NCBI GenBank assembly: GCA_036874045.1 | Contig: CM072336.1 | Span: forward strand, 26,301,501-26,365,500 | Source of the DNA: Cymodocea nodosa | Lineage: Eukaryota > Streptophyta > Magnoliopsida > Alismatales > Cymodoceaceae | Direction of reading: 5' to 3' | Length of the DNA: 64,000 nt | Shown here: positions 1 through 64,000 of the stretch, piece after piece | Layout of the letters: each line of letters starts with the position of its first letter | Position numbering within the stretch: the stretch's first letter is position 1 | The notes under the pieces: model-generated | Seen by the model: only the letters and a program-made list of their open reading frames with translations | Told to the model about the DNA's origin: nothing | Databases searched by the model: none | Made by a program: the position numbers and the translations under genes

Positions 1-1499
1 TAACTTACAACTATCGTAGGACAATATTCCTTTTATTGCTTTTCACTTAAATGATGCCAATGGATCTTCAGTAACTTCCCTTGATACAATTGAAACTTCA
101 CCGGAGGGTGGGGAAGTGAATCTTGCCCTTAAAGACAAGAGAGCATTTACGGCCAATAGAGATGTATATATAGGAATTGGTAGCTTACTAATGCATGTGT
201 AACAGTTGTTATAATTTTTTTTCTAATAGCTAAAAATTCAGTATATTGTTAGATCTAAGGATCAAAAGGATTGGTACATCATTAAATAAATTAATACACC
301 AGTAAAGAGGTTATTGAATTAGACTCCAAAATTATGCATTCTAAAAGTTTTCTAAATACATGCGTATCTATGTCTTGATGTAAATCCTAATACGAGAGAG
401 CTTGTCATGCATTTACATTTTTACCATATGATATAATAAATTAATAATAGTGCAAGTTCTTATAAAAATGGTAGACTATAATATTTGGAGTCTCTTCTTC
501 ACTTGATCTTAATTTCTTAATGATCTTTTTTGATTTCCACCTTGTTTAATGTTTGCTTCCTCTTCTATTATTTATGTACTGCAATAAACTTGTATATGTA
601 ACGAATTTCATATTTATCATTAATTAAATTTTGCATCATCAAAATCAATTGATAAATATTATCCTAATAATTTCTTCCTTTTTTACGAAGAAAACATTTA
701 ATAAGAATTTAAAATAATGATAAAGAATTCTTATGTAAATCTTATTTCTCTTCTCTTTTTTGTTAGTCAAAGGTACATGTAGTTTTTCCTTTAACGTGGC
801 TTTATTTAGGATTTATTTGTTTACATTGAAAAATTTAGAAACGGAACAAACAAAAAATTCAGAATGATCGAAAATGAAAAGTCTAAAATCTTAGGAAAAA
901 TTGAGATATTTGTGCATGTAAAGGAAAGTCAAAAAAGTTAAAATTCTCAAATCCATTTGTACTTAACGAAATGTTCAAAATTAGATTATTTTTATTTTTA
1001 ATCAAAGTACTTCAACAATTATTAGTTATTTACTTTTTATTTACTATCATTTCTTCACTTTATAATAATTTTATTTTCAAAAAAGTTATTTATTCCATTT
1101 ATTTTTATTATTAATTGTACTTATTTATTAATAATGTTATAAACAATACTTATTGAAATAAGGTTCTCAACATAAATATCAATGCTCAAAATAAAGAGTT
1201 TAAATATCTAGTTGAACATAACATATCACAAATCATTACATTTGAAATGATTTAAAACTAATGTTCTATCTCACATAGTTATTTTATCAATAATGACATA
1301 AACAATACCTATTGAAATAAAGTTTTCAACATAAATATCAATTCTCAAAATACACTTGTTTAAATATCTATTTTAACATAACAACAACATAAATCATTAC
1401 ATATGAAATGATTTAAAACTAACGTCTATCTCACATAGTTGTCTTAGTGTAATTACACATTTTATTTACTATTTATTTCCTTTGTTATTGCATCATTTT
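1..1499. other. AT-rich intergenic DNA, no gene seen
   Basis: I see no open frame with recognisable protein similarity here. The right half carries a two-copy tandem duplication, listed separately. The stretch lies beyond the 3' side of the broken Harbinger transposase at 1500-1890, so it may be the non-coding end of the same old element, but I could not find its terminal inverted repeat. Confidence 0.5.
1122..1440. repeat. Two-copy tandem duplication, period about 159 bp
   Basis: A block containing 'ataaacaatac' at 1139 recurs at 1298, and the matching block end 'tctcacatagtt' falls at 1280 and 1440. The copies differ by scattered substitutions and small indels, so the duplication is not recent. 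Confidence 0.8.
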
Positions 1500-1890
1500 T
1501 AAAGTACTATATATTTGTAAATGTTCCTTTTCAACAACTCCAATATCTTCATTTTCAATATCAAATTCAATTAACTCATCTTGTAAATCTTCTAATAAAT
1601 CCATTCTACCAGCTTTATGTATAAAATTGTAAAATAAAAAATCTTCTCTTGTGTTTCAAATGAATACAACATATACCCTTGTAAGATAGTAAAATGATGT
1701 TTTACAATTTCAAATGTTTGTTCGATCACTGATATTAACTATGAATGTCTATAATTGAATTTCTTCATTATATTTGTTAAAAGTTGATTGCTATTATATT
1801 CAGATAGATGATATCTCACACCTCGATATAGACAAATAAATTCAAATCAATTTGGATAACCAACATCAAGTAACGAAATTGACTTTTCCT
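1500..1890 (-). pseudogene. PIF/Harbinger (ALP1-like) transposase relic
   Basis: Reading the minus strand from about 1885 down gives the C-terminal half of a DDE_Tnp_4 nuclease. In order it shows 'LLDVGYPN', 'YRGVRYHLSEY', 'RHS', 'VIEQTFEIVKHHFTILQGYM', 'YSFETQEKI' and, after a frame change, 'NFIHKAGRMDLLEDLQDELI'. These match the family landmarks (DAGYPN, YRGxRYHL, RHSSLRNVIERxFGVLKxRFPIL, SYSFETQVKI, LHNFI). The frame has two in-frame stops (after GYPN and after RHS) and one frameshift just before the NFI block, so it cannot make transposase. The N-terminal half and the terminal repeats were not found. The family call is firm; the age and exact ends are not. Confidence 0.85.
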
Positions 1891-2007
1891 TAGCTTGTGT
1901 TATCTATAGTAGTCATATCTAATTTGCAACATATATATAAATCATAAATGCAATTAATGAATATGTATAATATCACTTTTCAAAGTCAACAATTGTATAG
2001 ATCATAT

Positions 2008-2055
2008 AAACCATGATTTAACGAATGAAACCATGATTTAATGAATGAAACCATG
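2008..2055. repeat. Short 20-bp tandem repeat
   Basis: Two near-identical 20-bp units, 'aaaccatgatttaacgaatg' and the same with one change, are followed by a partial third unit starting 'aaaccatg'. Confidence 0.8.
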
Positions 2056-2059
2056 TGTA

Positions 2060-5000
2060 TACTTGCAGAAAGAAATAAATGAAACTAAACCATGTATATA
2101 TGTCACTTTCTATTACATCATGTCACAAATTAAACAATCACATGTCAGCTACAAGATAATATCATACATGATCACAAGTGAATGCCAAATGTATCACAAA
2201 ATTACACAAATTCAAAAAAATTAATCATTAATGGTGGTCTCTATTGCTTTTATTTAATATTTTATTATGTCATAAAAATGTTATAATGTTTGTATTTTTT
2301 ATTACTGAAATAAAAAATTCAATCATAAATGTGAATGTAAAACATCTTGAACTTCATGAAAATTCTTTACTACCACTAAAACACAATTTTAGGTGTAAAA
2401 TTATGATCTCTATTGTTAGATCAATCGTTTGTTATTTCAATTAATCAAAGAAGTATCAAATATTTACAAGACCAAACTATTCACAATTCTTGAAGTTGTC
2501 AAGCCTAGTTGTTATATGTGGAAGAGAAGGGCGTATAAGTAGGTCTTTTTGGGGTTGTACTGAGCTTGACCCTTAGAGGAGATACCCCTCAAAGTGTATC
2601 CAAAAGTGTCCAACGACACCCAGTTATTCCACCATTAACTAAGGTAGATTCCATATTATCTTCCTCTCAACTATTCAGAGAAGGTTTCATCTGCAAGGCC
2701 GACAACCGTCTTACCAATTCCTTGTTTTAATCCAAGAAAGGTCACCTAAAAATAAACAAGGAATATTTGCAAGAAAATCTTTCAGCCCATTTCCTCCATG
2801 AAAATTTGCAAGTACATGTTTTCTGGTAGTAGTTCCAAAACGAATACATGTGGATGGAGCACAGTCTAAGAATAAATTTTAACACAAAAACTTGATGAGA
2901 TTAGTTTTTAATGCCACATTGTAGATGCCAAACAAGACAATGTTTTTTCATGAGAATGGTAAATAGATGACTTCTTGATGATACCTGACTGTGTTGTCCA
3001 CTACCAAATACCAAAGGACTATTACATTCGTAAAAGATCACAAGAAGAGCCCAAAGGAAAACAGCAAAGGACATGCGGCAACGAAGATTGGACAAGTGGG
3101 ATGATGATGTCAAGCCACAGAAGTGATATCATGGGACCGACGTTTTCCTCATCCTCCGGTAGATCCCAGTCAAGGGGATCAACAGTTACAGTTGAAAGGG
3201 AAGTCTAGAAGGTAAAAGCATGGCAACATACATACACACTGGCCGATATCGCAACCCAGGAACCACAGAGATGGAGTCCTGAAGTACATTGGTTGATGTA
3301 TTTTGGTTCTCAGATTCAATTCCTCATTTTCCAGAGATCATATTCTAGATAACAAAGTAAAAGGAAGAACAAAATCCAATCGGCAGAAACCCAATAATGT
3401 GAAAGATAATTTACCTACAGTCGAGATGATAGAAATGAGATTGGGCAGACGCACGACAGCTGAGGCAGGCGATGGTGTGGAGCGGGCGCACGCAGCCGAC
3501 GGGCGCTAACCTGGAACTTCCGAGGTTTCAGTTGCGGTCGAGCGTTGAGCATCATCGAGGGGGCGTCCAGGTCTTGGTCGAGGTCGCGTTTGCGTCGACG
3601 GAGCGGTAGCGTCGATGGAGCGGTTGGGTTGTCCGCTAGCGATAACATCGACGGAGTGAAGATCGAAGTCGAGTGGAGGATTTCTCGGGATTCCGAAGGG
3701 GGTGGGTGAGAATCCTGGAATTCCAGTCATTTTATACATATACTAAGGTAACATTTTTCTTAATTTCTTAAGATTTCAGGAGTCACAAATGTATTATAAA
3801 CTTTCTGAATTTTTACTTTTCATTATAACCCCCCCCCCCCCCCTCCCCTTCATTATCATTATTATATGTTAAAAAGAAAAGGAGGGTTATTAGAGAATTA
3901 GGATTTGATGACTCTTCAAAAGAGTAAAATGACAAAATTACCCATTTAACATTTGACCTTTTCCATTAATACACCCTGTGTTAACATAATTAACATTAAG
4001 ATAATATTTATAACGTAATGTTAATTTATATCGTACTTATTAATGTTATAGTTGTTTAACATTTTAAAGTTATACATATTTATAACGTAATTAATATCAA
4101 TATAATATTTATTTAATCATATTATTGTTATTTATGCTTATTTTGTCACCATTTATAATTAAAATTAAACAAATAAAAAAATTCTACTTAAATATATATT
4201 AAGGGTATTTTTAGAAATTTACTCACCTCTATCGAGAATATACTCACATCTTATATCAAACATAGTTCCTAACTTTCAAATACTAAAAATTGAATCTCAA
4301 ACATTATCAAATGCATCCTTAGTATTTCCCTTTAAATAATTATAGCACTTGCAAATATTTATATATATAACTAGTGTTTCATAAATAATTATTACATACA
4401 AGAGATATATCATTCCAACACAAAGATATGTCATAACACACTAACCATAGAAATTAAAACGCACTCACTATATATATATATATATATATATATGTAATTC
4501 AAGTAAAAAACGAGTTTAACACATGGTTCAAATACCGTAAATTTTTTTAACATGTCGTAGAAATTTTCATTTTCCCGTAGTTTACCATATATATAATTTA
4601 ACGAGAGAAAAAAAAAAAAACATCTCTAAGTATCTTCTCATATTTTCATGAAATTCATGCACCAGATTATTGAATTTTTACATGTAATTTACCATGACCT
4701 TGTGTAGTTTCCATTTCAAACTTCATTTATGCTGATTCGACCATTTCTGAGATGATGTCAACAAACATGCCACATCAGAACGGTTAATTTTAAAGTCGAT
4801 TTTAAGGTATTTTTTAAAACAATAAATAAGACTAAAAAATTATAAAAGATGCACAATTCAACCTCTATTAAATATAAATACCACAGACAGTGAAGAAAAG
4901 AATTTCACTCAAGGAAAATAAGAAAGTAAATATCGTAGACAGAAAGATAAAATAGAAGTAAGAAAAATATTAATTGTTATCTTTTTTTTAACAAATTCGT

Positions 5001-5700
5001 CGTCCGGCAACAAAAGGTTGAACTTTTGAAGGTGTTCCTTTGGTTATTGTTATTTTAGGGTTTCGAATAATGAAAATATTTTATTTTGATTGTACTTCTT
5101 CGATAAGTACAACTTCGATATTTCTTACAAGATTTTTTTGACCAAAAGTAAGTAGCATTAGTCATATCATTCAATATTAAAATAATATCCTTAACAAACC
5201 TATCAAGAATTTTATTATTCCTAATAATCTAACAATTGAAAATAAAAGAAAAATATATATATATGTCATACAAAAGATTAACAGCAATATTAACAGATCG
5301 ATCAAGTTGCAATTAACAGCAAAATTGAAAGCATAATCTATAAAGTTTGCATTTAGTAAAATTCTAGCAGGTCTAAATCTCATTTGAAGTAAAACAATCA
5401 AATCAAAGCCTGGAATAAAATGACCTGGAAAAGGTCAGCCAATGTCTTTTCGTTTTCATTTAGCAAGACTAAAAGCCGATTCTAAGGTCATTTACGATTT
5501 TCCTTGAAAATTCTATCGTAGTTACCTAACATTTTTAAAATAAAACAATGTGAAAGAAGTCAATCAATCTAATCCTGAACTCGCAATCTACTAAACTGTG
5601 GACTTTGGTTAAATTAAATTAAAAAAACATTTACTATTATCCAAATCTTTCACTCTCTCTCTCCCGTTACAAAAAATTATCGTTCCCTTATCTTGTAAAT
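2060..5700. other. Intergenic DNA with an orphan GC island
   Basis: No gene can be supported. A GC-rich island at about 3415-3725 stands out from the AT-rich surroundings and contains a short tandem repeat near 3591-3628 built on 'gcgtcgacggagcggt'. Frames across it code on both strands, but none resembles a known protein. Other content: a 15-base C run at 3829-3843, an (AT)n tract at 4469-4493 and several poly-A/T runs. Nothing else is visible. Confidence 0.5.
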
Positions 5701-5823
5701 AAATAAATTCCCACTTCCTTGTCGAAATTTAGGCGGACCCCATGCTCCTTCGAAAAACCACTATATTCTCTCTTATTTACCCTCTTGCCACGCACGGAAT
5801 CCCTAATTGTTTTCCGCTCTTTT

Positions 5824-5833
5824 CCTATAAATT
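5824..5833 (+). promoter_or_regulatory. Probable TATA box of the serine-rich protein gene
   Basis: 'cctataaatt' sits about 120 bp upstream of the ATG at 5954. It would place the transcription start near 5855 and give a leader of about 100 nt that includes a C-rich run at 5881-5892. It also argues against using the upstream ATG at 5742, which lies before the TATA box and in another frame. Confidence 0.55.
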
Positions 5834-5953
5834 CGACCACTGTGGTGAGCTAAGTTTCCCAAACCCGAGAGCCGAAGGCCCCCCCCCTCCCCTTCGGTCC
5901 AAACAAACCCCCCTCCTCCGCCGCCTCTCCGATTACCGGAAACAAATACGAGC

Positions 5954-6733
5954 ATGTCGTGTTCTAGAAACTACAGATCCTGCGGCGGAGAAAGGACCGC
6001 CGCCGGCCGCCTCCACCACAGCCATTACCACTACCCGGCTTCGTCTGCTTCTAACTCCCACTGCTATGCGTCGTCCCCGCCTTCATCTGCCTTTGCTTCC
6101 TCCACCGCTTCCTCCTTCGGCACCGGCCGTCCTTCTCCTTCCACCTCAGTCCACCATCGCCATCGCCACCGCCACCACTCGCTGCAGCAGCAGCACCACC
6201 ACCAGTACGATCATCAACACCACGGCCATGCCCACCACCGCTCATCTTCCCCCACCCGTGTCAATTTCGTTGGTTCCGTCCATCCAGCGTCCACGTCCGT
6301 GCGTTTCTCCATCGATCCACGGTCTATTTCTCCCGGCGGTTCTCTCTGGTCCAACCAGATTCCCCTCCACCGTCAGCATCATCATCACCGCCACCATCAC
6401 CCGCAGCAGAGACGGACGTGCACGTGTTCCCCGACGACCCACCCCGGGTCTTTCCGGTGTTCCCTCCATAAGAACAACGCGGCATACACAAGCGAAGGCG
6501 GTCAGTGTGTTTCCTCGCCAAATCGGCTCAACGAGAGGAGGTCGGTGATGACGAATTCTCTGGTCCGTATTGGGACGGTGGAGGGTGAACTGGTGAAGAG
6601 AGCACTCGCCGCTCTGATCCGGCCTTCCTCCCACCAACAGAGGAGAAAATCTGCCTTCAAACCGAAGCCGAGTCGGCTGTCAATCATGTCTACGGCTAGC
6701 GACAGCGACGATGACGCGATTTCCCTGTGCTGA
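5954..6733 (+). CDS. Plant serine-rich protein-like, histidine-rich, intronless
   Basis: This intact 259-aa frame belongs to the plant-specific 'serine-rich protein-related' family, whose members are small, intronless and of unknown biochemical role. The family signature is clear: 'VRFSIDPRSISPGGSLW' near residue 116, then 'TCTCSPTTHPGSFRCSLHKN' near residue 155, then 'NRLNERRSVMTNSLVRIG' and a C-terminal 'VKRALAALIRPSS' helix. The N-terminal third is low-complexity Ser, His and Gln with long HHRHRH-type runs, well beyond what the core motifs need. Three other long frames overlap it on both strands, but only this one carries the conserved motifs. GC content is far above the flanks, as is common in monocot intronless genes. 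I see no membrane segment or signal peptide. The family call is strong; its function is unknown. Confidence 0.88.
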   Translation: MSCSRNYRSCGGERTAAGRLHHSHYHYPASSASNSHCYASSPPSSAFASSTASSFGTGRPSPSTSVHHRHRHRHHSLQQQHHHQYDHQHHGHAHHRSSSPTRVNFVGSVHPASTSVRFSIDPRSISPGGSLWSNQIPLHRQHHHHRHHHPQQRRTCTCSPTTHPGSFRCSLHKNNAAYTSEGGQCVSSPNRLNERRSVMTNSLVRIGTVEGELVKRALAALIRPSSHQQRRKSAFKPKPSRLSIMSTASDSDDDAISLC

Positions 6734-6757
6734 TCAGGTTCACAGTCACCGTTCCCT

Positions 6758-6781
6758 CCCCCCCCCCCCCCCCCCCCCCCC
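6758..6781. repeat. 24-base C homopolymer after the stop codon
   Basis: An uninterrupted run of 24 C begins 24 bp after the TGA of the serine-rich protein gene, probably in its 3' UTR. The complementary G run could form quadruplexes, and the length is likely to vary between copies or assemblies. Confidence 0.85.
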
Positions 6782-6789
6782 AAACACAC

Positions 6790-9425
6790 ACAAAAAAAAT
6801 ATGTACAGATCAAAAGAAACGAGAAGAACGAGAACTCCAGAAGTCCTTTTTTTACTGGGACTAGCGGAAGGCACCGAAGAAGCAGAATTTCTTGCGTTTT
6901 CTTTCTCACATGGTTACGGTGGAATGCTCTGTACACAAAAAAGTGCTCCTTTATGAACTAGACGAGAACTTTTTCTATTACACATCGTTCCGAGACTCTA
7001 ATCAAATCAATCAGTGAACCAACAACGCCTCTAAAATCGAACTACTTAACAATACGGTCGTGGATTTTGGTCACCTCAGACTAATGATCTTGGCGTTTGG
7101 TGGTTTTGGTTCCATTTGTGCGTGGTGTGTATACTCTGTGCCATTTTCTTGGTTTCATTTACTTGGTTTTGCTTTTTCTTCTCGTCGTTGGTTTGATTTC
7201 GTCTGTTGGTTAATTTTTCTGGTTTCTTCTTCGCAGTTACGCAAGAAGACGTTTCTGTGATGAAAATTGGGTATATCTGGAGGTGATGTGGTATCCATGC
7301 AACGCCATGTCGGCTGGCAGAAACCTCCAACTGACTTTACCCGAAGCTGGATTCTTTATTGGAATAAACGTCAATGGGCCACCGGCTCTTCCGAACCTAT
7401 AACACCCAGGACGAAATTAAATAGTTTGAAAAATTTATATAACCTAGTAATATATACTTTCTTGATATACATAAAACACAAGAGGTGACAAGATTTGGTC
7501 CAGCGGTCTGTGGGAATCGAGGTAGGCTGGCGGCTGGAGATCTGATCTGGGTTTGGACGACGGAGAAGATAAGCATTCTGTGGGGTCAGGATGGAGACGA
7601 GTGAAAGGTGGATATGAATATTTATTTGGTCTGCGTAAATATCAGATTATTATTATTATATAGTTATTTTATAAAAGGGCTTGTTACCTAATGGAGGGTT
7701 TTATTTGAGGTTTCAGAATCGAGTTTTTTTTTTTTTTTTGTATTTTAATTTTGTTTTATTATTGAGCTTTTGATATTTTTTTCCTTTGTTTTTAAAATAA
7801 ATGACTAGGCCCCAGTCATCAGTGCTGAATGAGTCATGGCCATTGATGCTTCCATTCGTACTATATTCATAATCGTGACTTTTCGGTAAAACGACACGCA
7901 CGCCATTCCAAAATGTTTTTTTGTGGTTTTAATGGCATATATTTTGTGAATAAATTAAAAAATACATTTTTTACAAAGTTAAGATATTTACTATGTATCT
8001 TAGTTTTTGATTTTTACAAGGTTTACTTATGATTCAAGCATACGATCTCGTGTGATTACAAAGTTACTTATGATTTTAATATTTTTACAAAATTTCATAT
8101 TTTCTATTCGAGACAGACAATACCCAAAAAAGTTAAAAGTCCAGACACGTATTTTCATTAAGTATATTTGAAAAAATTATTGATCATCATCTCTTTCTTT
8201 AACCGTTTGTTCACTTTTATTATGTCTGGTTGAAAAGTTATAGGCTATTTGTGCATTCTTCGACGAAAAAGATGGTAATACTTGTTGGGTGAGCAATAAA
8301 TAACACGTATGATTTTTCTTTTCACGAATTATAATCAACCTCGTCTCGTGTGTACCCTTTCGTATATCAGCTTTCATTTAATTTATCTTTCCTTGCGTAG
8401 TGTACGCCACGTCAATATCATTGTCGATATCATTTTTCCAACCAATTGTTACATACGCTTGTGCGTGTACGGCACATCTTTTAGCTGTAAATGCTAATGT
8501 TTAACCGTGTCATATCTATCCGACCCAAAATGAATCATACTTGACGTTATTTATGTCGTGCCGTACCCAAAGTCTCAATGCTACAGCCCAAGGTATGGTG
8601 TGTAATTGCGTTGTGTCATGCCAATCCATCGTATTCATACATTCATGCGTGTTATGCATTCGTATCAATTTATGTTATTGCATTATTAATACAATTTAAG
8701 TAAGTTACATTTCAAAGTAATTCATAAGTTTGTCTCTGATTCACTTGGGAAGGGTTTGCCTGGGATGGACCGAGTGGGGCGTCATCGAAGGCAATGAGAA
8801 GTGACGAGGAAAATGGAAGGCAAAATGGTGGACGAATGAAGGTGCTTTAGTTGAATCTCACTCACTTCTCAAGGAACTGAAACTCGTAGCAAAATCAAAC
8901 GACACTAGTGAATAATTGAGAAGACCAAAATGATTAGGGTTGGAAGTAATAGAGGTATGCGATCATGTCAGAAGGTATACGGAATATCACAAATTCGACC
9001 CTCGTGGAACCCTGGATCAGCATCATCTTCCTCACATCTCCTAACATTCTAGAAGGTCAAGCACTTGTAATGGTGCGGACCGAAGTCTGTCGTGTTGTCA
9101 GCGCATTTGTCGCATATTCTGCTTTGCTGCCGGAGTCGAGAAATGGTTTAAAAAAAAAATACAAAACAAAAGCATTCGCATTTTTTGACGATTCTAGGAG
9201 TTACGTCGATGTTGTCTGGCTGTTGTTGCCAATCACCCGTGGGCAGGTGTGGTCTGACTTGGGCTTGTGTTGCTCCGCTTCTCATGCATGGCTACCTCCT
9301 TCCTCCCTTACTCGTTAAGCTCCTCAGGTGCTCGTAAGTCATGGCTCGCCTGCCTCATTATTGTCAGTCAGTTCCTGTATTCAAGGTAAGCCCCAAATCA
9401 CTTTGTTTTCTCCTCAACTATACAT
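6790..9425. other. Intergenic DNA, no gene supported
   Basis: The first few hundred bases may still be 3' UTR or downstream DNA of the serine-rich protein gene. Near 7200-7240 a pyrimidine tract ending 'cttcgcag' looks like a splice acceptor, but I could not attach it to an exon. Mildly GC-richer stretches at 7500-7610 and 8750-9350 have short frames without recognisable products. A poly-T run lies at 7725-7739. Confidence 0.4.
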
Positions 9426-9430
9426 CACAA

Positions 9431-9870
9431 AATAATCCAAGTTATACTTTAATATAATTTATGTTATATTTTAATAAAATTAAGATTATAATTCAATACA
9501 ATGCAGTTTATAGCTTTGATATAATTAAAATTACATTTCAATATGATCTAAGTTACATTTTAGTACAATTCAAGTTATACTTAAATACAATTTACATTAC
9601 ATTTTAATACAATCTACGTTATAAGCTACACTTTAATAAAATCCAAATTAGATTTTGATACAATTCATGTTACAATTTAATAAAATCATAACTATAGTTA
9701 AATCAAATTCAGATTACATTTCAATACAATTCAAGTAAATTTAATACAACTTAGATCAATGTAATTTAAGTCTCATTTTAACACAATCTAGGTTATAATT
9801 AAATATAGTTTAAGCTATAATATGATGTAATCAAGATCAAAGTTTAACACAATTCAAGTTACAATCGTAT
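9431..9870. repeat. Degenerate tandem repeat, 22-nt unit, about 20 copies
   Basis: The sequence can be cut into consecutive units close to 'aagttacattttaatacaat' plus two bases, for example at 9439, 9461 and 9483 and onward. Most units keep a 'tta(c/t)a' block and an 'aatacaat' block about 10 bp apart. Units diverge by several bases each and a few have lost or gained bases. No coding potential is seen. Confidence 0.75.
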
Positions 9871-9889
9871 TCCTATACAGGTTACAATG

Positions 9890-12300
9890 CAATTTGCACC
9901 CATTTTACATTGTGACTTATGTCGTCATTGTGAATGTAAGCAAGAATGTAGCCTGCCAGTAAACTCTCACATCGACGGATGACAGTGCAAGCATCCACAG
10001 AATGTTCCATTGTACACTAACCCAAAAATTAAAAATTATCGGGTTATGCTCATCAACTATCCTGGTCAACGACATTTGTCTTAATTTGAAATTGTAACTA
10101 GAATTGGAATGGTGATCCCAAGTAGAATAGATCTAAACCAATCTATCTTTTTGCCACACCTGCATAAAGGTTATATAGTCAAAAAGAAGTCAAACCAATT
10201 ATACTGATAAATATTAAATTGACATTCGCCAAATAAGTCTAAAAATAAAGTTGTTTCTTGTATTTCAAATAGCCAAAAAGAAAATCAGTAAGAAACGATA
10301 CCAAGTGGGACTTTAAATTTTTGATAAATGATAATTGGTTGGTGCATTAACTTGGTACTTGTAAAAAAAATATTACCAAAGCCAAGTACATTTAATCAAT
10401 AATTTACTTTGTACAAAATATAGATCTAATATTTAATGGACTGACTTCATTTTTAAATTAAGAACAAATTAGTTTACCTAATAAAAAGGAAATTTTGTAA
10501 GACAGAACTAAAATCAAGGTATCTTAAAGCCGAAATGAAAAGAAAACAAAGCGTGTATGTTTGAAAACAGAGAGAAAAACGAAAGAATTAAGCATATTCC
10601 ATTCAAATTAAATAAAATTGTCCTCCAAAAATTTTGAACTTTATGTAGCATCCCTGTTCCTGAAATTTAAACACACAAATGCCATCAACTTAAAAACAAG
10701 TCTGAATTGAATTTCTACATCTACCCATCATTATTTTGTTGGAATAATTTTAACATTTCAACATCTTCAGGAGGTCCCCTATGGCCGCCTCCTCTCACAG
10801 GATATTATTGCAAAAAAGATGGATGGTGGGAAAAGAGAGTATATATGGGAACAGGAATGTTGGCCCTAGGATCCGTCGAATCAAGTTTTGAATGATGGCA
10901 TTCTTGTATGAAAAATTTAGTAACCAATGGTATACATAACTTCTAAATATCTTTAATGCTATTTCCATATTTTTGTTCAATTTAGATAATAAATAGGTAA
11001 TTTTCGTTGCAAAAAGTAAGAGAAACGTCCAAATCAAATCCTTTCTTTAAAAGTGATCCGATGTTGATTCCTTCTCATTCTTCTTCAACTGTATTAAAAA
11101 ATCGAAAGAGAACAATATTTATAATTGGACAGTATTATACGACAGAAAGAAAGTGCAAATTAAAAAAATATCAAGCAATAAAGAAAGTTAAATTATATGC
11201 TGAAAACAATTATCACGTTACCATTAGATTAAATCAACAAGTCCAACGGAGAGTTCCAATGGTTGAGAAAGTATTTCAAAAAATCCTATTGAAATACCCA
11301 AATTAAACAAGCTAGCATTCATTTGTTATTCTTTTTATTACATGCATTTATTTGATTTTCCAAATAAAACATTCAAAATTGTGAAATATTGCAAAGTTTC
11401 TTACGAGGCAAAAGTAAAGGTAACTCGCATGAAAATTTCTAATTTGACCTCCAATCAAGAAATTTTTGTCTTTAGATATAAGAAGAATTTTTTGTTAGTT
11501 CAAAAAAATTCCCTCCATCACCACAAGGGGTAGCAACCATAATTATGGTCCAGTAATGCATTTTTTGGAATTTAAACTCTAAGTTACTGTTACAAAGCCT
11601 AGGTATCTTCTTGTCTGCCACAACCTCACGTACCATATAACTCTTCCCAAACTCCATGGCTATGGGTGCATCAGGGAACATTGTACTAAAAAAACAGCTA
11701 AATTTCTTCAACAGCTGCTACATTGGTAACTCCTACTTATTTGGCAAAGGTTTAAGACTCCATGAGTTTACCTAGAGGTAAAGTTCAGACCAAACGCACC
11801 CCAAACCATAGTTCAACTGCTATGTTTTTCAACGGACTAGAGCAACAATAACCTGGTTCACACAAAAACAAGATAACTAGTGGATAGTGGTTATTAATGC
11901 ATAGGTAAGTTTTTCTTTGGAAGACATGAAAGATAACATTAAATAACATCCACACAATTTTCAATTCATTTGAAAGTTATAAGCTTAAATACAAGGTGAG
12001 ATTTAGTAGACCACCTGGTCCAAGAATGGCAATCGGGTTGGATTATAGTAGATGAACGATATTATGGCTTTCTTTAGATATAGAAGTACCATGAAAATTT
12101 TTGTGAACGAGAAAGCTTCATCAAATTGCCAATAGTTGAGAAAAACAAACACAAAATCTGAAGAATAACCTGAATGCTGGAAAATCCTATAATCTATATG
12201 ACATAAGTCACCAACGAGAAATTGGACTGTTTCCTGGGCCGAACGAAGACTATCGCTGAATTAAATCAAATAAATGGAACACAATAAACGCACATGAAAG
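9890..12300. other. Intergenic DNA, no gene supported
   Basis: A basic 99-codon frame at 11007-11306 (+) is rich in Lys and Arg and lacks a recognisable domain, an ATG start or a promoter. I treat it as chance. Nothing else stands out. Confidence 0.45.
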
Positions 12301-12306
12301 CCTTGT

Positions 12307-12395
12307 CCCGACCTGCCGGAATTGAACCGACGACCAAAGGATAACAACGGCAAACACATTGCAATCCTACACTCTTCCATCTGAGCTAAGGTCGG
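12307..12395 (-). tRNA. tRNA-Tyr-like gene with GCA anticodon and an intron; possible pseudogene
   Basis: On the minus strand the 89-nt sequence folds as a full tRNA. The acceptor stem pairs CCGACCT with AGGTCGG (7/7). The D arm is GCTC/GAGT with the conserved GG in its loop. The anticodon stem is TAGGA/TCCTT (4/5). The T arm is GTCGG/CCGGC with loop TTCAATT. The body and C1:G72 pair match plant intron-containing tRNA-Tyr. The loop reads TT-GCA-A, so the anticodon is GCA (Cys) where tRNA-Tyr has GTA. An intron of about 16 nt follows position 37. The discriminator base reads G instead of the usual A. Internal A box (TTAGCTCAGATGG) and B box (GGTTCAATTCC) look usable, and a CAA lies directly upstream as in many plant tRNA genes. 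No clear T4 terminator lies just downstream. It is either a decayed tRNA-Tyr copy or a misreading variant. Confidence 0.75.
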
Positions 12396-12399
12396 TTGA

Positions 12400-15300
12400 G
12401 GAAGACAAGCATTCACGTGCATTTGTTTGCTGTTTGAAAGGCAGTGATTTCAGTGAAACAATCTCCGAAACAAGGCTAAATAAGAGAGATGCAACTAGAA
12501 GATTGACAAACGGATGCTTCCGGACTTCCTCTTCTCGATGGAGCTAATCACGTATGCAGATGCTCAAATTTTTCTGATAAAACGAAGAAACAAGACAATG
12601 ACAGGTATCCTCGTCCCTCCTTGGAAGATCTAGGCAATGGAGTCATACTGAAAGAGTTCAGCGGTATTCTATGCATTCAAAAGATATGGGATACGTCGAA
12701 TGTGCACAGCAATAGGTAATTTATACGTCATTACTTGGGGATAACCACAGCTTCAAAAGTAGAATCATGTCTATAACATAATGAACCACACAATTGTTTC
12801 ATACTTCGAAAAGTCCTGGTGAGGAATCTATACAAGTGAAAATTGAGCTGACACGAAAAACAATCGAAATGTCAATGTTGAATTATTTAGTCCTGAGGTT
12901 TTAAAAGCTCAAGCAAGGCATTCTACCATAGCTGAACAACAAAGATTGTCTTGATTTGGTGTGAATTACTATTGTTAGAGGCTTGTGGACTCAGTTTGCA
13001 GGAATGCTTCCAGATAGAACCTGATGACGGAATTCAATAAGGGACCCGAGCGTGTACACTATAAAGTACATCTGGAGCTATACCCCTTTGCCGATATTTT
13101 TTACACCTGAGATGGTAGTAAACAATTGACACTGGAACTTAAGCACTCATGGAGATTATGAAATCATACAGTCGATCAACAATGGGGATTAATTATTTAT
13201 GCCGATGTTTTGTCAATTTTATTTCTTTTCTGATGATAAAATCCACGGGCTGATGTTCGTTTGAGCATTTCAAATATACCTTATTCATCATGAACTTAGA
13301 ATATAATATTTTTCTCATGGATTCCAAGCTTGTTTGCCATAGTAGAATGAATTGGGTAACTGTAGGGGGTGATATGCACATACCAAATCAAACTTGCATG
13401 TTCAATAAGATGGGAACTTCCGAGGACAGCCTAACCTGCATGAAGAGGAGTGAGAAGTCACCCACAAATGCCACGAAAGAAACTGTATAATAAATTCATG
13501 AAATGACAAGAGTCGAGAAAAACTCTTGCGGAAGATTATAGCCCTATATTAATCACCGTATTAAAAGATCAAGGCAATATGCTTCCTATATATGGAGTTC
13601 ACTACTATCAAGGCAGCCGCGCAGCATGCAACAAGCCAGCACGTACTAGACATATGGCTTAGCAACGAGGAAATCCTAAAAGAAACGGGGCAGAAAGGAC
13701 CTGTACGATTAAATCATCAGAAATTGAGGATGTGCGAAAATCAAAAAGAAAGATAAATTAGAGACAATATTACCAATTATTTGGATGGTCCGGGTTACAA
13801 TGAATTAACTTTTTTCTAATCACTATAAACTTTCCACCGGCCACTCATGACCACTCCTGCATTTTTTTAAGCATCAACTTGAAATTGAGCCATCAAAAGG
13901 CACAACAATTTGATGAGTCGATAATGTCTTCTCATATAATCCACTACCGATTTCTTGCAACAATAAATGAAAGAAATGATATTATAATTCATGTAGCAAC
14001 TCAAAGACGCTGAGAAAGTACACCATTGCGTAGCCTAAGCAAACAAAATAAGAGCATATTTTTGCTTTTATTTTTTCATTTAAACATTTCTGAGCATTGT
14101 TTTAAGTAAAAAGCAAGTAAATAGAAAAAATCAGCGATCTCTAAGAGAAGATGCCTAAAAAGCCCAATGTGGCTATACACTGAATTTACGGGCTATATCT
14201 AGAATCAGAATCCAGCACAGCATAGGGATTTTTCCCTTTAGTAGCTGAATATAAATGAATGGACATATTCCTGTACAGAATTTCACATTCCAATAGCCCA
14301 CGATAAAAAATAAACAAGGTAATCAACCGTTTGGCAGAACACTCATCTGCATCAAAAATCATCTGCATCAAACGCCATTAGCTGGACGGAAAACAATCAG
14401 CTGCTTCAGGAGGACAACTATGACCTGAAAAGACAATACCTAATTATTTTTGGAAAATGAAAATGACAAATTCTGTGCACAATATTCGCCAACGTGGCGT
14501 GTGCGGTGTACATTTCCCTTTTTTGAGAAATGGAAAGGAATATTGGTTTGAGCTTAAAATGAATCCACAATTACTTTACATAACAAATCAGATATGATCA
14601 TCTAACTTTTGGATGTTTTCATGGAAAAAAACCTTACTAAAAATTTCAGCATCCAGTGTGCACCCCTAATAGGAACATGGATTTGAGAATCGGAACTTTA
14701 CAACCTTTGATGATTGAAGGAGATGCATATAAAATTGTTATTAACTGATAACATATAACGGTAATAATAAACACTAGGACTTTTCACATGAGAGTTGAAT
14801 CATTAAAGAGCTAAAATCAATCTTTTGGAACAAGAAAATTTTCAGGATCAACATAAAAGCCAGGGTTGAGGGAATTCTATGACATTACTACAATAATGGA
14901 AGTCAAGCTTTGAATCCTTCTGGTAACAACTTTTCCCTTTTTATCAACAAAAGGATACGATTACAATCATAGGGATGTTCACTGTTTTATCAAAATTCAA
15001 ACTTGTTTCATAACTGTGAATTTTCATGTATCCAAACAGCTTTATAATGGAAGGGGATTTCCCTTTACTTATATCTTATTATCTAAAAGTGAAACCCTAC
15101 ATAAATTTTGAATTTAATTTTCTTGGCAAGACAATATATGTTAGCAAATTAACTAATAGAACAGTCCTACTTGGGACTGGAAAACAAAAAAAAAAGCATC
15201 GCATGTAGGAGGGGTGGATCCATGTAGTGGCAACCACTTGGGACCGCAAGTTAATTCAAGGTTCTGCAGAAAGCAACTGGAACATACTAAATGTAGATTG

Positions 15301-17760
15301 TGGTTGGTTACATTACTACATAACGAATTGAGCTCTCCTGTTGCATCCAAATGTCAAGAGTTTGAATTTCCTCCCAGAGAACTTCTGGAAACCACTTCCA
15401 AATTCAATACCGAAATAAATATTCACGATAAAACCTCATGGAAGCAATATCATCCCGCATCTTATTATGGTTTCCTGCAGTACGGCAACGTAAAGTATCA
15501 ATGACTTTCTTGCATATCCAATACTATAGACCTCTAGTGAACCACTGTATTTTTTTGCCTAAATAATGGATGGTTTACTACAAGCTAAATAAATATTAGT
15601 CCTGCAACACATGCATGGAGGCATCAATAAAGAATTTTCCATATAACTTCTCTTTCATGAATATTATGTTCACTCCAGCATGATAGGTTCATAATAGGTT
15701 CAAACATAGAAAAATTAACATAAATGATGAAGCAAATACACGTGAGAAGTTTGTGTCTATGAAAGCACCAGAATTCAAATGACTGTTTGTGTCTATGAAA
15801 GCACCAGAATTCAAAAAACTGTAACATTGACAAATATATATGTTGTAGGATTGTGTATCAATCCTCCAAATGTTAAGCCACAAACAATGCAAGGAAAACT
15901 AAATAAACCAACACAGTATGTATTGTCAATTAGGCAAACGCATACACTCCATGCGGGCATGTATACCTACTCATTATCATATAACCAAGAAACTCTGTTC
16001 TGGCCAGTGGCTACAGAACAAGCTTTCACCATTTGGAGCAATACAAAGCAATATCTAATAGTCTACCACAGATTCAAGAGTAATGTTAAAACATTTCCAA
16101 AACAAAAGTGTAAATATTGTTAATATTCAACTTCTACTTCATTCCTAATAAAATAATTTCTAAGTTTATCCCTTATGGTATCATCAGTCATCCACCAAAA
16201 CATATACATCTCAACAATATTAACTTTTTACATATGGTTTTAATTTACAGTTTAATATTCTAAGTCATAAAGTACAACTAGGTGAATAGCAATTTTATAA
16301 AATTTTCTTTTTAACTTTAAAGATATCCTCCCTATCATAAAACCCTCCAGTAGCATAGGAATTTTTCAACCTGCAGCTCTCCCACAGACCAATATCTCAA
16401 TCAACCCACCAAAACCGCAATATACTATATGTAGTTAAGAAATTTAACCTTAAAATTAAATAGCATCCATGATAGTGGGCCCCCAAGAGATCACTAAGGA
16501 ACAGAAGAAATTATCTAGGAGAGGTTAGCCTTGATTCACGACATTACTTCTCAGGAAAATTATTTACCTTTAATGCAGTCGATGAAAGTTTCCAATTCCA
16601 CAAATCAAATGTCTTTTGAAAGTTGATTACGTAAATCAAATAAAATGATCGTCACCTCCAATGATTTGCATTGGTTTCATGTGTAACCATAAATCCATTC
16701 CTTATTTGTTAGAAATTTTTAAAATTTCAAAGTTGTATATTTTGACTACAAGAAGAAATCTACGCCAAAAGTATGCTAATATTAATATTGTATTTTTATG
16801 AATATAACTTTATAGCATTTGATTACATTATCATCTCATCGAACAAATTAATCAGCATTATCATATTATATATATATTTATACCTTTTAAAAATTTAGCA
16901 CTTCCAATCAGGTCATTGCCTTTCCTACCGCCTTAGGACCTTCTAGGGATTTCGACTTTAGATAATCTTTTACCTTGATCAATTTGATTAAAATATTAGC
17001 CGTATTAAAATCCTAAAATTTGACAAAATTGTTTAAAAATGAAAAGTAGTCAATTCACAGATTGTCGATTACAATTTTTTTAATTGAAGCTAACATGGTG
17101 ATTTTAAAAAATACGTACAACTTTTAAATAAACATATACTTGGATGCACACAAACCATTAAAATTATGATATTAGTCAGATAAAACATGTCATCATTTAA
17201 TCACCTGTAAAATAATTCTTAAAAAAGACAAATGTGTATGATTAAGTACATTGTTGTGCACAAACAATGATATAACTTAAAAAATATATGGGTATTGCTT
17301 CAAAAGAAAATATTTAAATAATATGTACTGTTTGACCAAAGACATCCATTTGTATTGGGAATGGTAAGCATTAAAATATATGGAAGCACCAAAGCGAATA
17401 GAGAAAGATAGATACATACCAACCATAATTACTTGGTATTTTTCAATGCACCAAGCAGCAGGTAGAAGGGTATCGATTCCCCTTAAAAGAAACATACTTC
17501 AAAAAATTGGATGGGCAAAATGGACTCTCTGCATTCAACCTCCTGCAACTAAGTAGCATTCTCAATTCACCAGCAATTCTTGATCAGATATTCACCACCA
17601 CGAAAAGAAACCAATTCCAATGGCTCATTTTGGCTAGGTAATATGAACCATGGAGCCTTGGTCACAATCAAAATTATAAAACCTAAAAAACTATGATTGT
17701 AAGCAGCGATTATTTGTTTTCAGAATATGAATGAACAAAGTCTAAAATAGTACCCTTTAC
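12400..17760. other. Intergenic DNA, no gene supported
   Basis: All open frames here are short and unlike known proteins. Apart from the 36-bp duplication at 15749-15820 I see no repeats or regulatory elements that can be named. Confidence 0.45.
15749..15820. repeat. 36-bp perfect or near-perfect tandem duplication
   Basis: 'gtttgtgtctatgaaagcac' and the following bases recur 36 bp later, at 15749 and 15785. The copies differ only near their 3' ends, so the duplication is fairly recent. Confidence 0.85.
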
Positions 17761-17768
17761 ATCAATCT

Positions 17769-20700
17769 TCAATTCATTGAACCACGGCACCTGAAAAATA
17801 AAAGCATCATATACCACTGAATGCAAAAATAAATATTATTGATATCCGAATAGTCAAATGAGTCATGCATAAGATTGTCAAAATAATGTAAAAAAATAAA
17901 ATAACATGCTTGAATTTCCAGAATATAGTTTACAATTAAAACCCTCTGCATATAGTTTTGTGGAAATTTTTTCCTACGAAAAAATCATAGAGTATAAATG
18001 TGAAAATAAAATGGATTTTTTTAAGTATGCTAAGATTTCACAGTTCAATCTTAAATGTTCACCATTTCCTTAAAAATTGCAGCATGTGGAACCACCAAAG
18101 CAACATATTAAATCTCTAAAATCCTACTAACCATATTCATAATCTCTTGAACAAAAAAGCGTCCCTCTCTTCCTAAGCGTCGTTGATTCCAAAGTGAGAT
18201 ACATAAACTGACAAAATGATACTAAAAAATGATTTTCAGTAACAGTGTCCATCTTCTAAGTTGTGTATTTTCGTTTCTGTAATTGTTCTGCATAACCACT
18301 AAAAATAAGCATGCATTTGTAATTATTTTCAAAAGTACCGGAAAAATTATAGCATATTAATTATTCAATAAGGCACTAACCGATGAATTTTGATTTTCAT
18401 AAACAGAAAATACTAATTTTAATTGAAAATAAATTCCGAATTTACTCAATTTCTTGAACAGAAAAAAGTGTTCACCTTCGAGAACCACAATAGCAAGGAA
18501 TCTTCTTCTCCTCCAAGGGAAATTTATAATTGTAAGTAATCTCTTCACCAGCAGAGATATGCCTTTTAGCATATATGAATATTTTTTTCTGGCCATCAAC
18601 AGTGATGACCTTTGTATAACAGTTTGGCTGCAGAACAAGTAGACGGGTAACAAAGTGCATCTATTAGTTTGGTTGTGTAAAGAGAACGACTATCAATATA
18701 CCTCACACGAGTGATTAATAAACCTCGCTATTCCACCACGTTTGGTAGCATCAACCTGCAACAGGACTAAGATGATGATGATGATCTCCAACACAAATCT
18801 TGTACAAACGAAAAGGTATCAAAATTGCTGGAAAAGAAGAGCTATTATGAACTTAACACAACAAACAAGCTATATCATTGGCATGGTTGCATTGCGGAAT
18901 CCATTAAAATAAAATTGAACATTTCATTACTGACTTCACCAAGAACAGAGGCACCTGACCTTTAGAAATCAGAAATCGCTTAACTTGCATACTAATGATA
19001 ACACATAATTATCCCTCATAGTTGTTAAGGAGGGCACTAACCGCCAGGTGCCCAATCATTGATTTTTCCTACTCAGAAGAATATGTTGCCTTTTTATTTT
19101 TAAATGTGTTACCTGTAAAGGCCCAGCATATTATTTGTGTTTAAAACTTTAACAAGCTTTGTCCTTGAAAGACACTAAATCTTTGCTACTGAAATTTCAA
19201 CTCTCAAACACCCATATTTCAGATTTTTTTTTAATCCTCGAGAATGCATATTTATGGATTTTGTGTTTGTGTAATACACGGATGTGCATACTCTAACAGC
19301 AGTGCATTTTTCCCACCTTTTGCTGCTCTCAGCATCAAATCCCACCTCACCCCATCGTAGGATTTGGTCCTACATCTAGTGTGGGTGCTATACCCCCTTA
19401 AACCACTAGGCTGTTACAAAAAACACCAGTGGTTTGCACGGCTAGTATTTTCTCATTTCATAAGTACCTACAGGGGATGTTACTGAGGTCCAATACCCAA
19501 TAACATCAACCATTTTCACACACAGCACACATCTGAAAATAAAACATATACAAAAATATCTAAACAGGCCTGAAAAATATATATAATAAGTCTAAAATTT
19601 AAAAAACTTAAATCAATTTAAAAGCCTACCGTCATGGTGCCTTGCACAAGTCAGACACTGTTTCACCATTTCAAATATATCCAGAAACACAAAATAACGC
19701 ATTCAATATGTGAAACAGCAACATAAAGAAATGATCATATCAAGGTACATTGTGGATACAAGGCAAATTTGGAGAACAAATTAAGATTAGAAACATAAAA
19801 TATTTCAAATTTAGAATAATGAAACACCACGTTGAATGGACCCACCACATAGCCATCATCCAATCTGAAAAGGTAGCTGCTACCAATCCCCATCTTTTCA
19901 TACTGGCGCTCACGTATATCAGATATCTGAAAATAAGAAACATACGGTAGTAAAGATATTATCCTCTATAATTGCCTACAATAAATAGCACTGAAGATTA
20001 TGCAAACCAATAAATATTTATAATACTTACCTGACGTCGAATTAGTTCACCTACATATTCAATCACAAAATCTTCAGCCTCAATTGGTTCAAGGGCAATA
20101 AGTCCCCAATCATGTATCTTGCTCCTTTGGAAGCGAAGCCTCTTTTTTCTAGCCTGGTCAGTAAAACAAAATTGGGTCCCACAAAAACACAAATATAACA
20201 AAACTATTGAAAAAAATGAATTGGCTAGAAACAAACCTGCAACTGTGTGACCTTAAGAAGCTCGGCCCCTTCAGCAGCTGCAAGCAAGTTTCTTAGTTTA
20301 ACCCTATTTGTTCTAGCTGAAAGACCCTTTACATTTAAAGTCTGAGACATATTAGTCTTGGGACCAAATTTGCGAATGCAGACAGAATGGATTCCCCTCA
20401 CATGGGCTCTCTCAAATGGACCAGCATTTTGTGACCATCTATGCCACTCCCATCCACTGATGGAAGATCGAGCACAACCATCTGATTTAGGACATGGATA
20501 AAGCATTCTGAGATTGTTTGCCTTTGACTTCTGTGAGGCTAGTTTCTTCTTTTTTATTAATTTTTTTGATGAAACTTTGAGAGCCTTGGTCTTCTTTGAT
20601 TGCTTTTCCAATTTCTTTTTTGGCTTTAGATGCAGTTCCTTTGTTACTGAAATTAAATGAAAGGAAATCATCAAAAACGTTAATTCCAGATATTTGACAA

Positions 20701-23700
20701 TGACCAGTTGCTAAGTTTTACAAAAAAGGTATTACTTAACACAACAGATGAAACAAAGAGGATGGCACTTACCTTCTGTAACTTCGGAGACACCATCATT
20801 GGCATTCATCATAATTTCTTTTGAGTTACGGCTGCAAATAGAAGCATTTTCGAATGTTTCTTCAGCAACATTTGTGGAATAATTTTTGCAACGATCAACA
20901 TTAAAATCATCAGAAATGGACTTGGATTTCGATTTGGAAACCACACTAACTGGGATTGTTTCAAGTTTCACATCCTCGTCACCTGAGGATAAAGGCAAAC
21001 TTCCAACCCTAATCTTATGTTTAATTTTCTTAACTTTATGTATTTCATTACTTGGTGGTGGACTGCTTGATAAAGTTTTTAAATCCTCAATAGCGTCATC
21101 TTCAAGATCCATCAAAACTTTTCTGAATTTGTTTGTGGGTGTCTGAAAACTGCTAGTTGCAATCTTTTTGGTGCTTCTCACTTCATGAGCTTTTTTTCTT
21201 GAAGATGTGTCATTTGTAATAGCCTTCAGTTCCTCCATTGCATCATTATCAAGATCCCCCATTATTTCCTTTCGCTTTTTCTTAGAAGCTGAAACTTTAC
21301 CAAACTTCTTCTTTGATTTATTTGAAAAGGCTTTGTTAAGGCCAACAGCCAGATCTTTGGCATGCATTGATGTGTTGGCTGACACCACTTCATGCTTCAC
21401 TTTTTCACTGCTTGACTGCAACAGCAAGCCATTGGTGCTATTCTTATTAGTGCCTTTTCTCATTTTGTGAACTTTTTTGGTTGAGCATAATCCATCATCA
21501 TGCAGCTTATCTTGATTATCACATTGAGCAGAAATCCCTGGGACAAGCCTCTCGATACCAAGAGAATCAATTTCAAGATTTTGTTTTTCCATTAAGTTTG
21601 CCAAACCACTGCTCTCTGAAGAAGTGCGATGGGAATTTGACCCAAATTTTTTCATGCCAGATCTCCTACGGAAGTATGTATATTTTTCACTCACAAAAGG
21701 TGTCTCAAAGGTTCTACCACAGCTAGTATCACTTGGTCTTTGCTTACGCTTCTCCACAGGAGAAGATGAACCAGAAGGCTTTCCTAGTCCATCATTAAAA
21801 GTATCCACCTGAAACATATTCACCAGAAAGTCTCAGAATGAAATCACAGGTGATTGGCAAAAAAACACAAGAATGAGAAAATCAGCCAACTCCATCAATT
21901 AGTGATTACAATTATCATAAATAAGAAAGCATTCAAGACAGGATATAGAAAAGAACAAACAGTATAGCAGGTTTTACCTCAGAAAATTTTCTTTTGCCAG
22001 GAATCAAAAGATCATCAGTATTACTGGTTCTTCTTAGCATCCGCCAAGAACGAAAGCACTGTTGTAGCATATTCTCAAAGTGATGGCTTTTCCAATCTCC
22101 AAGAATAGTGCCATGCAACTTCTGCCTCAATAATGCCAAGCAAACAAATTCACCAATCATAGGAGAATTATCTCTTAGATAAGAAGGCTTAATTTTGGTT
22201 TTAACAGGAAAATCCAGAGGCATATATTGCACTGAAATTCCAGGAGGCGGCGGCTCATCAGCTTTCTGATCATCAACAACAGCTTCTACTGGCAAACCCA
22301 CCTTCTCAAATGCACCAAGAAAGCCCACTGAATGATGGTTTTTCACATCTGTTCAAGTAGATAGATAATTTATGGATTCAGAATTCAGGAAAAATACTTA
22401 TGGAAAACAAAAACATGTGCCCTAGTTAATGCATAGAACAACTACTGAATGATTAATAAGTTACCACTTAGTTCCACATCACAAACAGGTACATTGACAG
22501 AGCAAACATGATCATCAAGATGACATTCAGAACCAGTATGAGAAGAATGTGTGTCTATAGCTGCATCCTGAGATCAGGAAAAAAATACCAATTTTATCAA
22601 TTATTGGAATCAAGAATAGTCATCTAAAAGAAATAAAAATTTCAATATAGCATTCATTCAGAAAAATAGTTTCGGTTGCATTATATTGTATATATAATTA
22701 ATAAACAGACATTTTTAAAGTTACCTAGGAAAAAATAGGGTTAAAAAAGTCAACAAAGAAATGCTGTATGCAACAAAAAATTGAGAGATTATACCTCTAT
22801 CGTAGTCTTATTTAGTGCAGATAGAAACATTTTTGTCAACTCTGCTGTAATAATATCTTCAAAATATTCTAAGGAAGATACTTTTGCGGACACATGCAAT
22901 GCATTCTCTACAGTTTCTTGGATTTTCATGATGTCACTGGTGTATATGTTTGTACGATGCACAATGGTTTCTCCTCTGATTTCTAGATCAGATGAGATGG
23001 CTTGAAGGGTGCCATTGTCTTCCATTCTGTTTACAGGTCCAAAACCAGGGGGAAAATCTATATCACAAGGGGAAGATCCTCGTTCAATATGACACTGTAA
23101 AAAGTAAAAAAAAAAAATTGATCCTTGTAAAAAACTAAGCAGCAAATTTGTAAATATACATATATCATTTAAAGAACAGAGAAATTGTTTTTCAGCACCT
23201 CATCAATATGTGATTGAGTAAGTTTTGTAGATGCAACTGCTTCACGCAGGACAATAGTAGTACCAGACCAGCGTCTTCTTTTGCGCCATATATGACAGTG
23301 TTCTTCTAATGCATCATAAAATACAGCATTCCATAGTAATCTCATACAGTCATCATAACAAAATTGGCAAACAATTGACAGTAACTGCCAAAAGAAATCC
23401 CTACACATGCCACCCTTTGCCACTGCAAGCAAATTTCTTTGATCCATATTTTGAGAGTTCATCTGACTGCAAACTATGTTCTCATTTTTGGCAAGGACCT
23501 TTTCCACTAGAGTTTGTGCCTGCACAGTTAAATAAGAATTTATTCAACAAATGATGAGTGCTGAGAACCCTATCATATTCAAGGTGTACTAGACTCACAG
23601 ATGAAGGATTTGCAGGTCGACTAGCTTGATTTGAATTGTTCAACACATGACTGTAAACTGAAAATCTAGCAGTGATATTCTTTTGAGGAGCACATGATGT

Positions 23701-26700
23701 CTTTAGTTACAACAGAAAACTGATCAGGAAAAAGAAGCATATGTGTCAAAATGAAATGAAAAGGTTACATATAGGAAGCATACCAGATTCACAGGTGAAC
23801 AGATGTTCATCGAATGATTTGCCACTTCAGCCTTAATATTGTTTTGAGATTTCTTGAATGCCATAAAATCTGGGACGATACTGCTAATTATCTCATCCAT
23901 GACTGTACGGCGGGCGGTTCTCATTATTCCAGAATGTAGCTGGCTTGAGATTTCTTCTGATACAGTTGCTATTAAATTGGATGGGGAATCTGAGTTTCCA
24001 TTTTCTTCTCCGTGTTCAGAAATATTAGAGGCATTTTCTCCACTGAGTTCACTCCATTTATCAATTAATGAAGCAAGAGTATAAGGACCAAACTTATTTT
24101 CGTTGTGGAAGATCTGGATAAAAAAGGATCAACATAAAAACATCAAAAAAATAAAACCCTGCATTGTAAATTTTATGCATAAAAGCTACATACCACTTCC
24201 CATTCCAAATGTTTATAACACAAATTTTATGCATAAAAGCTACATCCCACTTCCATTCCATAACACATCCACAACAATAGTTATCAAGGCTTAGGTGCCA
24301 TAGCCCAACAAGGTGTTTGATGCCTGAATTTTTAAGTTTAAAACCTGGATCTTAATCAGATCTAGATATCACTCATAGAAGATCTATTGGTTTTAACGGA
24401 ACATTAGAACTTTACACAATCATTTTCTCCCGTTTCAACCATCCACCTCTTCTCCTCCCCAACTGTCATCCCTCCCAACCAGCTGGCTTCTCCAGCAATT
24501 TCAACACCTCCAATGAGCTTTTCCAACAATGCCAAAACTAGGTGATATGATGAAACCCTGCATGGATACATATTGGAAAAAAAGGTAGAATAATGGGCAA
24601 AAGCAAAAAATGGAAGTCTTTGAATGCAGTGTCTAAGCTTGGCAATTGCATTCTCAAAAAGACAAGTAAGAATCTCACATTCAATTTTTTGTGCAATCAT
24701 ATAGATGATCAACCCTTATAGCAAGTTTTCCATCAATTCAAGGGAACTTTGGTGAATTTCCACACATTCCTCATCCATCCTCCAATGCGCACCTTTGACC
24801 TCTCCTCTAGTATGTATCACAAGGCATGTATTTACATCAACCCTTATGGATGATATAGATGATCAACCCTTGTAGCAAGTTTTCCATCAATTCAAGGGCA
24901 CTTTGGTGAGTTTCCAGGCTTTCCTCAGCCATCCTCTAATGTGCACCTTTGACCTCTCCTTCGGTATGTATCACAAGGCATATATTTACATACATTATTG
25001 TTTATAGGATGCTTTTGATATTTTCTTAACATGGATGTAAACACAACTTAGATTAAATGACCCCCAACAAACAAGTCAAGCCTCACATAACCACTGACAA
25101 ATTTGATTATTAGCCTACCAACTCTAAGGCATGACAAGTGAGTGGATCAAGAAAACACCAACGTTACACAATGTCACACTGTGCTAATACTTGAGGGGGC
25201 AATCACCCCTTATATACGAGCCTAACTCTTGTCCCTATCAAATGACATAAAGGCTTAAATTCCTCAACTCCATCTTGGCATTCCCCAAGAACCCCCCTTT
25301 TGGGCGGGAGCAGAATCAAGATGAGTGACCACCTAGGAAGTTCTCATGCAGTACCTATAGGCATTAGTGCTAACTCTGCTTAAATGTTGGCAAGCTGTAG
25401 GTGTGTGCACCACTTACCCAATTCACGTGCCAACATTGCAGGTCTTGCCTCAATTAGTAATCTCAACTAAGTTAGTAGATGGAGCCACTTAGGGTATCTC
25501 CAACTAGTTGAAAATCTCTGCAGAACAAAGTACACGATACTTGGAGAAATCTACCATGTTAGGGCCTAGCAATGTCTCCTACAAACTTTCACCTCCTTAG
25601 ATACTCCTGATGTATAGCAGGCCGTTTGAGTGTTCATTGAGACTCACATGTTATCACCTCCATAGATACTCTTGAATGATCAAAAAAAAAAAAAAAAGAG
25701 CCCCCCTTTACGACAAGCATGGCAAGGAAGACCTTACAATGGAATAATCCCTTTGACGGCAACAACAACATATTTCTAACATCAAATATCCAAACATGTG
25801 GCAATCATCCCAAGGTTACATGATATTTCCCAATCAAGTAACAAAAATCTAGACCCATAAGTAAAGCACAACTTCCAAGGTATATTTCATTTTGCTACAC
25901 TCATTTTTTCAATCTTGCTCCATCCCTTTTAGACTTAAGCATTAAAGGTTCTTTGCCTTTTACATATCAAAGATCATAACTTCCTGCCATCGTAGGGAAC
26001 ACATCCAAAGCTCAAAATTCATTGGTTATGAATGAGCTTGAGTATCTATGCATCTCACCATGCTTAAGGAAGAACAAATAGTAGCAAGATCAATTAGCAA
26101 TATTTGTGGAAAAATTCCCTAGCAAAGTTACCCTTTCAACCATACTGACTAGAACCTGGAAAAATTCCCATTCATAGAACCAGCACACACACCAACCTAA
26201 CACAAAGCAATGCCAAACCATCCAACCCCATGCTAGGTATACCACCAAATAATTCTACCTCATGCAAAGATGAATCACTCAATTGGATGAATTACTAACC
26301 ATAAACACCCATTCATTGCAAGCACCTACCACACATGGGGTCCTCAACCTTAAGCTCATGAGCAGTATATGACTAATCAACCACTACTAGAACAATCAAG
26401 TGAGACCCCTCATGACAAACCCTAAAGGGAAGAAACACAAGCTAACAGAAGAAGTCCAACAAATGAGAAAAGGTATAAACAACCAGACTGAAATTTCTCA
26501 AAAAGCAACCATGTCACTATTCACAAATGCAGTTCCCATAGTGTCGTACCCTGACAATTTTAAAAAACAAAAGTTACAGGTATATGATGGCATTACTGAT
26601 CTAATGGTATCACATCACTACATATCACAATGCCATGGAATTTGAAGCTGCAAGTGATGTCATCATATACAAGTCCCTTCCCACAAACATCAAAAAACTA

Positions 26701-28507
26701 CTCAGATCTAGTTTGTTAGGTTGAAACCCAACTTGATATCCTACTGCACCTTGCCACAATCGTTTGCAACTCATCACATAGGCAAGATGATGGTGAAGTT
26801 TACCCATTATAATCTGATATTATATTTTCCTTTTCTGTACATCAGATTTGATAATTTACAGGTATGAATCATGAGAGAATTAATCCAAATAAATAAAGTT
26901 GTTAAAAGAAATTAACAGTAGTGGAAGAGAAGAATATAATTCAAAGAGTAACTAAAGCATAAAAATACAATTTATTGTTGTATCCGAAATTTATAAAAAT
27001 TAACGTAATGGTTGTGACAAAGAATCTTCCTTTACTTGTATACAATAATATAACAATAATGAGAGTTAATGCAAATTAATAAATATGGCATTGAGAGAAT
27101 TACTGCAAAATAATTAAGATGTTAATAACTAATGTTGAAGTGACAGAGGAACGGCAGAAGTTACCCTTTCTAATAATACTATAATATGCATATTTGGAAC
27201 TACACATGACACTAACAAAATTAATATCAATCATGATTGAATAGGTAATTTTGCTACACTTCAAATAAAAAGGCTGTGTCAGTTAAAACAATAGGGTTCA
27301 CTAGGAATACCCTAATTAACTACTTTTTCTATGAAATATATTTCAGATGCTTTAAATTTTATACCTTTAGTGATTCATGGAGATAGCTGCTGTGGTACCA
27401 ATAGCTTAGTTCTGCAAAGGTATGAGGACCTTGTTTTCTACCTTCCTCGTCCTCAAATATCCAACAAGACTCTTCACTTGATAGCATCTGATACAAGCCA
27501 CCAGAAGATATTCATCCAAAGAATTAACTTCAAGAATCCACTGAAAGACTAACAATCAAATCTGTTGTTTTCTTTCACCAAAAAGATGAATAACATTCAT
27601 AATTTGCACAAGATAGAAAGACCTAGTGAGACATAGAAGTTAGAAATCATTGGGAAATGCAGTGATACCCGGAATTCATTCATTTCCGGAGGTTCGGAAG
27701 CATGTGAACGGCAACCAGCTGCAACACTTTGTCCAACAAGTTGTGGAGTGGAGTTTATGTTGCAAACGGCAGAAGCATGTACATCATCACTGTTTGGAAT
27801 TGGATGTCCAGATGAAGCACTAGGAGTCCAACAGGCAGTGCTTATGAAATGTCTAAGATATTTTAACAGCACTCCACTTGCAAGGCTCCCATTCATTAGA
27901 GGGTATACTGGTAGGTCTTCTGGTAAAAAGCCAGTAGATAAGCCATCAAAAAGCTGCTCTTGCATATATGGTCCACACATCTGCCCGTTTTGACCGACAT
28001 ACATCCATCCGGTCATGTAAGAGGTCTGGCCGCAAGCATTATAATTCACTTCCTGAGCTGTTATCCCTCCACTATCGCTTGTAGGGACAATCTCGCATCC
28101 ATTGCTCGTAGGGTGATAGCTTCCTTCCATCACCACATTTGCTCCAACTCGAGGATAGCCTTCAATGGATCGCTTATCGAGCCCTTCAACACACCTGACA
28201 ATAGAAATCCACCAAAATTTAAAAGCCTTAAAAACCATGCTCACGTATAAGTAAACAAAAGCTGAAGCTAGCATTATTCAATGTGAAGAACATGGCTTTA
28301 CCAATGGAGACGACATTTTCCGTGCTGACATGGTGAAGAGCATATTCCATCGATCTCTCCTAAGCACACGCACGGATCAACAGAGTCTGGTGCTGATCCG
28401 GTTAACCTCAATCTCTTTCTAGTAAAAAAACAATCGTCATGCCCTCTGGGACGGCAACGATGAGTATCCACCACACCAGTACAACTTGCCTCGCAGTCAT
28501 GGACCAT
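17769..28507 (-). CDS. ATXR7: ATXR7/SDG25-type histone H3K4 methyltransferase (SET domain), complete
   Basis: This SET1-class lysine methyltransferase acts in the nucleus on histone H3 (K4; K36 is also reported for SDG25). Arabidopsis ATXR7 activates FLC and delays flowering. Minus-strand exons: 28302-28507, 27669-28194, 27365-27487, 23784-24113, 23599-23700, 23199-23519, 22795-23094, 22465-22567, 21978-22348, 20773-21808, 20237-20646, 20031-20153, 19846-19926, 18702-18755, 18476-18627, 17769-17790. All introns are GT-AG and phases agree, giving 1,419 aa, close to the Arabidopsis length of about 1,420. GYF-like folds lie near residues 131-185 ('[15 protein letters not shown]') and 250-310 ('[17 protein letters not shown]'). 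'[10 protein letters not shown]' is a family mark. The SET domain starts near 1280 and keeps 'GEL', 'FINHSCEPNC' and 'GEEITYNY'. Post-SET 'CYCGSRRCRGSMN' ends the protein. The ATG at 28505-28507 follows an in-frame stop. Upstream non-coding exons are possible. Confidence 0.93.
24167..24270. repeat. 54-bp tandem duplication in ATXR7 intron 3
   Basis: 'ttttatgcataaaagctaca' occurs at 24171 and again at 24225, followed by similar 'cacttcc(c)attcca' sequence in both copies. Confidence 0.8.
24697..25005. repeat. Two-copy tandem duplication, period 154 bp, in ATXR7 intron 3
   Basis: 'gatcaaccct' at 24707 recurs at 24861, and the whole block through 'cacctttgacctctcc' and 'tatgtatcacaaggcat' is repeated with about a dozen differences. 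Confidence 0.85.
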
Positions 28508-28519
28508 GCTTTATGGGAT

Positions 28520-31500
28520 ATCGTGGCTTTCTGCCCGGAAAAAAGCAGTTTAGAGTCTACCACGTAGCAGCCACCACCAATTATGGAATCAAACAATATA
28601 AAATGAAACAATAAAGGAAGAAGGAATCACATCCCAAACAGAAATATATACATATCTCGTCTGATTATTATTACGACAGCGAGAAAGATCTGGAAGTTCC
28701 GATCGCAGAAAATGTTTTACCGCTTGCGCGCCAAAATCGTTTAGAGCAAGGAATATGGAGTAGGGTTTCGATCATAACCTCGAAATGGGGATCCGAAGGA
28801 TGGTCGAACTCGGAGGCCGTAGGGGAGGAGGAGCCGCAGCCGAAACTATCGCCAATCGGAAGTGTTGAAAGGGGAACGAGGATCTGAGCGGCGTCGTCTG
28901 CCGCAAGAGGTGGAGAAGCCGACGGATAAGGTAGGGCTGGCGCAACCAGACCGTGAATGACGAGAGGGTTCGATTTTCACGAGCCCACGAGAAGATATGG
29001 TCCACCACACGGTAAAAAATAAATTTTAAAAAAACGAATAATCTGCGTCAGAAGCCGTTGTCCACGAAGTGTTGGTGTGTTACTGATGGAACGTTTAGAA
29101 AAGACAAATAATATTAACTAAATGAAATGTGGCATTGCAGTAATATGTATATGAGTGAGGGTTTAAGTTTTAAAATGTTAAAAATGTGTGCTCACGCTTA
29201 AGAAATGTTAAACGTAAAATGGTGAATATTATGTTTTAAAAACTTACTTAATTTAAATACAACTTGATCCTAAATAAATTTTAAATTAATATACTTAAAT
29301 CATAAGATAAGCATTTATAATATTTTTAACAATAAATAGTTAAAAAAAATTAACTTAAAAAAATAATTTTTGAAGATTAATAATATTGAGCAAGTTGTTT
29401 CAGAAGAAGAAGAAGTATTCACTATGTAAGTATTCAAGAATGTAAAAAATAAACTAGAGATAAAATACTATAAAATCTATGTAGAATAATAGAGAAGTGT
29501 AGTGTACAATCTGTGTTATAATTACCGTAAAGTACGATATATTTTTGCGTTATTAATTAAATTTTATTATTTTTTGACATATAGACAGATACAAAAAATT
29601 TAATCTTATCATTTTATATTTCATGCATAAATATACATATTTTAGATTATGTCATTTTTCCACTGATATACACAAATACTAGGAAAATAAGATATTTATT
29701 ATTATTTTCCGTTTGGTTAAACAAGCTTGCCGAAAAATTGGCCTACGCACTCGACAAATTTGATTTTCGAATCCGGTTTGAAAATCACCTGAAATTAACT
29801 TTTACCTCCTTTTTTAGTTTTTTGGGAGAAAAAAAAAAATCATCATCCCCACGCATGTGCGCTCTCACGTGAAGCAGTTTTAAACCTGGAAAAATATATA
29901 GATAAATAATGAATAATTTGATATTTCACTCCTAGTAAACACATTTAATAGAAAGATCGACTACGGTGTATAACGAACACCACGCAAAGTGAAGATTCTT
30001 TCCGCAAACAAATCATAAAAGTATTGCTGAAGTGAAACTTGCATGAAGGACAGATAAAAGAGCAACGTGATTAGAAAAAATCATATTTTGAAAAAGAAAA
30101 AAAAAAAAAGGGTAAATCGTGCTTCATGATCATTTTGGCAAACAACGTACTTTCAAGAGTGACACCAAATTTATACATAACCACCAATTTATCTTAGACT
30201 GTGGATTAATTAAAGAAACACAAAAAAAAATTATAATTCGCATTGGATTGTGAATCGGCAGAGGTAGTCATATTATTCATTTTTAAAATATTATAAAGAA
30301 AATGAGGTGTTTGTGGACTAGATGAAATAATGAAAATCATAAAATTGAATGTTTGTGTAGTTGCAGAACATGATAAAATTTTTAAAATTTATTAACTTTT
30401 AAATAATAAATTAAAAATTTTTATATTTGAAAAGTAATATTTCAAATATTGTAGTATATATTAACATTCCATTAAATACAAATATAACATATGAAATAAT
30501 ATGTTTGTAATTAACATAAACAACATTATTTATTACAATCAAATTTTTTTTAAAAGTAATATGTTAATGTATTATTTAGGGTATATCTGTGTACTTATAA
30601 TTTTAATTCTGTGAAATTTAAATTCTATAATATTTAACAAAAATTAAAATTTAGATGTTAGTATACATGATAAAATTGAATAAAATTAATTTTTAATAAA
30701 ACTTTTAAATAATTAGAGTGAGTTCTCTCTCTCTCTCTCTCCCTATCCCTCTCTCTTCCTCTCTCTCTCTCTCTCTCTCTCCCTCTCTCTCTTTCCCTCT
30801 CCCTCTCCCTCTCCCTCCCTCTCTCTCTCTCTCTCTTTCTCTCTCTCCCCCTTTCCCTCTCTTTCTCTCTCTTTCTTCAATAGTGTTACCATAATCTTTC
30901 ACGGAAGTCCATTGTGTGAACGAAAGATGTAAAAAGAGGAGACGATAAGCAGGATAGAATTTAATTTTCAATCTTTCAGACTCATAAAATAAATGATGAG
31001 ATTTACTAAAGAAACAAAATTTACTTTTTGTCAAAAAATAAATTTTATAGATTCACAAATAGCCTTCATACCAAAAAGTTTTCTATTTTTTGTCCAATTT
31101 CATGTGCACAAACTCTCCATTAATGTTATTAAGTTGTACCAAAATTAATGTTTCTTAATGATGAGAAACATTTTATTTAATATAGAATGAAATAATTGAA
31201 AATTATCTTCTTCCATATTTTATGTCATTTCCTATCTTCATATTTTCTAATTGCACAAACTCTTCTTAATTCTACATCAAAAATTAAAATTGACAATAAA
31301 ATGTGTGATTAAAAAATCATGCAAATGTAAAAAATTGAAATTATTTTATAGTCTACTAGATTTCTTACCAACTTAAGTGTGACTCCTCTTATATTAGAAA
31401 GTCCCTAAATGGGTAAATATATCGATATTGTTGTGTTTTTTCCCACTTCAAAAATATGGAAAAAATAAAGAGATTATGATAGTGTTGAGCAACAAAAGAG

Positions 31501-32060
31501 TAAAAATGGGAGATGTTTGACTGCAAAAATAATGGCAAACAAGTATTCAAGGAATCACGACGATAACACAACGATATAGGTTAAATAAAATTGCTAGCAT
31601 CTTTCTCACAAGGTAGTCTTCCCAACTAAGTCAAATGGTTACACATTTGGTATGTTAAAAAATAACGTGCAAATAAAAATTACGAAATACAAGTAAAATT
31701 TTACGTTGAGCTTTACTCTACGTTATTAAAATTTTGTTAGAACATATAAGTAATACTATGACATGCAAACAAAATGTTAAATCTAGAGAGGCAAATAAGT
31801 TTTTTATTATAATATTAGTGACTTTAGTTTTGATAAAAATTATTAATACACTGCTCTATGGAACTTAGTTATCCTAGCTGTCATGTAAATAAATACCCTA
31901 AAAAAAACCGTTAAATTTGTAATTAGGGAAAATAATTTTTCTTTATGATTTCTAAGTATATTTGAATCTAATAAGCTTGCAACTACGTAATATTGCAATA
32001 ATTAGAGAAAATTGTTCTATTAAAAAGAAAACAAAAAACACGTTAAACTTTTTGTCGGAC
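28520..32060. other. Intergenic DNA between ATXR7-like and PPR genes
   Basis: The GC-richer part at about 28690-29000 is probably the 5' leader and promoter of the ATXR7-like gene, which reads leftward. The frames there show no domain. The rest is AT-rich with a long CT tract (listed separately). No gene or named element is visible. Confidence 0.5.
30721..30875. repeat. Long CT-rich simple repeat
   Basis: About 155 bp of almost pure pyrimidine, mainly (CT)n with CCCT and TTTC interruptions. The minus strand is a (GA)n tract that reads as a false Arg/Glu-rich frame. Confidence 0.95.
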
Positions 32061-32064
32061 GACG

Positions 32065-33717
32065 ATGCCACCAGCACCGCCGACGACGGCAACAGCGGCC
32101 CCGGCGGTCTCCTCCCTCCTCCGCTCCTGCAGAACACTCGCCTGCCTCCACCGTCTCCACGCCCACATTCTCAAGGCAGGGCTATCCCAGCACCCGCTCA
32201 TCGCCACTCGCTTCCTGTCCGCCTGCGCCTCCCTCTCTGCCGTCCCGTACGCCACAGATTACTTTCACCATATCGACCACCCCAACGTCTTCCACTGGAA
32301 CACCCTCCTCAATGCCTTCTCCACCCACCTCTCCCTCTCTTCCACGCTTTCCTTCTTCAACATGATACGGTCCGTGTCCACTCTGAGGCCCGACGGCTTC
32401 TCGCTCCCACCCGTCCTCAAGGCTTGCGCTGCTGGGAAGGATCGGCGGGCGGGCGTGATGGTTCATTGCTGTGGGTTGAGAGTCGGTGCAGCGGAGGACC
32501 TCTTCGTTTCCACGGCGTTGGTTGATATGTACGGGAAATGCAATGACGTCCCGTCTGCCAGGAAGGTGTTCGACGGTATGCGTCATCGGAATCAAGTGTC
32601 GTGGACGGCAATGATCGTTGGGTATTTGGGTATCGGTCGTTTGGATTTGGCTAGGCAGTTGTTCGATCGGATGCCAGAGAGGAATGTGGTTGCATGGAAC
32701 GCGATGATTGGTGGGTATGCGAAGAAGGGGGACCTAGAGATTGCGAGGAAAATGTTTGATGATATGCCGGAGAGGAATGCAGCCTCGTTCACGCCTCTGA
32801 TAGATGGTTATGCGAGAACCGGGGACGTCGTTTCTGCACGGGCCTTGTTTGACAGGCTGAGTGATAAAGACCTGTTTTCCCGGACCGCGATGATTTGGGG
32901 CTATGTCCAGAATGGCCAGCCAGAGGAGGCCGTGAACATATTCTTCGAGATGAAGAGGAACGGCGATGTTGTGCCCGATGAATTCATCGTCGTGGGATTG
33001 CTATCAGCATGCTCCAAATTGGGTGATCTTGCGTTGGCCAAGTCCATTGATTCTTATGTCAACCAGAGCCAGAAGTTTCTCAGGTCTGCCCACGTCGTGT
33101 CAGCGCTAATAGATATGAATGCCAAGTGTGGCAACATGGAAAGAGCAGCCATTCTGTTCGATACACTTCAAAAAAAAGATCTGATATCGTATTGCTCGAT
33201 GATGCAGGGCTACTCAATTCATGGATACGGTGATAAGGCGGTGCACCTCTTCTCTCAGATGCTCAACGACAAGCTAGTGCCAGATGAGGTAGTGTTCACC
33301 ATCCTGCTCACAGCATGCAGCCGTGCTGGTCTAGTCGAGGACGGCCACACGATATTAAAGCTAATGAAGGATGAGCACCACATAACTCCATCCGCTCGTC
33401 ACTACGCCATTGTGGTGGATCTACTGGGGAGGGTTGGTCAGCTCAGCGAGGCATACAATGTTATCGAATCAATGCCTGCGGAGCCTCACGCCGGTGCTTG
33501 GGTTGCGCTGCTGGGAGCGTGCAGGTTGCACGGCGACGTTGGGCTTGCGAGGACGGTTGCAGAACGACTGTTTGAGGTTGAGCCGCAGGGTGGGGGAGGT
33601 TATGTGTTGCTTTCTAACATCTGTGCGGAGGCACATCGGTGGTCTGACGTCGAAGATATAAGAGCTTTGATGAAGGAGAGACACGCCAAGAGGATGCCGG
33701 GTTGCAGTTGGGTCTAG
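32065..33717 (+). CDS. Pentatricopeptide repeat protein, PLS class with E domain, intronless
   Basis: This 550-aa frame encodes an organellar RNA-binding protein of the PLS subfamily. It is built of about a dozen PPR motifs, for example 'NQVSWTAMIVGYLGIGRLDL' followed by 'ARQLFDRMPERNVVAWNAMI'. Such proteins typically act in site-specific C-to-U editing or other RNA processing in mitochondria or chloroplasts. The N-terminus (32065-32200) is rich in Pro, Ala, Thr, Ser and Arg with few acidic residues, which fits a transit peptide. The C-terminus has the E-type region ('HYAIVVDLLGRVGQLSEAYN', 'WVALLGACRLHGDVGLA', 'GYVLLSNICAEAHRWSDV'). The frame stops directly after 'PGCSWV', so E+ and DYW extensions are absent. 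An E-only protein would need a DYW partner to edit. There are no introns, as is usual for this family. The target transcript cannot be predicted from what I can see. Confidence 0.93.
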   Translation: MPPAPPTTATAAPAVSSLLRSCRTLACLHRLHAHILKAGLSQHPLIATRFLSACASLSAVPYATDYFHHIDHPNVFHWNTLLNAFSTHLSLSSTLSFFNMIRSVSTLRPDGFSLPPVLKACAAGKDRRAGVMVHCCGLRVGAAEDLFVSTALVDMYGKCNDVPSARKVFDGMRHRNQVSWTAMIVGYLGIGRLDLARQLFDRMPERNVVAWNAMIGGYAKKGDLEIARKMFDDMPERNAASFTPLIDGYARTGDVVSARALFDRLSDKDLFSRTAMIWGYVQNGQPEEAVNIFFEMKRNGDVVPDEFIVVGLLSACSKLGDLALAKSIDSYVNQSQKFLRSAHVVSALIDMNAKCGNMERAAILFDTLQKKDLISYCSMMQGYSIHGYGDKAVHLFSQMLNDKLVPDEVVFTILLTACSRAGLVEDGHTILKLMKDEHHITPSARHYAIVVDLLGRVGQLSEAYNVIESMPAEPHAGAWVALLGACRLHGDVGLARTVAERLFEVEPQGGGGYVLLSNICAEAHRWSDVEDIRALMKERHAKRMPGCSWV

Positions 33718-33724
33718 ACGTCTA

Positions 33725-36700
33725 GTCCAGGAAAACGTCTTCTTCCAAAGAAGCAATCAATGACCGTAAGTTTTATGTTCTTTGTTTTAAATTTTAGATC
33801 TCTTCTGGTGGTCTATAATTTTAATGCAATGTAATTAAATTTCAATGTTCAGTAATGAAATGCAAATTAATTATAAGATTATATAAAAAGTATAAGATTA
33901 CAATATTAAAGTATCAAACCGTACATTATGATATGTTGTCAAAAGAAAATTAAACATCATCCCCAAGTAACACAAATCACCATGGTTTCTATGAAACATC
34001 TTTCATGCACGCGTCTTCCTATCAATCATGATATCTCAATGCTCTTGCATGCATTTATCAGTTTTACATTCTGGGTCTTGATCACTTCATTTAAGTTCGA
34101 TTATGCACTTTCAATTCAACTTAGTTATCTTACTGGCTTGTATCTTCTGGATAGAATCATGTCGAGCCCATTAAGATGGATGACCACACAGCTTGGTTAC
34201 TTGAAAAATTCAAGTAAGCCTTCGTTGAAACTTGATCCAACAGCCCACACTGATTTATTATTCCCAAGTCCTTGACATCTCAGCAACATCAAAAGCTTTA
34301 GTGGACTACGCGACGTACACTCCAGTTTACTTAGAAACATTATTTGAATATTATAATCGATATATTGTAAAAAATTCAATGTTACCTAACAATACTACAG
34401 GATACGATATCATATGATTTAAATATATTAATTTAAAATCTGTTAACGATGAAGATTGTATTAGAAACAAATATTTATTTTAAATTACATTTGTTTAAAC
34501 TTTGAAAGAAAGTAACTTTAAATTGAAGCGACATCGTAGTTGTACATCGGGAAAGTAGTTTTAACAGAAAAGAGTTTAAAAAAATATTTGCTTATCAAAG
34601 TAATCATAGTTATAAATTTAGAAATTTGTTTTCTTTAAATTATTCTTTTTTAATCTGTAAATTGATTAATGTTTGGTTGGCGACAGCTTCGCCACGTTGC
34701 AGTTAAAAGTTTGTGTTTTGATTATTTTCGTTTAGTTCAAACTTTACAAAATAAGTTACCTTAATATTTACTATTCACAAATTTTAAATTGATATATGTA
34801 ATTTAGAAGAAACATATGTAAAATAAGCATCTACAGAATTTTTTTTTTTTAAATTTTTGTTATAAATGTCTCTAATCTTATTTTTCCCTATTTTATATTA
34901 CTGTCGTTTCTAGAGTTGTAAGGCAGACAAAGATGAAAAAGGGAAATGATTGAAACGCATCATCGACTGGCGGTTGGTCGGACGTAAGCATCGGAGAATA
35001 TGAGAAATGAAGCATTAGGTGGGATGCCGTGATCGGAGAGCATCGCGTGTGGTGGAAGGCGAGACCAGCCGGTCCTCCGTCGGCCGCAGCGGCGACGACG
35101 TTTCTCCAAACGAATCAGCCACAATGGAAAGCGGCGGTGGAAGGAGAGGACGACGACACCCCAAGGAAATGCAATAAAATACTTTAAAAAATAGTTGATA
35201 AGTGTGGTGGTACGTCTCCTCCTTAATAATAATATTATTGTTACCATTCCTTTCGGATTTCATAATTGGAATTCTTGGCTCTTAAGATTATTTATTCCAT
35301 GGTATTGCGTACGATGGGGGGCCTTGACTGAGAGGGACTACCTAACGTACGTATTTTACCAGCCTACATGTAGCTTCTTTTTTTAAATATAATTTTTTTT
35401 GTGAACTACATTTTTGTATTTTTTTTTTTTGGAAAGCATGCCATTGATTTGATGCCTCGATCCTACGTTTATAAGGAAGGTGAGAAAAGTTTTTACCACT
35501 TTCATATACGGTCATCAATGCATGAACTAGATTTTTTTGGAAAATGTTTATCGAAGTAGCAATTCGTTAAGGGTTTTTTTTTTTTTTTTAATTAAAGGAA
35601 AAAAGGAAAAACACGAGATGGTGTCCTGGAGTGATGAGGAAGTTTCTCATTTCTTTTTTGATTGCAATATTAAAATCTGTGAGAAAAAATCAATATTTGA
35701 AATACACCAAGACAGGAAGGAAGGAAGAAAGAAAGAAAAGACACATCAAAAAGCACATGTTTTCTACCTGCCATGCCATCAACAACTCAAAAGTGTAGAA
35801 TCATCACTCCACAATAATGGAGTATCTAAGGTGAGAATGGATTTTCCTTCCCAATTTTTCCATTCCCATGATGTCTTTCTTTTCAATGTATACCTAATAA
35901 TCAATCATGTATCATCCCCAATGCATTCATTATATATATATATATGTGTGATTGGTGGGTTGGTACATCAAGAGAACAACTTAAAGGGATAGGAAAATCC
36001 TACTCATGCATTATGGATATATTATTTTTTTTTTTTTAAAAAAAAAATATATATTTATTTTTAGAATTTTTCCTTAAAAAAAATCCATTTAAATGGTTCC
36101 ACTTTTCACGTTGACCCTCCTTGATCCACATGGAGTTTTTGCGTGTAATTGGTAGAATCCAACATGTGTGTAGTTGTTGAAGTGATCAAATGGAAATTTA
36201 TGAAAAATAAATACTAGCTAGTACATGCATGTCCTCCTTCCTACCACAGGACAAGGAACATTTAAAATAGATTTTGATTCTCTTTGTCTTTGCCTATAAA
36301 TCAGGTATGCAGGGTAGTTTTTTTCATTGAATAAATCATAGGGTATATTTTACAATATCAACTAGTCCAAGCAATATTATCTCTCGCAATTTCTTTCATT
36401 TTTTTTTCTTCCATATCATCTTCTATTAATCATTTATCTCTCTTACTCTCACACTCTTTGATATTATCCTTTTCTCTTCCATCCTTTATAATATATCTTC
36501 AATGCTAATTATCTAGGAAGGATTTCATTATGGTTGGTGCTCTCTCTTTTTTTCTTCTAATTTCAAAAAAAAATTATAGCCTAGTAATTGACCTGGTGGC
36601 ATATATTGACGTTAGCCATGACAATAATAACTTACTTTTAGATAATATAGTAATATCTGATTGACCTGAATTTTGTGTGATTTTCCCTATTTTGTTCGTA

Positions 36701-37800
36701 AATTAATTTTTCATGTGTCATTTGTAAAAATAAATAAATTATCCGAACTCATGCCTAAAATTTTGGGCTAATGTATTCACCACCTACCGATAAAAGCTAA
36801 GAATAAATTCACACCATATTTGTGCTTAAATAATCAAAACAGACCACACGTTTTTTCATCAATATGTACGTACAATTTTAAATAATCATTGGTCCCAAAG
36901 AATACCATATTTGCCTGGGTGCTTCCATGCATTTATTTACTTATTTTATATGAACCGTGTTAGTGGAACCAAGCAAGAATTTTTAGGTTTGGTTTGTTTA
37001 TTTAAATGAGTTCAATCATGCTAAAAGTTGAACCCATTTACAGTAAAGTTTATGTCTATGTTTTTTAAAAAAAGATCAATTATTTTTGAATTTTTTACAG
37101 TTTGTTGTTGTTGTGATTTTTTTGGTAATTGTTATTGTTGTTATAATATGAAGTAAAATTACAAGGATAAAAATACAGAAATCAGAAACTACTAACTACC
37201 ATATAATCAAATCCACACTATTCGACGAACGGTTGGGATGATTTTCACAATTCTATTATACAAGTAATTGATTTCTTTCATCCCATAAGATTATCAAGAT
37301 ATTGAAACTAGAAAATTCTTAAACTAAGGTAGAAACATTTCTCAAATAAGAAATAACGACGGCGGTAATTTGTACAATTTCGAAAAACATCAGAATTTGT
37401 AGCTAATGACGCACAAGTCCATGGCCAAACTGTCGGCGCACGTATTTAATATTATTATTATTATTCGCCGTCGTTGATTATACGGAATTGTCCACGTGAT
37501 CGTCGCCCACGACAGCAACGTCACCACCACCAGCGGTCGTTAGAAAAATGAAATAAAAAGACAAAAAAAATCAACGGTGGGATCGAGATTGCAACAACGG
37601 GCGGCAAGAGCGAGAACGAGGGAGATAAGACGGCAAGTTCGCGGCCAACGGTGGGATCGAGGTTGACGGACACCTCCATCCTCCGTCATGTAAAATGCGA
37701 ATATTTCATTTAAAATTAATTAATCATAAGTAATTAATTTTTATTGTATTAGATTATGATTTATCTTTAATTAAAATAAATAAATAAAACTAAGAATAAT
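33725..37800. other. Intergenic DNA between PPR and CESA genes
   Basis: No gene is supported. GC-rich islands lie at about 34965-35165 and 37440-37690. The second is upstream of the cellulose synthase and may be promoter DNA. A 'ctataaat' box at 36292-36299 followed by a pyrimidine-rich stretch looks like a promoter and leader, but no coding exon follows. The frame at 35537-35992 is low-complexity and crosses poly-T and AT repeats. Confidence 0.4.
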
Positions 37801-37805
37801 GATAT

Positions 37806-37814
37806 TTATAAAAG
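37806..37814 (+). promoter_or_regulatory. Possible TATA box of the cellulose synthase gene
   Basis: 'ttataaaag' lies about 610 bp upstream of the start codon, and GC content rises soon after it, as expected of a transcribed leader. The leader would be long for a plant gene and may contain an intron. This is a weak call. Confidence 0.3.
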
Positions 37815-38419
37815 AAAAGGGGGAACCTTTTGTACCAAGAGTAGTAGTCGTTGAGCTTGTCCCTGAGCTGGATTGTCAAATCTCGGTTTTCTCCGGTTCT
37901 TCACCTCTTCCTGCCTTTTACGACGACTTGTCGGTGGTGGTTTTTTTTGTTACCATGCTTGGGGTGGGGTTCCTCTCATTCCCGCTCCTTTTTCACGTAC
38001 CAGGCAAGGAATGATAAAGACAGAAGCCAACAGCCACCTTGGCCAGTGGTGGCAACTGGAAGAGGAAGGAAGGAGTCATGGACGAAGGTGTGATGGAAAG
38101 GGAGAGGTGACCTACTGCTGCTGTTGCCATTGCTCTGTCACCAACACCACCCACCTACCTTGTTGTTCTTGATGATGTTGTGCTTATAGTCCCAGTGAAG
38201 CTCGTCACTTGGAGGGAGTGCCCATTTTGCTCCCACTCGTCGGTGGTGCGCCAGGTCGCCGCCTTTCCCCGGATCTTGCGGTTTTGTTCGGTTCTGGAAT
38301 CTGGGTGTCCTGTTGCTCCTGGTAAGGGTGGTTCCCGTTTGGGATCTGGTGCGTAGCTCGCGGTTGCTGCTGCTGAAGGGCTCGGTCGTCGTCCGCATTG
38401 GTCGGTTTCCGCTTTCGCA

Positions 38420-41400
38420 ATGGAGGCCAACGCTGGGTTGGTTGCTGGGTCTCACAACAGGAACGAACTCGTTGTCATCCGCCGTGACGGCGAGAACGGG
38501 GTGAGTTCTAGACCACGATTGTTCCTGTTGTTTTGGGTTTCTGTTTTGGTGGAAATCTTGGTTAATTCCCTTTCGTCTGTGCGGGTGTAGCCGAAGCCTT
38601 TGAAGAAGCTGAGCAACCAATACTGCCAGATTTGTGGGGACGAGGTCGGGCTCAACGCCGACGGTGATCCCTTCGTCGCCTGCAACGAATGCGCCTTCCC
38701 TGTTTGTTTAACCTGTTACGAGTACGAGCGCACGGAGGGTAGTCAGGTCTGTCCCCAGTGCAAGACGAGATACAAGCGGCTTAAAGGTAAAGCCTTTCCT
38801 CAATCCTTTCGTCCAGAACTTTGTGTTTCACATGAATCTGAGAGACGACTTGGTTTTTGGGCATTGCACAGGGTGTGCTAGAGTTGACGGAGATGAAGAG
38901 GAGGACGATATCGATGATGTTGACAACGAGTTCAATTTCGCCAGAAACGGTGGTAACAAGGACATGCAGTACATTGCAGAGTCCATGCTGCAGGGTCACA
39001 TGAGCTATGGCCGCCATCCCAATGATTCTCAAGGGGACGACACAAAGCAAACCCTTTTCCTCACCAATGGAGAGATGGTACTCCACAGTTTTGGTTTATC
39101 TTTATGAATTCCTTGTCTAACCACATAATATCATCTTTTCTATCTGTGTGTTGTTTTGAATTCTATGTTACAGGGCTTCTTCTATAATCGCCTGTTTTGA
39201 TAAGAAGAAGCCTTTTTTTCTATTGATGATAGGTTGATGATATCCCCCCTGAGCAGCATGCCCTTGTACCTGCTTTCACTGCTGGTGGGGGCAAAAGGAT
39301 TCACCCCCTTCCGCTCCAGGACAGAGCAAACATTCCAGGTACATAGAAGCTTCTCCCTGAGGCTATTTATGTTCCTATAACGACTGGCACTCTTTAGGTT
39401 TTGAAAATGCTACTCACTTGTCCTGGCAGTGCAACCCCGGCCATTGGATCCCTCCAAGGACTTGGCAGCCTATGGCTATGGTAGTGTTGCCTGGAAGGAG
39501 AGAATGGAAAGCTGGAAACAGAAGCAAGAGAAGCTGCAAGTTACGAGGAAAGAGAATGGTGGCATGGATGGGGATGATGATGGAAATGGCACAGATTTAC
39601 CTCTGTAAGCCACTTAATTCAATTTTAATTATCCTTCAAGAACTGAGTGTTAGGAAAGAGTTTGGAGCTCTCGGAGGCAGGATAATCTCCTCTAGATGAT
39701 TTGCTCAGCATTTGATTCATGCTTAAGCAATAACGCCTACTAAGTATGCAGCCATTTAATCCTTTTGTCTAAGGTTATTTGCTCTTAATTTTAAATGTCT
39801 AAATCACCTGCAATTGACTTGGCAGAACGTTAATTACAACGAAATGGTGAGAATCAACTTTTTCCTCCTATGTACAAATTGAGAACTTCTACATCTGTGT
39901 TAGCTGTTGCAAGTTTGCAGCCTGAATTCTATATCTTGATAACAGTAGTATTTTTTTCCTGATTTTGTGCTTAGAATTTCTTACCTCACCATGCAGTGAA
40001 AGATAAACTCTGCTATCCCACTATAGGCCGCAGCCTGGATTCTTGATGATCATTTTCTTCCTACGTTTATGAAGATTTTCATATTCCAATGGCATTCATG
40101 ATGGCATCCATTTGTTCCGATGATAACTTGATAAGATGTTGAGGTTGATTCTACTAGTTATAGTCGATAACATAAAATTATCTTGTCGATTAGACCATTA
40201 AATTTATAGATTTTGATACTCAGAAAAATCATAACTACAGATTTTACCCTATTCATTTCCCTTATCAAATGGCCAGTCACATGTTCACAGCTTGTCTCAG
40301 AACTGAGACATTATGTCAATTTGTCAGTTATCCATATTTAAAGATTCATTGTGATATGTTACACTATATCTAGTAGTTTATACAATATTGTTTTTACAAA
40401 AACAGCAGGTATTTCTGCCTGGTTTTTCCATCTGAGGCTTTCTCAAGCATTCATTGAATCTCATCGTCTTTGGCAATCTGATAATTATCCATATTTAAAG
40501 ATTCATAATGACATCTCATTAGTACATTTAGTGGTTTATATAATATTTCTTTTACACAAACGGAGAATGTTTGTACCAATCTTTTCCACTGGAAGCTTTT
40601 GCAAGCTTCACTGAATCTCAGTGTTTTTTTTTGTCAGAAACATTGCTTCAGTTACTATGATTTTATGTATGCATTCAGCACGTTTTCCTGATTGTTCTCA
40701 ATTTTCTTTTAATTGACTTGATAGAACTTGCTTATTATTGACAGCATGGATGAAGGCAGACAACCCCTATCAAGAAAGCTGCCTCTTCCTTCTAGCCTTA
40801 TCAATCCCTACAGAATGATAATCATCGTTCGGTTGGTGGTAGTTGGGTTCTTCTTTCATTACCGTATTACTCATCCAGTGAAAAATGCATTTGTGTTGTG
40901 GCTCATATCCGTTATATGTGAAATCTGGTTTGCTGTTTCCTGGATTCTCGACCAATTCCCTAAATGGCTTCCTATTGAGAGGGAAACCTATTTGGACAGG
41001 TTATCATTAAGGTTGGTCATTTATTGTTTTTTTTTTCTGTTAATTTTGCTGAACTTTTATGACTTTCTTTCTGTTAAATTTTTTCCTGTTAATTTGGTTG
41101 TACCTTCTGTAGGTATGAGAAAGAAGGGAAGCCTTCTCAGTTGTCAGCTGTGGACATATTTGTGAGCACAGTTGACCCCATGAAGGAACCACCATTAGTC
41201 ACAGCAAATACAGTTTTGTCTATTCTTGCAGTGGACTATCCTGTTGACAAAGTGTCATGCTATGTTTCTGATGATGGTGCTGCAATGTTGACATTTGAAG
41301 CATTATCAGAAACGTCAGAGTTTGCAAAGAAGTGGGTACCTTTCTGCAAGAAGTTCAATATTGAACCACGAGCACCAGAATGGTATTTCCAACAAAAAAT

Positions 41401-44345
41401 GGACTATCTAAAGGACAAAGTTATACCTGTGTTTGTTAGGGAGCGAAGAGCGATGAAGGTATTGAATAACAGTCCTATTCATACTACTTGAGAAACCAAA
41501 ATATTGGTGACATGATGTTCCATTTGCTTGAGCTTGTCTCTATATGTATTGTAATGTGAACATGATTGCAGAGGGAATATGAGGAGTTTAAAGTACGCAT
41601 CAATGCTTTGGTTGCAAAAGCAATCAAGGTTCCAGAAGAAGGATGGACAATGCAAGATGGAACACCATGGCCTGGCAATAGTGTTCGAGATCATCCTGGG
41701 ATGATTCAAGTATGCAAAAAAAAAAAAAATGATGTTCAACTTTCATTTGATGGTATAATCTGATCAAGTCACTTTTGGCATTCAGGTTTTTCTAGGTCAA
41801 AGTGGTGGATCTGATATAGATGGAAATGAATTGCCTCGCTTGGTTTATGTCTCTAGAGAGAAGCGACCTGGGTTTAATCACCACAAGAAGGCTGGTGCTA
41901 TGAATTCTCTGGTACTGATCCTTAAGTCTTCCCTTTTCTCTTATGTTTGAGATTGGACCCTATGTTCAAAAAATACTGACCATTTCTCACGTCAAAACAG
42001 GTTAGGGTGTCTGCCGTGCTTACAAATGCTCCTTTTATGTTGAACTTAGACTGTGATCATTATATCAACAACAGCAAGGCTCTGAGAGAGGGTATGTGTT
42101 TCATGATGGATCCATTGTTGGAGAAGAAAATTTGCTATGTGCAGTTCCCCCAGAGGTTTGACAATATTGATCGGCATGATCGATATGCTAACCGTAACAC
42201 AGTGTTTTTTGATGTAAGTAAATTCATATAAGTTTTAAGTCACATGGTTCAGTTTCTGCATTGTTTTTTCTCGTGTATTTTGACAAAACACCAAATATGT
42301 GCTACAGATTAACATGAAAGGTCTCGATGGAATTCAAGGGCCCATCTATGTTGGGACTGGGTGCATTTTCAGACGACAAGCCCTCTACGGTTATGATGCT
42401 CCCAAGACGAAGAAGCCACCCACCAGGACCTGCAATTGCTGGCCAAAGTGGTGTTGCTGTTGTTGTTGCTGCCCAGGGAAGAAGAAAAAGTCCACAAAAG
42501 TTAAGGGAGGGAAAAAGAAAAAGGGTTCTGGCAAAGGCAATAATGTGCCTCCTGCATTTGCTTTGGAGGGAGCTGAAGAGGGTAAGAAATTCATCCTAGC
42601 TTGGTTATGAACTTATGGTAGCTTTCATTTACTTTTAAGGTAGTCTATATTTTAATTAGCCAACAAATCTAGCACTTTTTTCTTGATCATATCATTGTAA
42701 ACATGTGTATGATGCTATTGTGTTGTGCCTTCAATCAAGTTTACTTCTGCTTAACAGATGCAGGATGGTAAAGAATTATCTGTTAGTGTTCTTCTTAACA
42801 TTGTGGGAGTGTAGTTGATTATTCTTTTTCATCATTGATAGTTAAGATAGCGATTTGATTGTTTCCACTAAACATTGGAAAATACCTTGCTGAACAATCT
42901 CGTTAATTTCAATTTATGCTAAACATCACGTCTCACCTCATCACTCATGTTCTGTTGATTCTACCGGGCATACATGGTCTGTTGCAGGCATGCTGAATGA
43001 GAAATCAACTTTGACATCACAACAAAAGCTGGAAAAGAAATTTGGACAATCTTCTGTCTTTGTTGCATCCACTTTGATCGAGAAAAGTGGCACAGTCAAG
43101 GGAGCCACTGCGGCTGCTTTGCTGAAGGAAGCTATCCATGTAATCAGTTGTGGTTATGAGGACAAAACAGATTGGGGAAAAGAGGTACAATATCCTTGCA
43201 CCCTCATCCATCTTTTGGCATAGGCTTTGTTTTAACCAATGTTCAATATTCTACTTTCTCAGGTGGGATGGATCTATGGTTCTGTCACAGAGGATATATT
43301 GACAGGTTTTAAAATGCATTGTCATGGATGGCGATCGATATACTGTATTCCATCTAGGCCTGCATTCAAAGGTTCTGCACCACTGAATCTTTCTGATCGT
43401 CTTAACCAAGTTCTTAGATGGGCCTTGGGATCTGTGGAAATTTTCTTGAGTAAGCACTGTCCTATTTGGTATGGGTATGGAGGCGGTTTGAAATGGTTGG
43501 AACGCTTCTCTTATATCAATGCTACAGTCTATCCGTGGACGTCTATTCCACTTCTTGCTTATTGTACACTCCCTGCAGTTTGCTTGTTGACAGGAAAATT
43601 CATCACTCCAGAGGTACTTAAAATTTACTTGTAAACAAGGCTAGTATCGATGCATAGAATTGGTCTGAAATTTGCACAGTGGCATTCTTTTCACTTCTTA
43701 TTACGCCTAATAAATGGAATTGTTCTTCTAACTCTGTGTTTTTTCATCTTGTACATGCAGCTTAGCAATATTGCCAGCCTATGGTTTATGTCCCTCTTTA
43801 TATGCATTTTTGCTACGGGTATCCTAGAAATGAGGTGGAGTGGTGTTGGAATAGACGAGTGGTGGAGAAATGAGCAGTTTTGGGTCATCGGAGGTGTTTC
43901 TGCTCATCTATTTGCACTGTTTCAGGGGCTACTAAAGGTCTTGGCCGGTATTGATACCAACTTCACTGTTACATCAAAAGCTAGTGATGAAGATGCCTTT
44001 GCGGAGCTCTACCTGTTCAAGTGGACCACACTCCTCATTCCTCCAACCACACTACTTTTAATAAACATCATTGGTGTAGTTGCAGGTATCTCGAATGCCA
44101 TCAATAATGGATACGAGTCTTGGGGTCCTCTATTTGGCAGGCTGTTCTTTGCTTTCTGGGTCATCGTCCACCTCTACCCCTTCCTCAAAGGTTTGCTTGG
44201 CCGGCAAAACAGAACACCTACGATCATCATTGTGTGGTCCATCCTCCTTGCCTCCATCTTCTCTCTCCTGTGGGTTCGGGTAGATCCCTTCTTGCCAAAG
44301 TCAGAAGGACCGCTTCTGGAGGAGTGTGGACTTGATTGCAACTAG
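38420..44345 (+). CDS. CESA7: Cellulose synthase catalytic subunit, secondary-wall CESA7/IRX3 type, complete
   Basis: This family-2 glycosyltransferase polymerises UDP-glucose into beta-1,4-glucan in plasma-membrane rosettes, working with CESA4- and CESA8-type subunits. Exons: 38420-38500, 38591-38786, 38872-39077, 39233-39338, 39430-39604, 40745-41011, 41113-41458, 41572-41709, 41786-41911, 42001-42213, 42308-42581, 42988-43184, 43263-43613, 43761-44345. All borders are GT-AG, phases agree and the product is 1,086 aa. Seen: RING-type zinc finger with eight Cys at residues 39-84; two N-terminal membrane helices in exon 6; DDG at 397-399; DCD at 564-566; TED at 784-786; QVLRW at 824-828; and C-terminal membrane helices. 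The N-terminus '[20 protein letters not shown]' closely matches Arabidopsis CESA7, and the end '[10 protein letters not shown]' is of monocot type. The second variable region has nine Cys at 660-673, seven in a row, then Lys clusters. No lesion is visible. Confidence 0.95.
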
Positions 44346-44349
44346 CATC

Positions 44350-47300
44350 GAATCCTCCATGTATTTGTTGTTGTAGATATGATGAAGCTTTGGTATTGGT
44401 TGCTGCAATTCTTTCCCAGGCCATACATATGCTTCTTCCAATTGAAACTTGTCCTGCTCCTTTCATGGAATGATGGTGGCCATTAGCACGTTACTTTGAT
44501 TCTTTATCTGGATCGATCAATGCGGTCTTCATACTGTTTTTCAGGAAATAAGGCAGGAGGTGTCACCTGTCACTTGCAAGGAGTGTATGGTGGCATGAAA
44601 TGTGATATTTTGGTTTCTGTAACTGTCGTATAGAAATTTGATCTTTGTCCTGGACAAAATTGTAGGCAATCATGTAATGGATTCGGGGAGTTTGGTCATT
44701 TGTATGTTCAACCTTTTACCTTTGAGTAATATCTGAAGGTACATCTTTTAGTGGTGAAAGTTTTCTTTTATCACATCATCATCGACGAATATTCAAATAT
44801 TTAGATTCGCACTTATGATTAAATTTTTTATTATCTTATCATCAAAAAATCATTTACCTTGATAAAGATCAGTTGAGTTCTAAGCGACTGGTTCTCTCAA
44901 GTTGGTCTTTACAATGCTTGGGATCCCTGGGCACTGTTGGGATAGGTTGAATATTCATTTGTAACACCAACATGGTGTGGTTCGCCTTTTACTTTATTAC
45001 GAACAAAGAAATTTTGGTTTTATATCTAGAGAAACATGCTTATATTACAAAAAAAAAAAGGAAAAAAACTCATATTTGAAAACTTTTTTTCCGTGAACTT
45101 CGAGTTCAACTGTATTTATGCATGTGTAAGGGGTCTTCAGATACATTTGATAATTTCTCGATTCTTAGAAGTTGAGAGTTTGGAAGTGGTTCTTCGGTTT
45201 TTAATTTTAAAAGTTTGAAATATTTATAACTAACTTCAGTTGAAAACGAATCATTTATTTATCAAAGTATGAAAGAATAAATTATTCTGCTCATTTGTGT
45301 TTGCATAAAAATAAATTATTCATTTGAACAGGGGAAAGACAGATGAAAAAGGAAAGAGGAGAAAAAAATTAAAGGCAAATTGCATTTGAAATGAGAGTTG
45401 AAACGTAATTTCATTCTTAGAAGTTAATGTATTCAACATCTGCAATAATATCGAACTTTAAAAAATATATATACGAAATAGGAAAATGAGGTTACATGTA
45501 CTTAAAAGTAAAAAGAAAGAAAGAAAGAAGGTAAGTAGTCATCTTAATATTTAGATATATCAGTTTTAAACAATAATGTCTTCTTTTTATAAATATTTGT
45601 TTTAAATACAATTGTCGTATTTTAAATCATATAATAAATACCTACAACATTTTCAAATATTTGAAATAGAAAATAAAAGCTTTCAAGAAGGGAGTGACGA
45701 CGACAGCAGTAAAAAAAATCTCCAACGCGATCAAAATCGGATCCGGGCGTGCGGTAACCGGTGCCCCGGAGATCCACCGACATCAAGGTGCGGTAACCGA
45801 CGGAATCGGCCGACCGGACGTCGGACTCATTCAATCCTCCCACGGATCGAATGCCAAGTGGTACCAGTCGTGACCCAGATCATTGATGTTTCCGTCCATC
45901 TACCATCCATCCGTGGTCTTCCCTACCAAGCGTTAATCGGAAGGATCGACGAAAGTGCCGTTTGCCCACACGCCAGTGGTTTTTCCTTCTCTCCTGACCC
46001 AGGAGGGAGGTCGGGCTGGCCGGCGACAGCGAAGATGGTCCCCTCTTCCCAGCTCAACGCAAGCTATCCGGTGACGGGATCTGGTCAACCGGAATAATGA
46101 TCGGTAGTTGCGATGGCAGAAGATTCGGCAGTCGTCATGCTGCCGACCATATCTTTTGGGTCCCGCGACCGCAGGAGGAGGACGATGGGACGGGTTTTTT
46201 TATTTCTTAAGTTAAAGCACAAATGGTATTATTATAACTAATCCAGCTGTATAACCACAGCTACGGTCCAAAGTAAAGTACCCAGAACGACAGCCAACAG
46301 AACAAAGCTTTAAGAAGGAATCTGGGACGGAATAACAAAAACAGAGCCTGAAAGATTAGTTTTCAGCGTACTATTTAATAATATCTGCCCAATCGAAGTA
46401 TACGTTTAATACCATAAAAAATTAAACCACTACTAAAGTACGATGATATTGTACCATTCGATATTTGTTAATCTTTTACATCTCACTTCATTCAAAGTGG
46501 GATCAGGTAACAAGTTTTTCTCGTAATATTGAAGATGATGATAACTTTTGTAGTGCATGGTAATGATCTAACCACTCTACCTGTAAAAGTTGCATCGATA
46601 TTGTTAAGAGGGATAAGAATAGATAATTTGTTTTATTCCTCTTTTAAACTCTCACTCTCTCCTCCCGTAAAGGATAAAGGATATGGTCTCATAGTTAGTA
46701 TGTTATATTTAATAATATTTGCCTTTTATTAGAAAAGGTATGATCAAGAAAAGAAACAGAGTCTTCAAAAACCATGCTCGTCCTCCTCAGCTCATCTTTT
46801 TTGGTGCAGGGAAGTCAAAGGCGAGAGGATCGATGGTATTTTCTGCAATGTTATTTACTTGTAAATCTGATTGTTAATCTCAAGCAGATTGTATTGCAAT
46901 TAGTTTATCGAGAGATTTATTTTTTACCTAAAGGAAGGTCAAGTTAATAATACTGCAAAATATGAAGTTGATTAATACCGGAAGGAGGTGGATGGAACGT
47001 GACCAGGTTATTAAAATTGACGATTAATTATTCTCTGATTTGAAAATATTTTATTTTTACTGTTATGAAGGTGGAGTTGGTGTGATCGGGAAGTGTGTGA
47101 TTTGAAAAGGCATCATTAATTGCTAAATTACGTGCTTAGAAAATATTGTTTGATGATGTGATTGTTTATTTATTTGTTAAATTTTTGTGATTAAAAAAGT
47201 GTGATTCTACGGTTAGGAAATGACTTCATCAAATTTTTGTTTAATAACACGATCGTCTGTTTTTTTTTTAGAATTTACGTGACTGATTTGATAAATGTCA

Positions 47301-48400
47301 CGTTGATTATTGTTAAATATTATTGTCATCGTTGTTCACTAGAAAGGTAAATGACGACTATCGCGATTAACTTAGAAATCGATTTCTTAAGGCCACACTT
47401 TAAACTACTAGTTTTGATTAATACAATATTACGTTAATGTTTTATTGATAAATAAATTGATCATGATCAAGCAATGTTACCCACAAACCTGTGGTCTTAT
47501 TGGGCCGAGTCTGGGTCTTTTAAGACCTGGGTTCGTGGGTCTCAAGTCTAAAAATTAATGGCCCAGGCCCAGACCAATGGGTTTAGACCCATGGGTCTTG
47601 GGCTCAGTCTCGACCTGGGTTTGTCTTCCAGCACTATGCCACTAAATGCATGAATATTTGATTTAATAATAAAAGTTCCAAAGAAGAACTCAGCCCAATC
47701 GTCTTTTTGTTGATTAAAGACAAATGATAAGCGAGGAACCTAACTAACTTTGTTTGAAAAAAGTACAGAGACAACCTACGAAAGTTGCAAATGATCTTGA
47801 GCGCACCTGATGCTTGACTTGAGTAGAGTTGTTTACATGTGTCTCAACTTTAAAATGACTTTCATCAATTTATTCATTGAAACATGCCGTACCACATTGC
47901 TTTTAGAAATGTAATTACTACTTCTCGATGACACTAAATATTTGATAATTGAAATCACCATAGGATCGTAGCTTCATGATGTTCTCATTCAGACTGGACT
48001 GTATGTGTTGAATCCATCCAATAACTACGGTTGGGCCGAGCCCCTAGAATGGTCCATTCTTGTGCATCACCCACTGACTGTATCATCATCGAGCAACTCG
48101 AAGATTAATAATGCTTGCATGATTTCATCAAATCAAGATTTAAATTATAGATTATACCAATCTGGATGATTATATTATTGCCGGTAAATGCATCAGGATT
48201 TTGACAACGAGAATCGTTGAAGTGGCCCAGTCCAATTAAGGTTGCCGATCTGCACGCTTCTCTCGCCACAAAAGAAGACGAACGACCGACCAACCCACCC
48301 ACCATGCTTGCGGTGTGCCCGAGGAACCGGTCGACCGGCACCCGCTTAATTATCATTAATTAATATCCGCACCCTACGCTTATACAATATATAACGGAAA
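44350..48400. other. Intergenic DNA, no gene supported
   Basis: The first ~350 bp is probably the 3' UTR of the cellulose synthase. A GC-rich island at about 45700-46190 has an open frame (45612-46097, +) that begins in AT-rich DNA and shows no domain. It also has a short repeat 'gtgcggtaac' near 45749 and 45790. A hAT-like end at 47480-47635 is listed separately. The rest is AT-rich and empty. Confidence 0.4.
47480..47635 (-). mobile_element. Possible hAT-type transposon end
   Basis: A dense cluster of GGGTCT/AGACCC and GGCCC/GGGCC words (for example 'gggtttagacccatgggtct') ends at 'ccagcacta'. Read on the minus strand it starts TAGTGCTGG and runs into C/G-rich subterminal repeats. Many plant hAT elements have TAGxGxTGG-like termini and such subterminal repeats. 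The other end, an 8-bp target duplication and a transposase were not found. Confidence 0.4.
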
Positions 48401-48404
48401 GCCT

Positions 48405-48419
48405 TGATGTATATATAAT
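48405..48419 (+). promoter_or_regulatory. Possible TATA region of the small spliced gene
   Basis: 'gatgtatatataata' lies about 135 bp upstream of the ATG at 48552, a sensible place for a TATA box. A second AT-rich candidate lies slightly further upstream. Confidence 0.35.
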
Positions 48420-48551
48420 ATTATCGTGCTTCCTTCCTTTTCCTGCCGAGGAAAGTCTTGAGTCTCTGTCTCTCTCTGTGTGTTGTGTTTTAATTTGATT
48501 CTGATCTTCCTATTAATCGTTGGGATTGATAGTCGAAGGGAATTAATAATT

Positions 48552-49468
48552 ATGGATCCGTTCCTTGGGTACCTCCCTGCCCCTGGGAACAACACGATGG
48601 TGAGGTGCGACGGCCCCACGCCGGACCTCGTCTACGCTCGCCTGAGGGACATGGACTTGAGAGTACGTTCGTAGACGTACGACGCTGGCTAGATGGTGAT
48701 CGATCGATGCATGCTGATCTGTTTATGTTGTTGTTGCAGCTGCGGCAGCTGGAGGAGAAGCAGAGGCCGGCACAGTGGGATGAGTACTTCTCCTCCGATC
48801 TCCGACGAGGTGCCCGACCGACTCAGGAGCCAGGAGAGTCGTCGAGGACGAAGGAATCCCGCTCGAAGGGGACGCTCATGGACCGCGTCCGGTTTCTGGA
48901 GAGCAGGATCTCACAGGTAAATTAAGAAACAAAATAAAAAAGGTCCCCCTTAATTACCCACTTATTTATTATATATATATACCATGCATGCACTGGTACC
49001 ACTTGAGAAGCTAATTCTCGCCGGCCGTCTTATTAATCAATTCGTCCAACGCAGCTGTCGTTTGACTTGGGGAAAGCTTGTACCCCATCGGCCCCCACTG
49101 GTGTAACCAAGACGGAAGCGGAGGAGATCGCGTGGCTGATGCAGCCCCGACCCGTTTCCGACACCGTCGTTCCCGGGGCGCGCCACAGCACCAGAGGACG
49201 CAAGACGATGACATCCTCCGACGAATTCCAAGGCCAAATCCCCAAGGTACGTATGCCACATATATATTTATATATGTGCATAGAGAGAAAGACAGAGAGA
49301 GAGATTGGCATTATATTATATTCTTGGGTCTGTCTGATGAAGCTTGTGTTGGCCTTTTTCTTCTGGAAGAAGGGGAAGGAGAAGACGGTGGAGAGCGTGT
49401 GCAGGTCGGAGAAGAGGAGAATGGCACGGACAAGGATCTACAAGAAATGGTTCCATGTTGGCTGCTAA
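48552..49468 (+). CDS. Uncharacterised small plant protein with coiled-coil segment, four predicted exons
   Basis: I do not recognise this family. Predicted exons are 48552-48662, 48740-48916, 49055-49246 and 49370-49468, giving about 192 aa. All introns are in phase 0. The first three donors (gtacgt, gtaaat, gtacgt) and first two acceptors (ttgcag, acgcag) are good. The start 'MDPFLGYLPAPGNNTMVRCD' leads to 'TPDLVYARLRDMDLR', then a charged helical part ('LRQLEEKQRPAQWDEY') and 'DRVRFLESRISQLSFDLGK', which looks like a short coiled coil. The last exon as given ends in a basic tail, 'RRMARTRIYKKWFHVGC'. Another acceptor at 49403-49404 (gtgcag) would instead give 'VGEEENGTDKDLQEM' through '...GGVCKLI' ending at 49528. 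The frame also stays open through intron 3. GC-rich exons in AT-rich DNA and clean splicing support a real gene. No membrane segment is seen. Confidence 0.65.
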
Positions 49469-49534
49469 TGCCGGAGAAGCATTTTGATCCGTTCGATCGT
49501 ATCGGTGGCGTTTGCAAATTAATTTGATTATTTC

Positions 49535-52080
49535 TTAATCATTTGTAGTTGATTAATTAAGCCGTAAATTGGCACGAAGGATCCAAAACCGGATCTTAAT
49601 TACAAAATGTGTGGGCTTAAAAAGCTTAGGTGCACTACCTGATATATATATATATATATATAAATGGTTTTATATACCTTGATAAATTTTTTAAAATATG
49701 TTACATGCATGTAAAAACATTTATTTTAACTGCACAATTTTTTGAGAGTGAACATTAATTCATGTCGGTTGATTTTATAAAATATTTAATCTACACTAAC
49801 GTTCAGAATACATGCATGCATTATTGGAATAAAGTTGCGCATGCTCTCATGCATTAATGGTCTTTGTTACGACACATGTTGGGTTAAATCTCCATCAATT
49901 GAGCGTGATTAAGCACGGTAAAAGTTGTCTGGCTACTTGGTTTTACATTGAGCCCACTGACGTCTATTTTACATATACACACGATCATTTATAGAAATTA
50001 TATTATGATTTTCGAAGTGTTGAATCTCATATAAATATTAGATAAAATCAAATATCTACAAATAAGACCATGCGCATAATCCATTATATAAATAGACTTA
50101 CATTGGCCTGAAGATCCACTGTACAGTGTTGTTTCATAAGGTTCCTCGAATCTTCATAAAGGGAGCAAAATAACATCCGATTAATCTCCCCTCCACATCT
50201 AGCAAACAACTCTTCGGAAAATTGGATTGTCAGCTAAGACCTGGATGATACCACGAAGTTAACAGAAATCAAAATCTTTGGAGAGCATCACCAGACATTA
50301 ATCGATGATTTTCAACTATCTTTGAGGTTTGATAATGCTTTCAATGCACATATACACACGCCAAATGATGTAATTAATTTTTTCCCCACCAATCACCATT
50401 ATTTCAGCCAATCTCTCTGTACAGTGCTATCTGAAATCAAAATGAAATATATTTTGGCATAAAAATTTTAGATGGGAAATGTTGGGATTTAACATTCTAC
50501 CCTCTTAATTAAAAAGAATTTCGTCCACACTTGCAACACTGAGAACTAAACAACAATTAAAGGGTATCTAGCATAAATGTTGTCCTCGATCATGCTATTC
50601 CATGTTTCCCCCTTCCCTCCTGTGGTGGTGTATGTCGTCTCACTAGGACCGAAGGAATCGACTATTTCCTTTGGTTGCTGCTCCTTCCAGTCCAAAAGCA
50701 CGATCAGCTTCTTCTTGTATGTCATGTTTGCCTGCACCTCTGGCATGTCACTTTGAATGAATTGAGACATATATGAACATACCTTTCAGTGTATGTGTAA
50801 ACATGGAAGACATCATGTACTCTTGACAATTGCAAGGGTAAGGCTAATTTAGAGGCTAACAACTCCAATTTGTTCGATCTAGAACCGTGACAGGTACAAT
50901 GAATCTTGGACTTGGCTTGCCTTTTCGTTGAACCTCATGGTCGGTCGTCTTTGATCTTGAAACTTAATTATAAGCTCTGGACGTCACTGGTCTATATATA
51001 TATATATATATATATATAACTCTTCTTCTGTTGATTGTGCATTGATATATGGCAGCCTTCTTTTCATCATGTCAACCTTCTCCATACAGTCTTGAATTAA
51101 TGGTGACCCCAGCAATCTATGCTCACCAACTCTTTGACTAGCAAATGGATAATCTACACTCTACCATATATACAATTAAGCCATGCCAACAGTTGCATGA
51201 TAATTATTGTTATATGCCAACTCCATCAAAGGCAAGTAGTTGTCCAAATCCCTCTACCAAGGTCTAGACCACAAGTACGTTTGAACCATCCATTTAGACG
51301 AAATAAAAACTCTATTAAACTGCTTTCCTCACCAAAACTTTGACGCCAATCTTGAGTCATAATATATATAAAATAATGGACACTTGTATGACATTAGAGA
51401 GCCACACCATCTTGGTGACGAACAGTTGAGCTAATCACTCCAAAAAAAAAGGCCAATCACACCATACACCACGTCAATTACGTACCTTCGTCTTCAAATG
51501 AGGTGTTTCTGTCGACTGGGTACCAGACAATGAAACTCCAACCGCACATCCTTCAACGTATACGCGGTGTTGTAAATTCCAAGTCCAACCAAATGAATAT
51601 GCATTATTAGCCACAAAAAACCAAATTAATATATATTGACTCGGTCGCATCGGACGCGTATTAAATCTCACTCGGAACTCCGGCAGAAGAATCAACGTAT
51701 GTCGATGGGCGGCGGGGCCATTCGAAATTGAAAGTCCAACCACGCAAAATTAAAAGGCACCCAACTCGGGCAAGAACACAAGGAAGGAAGGGAGTGTTAC
51801 TTTTACCTTTTTATGCATTTATAAGAAGAGAAATTCAAGTATCACTCCCAAGTACGAACTTACTGATGCTACATTTGGCTGGGAAAAAGTCTCTCTCTTA
51901 CAAACAAACAAAAAGCTGTTCTTTGGAGAAAATCTAAGCAACAAACCGAGCTCGTTCCTTCCGATGGAGAACTTAATTTCTTCCGAAAGAAGAAAAGGAA
52001 GAGAAGAAAAGAGAAGGGAGAAAGCAAGAGCGCCTTCCTGCAGATCCATACGAATTATTAAACGTGCATGGCGTTTGCCT
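49535..52080. other. Intergenic DNA with (AT)n tracts
   Basis: AT microsatellites lie at about 49641-49662 and 50993-51018. One possible exon-like fragment is listed separately. Nothing else can be named. Confidence 0.45.
50546..50770 (-). other. Exon-like open frame of unknown origin
   Basis: This 74-codon minus-strand frame has balanced protein-like composition ('YKKKLIVLLDWKEQQPKEIV', then 'GPSETTYTTTGGKGETWNS'), unlike the AT-rich random frames around it. I recognise no family. It may be a captured gene fragment, a lone exon or chance. Confidence 0.25.
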
Positions 52081-52085
52081 TGTAT

Positions 52086-52430
52086 TTAGCAAGAAGCGTG
52101 AAATTTGAGAGGGGACTTGGCGACGACGTCCTGGAGCTCCATGTAGTGGACGGAGGGGTCGCCGCTCCTGAGCAGATGGAGAAGGTGGAGGAAGAGGTCG
52201 ACGTCGCACACAATGCGGAGGGCGCCGGAGTACGAGTACCCGAACTCGTCCACGGTCTGGTTCAGCAGTCCCTGGAACAGGGGGTGGTTGAGGAAGTTGG
52301 CCTCCACCTCGAACGTCGTCGACTCCGGCGGCCAGCCCTTCCCCACGCACACTCGTATCCGCCTCCCCCCATCCCCCCCGGTCCGCAGTAGCTTCCGGCA
52401 ACTGGAGCAGATCTTCTTCATCGCCTTCAT
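52086..52430 (-). CDS. SAUR-family auxin-responsive protein
   Basis: This 114-aa intronless frame is a small auxin-up RNA protein. Known SAURs promote cell expansion by inhibiting PP2C.D phosphatases and so activating plasma-membrane H+-ATPases; this role is inferred from the family. The SAUR domain fills residues 24-100: 'VCVGKGWPPESTTFEVEANF', 'LNHPLFQGLLNQTVDEFGYS', 'GALRIVCDVDLFLHLLHLL'. The hallmark LNHPLF..LL....EFGY..GAL.I.CD..LF is intact. A second Met at codon 4 could also start the protein. A basic Cys-containing N-terminus ('MKAMKKICSSCRKLL') precedes the domain. The gene is GC-rich and alone, whereas SAURs are often in clusters. Long frames on the opposite strand are shadows. Confidence 0.93.
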   Translation of the reverse strand: MKAMKKICSSCRKLLRTGGDGGRRIRVCVGKGWPPESTTFEVEANFLNHPLFQGLLNQTVDEFGYSYSGALRIVCDVDLFLHLLHLLRSGDPSVHYMELQDVVAKSPLKFHASC

Positions 52431-52557
52431 CTCTGAACAATTAATTTGCCGACCACCGACTCGATCTTCTTCCAGAGCTCAAAATTAAGCTTCCACTTTG
52501 ACTCCTGAGAACGAGCGAATTAAGCATGGCATCAAACCCACCAGTGTGTGTGTACCG

Positions 52558-52566
52558 ATTTATATA
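52558..52566 (-). promoter_or_regulatory. Probable TATA box of the SAUR gene
   Basis: On the minus strand the sequence reads TATATAAAT about 130 bp upstream of the SAUR start codon, inside a CA/TA-rich stretch. I saw no clear auxin-response TGTCTC next to it. Confidence 0.5.
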
Positions 52567-52599
52567 CACACACACATACATGTGTATATGTGTATCCAT

Positions 52600-55130
52600 A
52601 GTTAGAGAGAGAGAGTGATGAATGGGTGTGTACCTTCTGGTACCGTACCTGGCTGGTTACTGTGGAGGGGAAAGCGGTTGGATGGTTCGGATTCATTTAT
52701 TTGGGTCGACGGTGGTCTCGAAGGTGACCGACGGGTACGTATTAATAAATATCTGTTTTTTTTAATAATAGTTTTTCTTGACAATTTTTTATTCATTACA
52801 ATAGAAATATAAATATCATTGCTTTGTGATCAACCGAGTTACGGTAGTACGTAATTAGTTTGAACGAGAACTTTCTTATGCTAATTAAACTTTATCAGTG
52901 ATTAGTACTGCTGGAACATAAATATATATATACATACATAGAATGTACATGTTGCAGTGATGACAATGATAACAGTATTCTTTAAGATTTGAATTAATTA
53001 AGAGCAACGGCGGTAATCGATCGTACTTTTCACCGAAATTTTAATTTTTTGTTAATAGAAAAGTCACGATCGTTATAAAAGAAATTCAAAATTCAAAGAA
53101 AATTAAAAGATCACTGTCCATGTCTAATCAAGTTATCTATCGCAGTGGAAAGAGTTAGATGTGTGTTAAAAGTCAAATTTAAGAGTTTTTTTAACAATAT
53201 TACCCTTAGAATATATATACAATTACTCTCTTTCGAGAAAAAAACAACCAAACCATTGGAGTTGGCAATAATAGATAATATATTGTAGATGACGGTTCAA
53301 TTTGTTAATTAGGCGATAACATGGGAAGGGAGAAAAATGCCTTTCATCAATTGGGCAAACTTTATTAATTTGCAGATCTGAGTCAAAACCGATCTACGCG
53401 CGGTTGAGAAAAAAGCAAATCTGAGCTTTGACTTTAGGGTCCCAATCAAAATCACAAGACGGAACTATATCGTCAAACGCTCATGTTTTTTGACAAAATT
53501 AAATAATACTCACGGAAACAGGAAAGTGTCGTAATTCAATCTTGTAGAAAAAGTCCTAATATCAAGACACGGTAATCAATGAAGCTATTCATACATGTGA
53601 AACAATTCTATCGTCTTATAAATAATTGAAAATGAATAAGGAATTTCATGGTATATTAATCTTCGTTGTCTCTCTACATTCGTTCAAGTAAGACTTTTCG
53701 TACTTTTATTTATTTATAATTTATTATAAGTCTGCAAATGCTTTATAGGTAAATAGTATGTTAACTTATTTTGATATCGTGTGAAAAAGTATATATTAAA
53801 TTTTATTAATAATAAATAAAAAAATAAAAAAATTTATCATATATTAATTCAAGTTTTGTCTTTATATTCATTGATTCGAGACTTTTCGCAATACATCAAC
53901 CTCCTTCTAATGGATCTCATGTATTATCCTCATCTCCCTTCATATGTCTGAAGTTTCTTAACATTGGTTCGATGGATTTATCGAGTTAAAACAGATAACA
54001 ACGTCAGAAAAGTTTTCTTGATAAAAAATTATTCATGCATCGTTAAGGTACGATTTGAATACGATTTCCAAAATCTATCGTATTACTTAAAATTATGCAA
54101 CAACAATAATCTCGCCTAATGAAGTCAACCAGTCTCGTTCCACAAATATTCGTTGACATCGAACGAAACACGGAGACTCCAGCGGCAAGTTCGTCTCCCG
54201 CTCAAGTATGAACATACACACACACACACACACCGCCGCTTGTGTCTCCACAAGCCACATACCAGCGGTACAATCCCACGTGCGATTCCAGCAACTCATT
54301 TATTTCCTTGTCGTTTAATATATTGCACCGATCAACCGAAGGGGGTATTTTAATAATTGAAAGAATTTTCACCTCAGAAACGGAACGGTTTTAATTTAAT
54401 TTCACCTCTTCTGTAATTTTTCCTCTGGAAACTACAACAAGATTATCTAATCAGAAGCAAGAGAAGGAAGTCGTGCTATCAAATATTGAGATAATGTTAT
54501 TATCATTATCAGGTTCATCGATAATTGATTTATTTCTTTCAATCCAAAAGTTCATATAAATGAAATGAAAAATGAATGTCAAGCCGAAAGGTTGTTAGAT
54601 AAAATACAAGGAAAAGTTTTTTCGACCGTAAAATTATAAACAAGGAAGAAGTGGCCATGACCAACGACAAAAGTTCAAAAATCATTAGCCGTATGACAAT
54701 TGACAAACAAGTATCGGTAGATTCCAGACTAATGTCAGGGAAGAAAAAATAAGTAGCTGAATATTTCCAATATCTTTTAGCTAAAGTTTTATTTTGTGGA
54801 AAGTTTATTTGTTCTAAACGTAGAACTAAGTATTTTTGCTTTAAAGAAGGACTTACCTTTCTAAATTTACTTATGGAGGTCAAAGCGTAAGCTACGAGAG
54901 TATTATAAAAGAAGTGAACGGTAAATAGTCCATTAAGCGAATTCGAAGGAGAATAATAGAGTTAATTAAGCAAATTAAGATAATAATCTAGACGTATGAA
55001 TCTTTGTGATCAATATATAACAGATTTTCTAATTTTCTTCTATTAATGACTTTATAAAGAATATATTTGTAAATTTTCATGTTCTAGAAGAAGTTTGACC
55101 TATCTATAAACTTTTATATTCAAAACGGAC
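52600..55130. other. AT-rich intergenic DNA, no gene supported
   Basis: Only short frames without similarity are present. A (CA)n tract lies at about 54214-54233. No transposon ends were recognised before 55135. Confidence 0.45.
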
Positions 55131-55134
55131 CTAT

Positions 55135-56034
55135 TTGTGCCACCGAGAAAATAAAAAAAAGAAGGAAATAGTCATAAAATTTAGGAATCAGAAAATTAGA
55201 AAAGTTAGAAAATAGTCATAAAAGTTAGGAATTAAAAAATCAGAAAATTTAGAAAATACTCAGAAAAATTAGGAATTAGAAAGTCATAAAAGTTAGAAAT
55301 TAGAAAATTAAAAAATTTAATAATCAAAAAGTTAAAAAAGTTAAGAACGAGAAAGTTAGAAAATTTAGAAATAAGTCAGAAAATTTAAAATCAAAAAGTA
55401 AAATTTGAAAGCATTTGTCTCACCGATAGAAAGCTAGGAAAATTATATAATTCTTGAAATTTTAATATTTTATATTAAATAATAGTATAATATTTATATA
55501 ATAAAATAATAATATTAATTAAATAAAAATATTTATGATTTTATAATTAATATTTTATTAATAATAAAAAATATATTAAACCAATTAATTAAATAAAAAC
55601 AATATTAACAATATATACTTTAATTATATTTAAAAAAATAAAATAAAAATATTATATTAATATACTTTAATTATATTAAAGTATACACGAAGTCATTTTA
55701 ATTAAAAAAATATATATTATACAAAGTAATAATTAAAATAATATAATACTTTAATTATATTAACAATATATACTTTAAATAAAATAATATATTATACTTT
55801 AGTTATATTAACAATATATACTTTAATCATAATTAATTTTAAATAATAAAATAATTAATTAAACAAAGATAATTATTATACTACTCTACCAACTTTCAAA
55901 TAACGAAAAATTTGAAAGTTTGAAAAATCTAATCTTTTATATATAAGAAAGTTAACTTTCCTATATAGCATAAACTTAAAAAAGTTAAGAAAATTTTCTT
56001 AACTTTCTAATTATTACCTTTTCAGGTGATACAA
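55135..56034. mobile_element. Possible non-autonomous AT-rich element with imperfect terminal inverted repeats
   Basis: The left end reads TTGTGCCACC and the right end reads GGTGATACAA, whose reverse complement is TTGTATCACC (8 of 10 match). The flanks 'acggacctat' and 'acgatacctat' resemble a target-site duplication. Inside are a ~44-bp degenerate tandem repeat at 55169-55400 ('agtcataaaagttaggaatt' type), a near-pure A/T tract at 55490-55860 and a 26-bp perfect palindrome at 55981-56006. A copy of the left-end motif recurs internally at 55414 ('tttgtctcacc'). There is no coding capacity. The composition means chance matches are possible. Confidence 0.45.
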
Positions 56035-56900
56035 ACGATACCTATATCTTATTATTGATAGAAAAGATCAATACATGATGTATTTACAGATATATGGTAC
56101 TTTTCAAATTACAAATATTAACGTAGGTCCTAAAGTATAGGTTCTCCCTTCCTCCCTTCGTGAACGGTCCCTTGAGCCAATAAATACCCATAGGCAGATA
56201 ATGTCATCAACTAGTTAGGGATATAATTAAGTTCTCCACTTCTCCCTTTTATTCGTAGTGATACAACAGATTAGGTCAGCTCTATAAGGATGGGTGGGTG
56301 CCTTCTCACTGAATGCTAAGAGAACACGTGTATTCGCTAAGAATTATCTATAATAGCTGTTGGATTGGTGTGGTGTTTTGATTATGGATTTTGCGTAGAC
56401 ACAATCAATGAAGATCATATATCATATAAATGAATACATCATTTAGTTGTAAATTAAAGACAAATAGAGTTTACATTCATCTGTTTACAATCTAAGTATA
56501 TCGATTGTAACGATGTTGGGCATATAAATACAGAAGATTGTCCCTCTTGATTAATTTGGTCGGATTGTACTTGACAAGCCAACTGATCAAGTAATTAAAT
56601 GTCATGCATGTTGGATTTCGAAACAACCGGTATTCATTTATATTTATATTTGTATAGATGACTTTGAAGTTTTCATTGATTTTAGCAAAAATCCATCCAA
56701 ATTTTTTTATAAATCATGATCGATGTACTTTTTTTTATGATTTATAAATTATGCAATATAATTTTTATTAAACTCTAATTTTCATTCAAATTTTTTTGTA
56801 AATCATGATGTACTTTTTTATGATTTATAAATTATGTAATATAATTTTTATTTAATATATATAATTATTGTAATTAATACACTTTATAACGATTGCTAAA

Positions 56901-57136
56901 CCCTATAGTGACAACTCTTGAATCCATCACAAATAAGGGGTAAATAGGAACCTTCTATTGTAACAGAGTTGACATCCGTCACAATAGGATATCTTATTGT
57001 GATGGATTCAAACACCTCTCATGATAGAATACCTGTTGTGATCATCTTGAGAGTTCTATTATGACAGATGTAGCCATTCGTCACAATAGAAGAATATAGA
57101 TCTGTCACAATAGGTTACTTTTCTTATACTAGTAAT
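56901..57136. mobile_element. CACTA-like subterminal repeat cluster
   Basis: About seven copies of a 12-bp word near CTGTCACAATAG occur in direct and inverted orientation (for example at 56956, 56979, 57074 and 57107). They are followed by 'cttttcttatactagta', whose reverse complement resembles the CACTA-type terminus (CACTAxTAxAAGAAAAG). Short repeats in both orientations next to such an end are typical of En/Spm elements. A canonical CACTA terminus and a 3-bp duplication are not seen, so this is a decayed or truncated end. Confidence 0.45.
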
Positions 57137-57984
57137 AGCTAAGTACTTTTAAATGTACAACTTATGTAAGATGTAGACCCCTTAGAACCAATGGATACCT
57201 TTGATTGCGAGTGGGCAGAAGGTTTTTCTAATTTTCTCATTAGATAGAAGAACTATAGGATGAATATGAATAAAAGACTTCGATCACATGCAATATATTT
57301 TTAATCAATTGCAAAGTTAATAGATGAAATAAGTGACTATCTAAGTTTTTTGAGCAAGATAAGAAGATATGTTTAAAATTTAAAAATCAAAAAGAAATTG
57401 AAGAATGAGTTGACATGTTTGATTTTTTTATTTTTAATTTGGACATGTAAAACATTCAGTTGTTGAAATGGTTATGTTTATTTGTTGTTTGAGTATAGAT
57501 TGTTTGGAAATGATATTTTATATGTTAATTATTATATTAGCTTTGTATATTGGCTATTTAATTATTGAAAGTTATATTGGTTGCATATCATATTTGAATT
57601 TATTATTTTGCTAGATAACCATTTTCCATATGAAGAATGATAATGACAACTTATAAAAAACACAATGATGAAAATTACATATTGTATTTATGTTAATATC
57701 ACAAAAGTGCAGTTTAGTATTATGTTCTACAAATATTATTCTTCGAGCAACTAGATGGATATATGGTAGAAAAGGATAAGATTATATTAGGAGATTGTTA
57801 GATCATTCTATATTACACTAATCATACAATTGTAGAAAAATATATCTCATGAATCAATATATTTTAATGTGATTTGCTCAGAAGAAAAGAAGTTGTACAT
57901 GATAGTGAAAATATAAGTATCGAAGAAAAATCAATAATTTTTTTTATTATAATTGATCAAAATCAACAATATGACGTAACAATT

Positions 57985-58950
57985 AAGTATTTTTATTGAT
58001 CTATCAAGACAATTAGCATTTACTTCAATAAGATGATAAATGCTATAATCAAATCATATCATATACTTCTCATTAAGCCTTTATCATCAATGCTAAGTAG
58101 GATTAAAATGATTCAAATGCGTTACTTTAAGGTAAAATTTTATTTGTTTTACATTGTTTCTTTTAGTTCACTTATGGTATTCATTATAATATTGTCATTG
58201 ACTAATTTATTCTTAATCAAAAATGTATTGATGCTATTAATGGTATACTTATGAAGAGAATAATTTTTGGATAAGTAAATGTTAGATTTATAAATAGGAA
58301 AAAATAATTAACATAAAATATTTTAACTACTTGTAAATTTGATATAAAAGTCACTTATATAATTAGTGTCAACTATAAATGTTTGAATTCTTGAAAATGT
58401 TACTTCTTGATAAAATGTATTTAAAGTTTCATTAGGTATGACGTATGTTGTAATATTAATATGAATTATTTTATATTCAATTGTATTAAGAAGTAATTGT
58501 TGGAAATATTATATAAATAAGTTTTATCTAGTAAATATAGGTTTTCTAAATTGATTAGAATTTATTTTTCTATTTCAAGGTGTTCATTATCATTTATCAA
58601 AATACAATATAATTTGACTTTTCATTAGTGTAACAAAGAATTTTAATTATAGATATTTATAGTTGAGAAGTATAATAGAGTATACGTTTAAAGTGATTAA
58701 ACATCAAATTGTTACTTTACAGGTGTATATGTCATTTTCATTTGACATACAAGTAAAAATTATTTTAGTCTATTTTTTACTTCACAATTTGATTATAAAA
58801 GTAGATAAAATATATTTACTTGAAGTGGATGTTGATGAACTTATTGAAGTTTCTATTATTATTAAAAAAAAGAAATACATTGTATTTAAACTTTTAGTAT
58901 TGAATGAGGGAAGAAAGCAACTGACAAAATGTGTAAATAAATGATATTTT
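57985..58950 (+). pseudogene. PIF/Harbinger (ALP1-like) transposase relic
   Basis: Two parts of a DDE_Tnp_4 transposase remain on the plus strand. The N-terminal part at about 57997-58130 reads 'SIKTISIYFNKMINAIIKSY' and ends in 'QMRYFK', matching the family's SxxTISRxFNxVLxAI and the RYF that precedes the first catalytic Asp (GAIDGTH). The C-terminal part at 58663-58860 reads 'RSIIEYTFKVIKHQIVTLQV', then 'MSFSFDIQVKIILVYFLLHN' and 'LI', matching RNVIERxFGVLKxRFPIL, SYSFETQVKI and LHNFI. The catalytic core between them is lost or scrambled, so the gene is dead. A relic of the same family lies at 1500-1890 on the other strand. Confidence 0.8.
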
Positions 58951-59482
58951 TTGTGTGACAAAAAAATAATACGCAACATGAATAATGTCGTCTTGCTAGA
59001 AAAAAACTTAGATTATCATGAACAGCATTGTCTACGTTATAAGTATGTTAATTATGAACATGTTATTTCATATGTTATGTCTATCTTTTATGAAATTTTA
59101 ATTTATTTTGAAGTTTGTATTACAAAATAATAATTTTAAAGTAATGCTTTTCAAATATAATATTTTTTTTCTTCTAATTTATTAATTAATCTCTAAATAA
59201 AAATATTACATTTTTAAATTTCTATCACTATATAAACATTTTATTTTTATTTTTCGTTATTTTCTTTAATACATAAATACTATTACATTTCCAATAATAT
59301 CCTGTTACATTCATTTCTCATTATTTATAACATCTCTCGCCGTTTCCTTTCATGGAAAAAAGAAAGAAAGTACAAACTAAGACCTTGGTTTCCAAAAGGC
59401 AAAGGAGCATGAGCATTTCTCGGTGTAGCACGTGCTTTCCTCGCCCCTTCCGAGTTCTCTATGCACGTATGTATGTAATATC

Positions 59483-59509
59483 GTTATTATTATTATTATT
59501 ATTATTATT
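59483..59509. repeat. (TTA)n microsatellite
   Basis: About nine TTA units lie directly upstream of the TATA box of the uL4 gene. Confidence 0.9.
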
Positions 59510-59510
59510 T

Positions 59511-59524
59511 TATATAAATGGGCC
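59511..59524 (+). promoter_or_regulatory. TATA box and site II-like element of the uL4m gene
   Basis: TATATAAA (59511-59518) is followed at once by TGGGCC (59519-59524). TGGGCC/T 'site II' elements are common in promoters of plant ribosomal-protein and mitochondrial-protein genes. 'aagcccta' near 59597 resembles a telo-box with one change. These elements fit the gene downstream and place the start codon at 59648 about 110 nt after the expected transcription start. Confidence 0.5.
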
Positions 59525-59647
59525 GATATTTGCCCGGTCCACCAAAAGTGTACTCAGGGAGGCCCGCTTCAACAGCCTTCCCATTTTCGGCCTTTAAGCC
59601 CTACGATCGCGTTCTTCCCTCGTCCTCTCTCCAGCGCACAACCTACC

Positions 59648-62600
59648 ATGGCGTCCCTGTTGAGGGCCGCCGTCCTCCGACGGGCAGCCGTCCCCCTTCG
59701 CCTTCCGTCACTGTCTCAGCATTCTGTTTTTCCTTCTCGATCGGAGACTTCTGGTGCTTCCGCTCCACTTATCAAATCTTTCCTGCTTCCATTCCCGTTG
59801 AGGAACTTCGTTTCGCATTTCAACAGTTCGACTTTTCGCAGTTTGACGGACACGCCGTTGCCAAAGGAACTGCCCGGAACTGAGCCTCAGAAGAAAACGG
59901 CCAGCCTCCGGCCTAAAGGTACAATCCCGCTCTCTGCTTTGTGTCTGATCATCGGTGAGTGCTGATTCTTTTTATTTCGACGACCTGGATTACTCTAGCT
60001 GTTGTATTTGGATGAACTATAGATGCTTAAGTCGTACGCGTAGATAGCCCTCAATGTAAACCTGTATACGACATATGCTTAAGTTAACAGCTGGTTGATA
60101 TGTAGGTGATGCCATTTCTCGATTGTCTATCTGTTAGAGAGTACGATATTGAGAACCTTCATTTAGAGATGCACAATGAAAAATCAAAACCAATAAAAAT
60201 CAAAATATTTAAATGCCAAAAACTATTTGTATTTTTTTATAACTTCTAATTGGAGTGGCAAGTTACTTTGGATGCACATTTCCATCGTTTGCAAAGCACT
60301 ATTTGGTTTTTTGTGTTGGGTAACTGAATGGGATGTTTGCGAATTATTTCATTTTGGATTTCGATTTTGAGTTTTGACAAGGTAGATCAACTTCCAGTGA
60401 ATATCAACCAATATCCATGACCTAGCACCATCAGGTTTTGGTGGCACAATACCTTTCTCTCCATTTAGATCCATCATTAGAATGCTTCCGTGTGATCATT
60501 ACTGGTTTTTGTTGACAGGATTCCAAACTACACAATTCAGGAAGGCATCCTGATGGCTGTAAAATTGATCGGGGATGTTATGGTTCCTTGATGGTAACCT
60601 TGAATGCTCAATGCAATAATCAATGTATATGAAAATATGAGCCATAAGAAAGAAAGAAGGCATTATTAAGAATGTTCAAGATCTCCAATGATCGTACCCA
60701 ATATTCCCTGTCAATTCATGAAGTCCACCTACTTTCTCCCCCATCTAGCTCCAATCCTTCTCTAGCAGTCTCCTCCTCCCATCTCTTTCTCCACTAATTC
60801 ATGAAGACCACCCATTCTCTCCCCTTCTAGCCCCAATCCTTCTCGGGCAGTCTCCTCCTCCCCCAATCTCTTCCTCCTTTTGCAATTATAAATCCCAACA
60901 AGTGAATGGTTGAGATTAGAAAATTATGATACCCTTGTTGGTTCCATGGAGTATAGAGAGACCCAAAAAATCATTTAATATCATGAAATGCCGATGATTG
61001 GAATGGATCTAGTTCATCAACTTAAAATATTAAAAAATGAGCCAGTAAGTAGAAATATTAAACACAACATTAGTTGATAAATCTCTTTGAAAAATGTTTG
61101 ATGAGCATGATTTGTAATAGCACTGAATAAAGGCACCAGTAAAAGGGTGAACAAGTTATATGGATGGAATTTCTGTAGTGAATGTAATGCAAAGAGTGAC
61201 AAGATGCTATGAAATTTACAAATGTTTATCTACAGAAAAGATTAGAAAGAGGATACCTAATGGCCAATCAAGAAAAGAAGGCTTGTTTGTCAATAAGTGG
61301 TTTGGGATAATATCTTGATGCATTTGGGTGCAAAAGCATCTTGCAGGAAGAAATGGTGTAACCTAGGACATATGCAAAAATTATGAAATTAGAAAACATG
61401 AAATATTCTTAAACCCTTTGAAGAAAAAAGGCAACTTAAAAGAAAAAGCTCTTGTGATTCTACAACTAGGGTGAGTACCTTGTGTGAGAGCAAAATTTGA
61501 TTGAGAACTGGAATCAACTACTTGGCCATTGATGAGAAGTAAAATAATGAAATCATTGTTGTTGGAATGACCCTCTTATAGAAACAACCACACAATTTAC
61601 AATTATGAAATGTTTATGTCCTACAATTAAGAGAGTGAAATTTGACAATACAACTTCCAACGTGGATTTATGATGTGAAAAGCTCGCCATCGATGTGAAG
61701 TAACAAGAAGATGGGGTATAGAGGATGAAGGTATACCTAAGTGTACTAGAGAGATGGAAGACACCCACTATAGTGACAAAAGGGAATTAGATGTTTGTGA
61801 TAACACCATCACATGTGGGAAGATGAGCAAGAGGGAACAAGTGGAAAACCTTGGGTTTTAGTTTAGGTGGGGATTTGTGCAAGGAGAAATGATAGGAAAG
61901 GAAATAACATGAAATAATTTCCTATCATCTCTCATGTTTGTGCTGATAGAGATAATGAGAAAGAGTTTTCATCATCTCTACCCTATATATAAGACAGGTG
62001 ATCCCCTCATCCTCCTCAGAAAAGACCCAAAAAGGTTATCTGTTTTGCTCAGGACTATGGCTTTTGATTGTCACCTCCAGGTGGTGGTACTACTTGCTCA
62101 CATTAGAGACATGGGTGGTCATTCATGTATCTATGAAGACCACTGACTTTCCTCCATACATTATATTGTGCCTAAAACATTATTTTTCATTTTTTTCATC
62201 CTCTAAACTAAAACCCAAGGTTTTCGGCTTGCTCCCCCTAACTCCTTTTCCCACATGTGACGATGTTGCTATAGATTCCTAATTCACTTTCATTGCTATG
62301 ACAGGCCCCTTCCATCTCTCTGGTACATTCAAGTATACCTTTGTACTCTATGCCCCATCTTTTTGTCATTTTACATCAATGACTAGCTTTTCACCTTGTC
62401 AATCCACGTTAGGAATTGCAATGTCAAATTTCAATATCTTAATTGTAGGACATGAGCATTTCATAACTGTAGATTGTGTGATCATTTCTATAAGAGGATC
62501 AAACAACAATGATTTTATTGTTTTGTTTCTCATCAATGACCAAGTAATTGATTCTAGTTTTGAATTAAAAGTTTGCTCCCACATAAGGTACTTGTCCTAG

Positions 62601-63611
62601 TTGTAGAATTGCAAGAGTTTTTTCTTTTAAGTTGCCTCTTTTTCTTTAGAGGGCGTAAAAGTATTTCATGTTCTCTAATTTCATTCTTTTTGCATATGTC
62701 CTAGGTTACACCATTTCTTTCAGCAAGATGCTTTTGCACTCAAATGCACCAAAATATTATCCCAAGCCACTTATTGACAAACAAGCTTTCTTCTCCTGAT
62801 TAGCCATCAGGTATCCTTTCCGCAATCTTTTCTACAGAGGAACAATTGTAAATTTCATAACATCTTGTTATTCTTTGCATTACATTCATTGCAGAAATTC
62901 CATTCATATAACTTGTTCTCCCTTTTGCTGGTGTCTTTATTTAGTGCTATTACAAATCATGCTCATCAAACATTTTCCAGAGAAATTTTATCAGCTAATG
63001 TTGTGTTGAATATTTCTGTTTATTCACTTGTTTTTTAATATTTTAAGTTGATGAACTAGAACCATTCCAATCATTGGTATTCCATAATATTAAATGGTTT
63101 TTTGGGTCCCTCTATACTTCATGGAACCAACAAGGGTGCCATAATTTTTTAATCTCAACCATTCATTTGTTGGGATTTATAATTGCAAAAAAGCTATAGA
63201 TAACATCTTTTAGTTGCATTTTGTGAGAGAACTTCGTGGGTATCAAAGTATTTACTTTTTATTACGATTTACCTTATCCACCCATATACATTGTGGTTGA
63301 TTTTTCTGTAAAATGGTTTTTTTCTATTATTTAAGTTGATGAAGTTGGAAGCACTATTTTCTTCATAGAAAGGTGATTTTTTTTGTGCCATTTAGTGATT
63401 TTCCTTCCAGTAATGTACATTTGCCCCATGTCTTCAACACACTTCCTCTGTTGATGTTGCAGGCCTCTATGCAGATCTTGTGACAAGGGTGACAAATTTT
63501 CAAAATGAAGATAAAGGTTTCATGGTCTTGGCTGGTGATGTTTTTGATGTACCAATTAGAAAGGATATAGTTCACCGTGTGGTACGGTGGCAACTTGCAA
63601 AGCGGCAACAG
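59648..63611 (+). CDS. MRPL4: Mitochondrial ribosomal protein uL4 (L4), 5' two exons; continues past the window
   Basis: This nuclear gene encodes protein L4 of the mitochondrial large ribosomal subunit. Exon 1 (59648-59918) encodes about 90 aa, beginning 'MASLLRAAVLRRAAVPLRLP' and rich in Arg, Ser and Leu with no early acidic residue, a typical mitochondrial presequence. Exon 2 (63463-63611) encodes 'LYADLVTRVTNFQNEDKGF' and 'DVFDVPIRKDIVHRVVRWQL' with 'AKRQQ', the start of the uL4 fold as seen in plant mitochondrial L4. Both borders are GT-AG and the phases match. A second donor at 59955 (gtgagt, closer to consensus) is also in phase and would add 12 codons. The frame is open upstream to 59432, but that start lies before the TATA box. 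The remaining exons, with the conserved uL4 loop, lie beyond 64000; I saw no further exon between 63612 and 64000. Confidence 0.85.
60713..60877. repeat. 83-bp tandem duplication beside the foldback
   Basis: 'aattcatgaag(t/a)ccacc' at 60713 recurs at 60796, and the copies stay alignable through 'tctcctcctccc'. The second copy ends exactly where the left arm of the foldback begins. Confidence 0.85.
60878..63190. repeat. 2.3-kb foldback: two ~1-kb inverted arms in intron 1 of the uL4m gene
   Basis: The left arm, about 60878-61870, is the reverse complement of the right arm, about 62200-63190, at roughly 85-88% identity judged by eye. Paired blocks include the ends ('ttttgcaatt' at 60878 with 'aattgcaaaa' ending at 63190), the block around 61190-61220 with 62850-62880, and a perfect 22-base match of 61845-61866 with 62203-62224. 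The midpoint is 62034 for both the outermost and inner pairs, so the arms are colinear with little net insertion or deletion. The loop is about 330 bp. Matching broken frames exist in each arm (61553-61768 minus and 62298-62600 plus) but match no family I know. I found no clear target-site duplication. It may be a foldback transposon or an inverted duplication. Confidence 0.88.
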
Positions 63612-64000
63612 GTTTCTACTGAAATTATTATGTATTTTGGTTCTTTTATTTTGAGCATCATTTTGATTCCTTAATTTTTGTTGATTGCAAGATAAGTAGG
63701 ATAAATGAAATCAGAGAGCAGAAAATAATCTTCCATCAAGCAAATAATCAGTTAGCTATAATTGTTTACTATTCTTTTGAAATTATATCTATCATCTATG
63801 TAGCCTATAGCCCGCATGAAATAATAAACATGAGAAAGACAATTTAGACAAGGGAAAAGTGAAAAAAAGTAAATAATCAAGAGTATAGCATGTTAAGTGG
63901 TGCATTTATGTTATATAAAAAATTGAGCACGTTTTCTTGGAGAAAAGCAACAAAAACAAAAAATAATGAATGTGAAATTATTTTCAGATTATGTAAGTAT
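63612..64000. other. Start of intron 2 of the uL4m gene
   Basis: AT-rich sequence follows the donor at 63612. I see no exon before the window ends. Confidence 0.6.

Follow-up and report, generated by a model that had tools for sequence, protein, structure and literature searches.

A very long inverted repeat occupies most of the first intron of a nuclear ribosomal L4 gene, and on balance we favour the view that it is an old single-copy inverted duplication, which was probably once methylated via its own hairpin RNA and is now decaying. Most likely it has no selected role. The repeat lies in a 64-kb window, i.e. the whole stretch of DNA that was analysed, which is part of a contig referred to as C2; the genome searched comprised 374.6 Mb in 28 contigs.

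The inverted repeat and its host gene

The model of the host gene consists of six exons separated by GT...AG introns and encodes 307 amino acids without inner stops, whereby exons 3-6 fall past the end of the window. The product matches Pfam Ribosomal_L4 (3e-70) and NCBIfam rplD_bact (1.3e-69); because it is a bacterial-type L4 with an N-terminal extension, it is putatively mitochondrial. In this intact model, the inverted repeat sits inside the predicted intron 1 (59919-63462, GT...AG), accounting for 2313 of its 3544 bases. The features referred to in the following are:

59495..60883, + strand: stretch duplicated on contig C5; the homology reaches as far as the left tip of the inverted repeat
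59648..59918, + strand: exon 1 of the L4 gene (gene model, Pfam match)
59919..63462, + strand: first intron of L4, in which the inverted repeat lies (gene model)
60713..60862, + strand: tandem pair of pyrimidine-rich units with a spacing of 82-83 bp, outside the inverted repeat (repeat search, C5 copy)
60878..61866, + strand: left arm of the inverted repeat (arm alignment, genome search)
61867..62202, + strand: loop, 336 nt, without CpG (arm alignment, CpG count)
61868..61990 (approximate), + strand: terminus of a dispersed repeat, with the motif TATATATAAG on its downstream side (genome searches)
62203..63190, - strand: right arm of the inverted repeat (arm alignment, genome search)
63463..63611, + strand: exon 2 of the L4 gene (gene model, Pfam match)

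An earlier note on this DNA had described two arms of about 1 kb that pair end to end around a common midpoint at 62034, and both the arm alignment and a BLASTN self-comparison upheld this. In detail, 842 of 982 aligned columns are identical (85.7%) and 13 are gap columns. The same arms were recovered in blocks by a repeat search of the window. When the window was compared by BLASTN to its own reverse complement, the arm pair gave E = 0 over 992 bp and the second-best inverted pair covered 239 bp at 67%. The outer tips are identical over 24 bp and end sharply, and the innermost arm bases, adjoining the loop, pair perfectly. The arms can thus be called old yet not rearranged, as the note had also proposed, given a divergence of 14% with so few gaps.

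The mismatches are not evenly spread over the arms. Counted inwards per eighth of 120-124 positions, they number 11, 14, 15, 11, 18, 18, 22 and 31, so that identity, which is 91% at the outer ends, drops to 74% beside the loop (trend p = 6e-5). This gradient could reflect stronger homogenisation or constraint towards the tips, or extra mutation near the loop.

Such a structure might be produced in an assembly by joining a duplicated contig end in inverted orientation. Nothing was seen that speaks for this artefact, and we consider it extremely improbable: the arms differ by 14%, far above haplotype divergence, which makes a flipped haplotype copy unlikely; their differences follow a directional mutation pattern; and the flanks run into an intact gene.

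Predicted hairpin and mutation pattern of the arms

The L4 pre-mRNA had been proposed to contain a kilobase hairpin, and the computed fold of the sense strand bears this out. Its energy was -1378 kcal/mol, compared to a mean of -529 kcal/mol (s.d. 13, lowest -550) for 12 dinucleotide shuffles of the same strand. In this fold, 902 of the 989 left-arm bases pair to the right arm, and 16 helices run unbroken for 21 bp or more, the longest for 58 bp. The transcribed strand thus carries, as computed, the near-complete long stem that characterises a hairpin-RNA locus. The antisense strand folded to -1321 kcal/mol, with 875 left-arm bases paired and 12 helices of at least 21 bp, the longest of 37 bp. 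If anything, the stem would cut the working distance between donor and acceptor arithmetically from 3544 to about 1231 nt. Exon skipping and circular RNA, which the note had suggested as consequences, do not follow from this arrangement: the arms share one intron and flank no exon, therefore they neither pair across an exon nor favour circular RNA.

The differences between the arms were then compared to those of a control, namely the intron left of the repeat aligned to its copy on contig C5. The arms differ by 115 transitions and 25 transversions, the control by 54 and 41 over 953 aligned bases, which is a significant excess of transitions in the arms (Fisher p = 3e-5). With conserved cytosine contexts taken from the left arm only, transitions affected 14 of 24 CHG, 5 of 10 CG and 96 of 343 CHH sites (CHG vs CHH, p = 0.004; CG and CHG pooled, 19 of 34, p = 0.0014). 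For the whole control stretch the corresponding values were 10 of 97, 20 of 97 and 44 of 415, with no difference between CHG and CHH.

Depletion of CpG points in the same direction. The observed/expected CpG ratio of the repeat is 0.13, lower than in all 124 sliding windows of equal size in the 64-kb window and lower than in all 52 control pieces, which were taken from 37 other genomic loci; any locus that overlaps the repeat, its flank or the gene (the C5 copy included) had been left out. The CHG ratio of 0.50 lies within the usual range, as 11 of the 52 pieces do not exceed it. Part of the CpG loss may be ordinary for the L4 gene, because its other introns are CpG-poor too, with ratios of 0.23 for intron 2 and 0.00 for intron 3 (148 bp). 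Selection on RNA pairing could also favour transitions; on the sense strand, 67 transitions give G.U and 48 give A.C (p = 0.09), an excess that neither shows nor excludes it. Altogether, with moderate confidence, the transition bias and the CpG loss of the arms look like a methylation-type scar.

For the old, decaying inverted duplication favoured here, the following course of events can be proposed. Upon transcription of the L4 gene, the intron RNA would form a fold-back stem ~900 base pairs long, as computed above. Dicer-like enzymes would probably cut part of this stem into small RNAs; such dicing, which the note had raised, is plausible and is backed indirectly by the methylation-type scar. 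The small RNAs, or the repeated DNA itself, would have drawn cytosine methylation onto the arms, as the mutation pattern suggests. Methylated cytosines would then turn into thymines, so that the arms diverge mainly by transitions and the source of the hairpin slowly shuts itself off. To judge from the intact gene, splicing should still work because the repeat lies wholly inside one intron.

Alternatively, the hairpin RNA could have been kept by selection, either as a source of specific small RNAs or as a structure that helps a long intron to bring its splice sites together. The nearly gap-free arms (13 gap columns at 14% divergence) would agree with this, as would the sense fold being better than the antisense fold both in energy and in its longest helix. 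However, the sense G.U bias reaches only p = 0.09, genome searches, which 21-nt targets would escape, turned up no further target of the arms, and Rfam returned 0 matches at the gathering threshold for 59500-64000, thus no MIRNA or other RNA family. Overall, we hold selection for the hairpin to be improbable.

In a related and slightly more doubtful scenario, the hairpin would evade its own silencing, methylation-driven C-to-T changes being kept preferentially where they turn a sense G-C pair into G.U. In its favour are the 67 G.U against 48 A.C transitions (p = 0.09) and the longest unbroken helices of 58 bp on the sense against 37 bp on the antisense strand. If true, the DNA would no longer be seen as an inverted repeat and the intron RNA would nevertheless keep a diceable stem, a natural version of engineered G:U hairpins that avoid methylation.

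Related hairpins in plants

Long hairpins of this sort are a known kind in plants, and by analogy the L4 repeat may work, if at all, like the cases described in rice, transgenes, Arabidopsis and maize. In the case of rice, the pertinent part of one article describes a long inverted repeat on chromosome 12 of Minghui 63, with arms of ~1.3 kb, a 343-bp spacer and a predicted long hairpin RNA; it is presented there as a likely source of small RNAs, which were measured and vary between varieties (PMC7649420). Within the limits of this description, arm and spacer sizes are alike, whereas the L4 repeat is intronic and its small RNAs are putative.

In the case of hairpin-RNA transgenes, the relevant sections of a second article report methylation in the repeat, which is prevented by C-to-T changes; these weaken the repeat as DNA, and G.U pairs can keep the RNA stem (PMC9263138). 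The likeness, as far as these sections go, is that inverted-repeat DNA attracts cytosine methylation, for which the mutation pattern argues in the L4 repeat. However, the transgenes are engineered, promoter-driven and nearly perfect, while the L4 repeat is natural, intronic and 14% diverged.

In Arabidopsis, according to the passages of a review that treat them, 486 of 634 inverted repeats near genes yield 24-nt siRNAs (PMC12595863), and gene-near inverted repeats affect methylation and looping (Arce et al. 2023 and Gagliardi et al. 2019, via the same review). Like the L4 repeat these lie beside or in a gene, yet the passages discuss them among short MITEs; the L4 repeat is long-armed, single-copy as far as found and without target-site duplication. 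For maize genes, the part of PMC10760457 concerned describes a correlation of hairpin-like regions with small RNAs and methylation. None of the papers listed by the literature searches describes a kilobase-long hairpin within an intron of L4, although this does not prove that there is none.

A housekeeping gene with a long inverted repeat in one of its introns has to tolerate it without being silenced. The L4 repeat suggests a dated case of this, in which the arms, and not the neighbouring intron, were long methylated while the gene stayed intact. Given small-RNA and methylation data, the locus could show how far hairpin-directed methylation reaches in a transcribed gene, and whether G.U decay ends it.

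Copies in the genome, the C5 fragment and the loop

Part of the gene is present a second time. The stretch 59495-60883 is copied on contig C5 (21877879-21879375, minus strand) with 90.4% identity over 1380 aligned bases, and this copy contains the promoter side of L4, exon 1 and the first part of intron 1. Its homology breaks off no more than 6 bp from the repeat's left tip. A genome search gave no second copy of exon 2 with its flanks. A full empty site was rejected for C5, as the homology exists on the left side only. Wider synteny between C2 and C5 was rejected too: in a comparison of 84 kb against 60 kb, only three stretches of 89-236 bp at 72-75% were found beyond the 1.4-kb fragment. Either the DNA broke at the foot of the hairpin and so gave rise to the end on C5, or the pyrimidine-rich tract located here was broken twice. 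This coincidence of the C5 break with the repeat tip is, besides the methylation-type scar, one of two points worth following.

Regarding the order of events, two clocks disagree. Transversions (25 of 982 in the arms vs 41 of 953 in the C5 control, p = 0.044) hint that the arms separated later than the C5 copy, while total divergence (K of 0.163 vs 0.107) says that they separated earlier.

The earlier note had placed an 83-bp tandem duplication at the left end of the repeat. Two units 82-83 bp apart do exist there, sharing 29 nt at 86% and 42 nt at 90% identity, although Tandem Repeats Finder does not list them at its default score. Their link to the repeat was not supported, as both units are present in the C5 copy, which is without the inverted repeat. 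Because the C5 copy carries both, the tandem duplication is older than the C2/C5 duplication; it thus precedes the present-day surroundings of the inverted repeat and gives no indication of how the latter arose. Elsewhere in the window, a tandem duplication at 56694-56852 (1.8 copies, 88% matches) has an equal period of 83 bp and a different sequence, and an irregular A-rich tandem array with periods of 44, 24 and 20 lies upstream of the L4 gene at 55146-55391.

On the side of C5, the fragment (1501-2997 of locus L011) possibly represents a captured promoter plus presequence exon. A LINE at its junction, considered because a reading frame looked retroelement-like by eye, was dismissed, with neither a Pfam match nor a sensible match to a solved structure. 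At 269-427 of the same locus, ~1.1 kb from the end of the gene fragment, the reverse-transcriptase family RVT_1 was matched weakly (6.4e-4, short of the cut-off).

Searches of the genome with the whole arms (E at most 0.001) returned the two arms themselves and no further copy, and two arm pieces of ~370 bp, searched with E up to 10, again returned these two alone. The inverted repeat is old and, as far as found by searches that skip very common words and give lower bounds, single-copy. The exact 24-bp tip occurs at the two repeat ends only, so that other copies with the same ends, for which the note had called, were not found. With 3 mismatches, the tip was seen at two other genomic places, with a similarity of 28-29 bp; neither has an inverted repeat, and both were rejected as sister elements.

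Foldback and long-TIR DNA transposons consist of two long arms round a small centre with sharp tips. The L4 repeat shares this layout, and it might be a decayed transposon of this kind (foldback or Mutator-like) with very long terminal inverted repeats, which inserted into the intron and was methylated by ordinary transposon silencing. We regard this as unlikely, though it deserves more weight than the other alternatives. The perfect sharp tips of 24 bp, the rise in identity towards the ends that stronger constraint there would produce, the loss of C5 homology at the left tip and the methylation-type scar would all fit. However, no further copy of the arms was found, and the exact tip is restricted to the two ends. 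No target-site duplication was detected at the ends, where an old one could have decayed; there were only palindromic 6-mers inside the arms, with a score equalled by 212 of 500 random site pairs. In Pfam, 10 reading frames gave no transposase or other match with E below 0.1, an absence of transposase remnants that counts for autonomous transposons only. Of the marks of a TIR transposon, we thus found the sharp terminal inverted repeats, and neither target-site duplication, nor multiple copies, nor a transposase remnant. This agrees with the note, which could name no transposon family. Arm differences showed no codon-position bias in 7 ungapped blocks (lowest p of 0.086), and together with the Pfam result this led us to reject a coding origin of the arms.

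Returning to the old inverted duplication, a hint on its making comes from the loop. A dispersed repeat has its terminus 1-2 nt inside the loop, at the end of the left arm; the downstream part of the loop (61985-62205) gave a self-match only. With the loop as query, six further genomic places were found, and one of these as query gave 23 places, itself and the loop included. The places mostly begin at one terminus, with 70-82% identity. The palindrome is thus centred on an end of this dispersed repeat, so the insertion of the latter, or a break at that end, may have had a part in making the inverted duplication. As a foldback family the dispersed repeat was rejected: 1 of 25 loci, the present one, has long arms, and the others have none or at most ~170 bp. 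The dispersed repeat itself has a length of at least ~120 bp, a sharply defined terminus (GGGG.TTTGTGC) and mirror-like inner modules, and a TATA-like motif is found in some of its copies.
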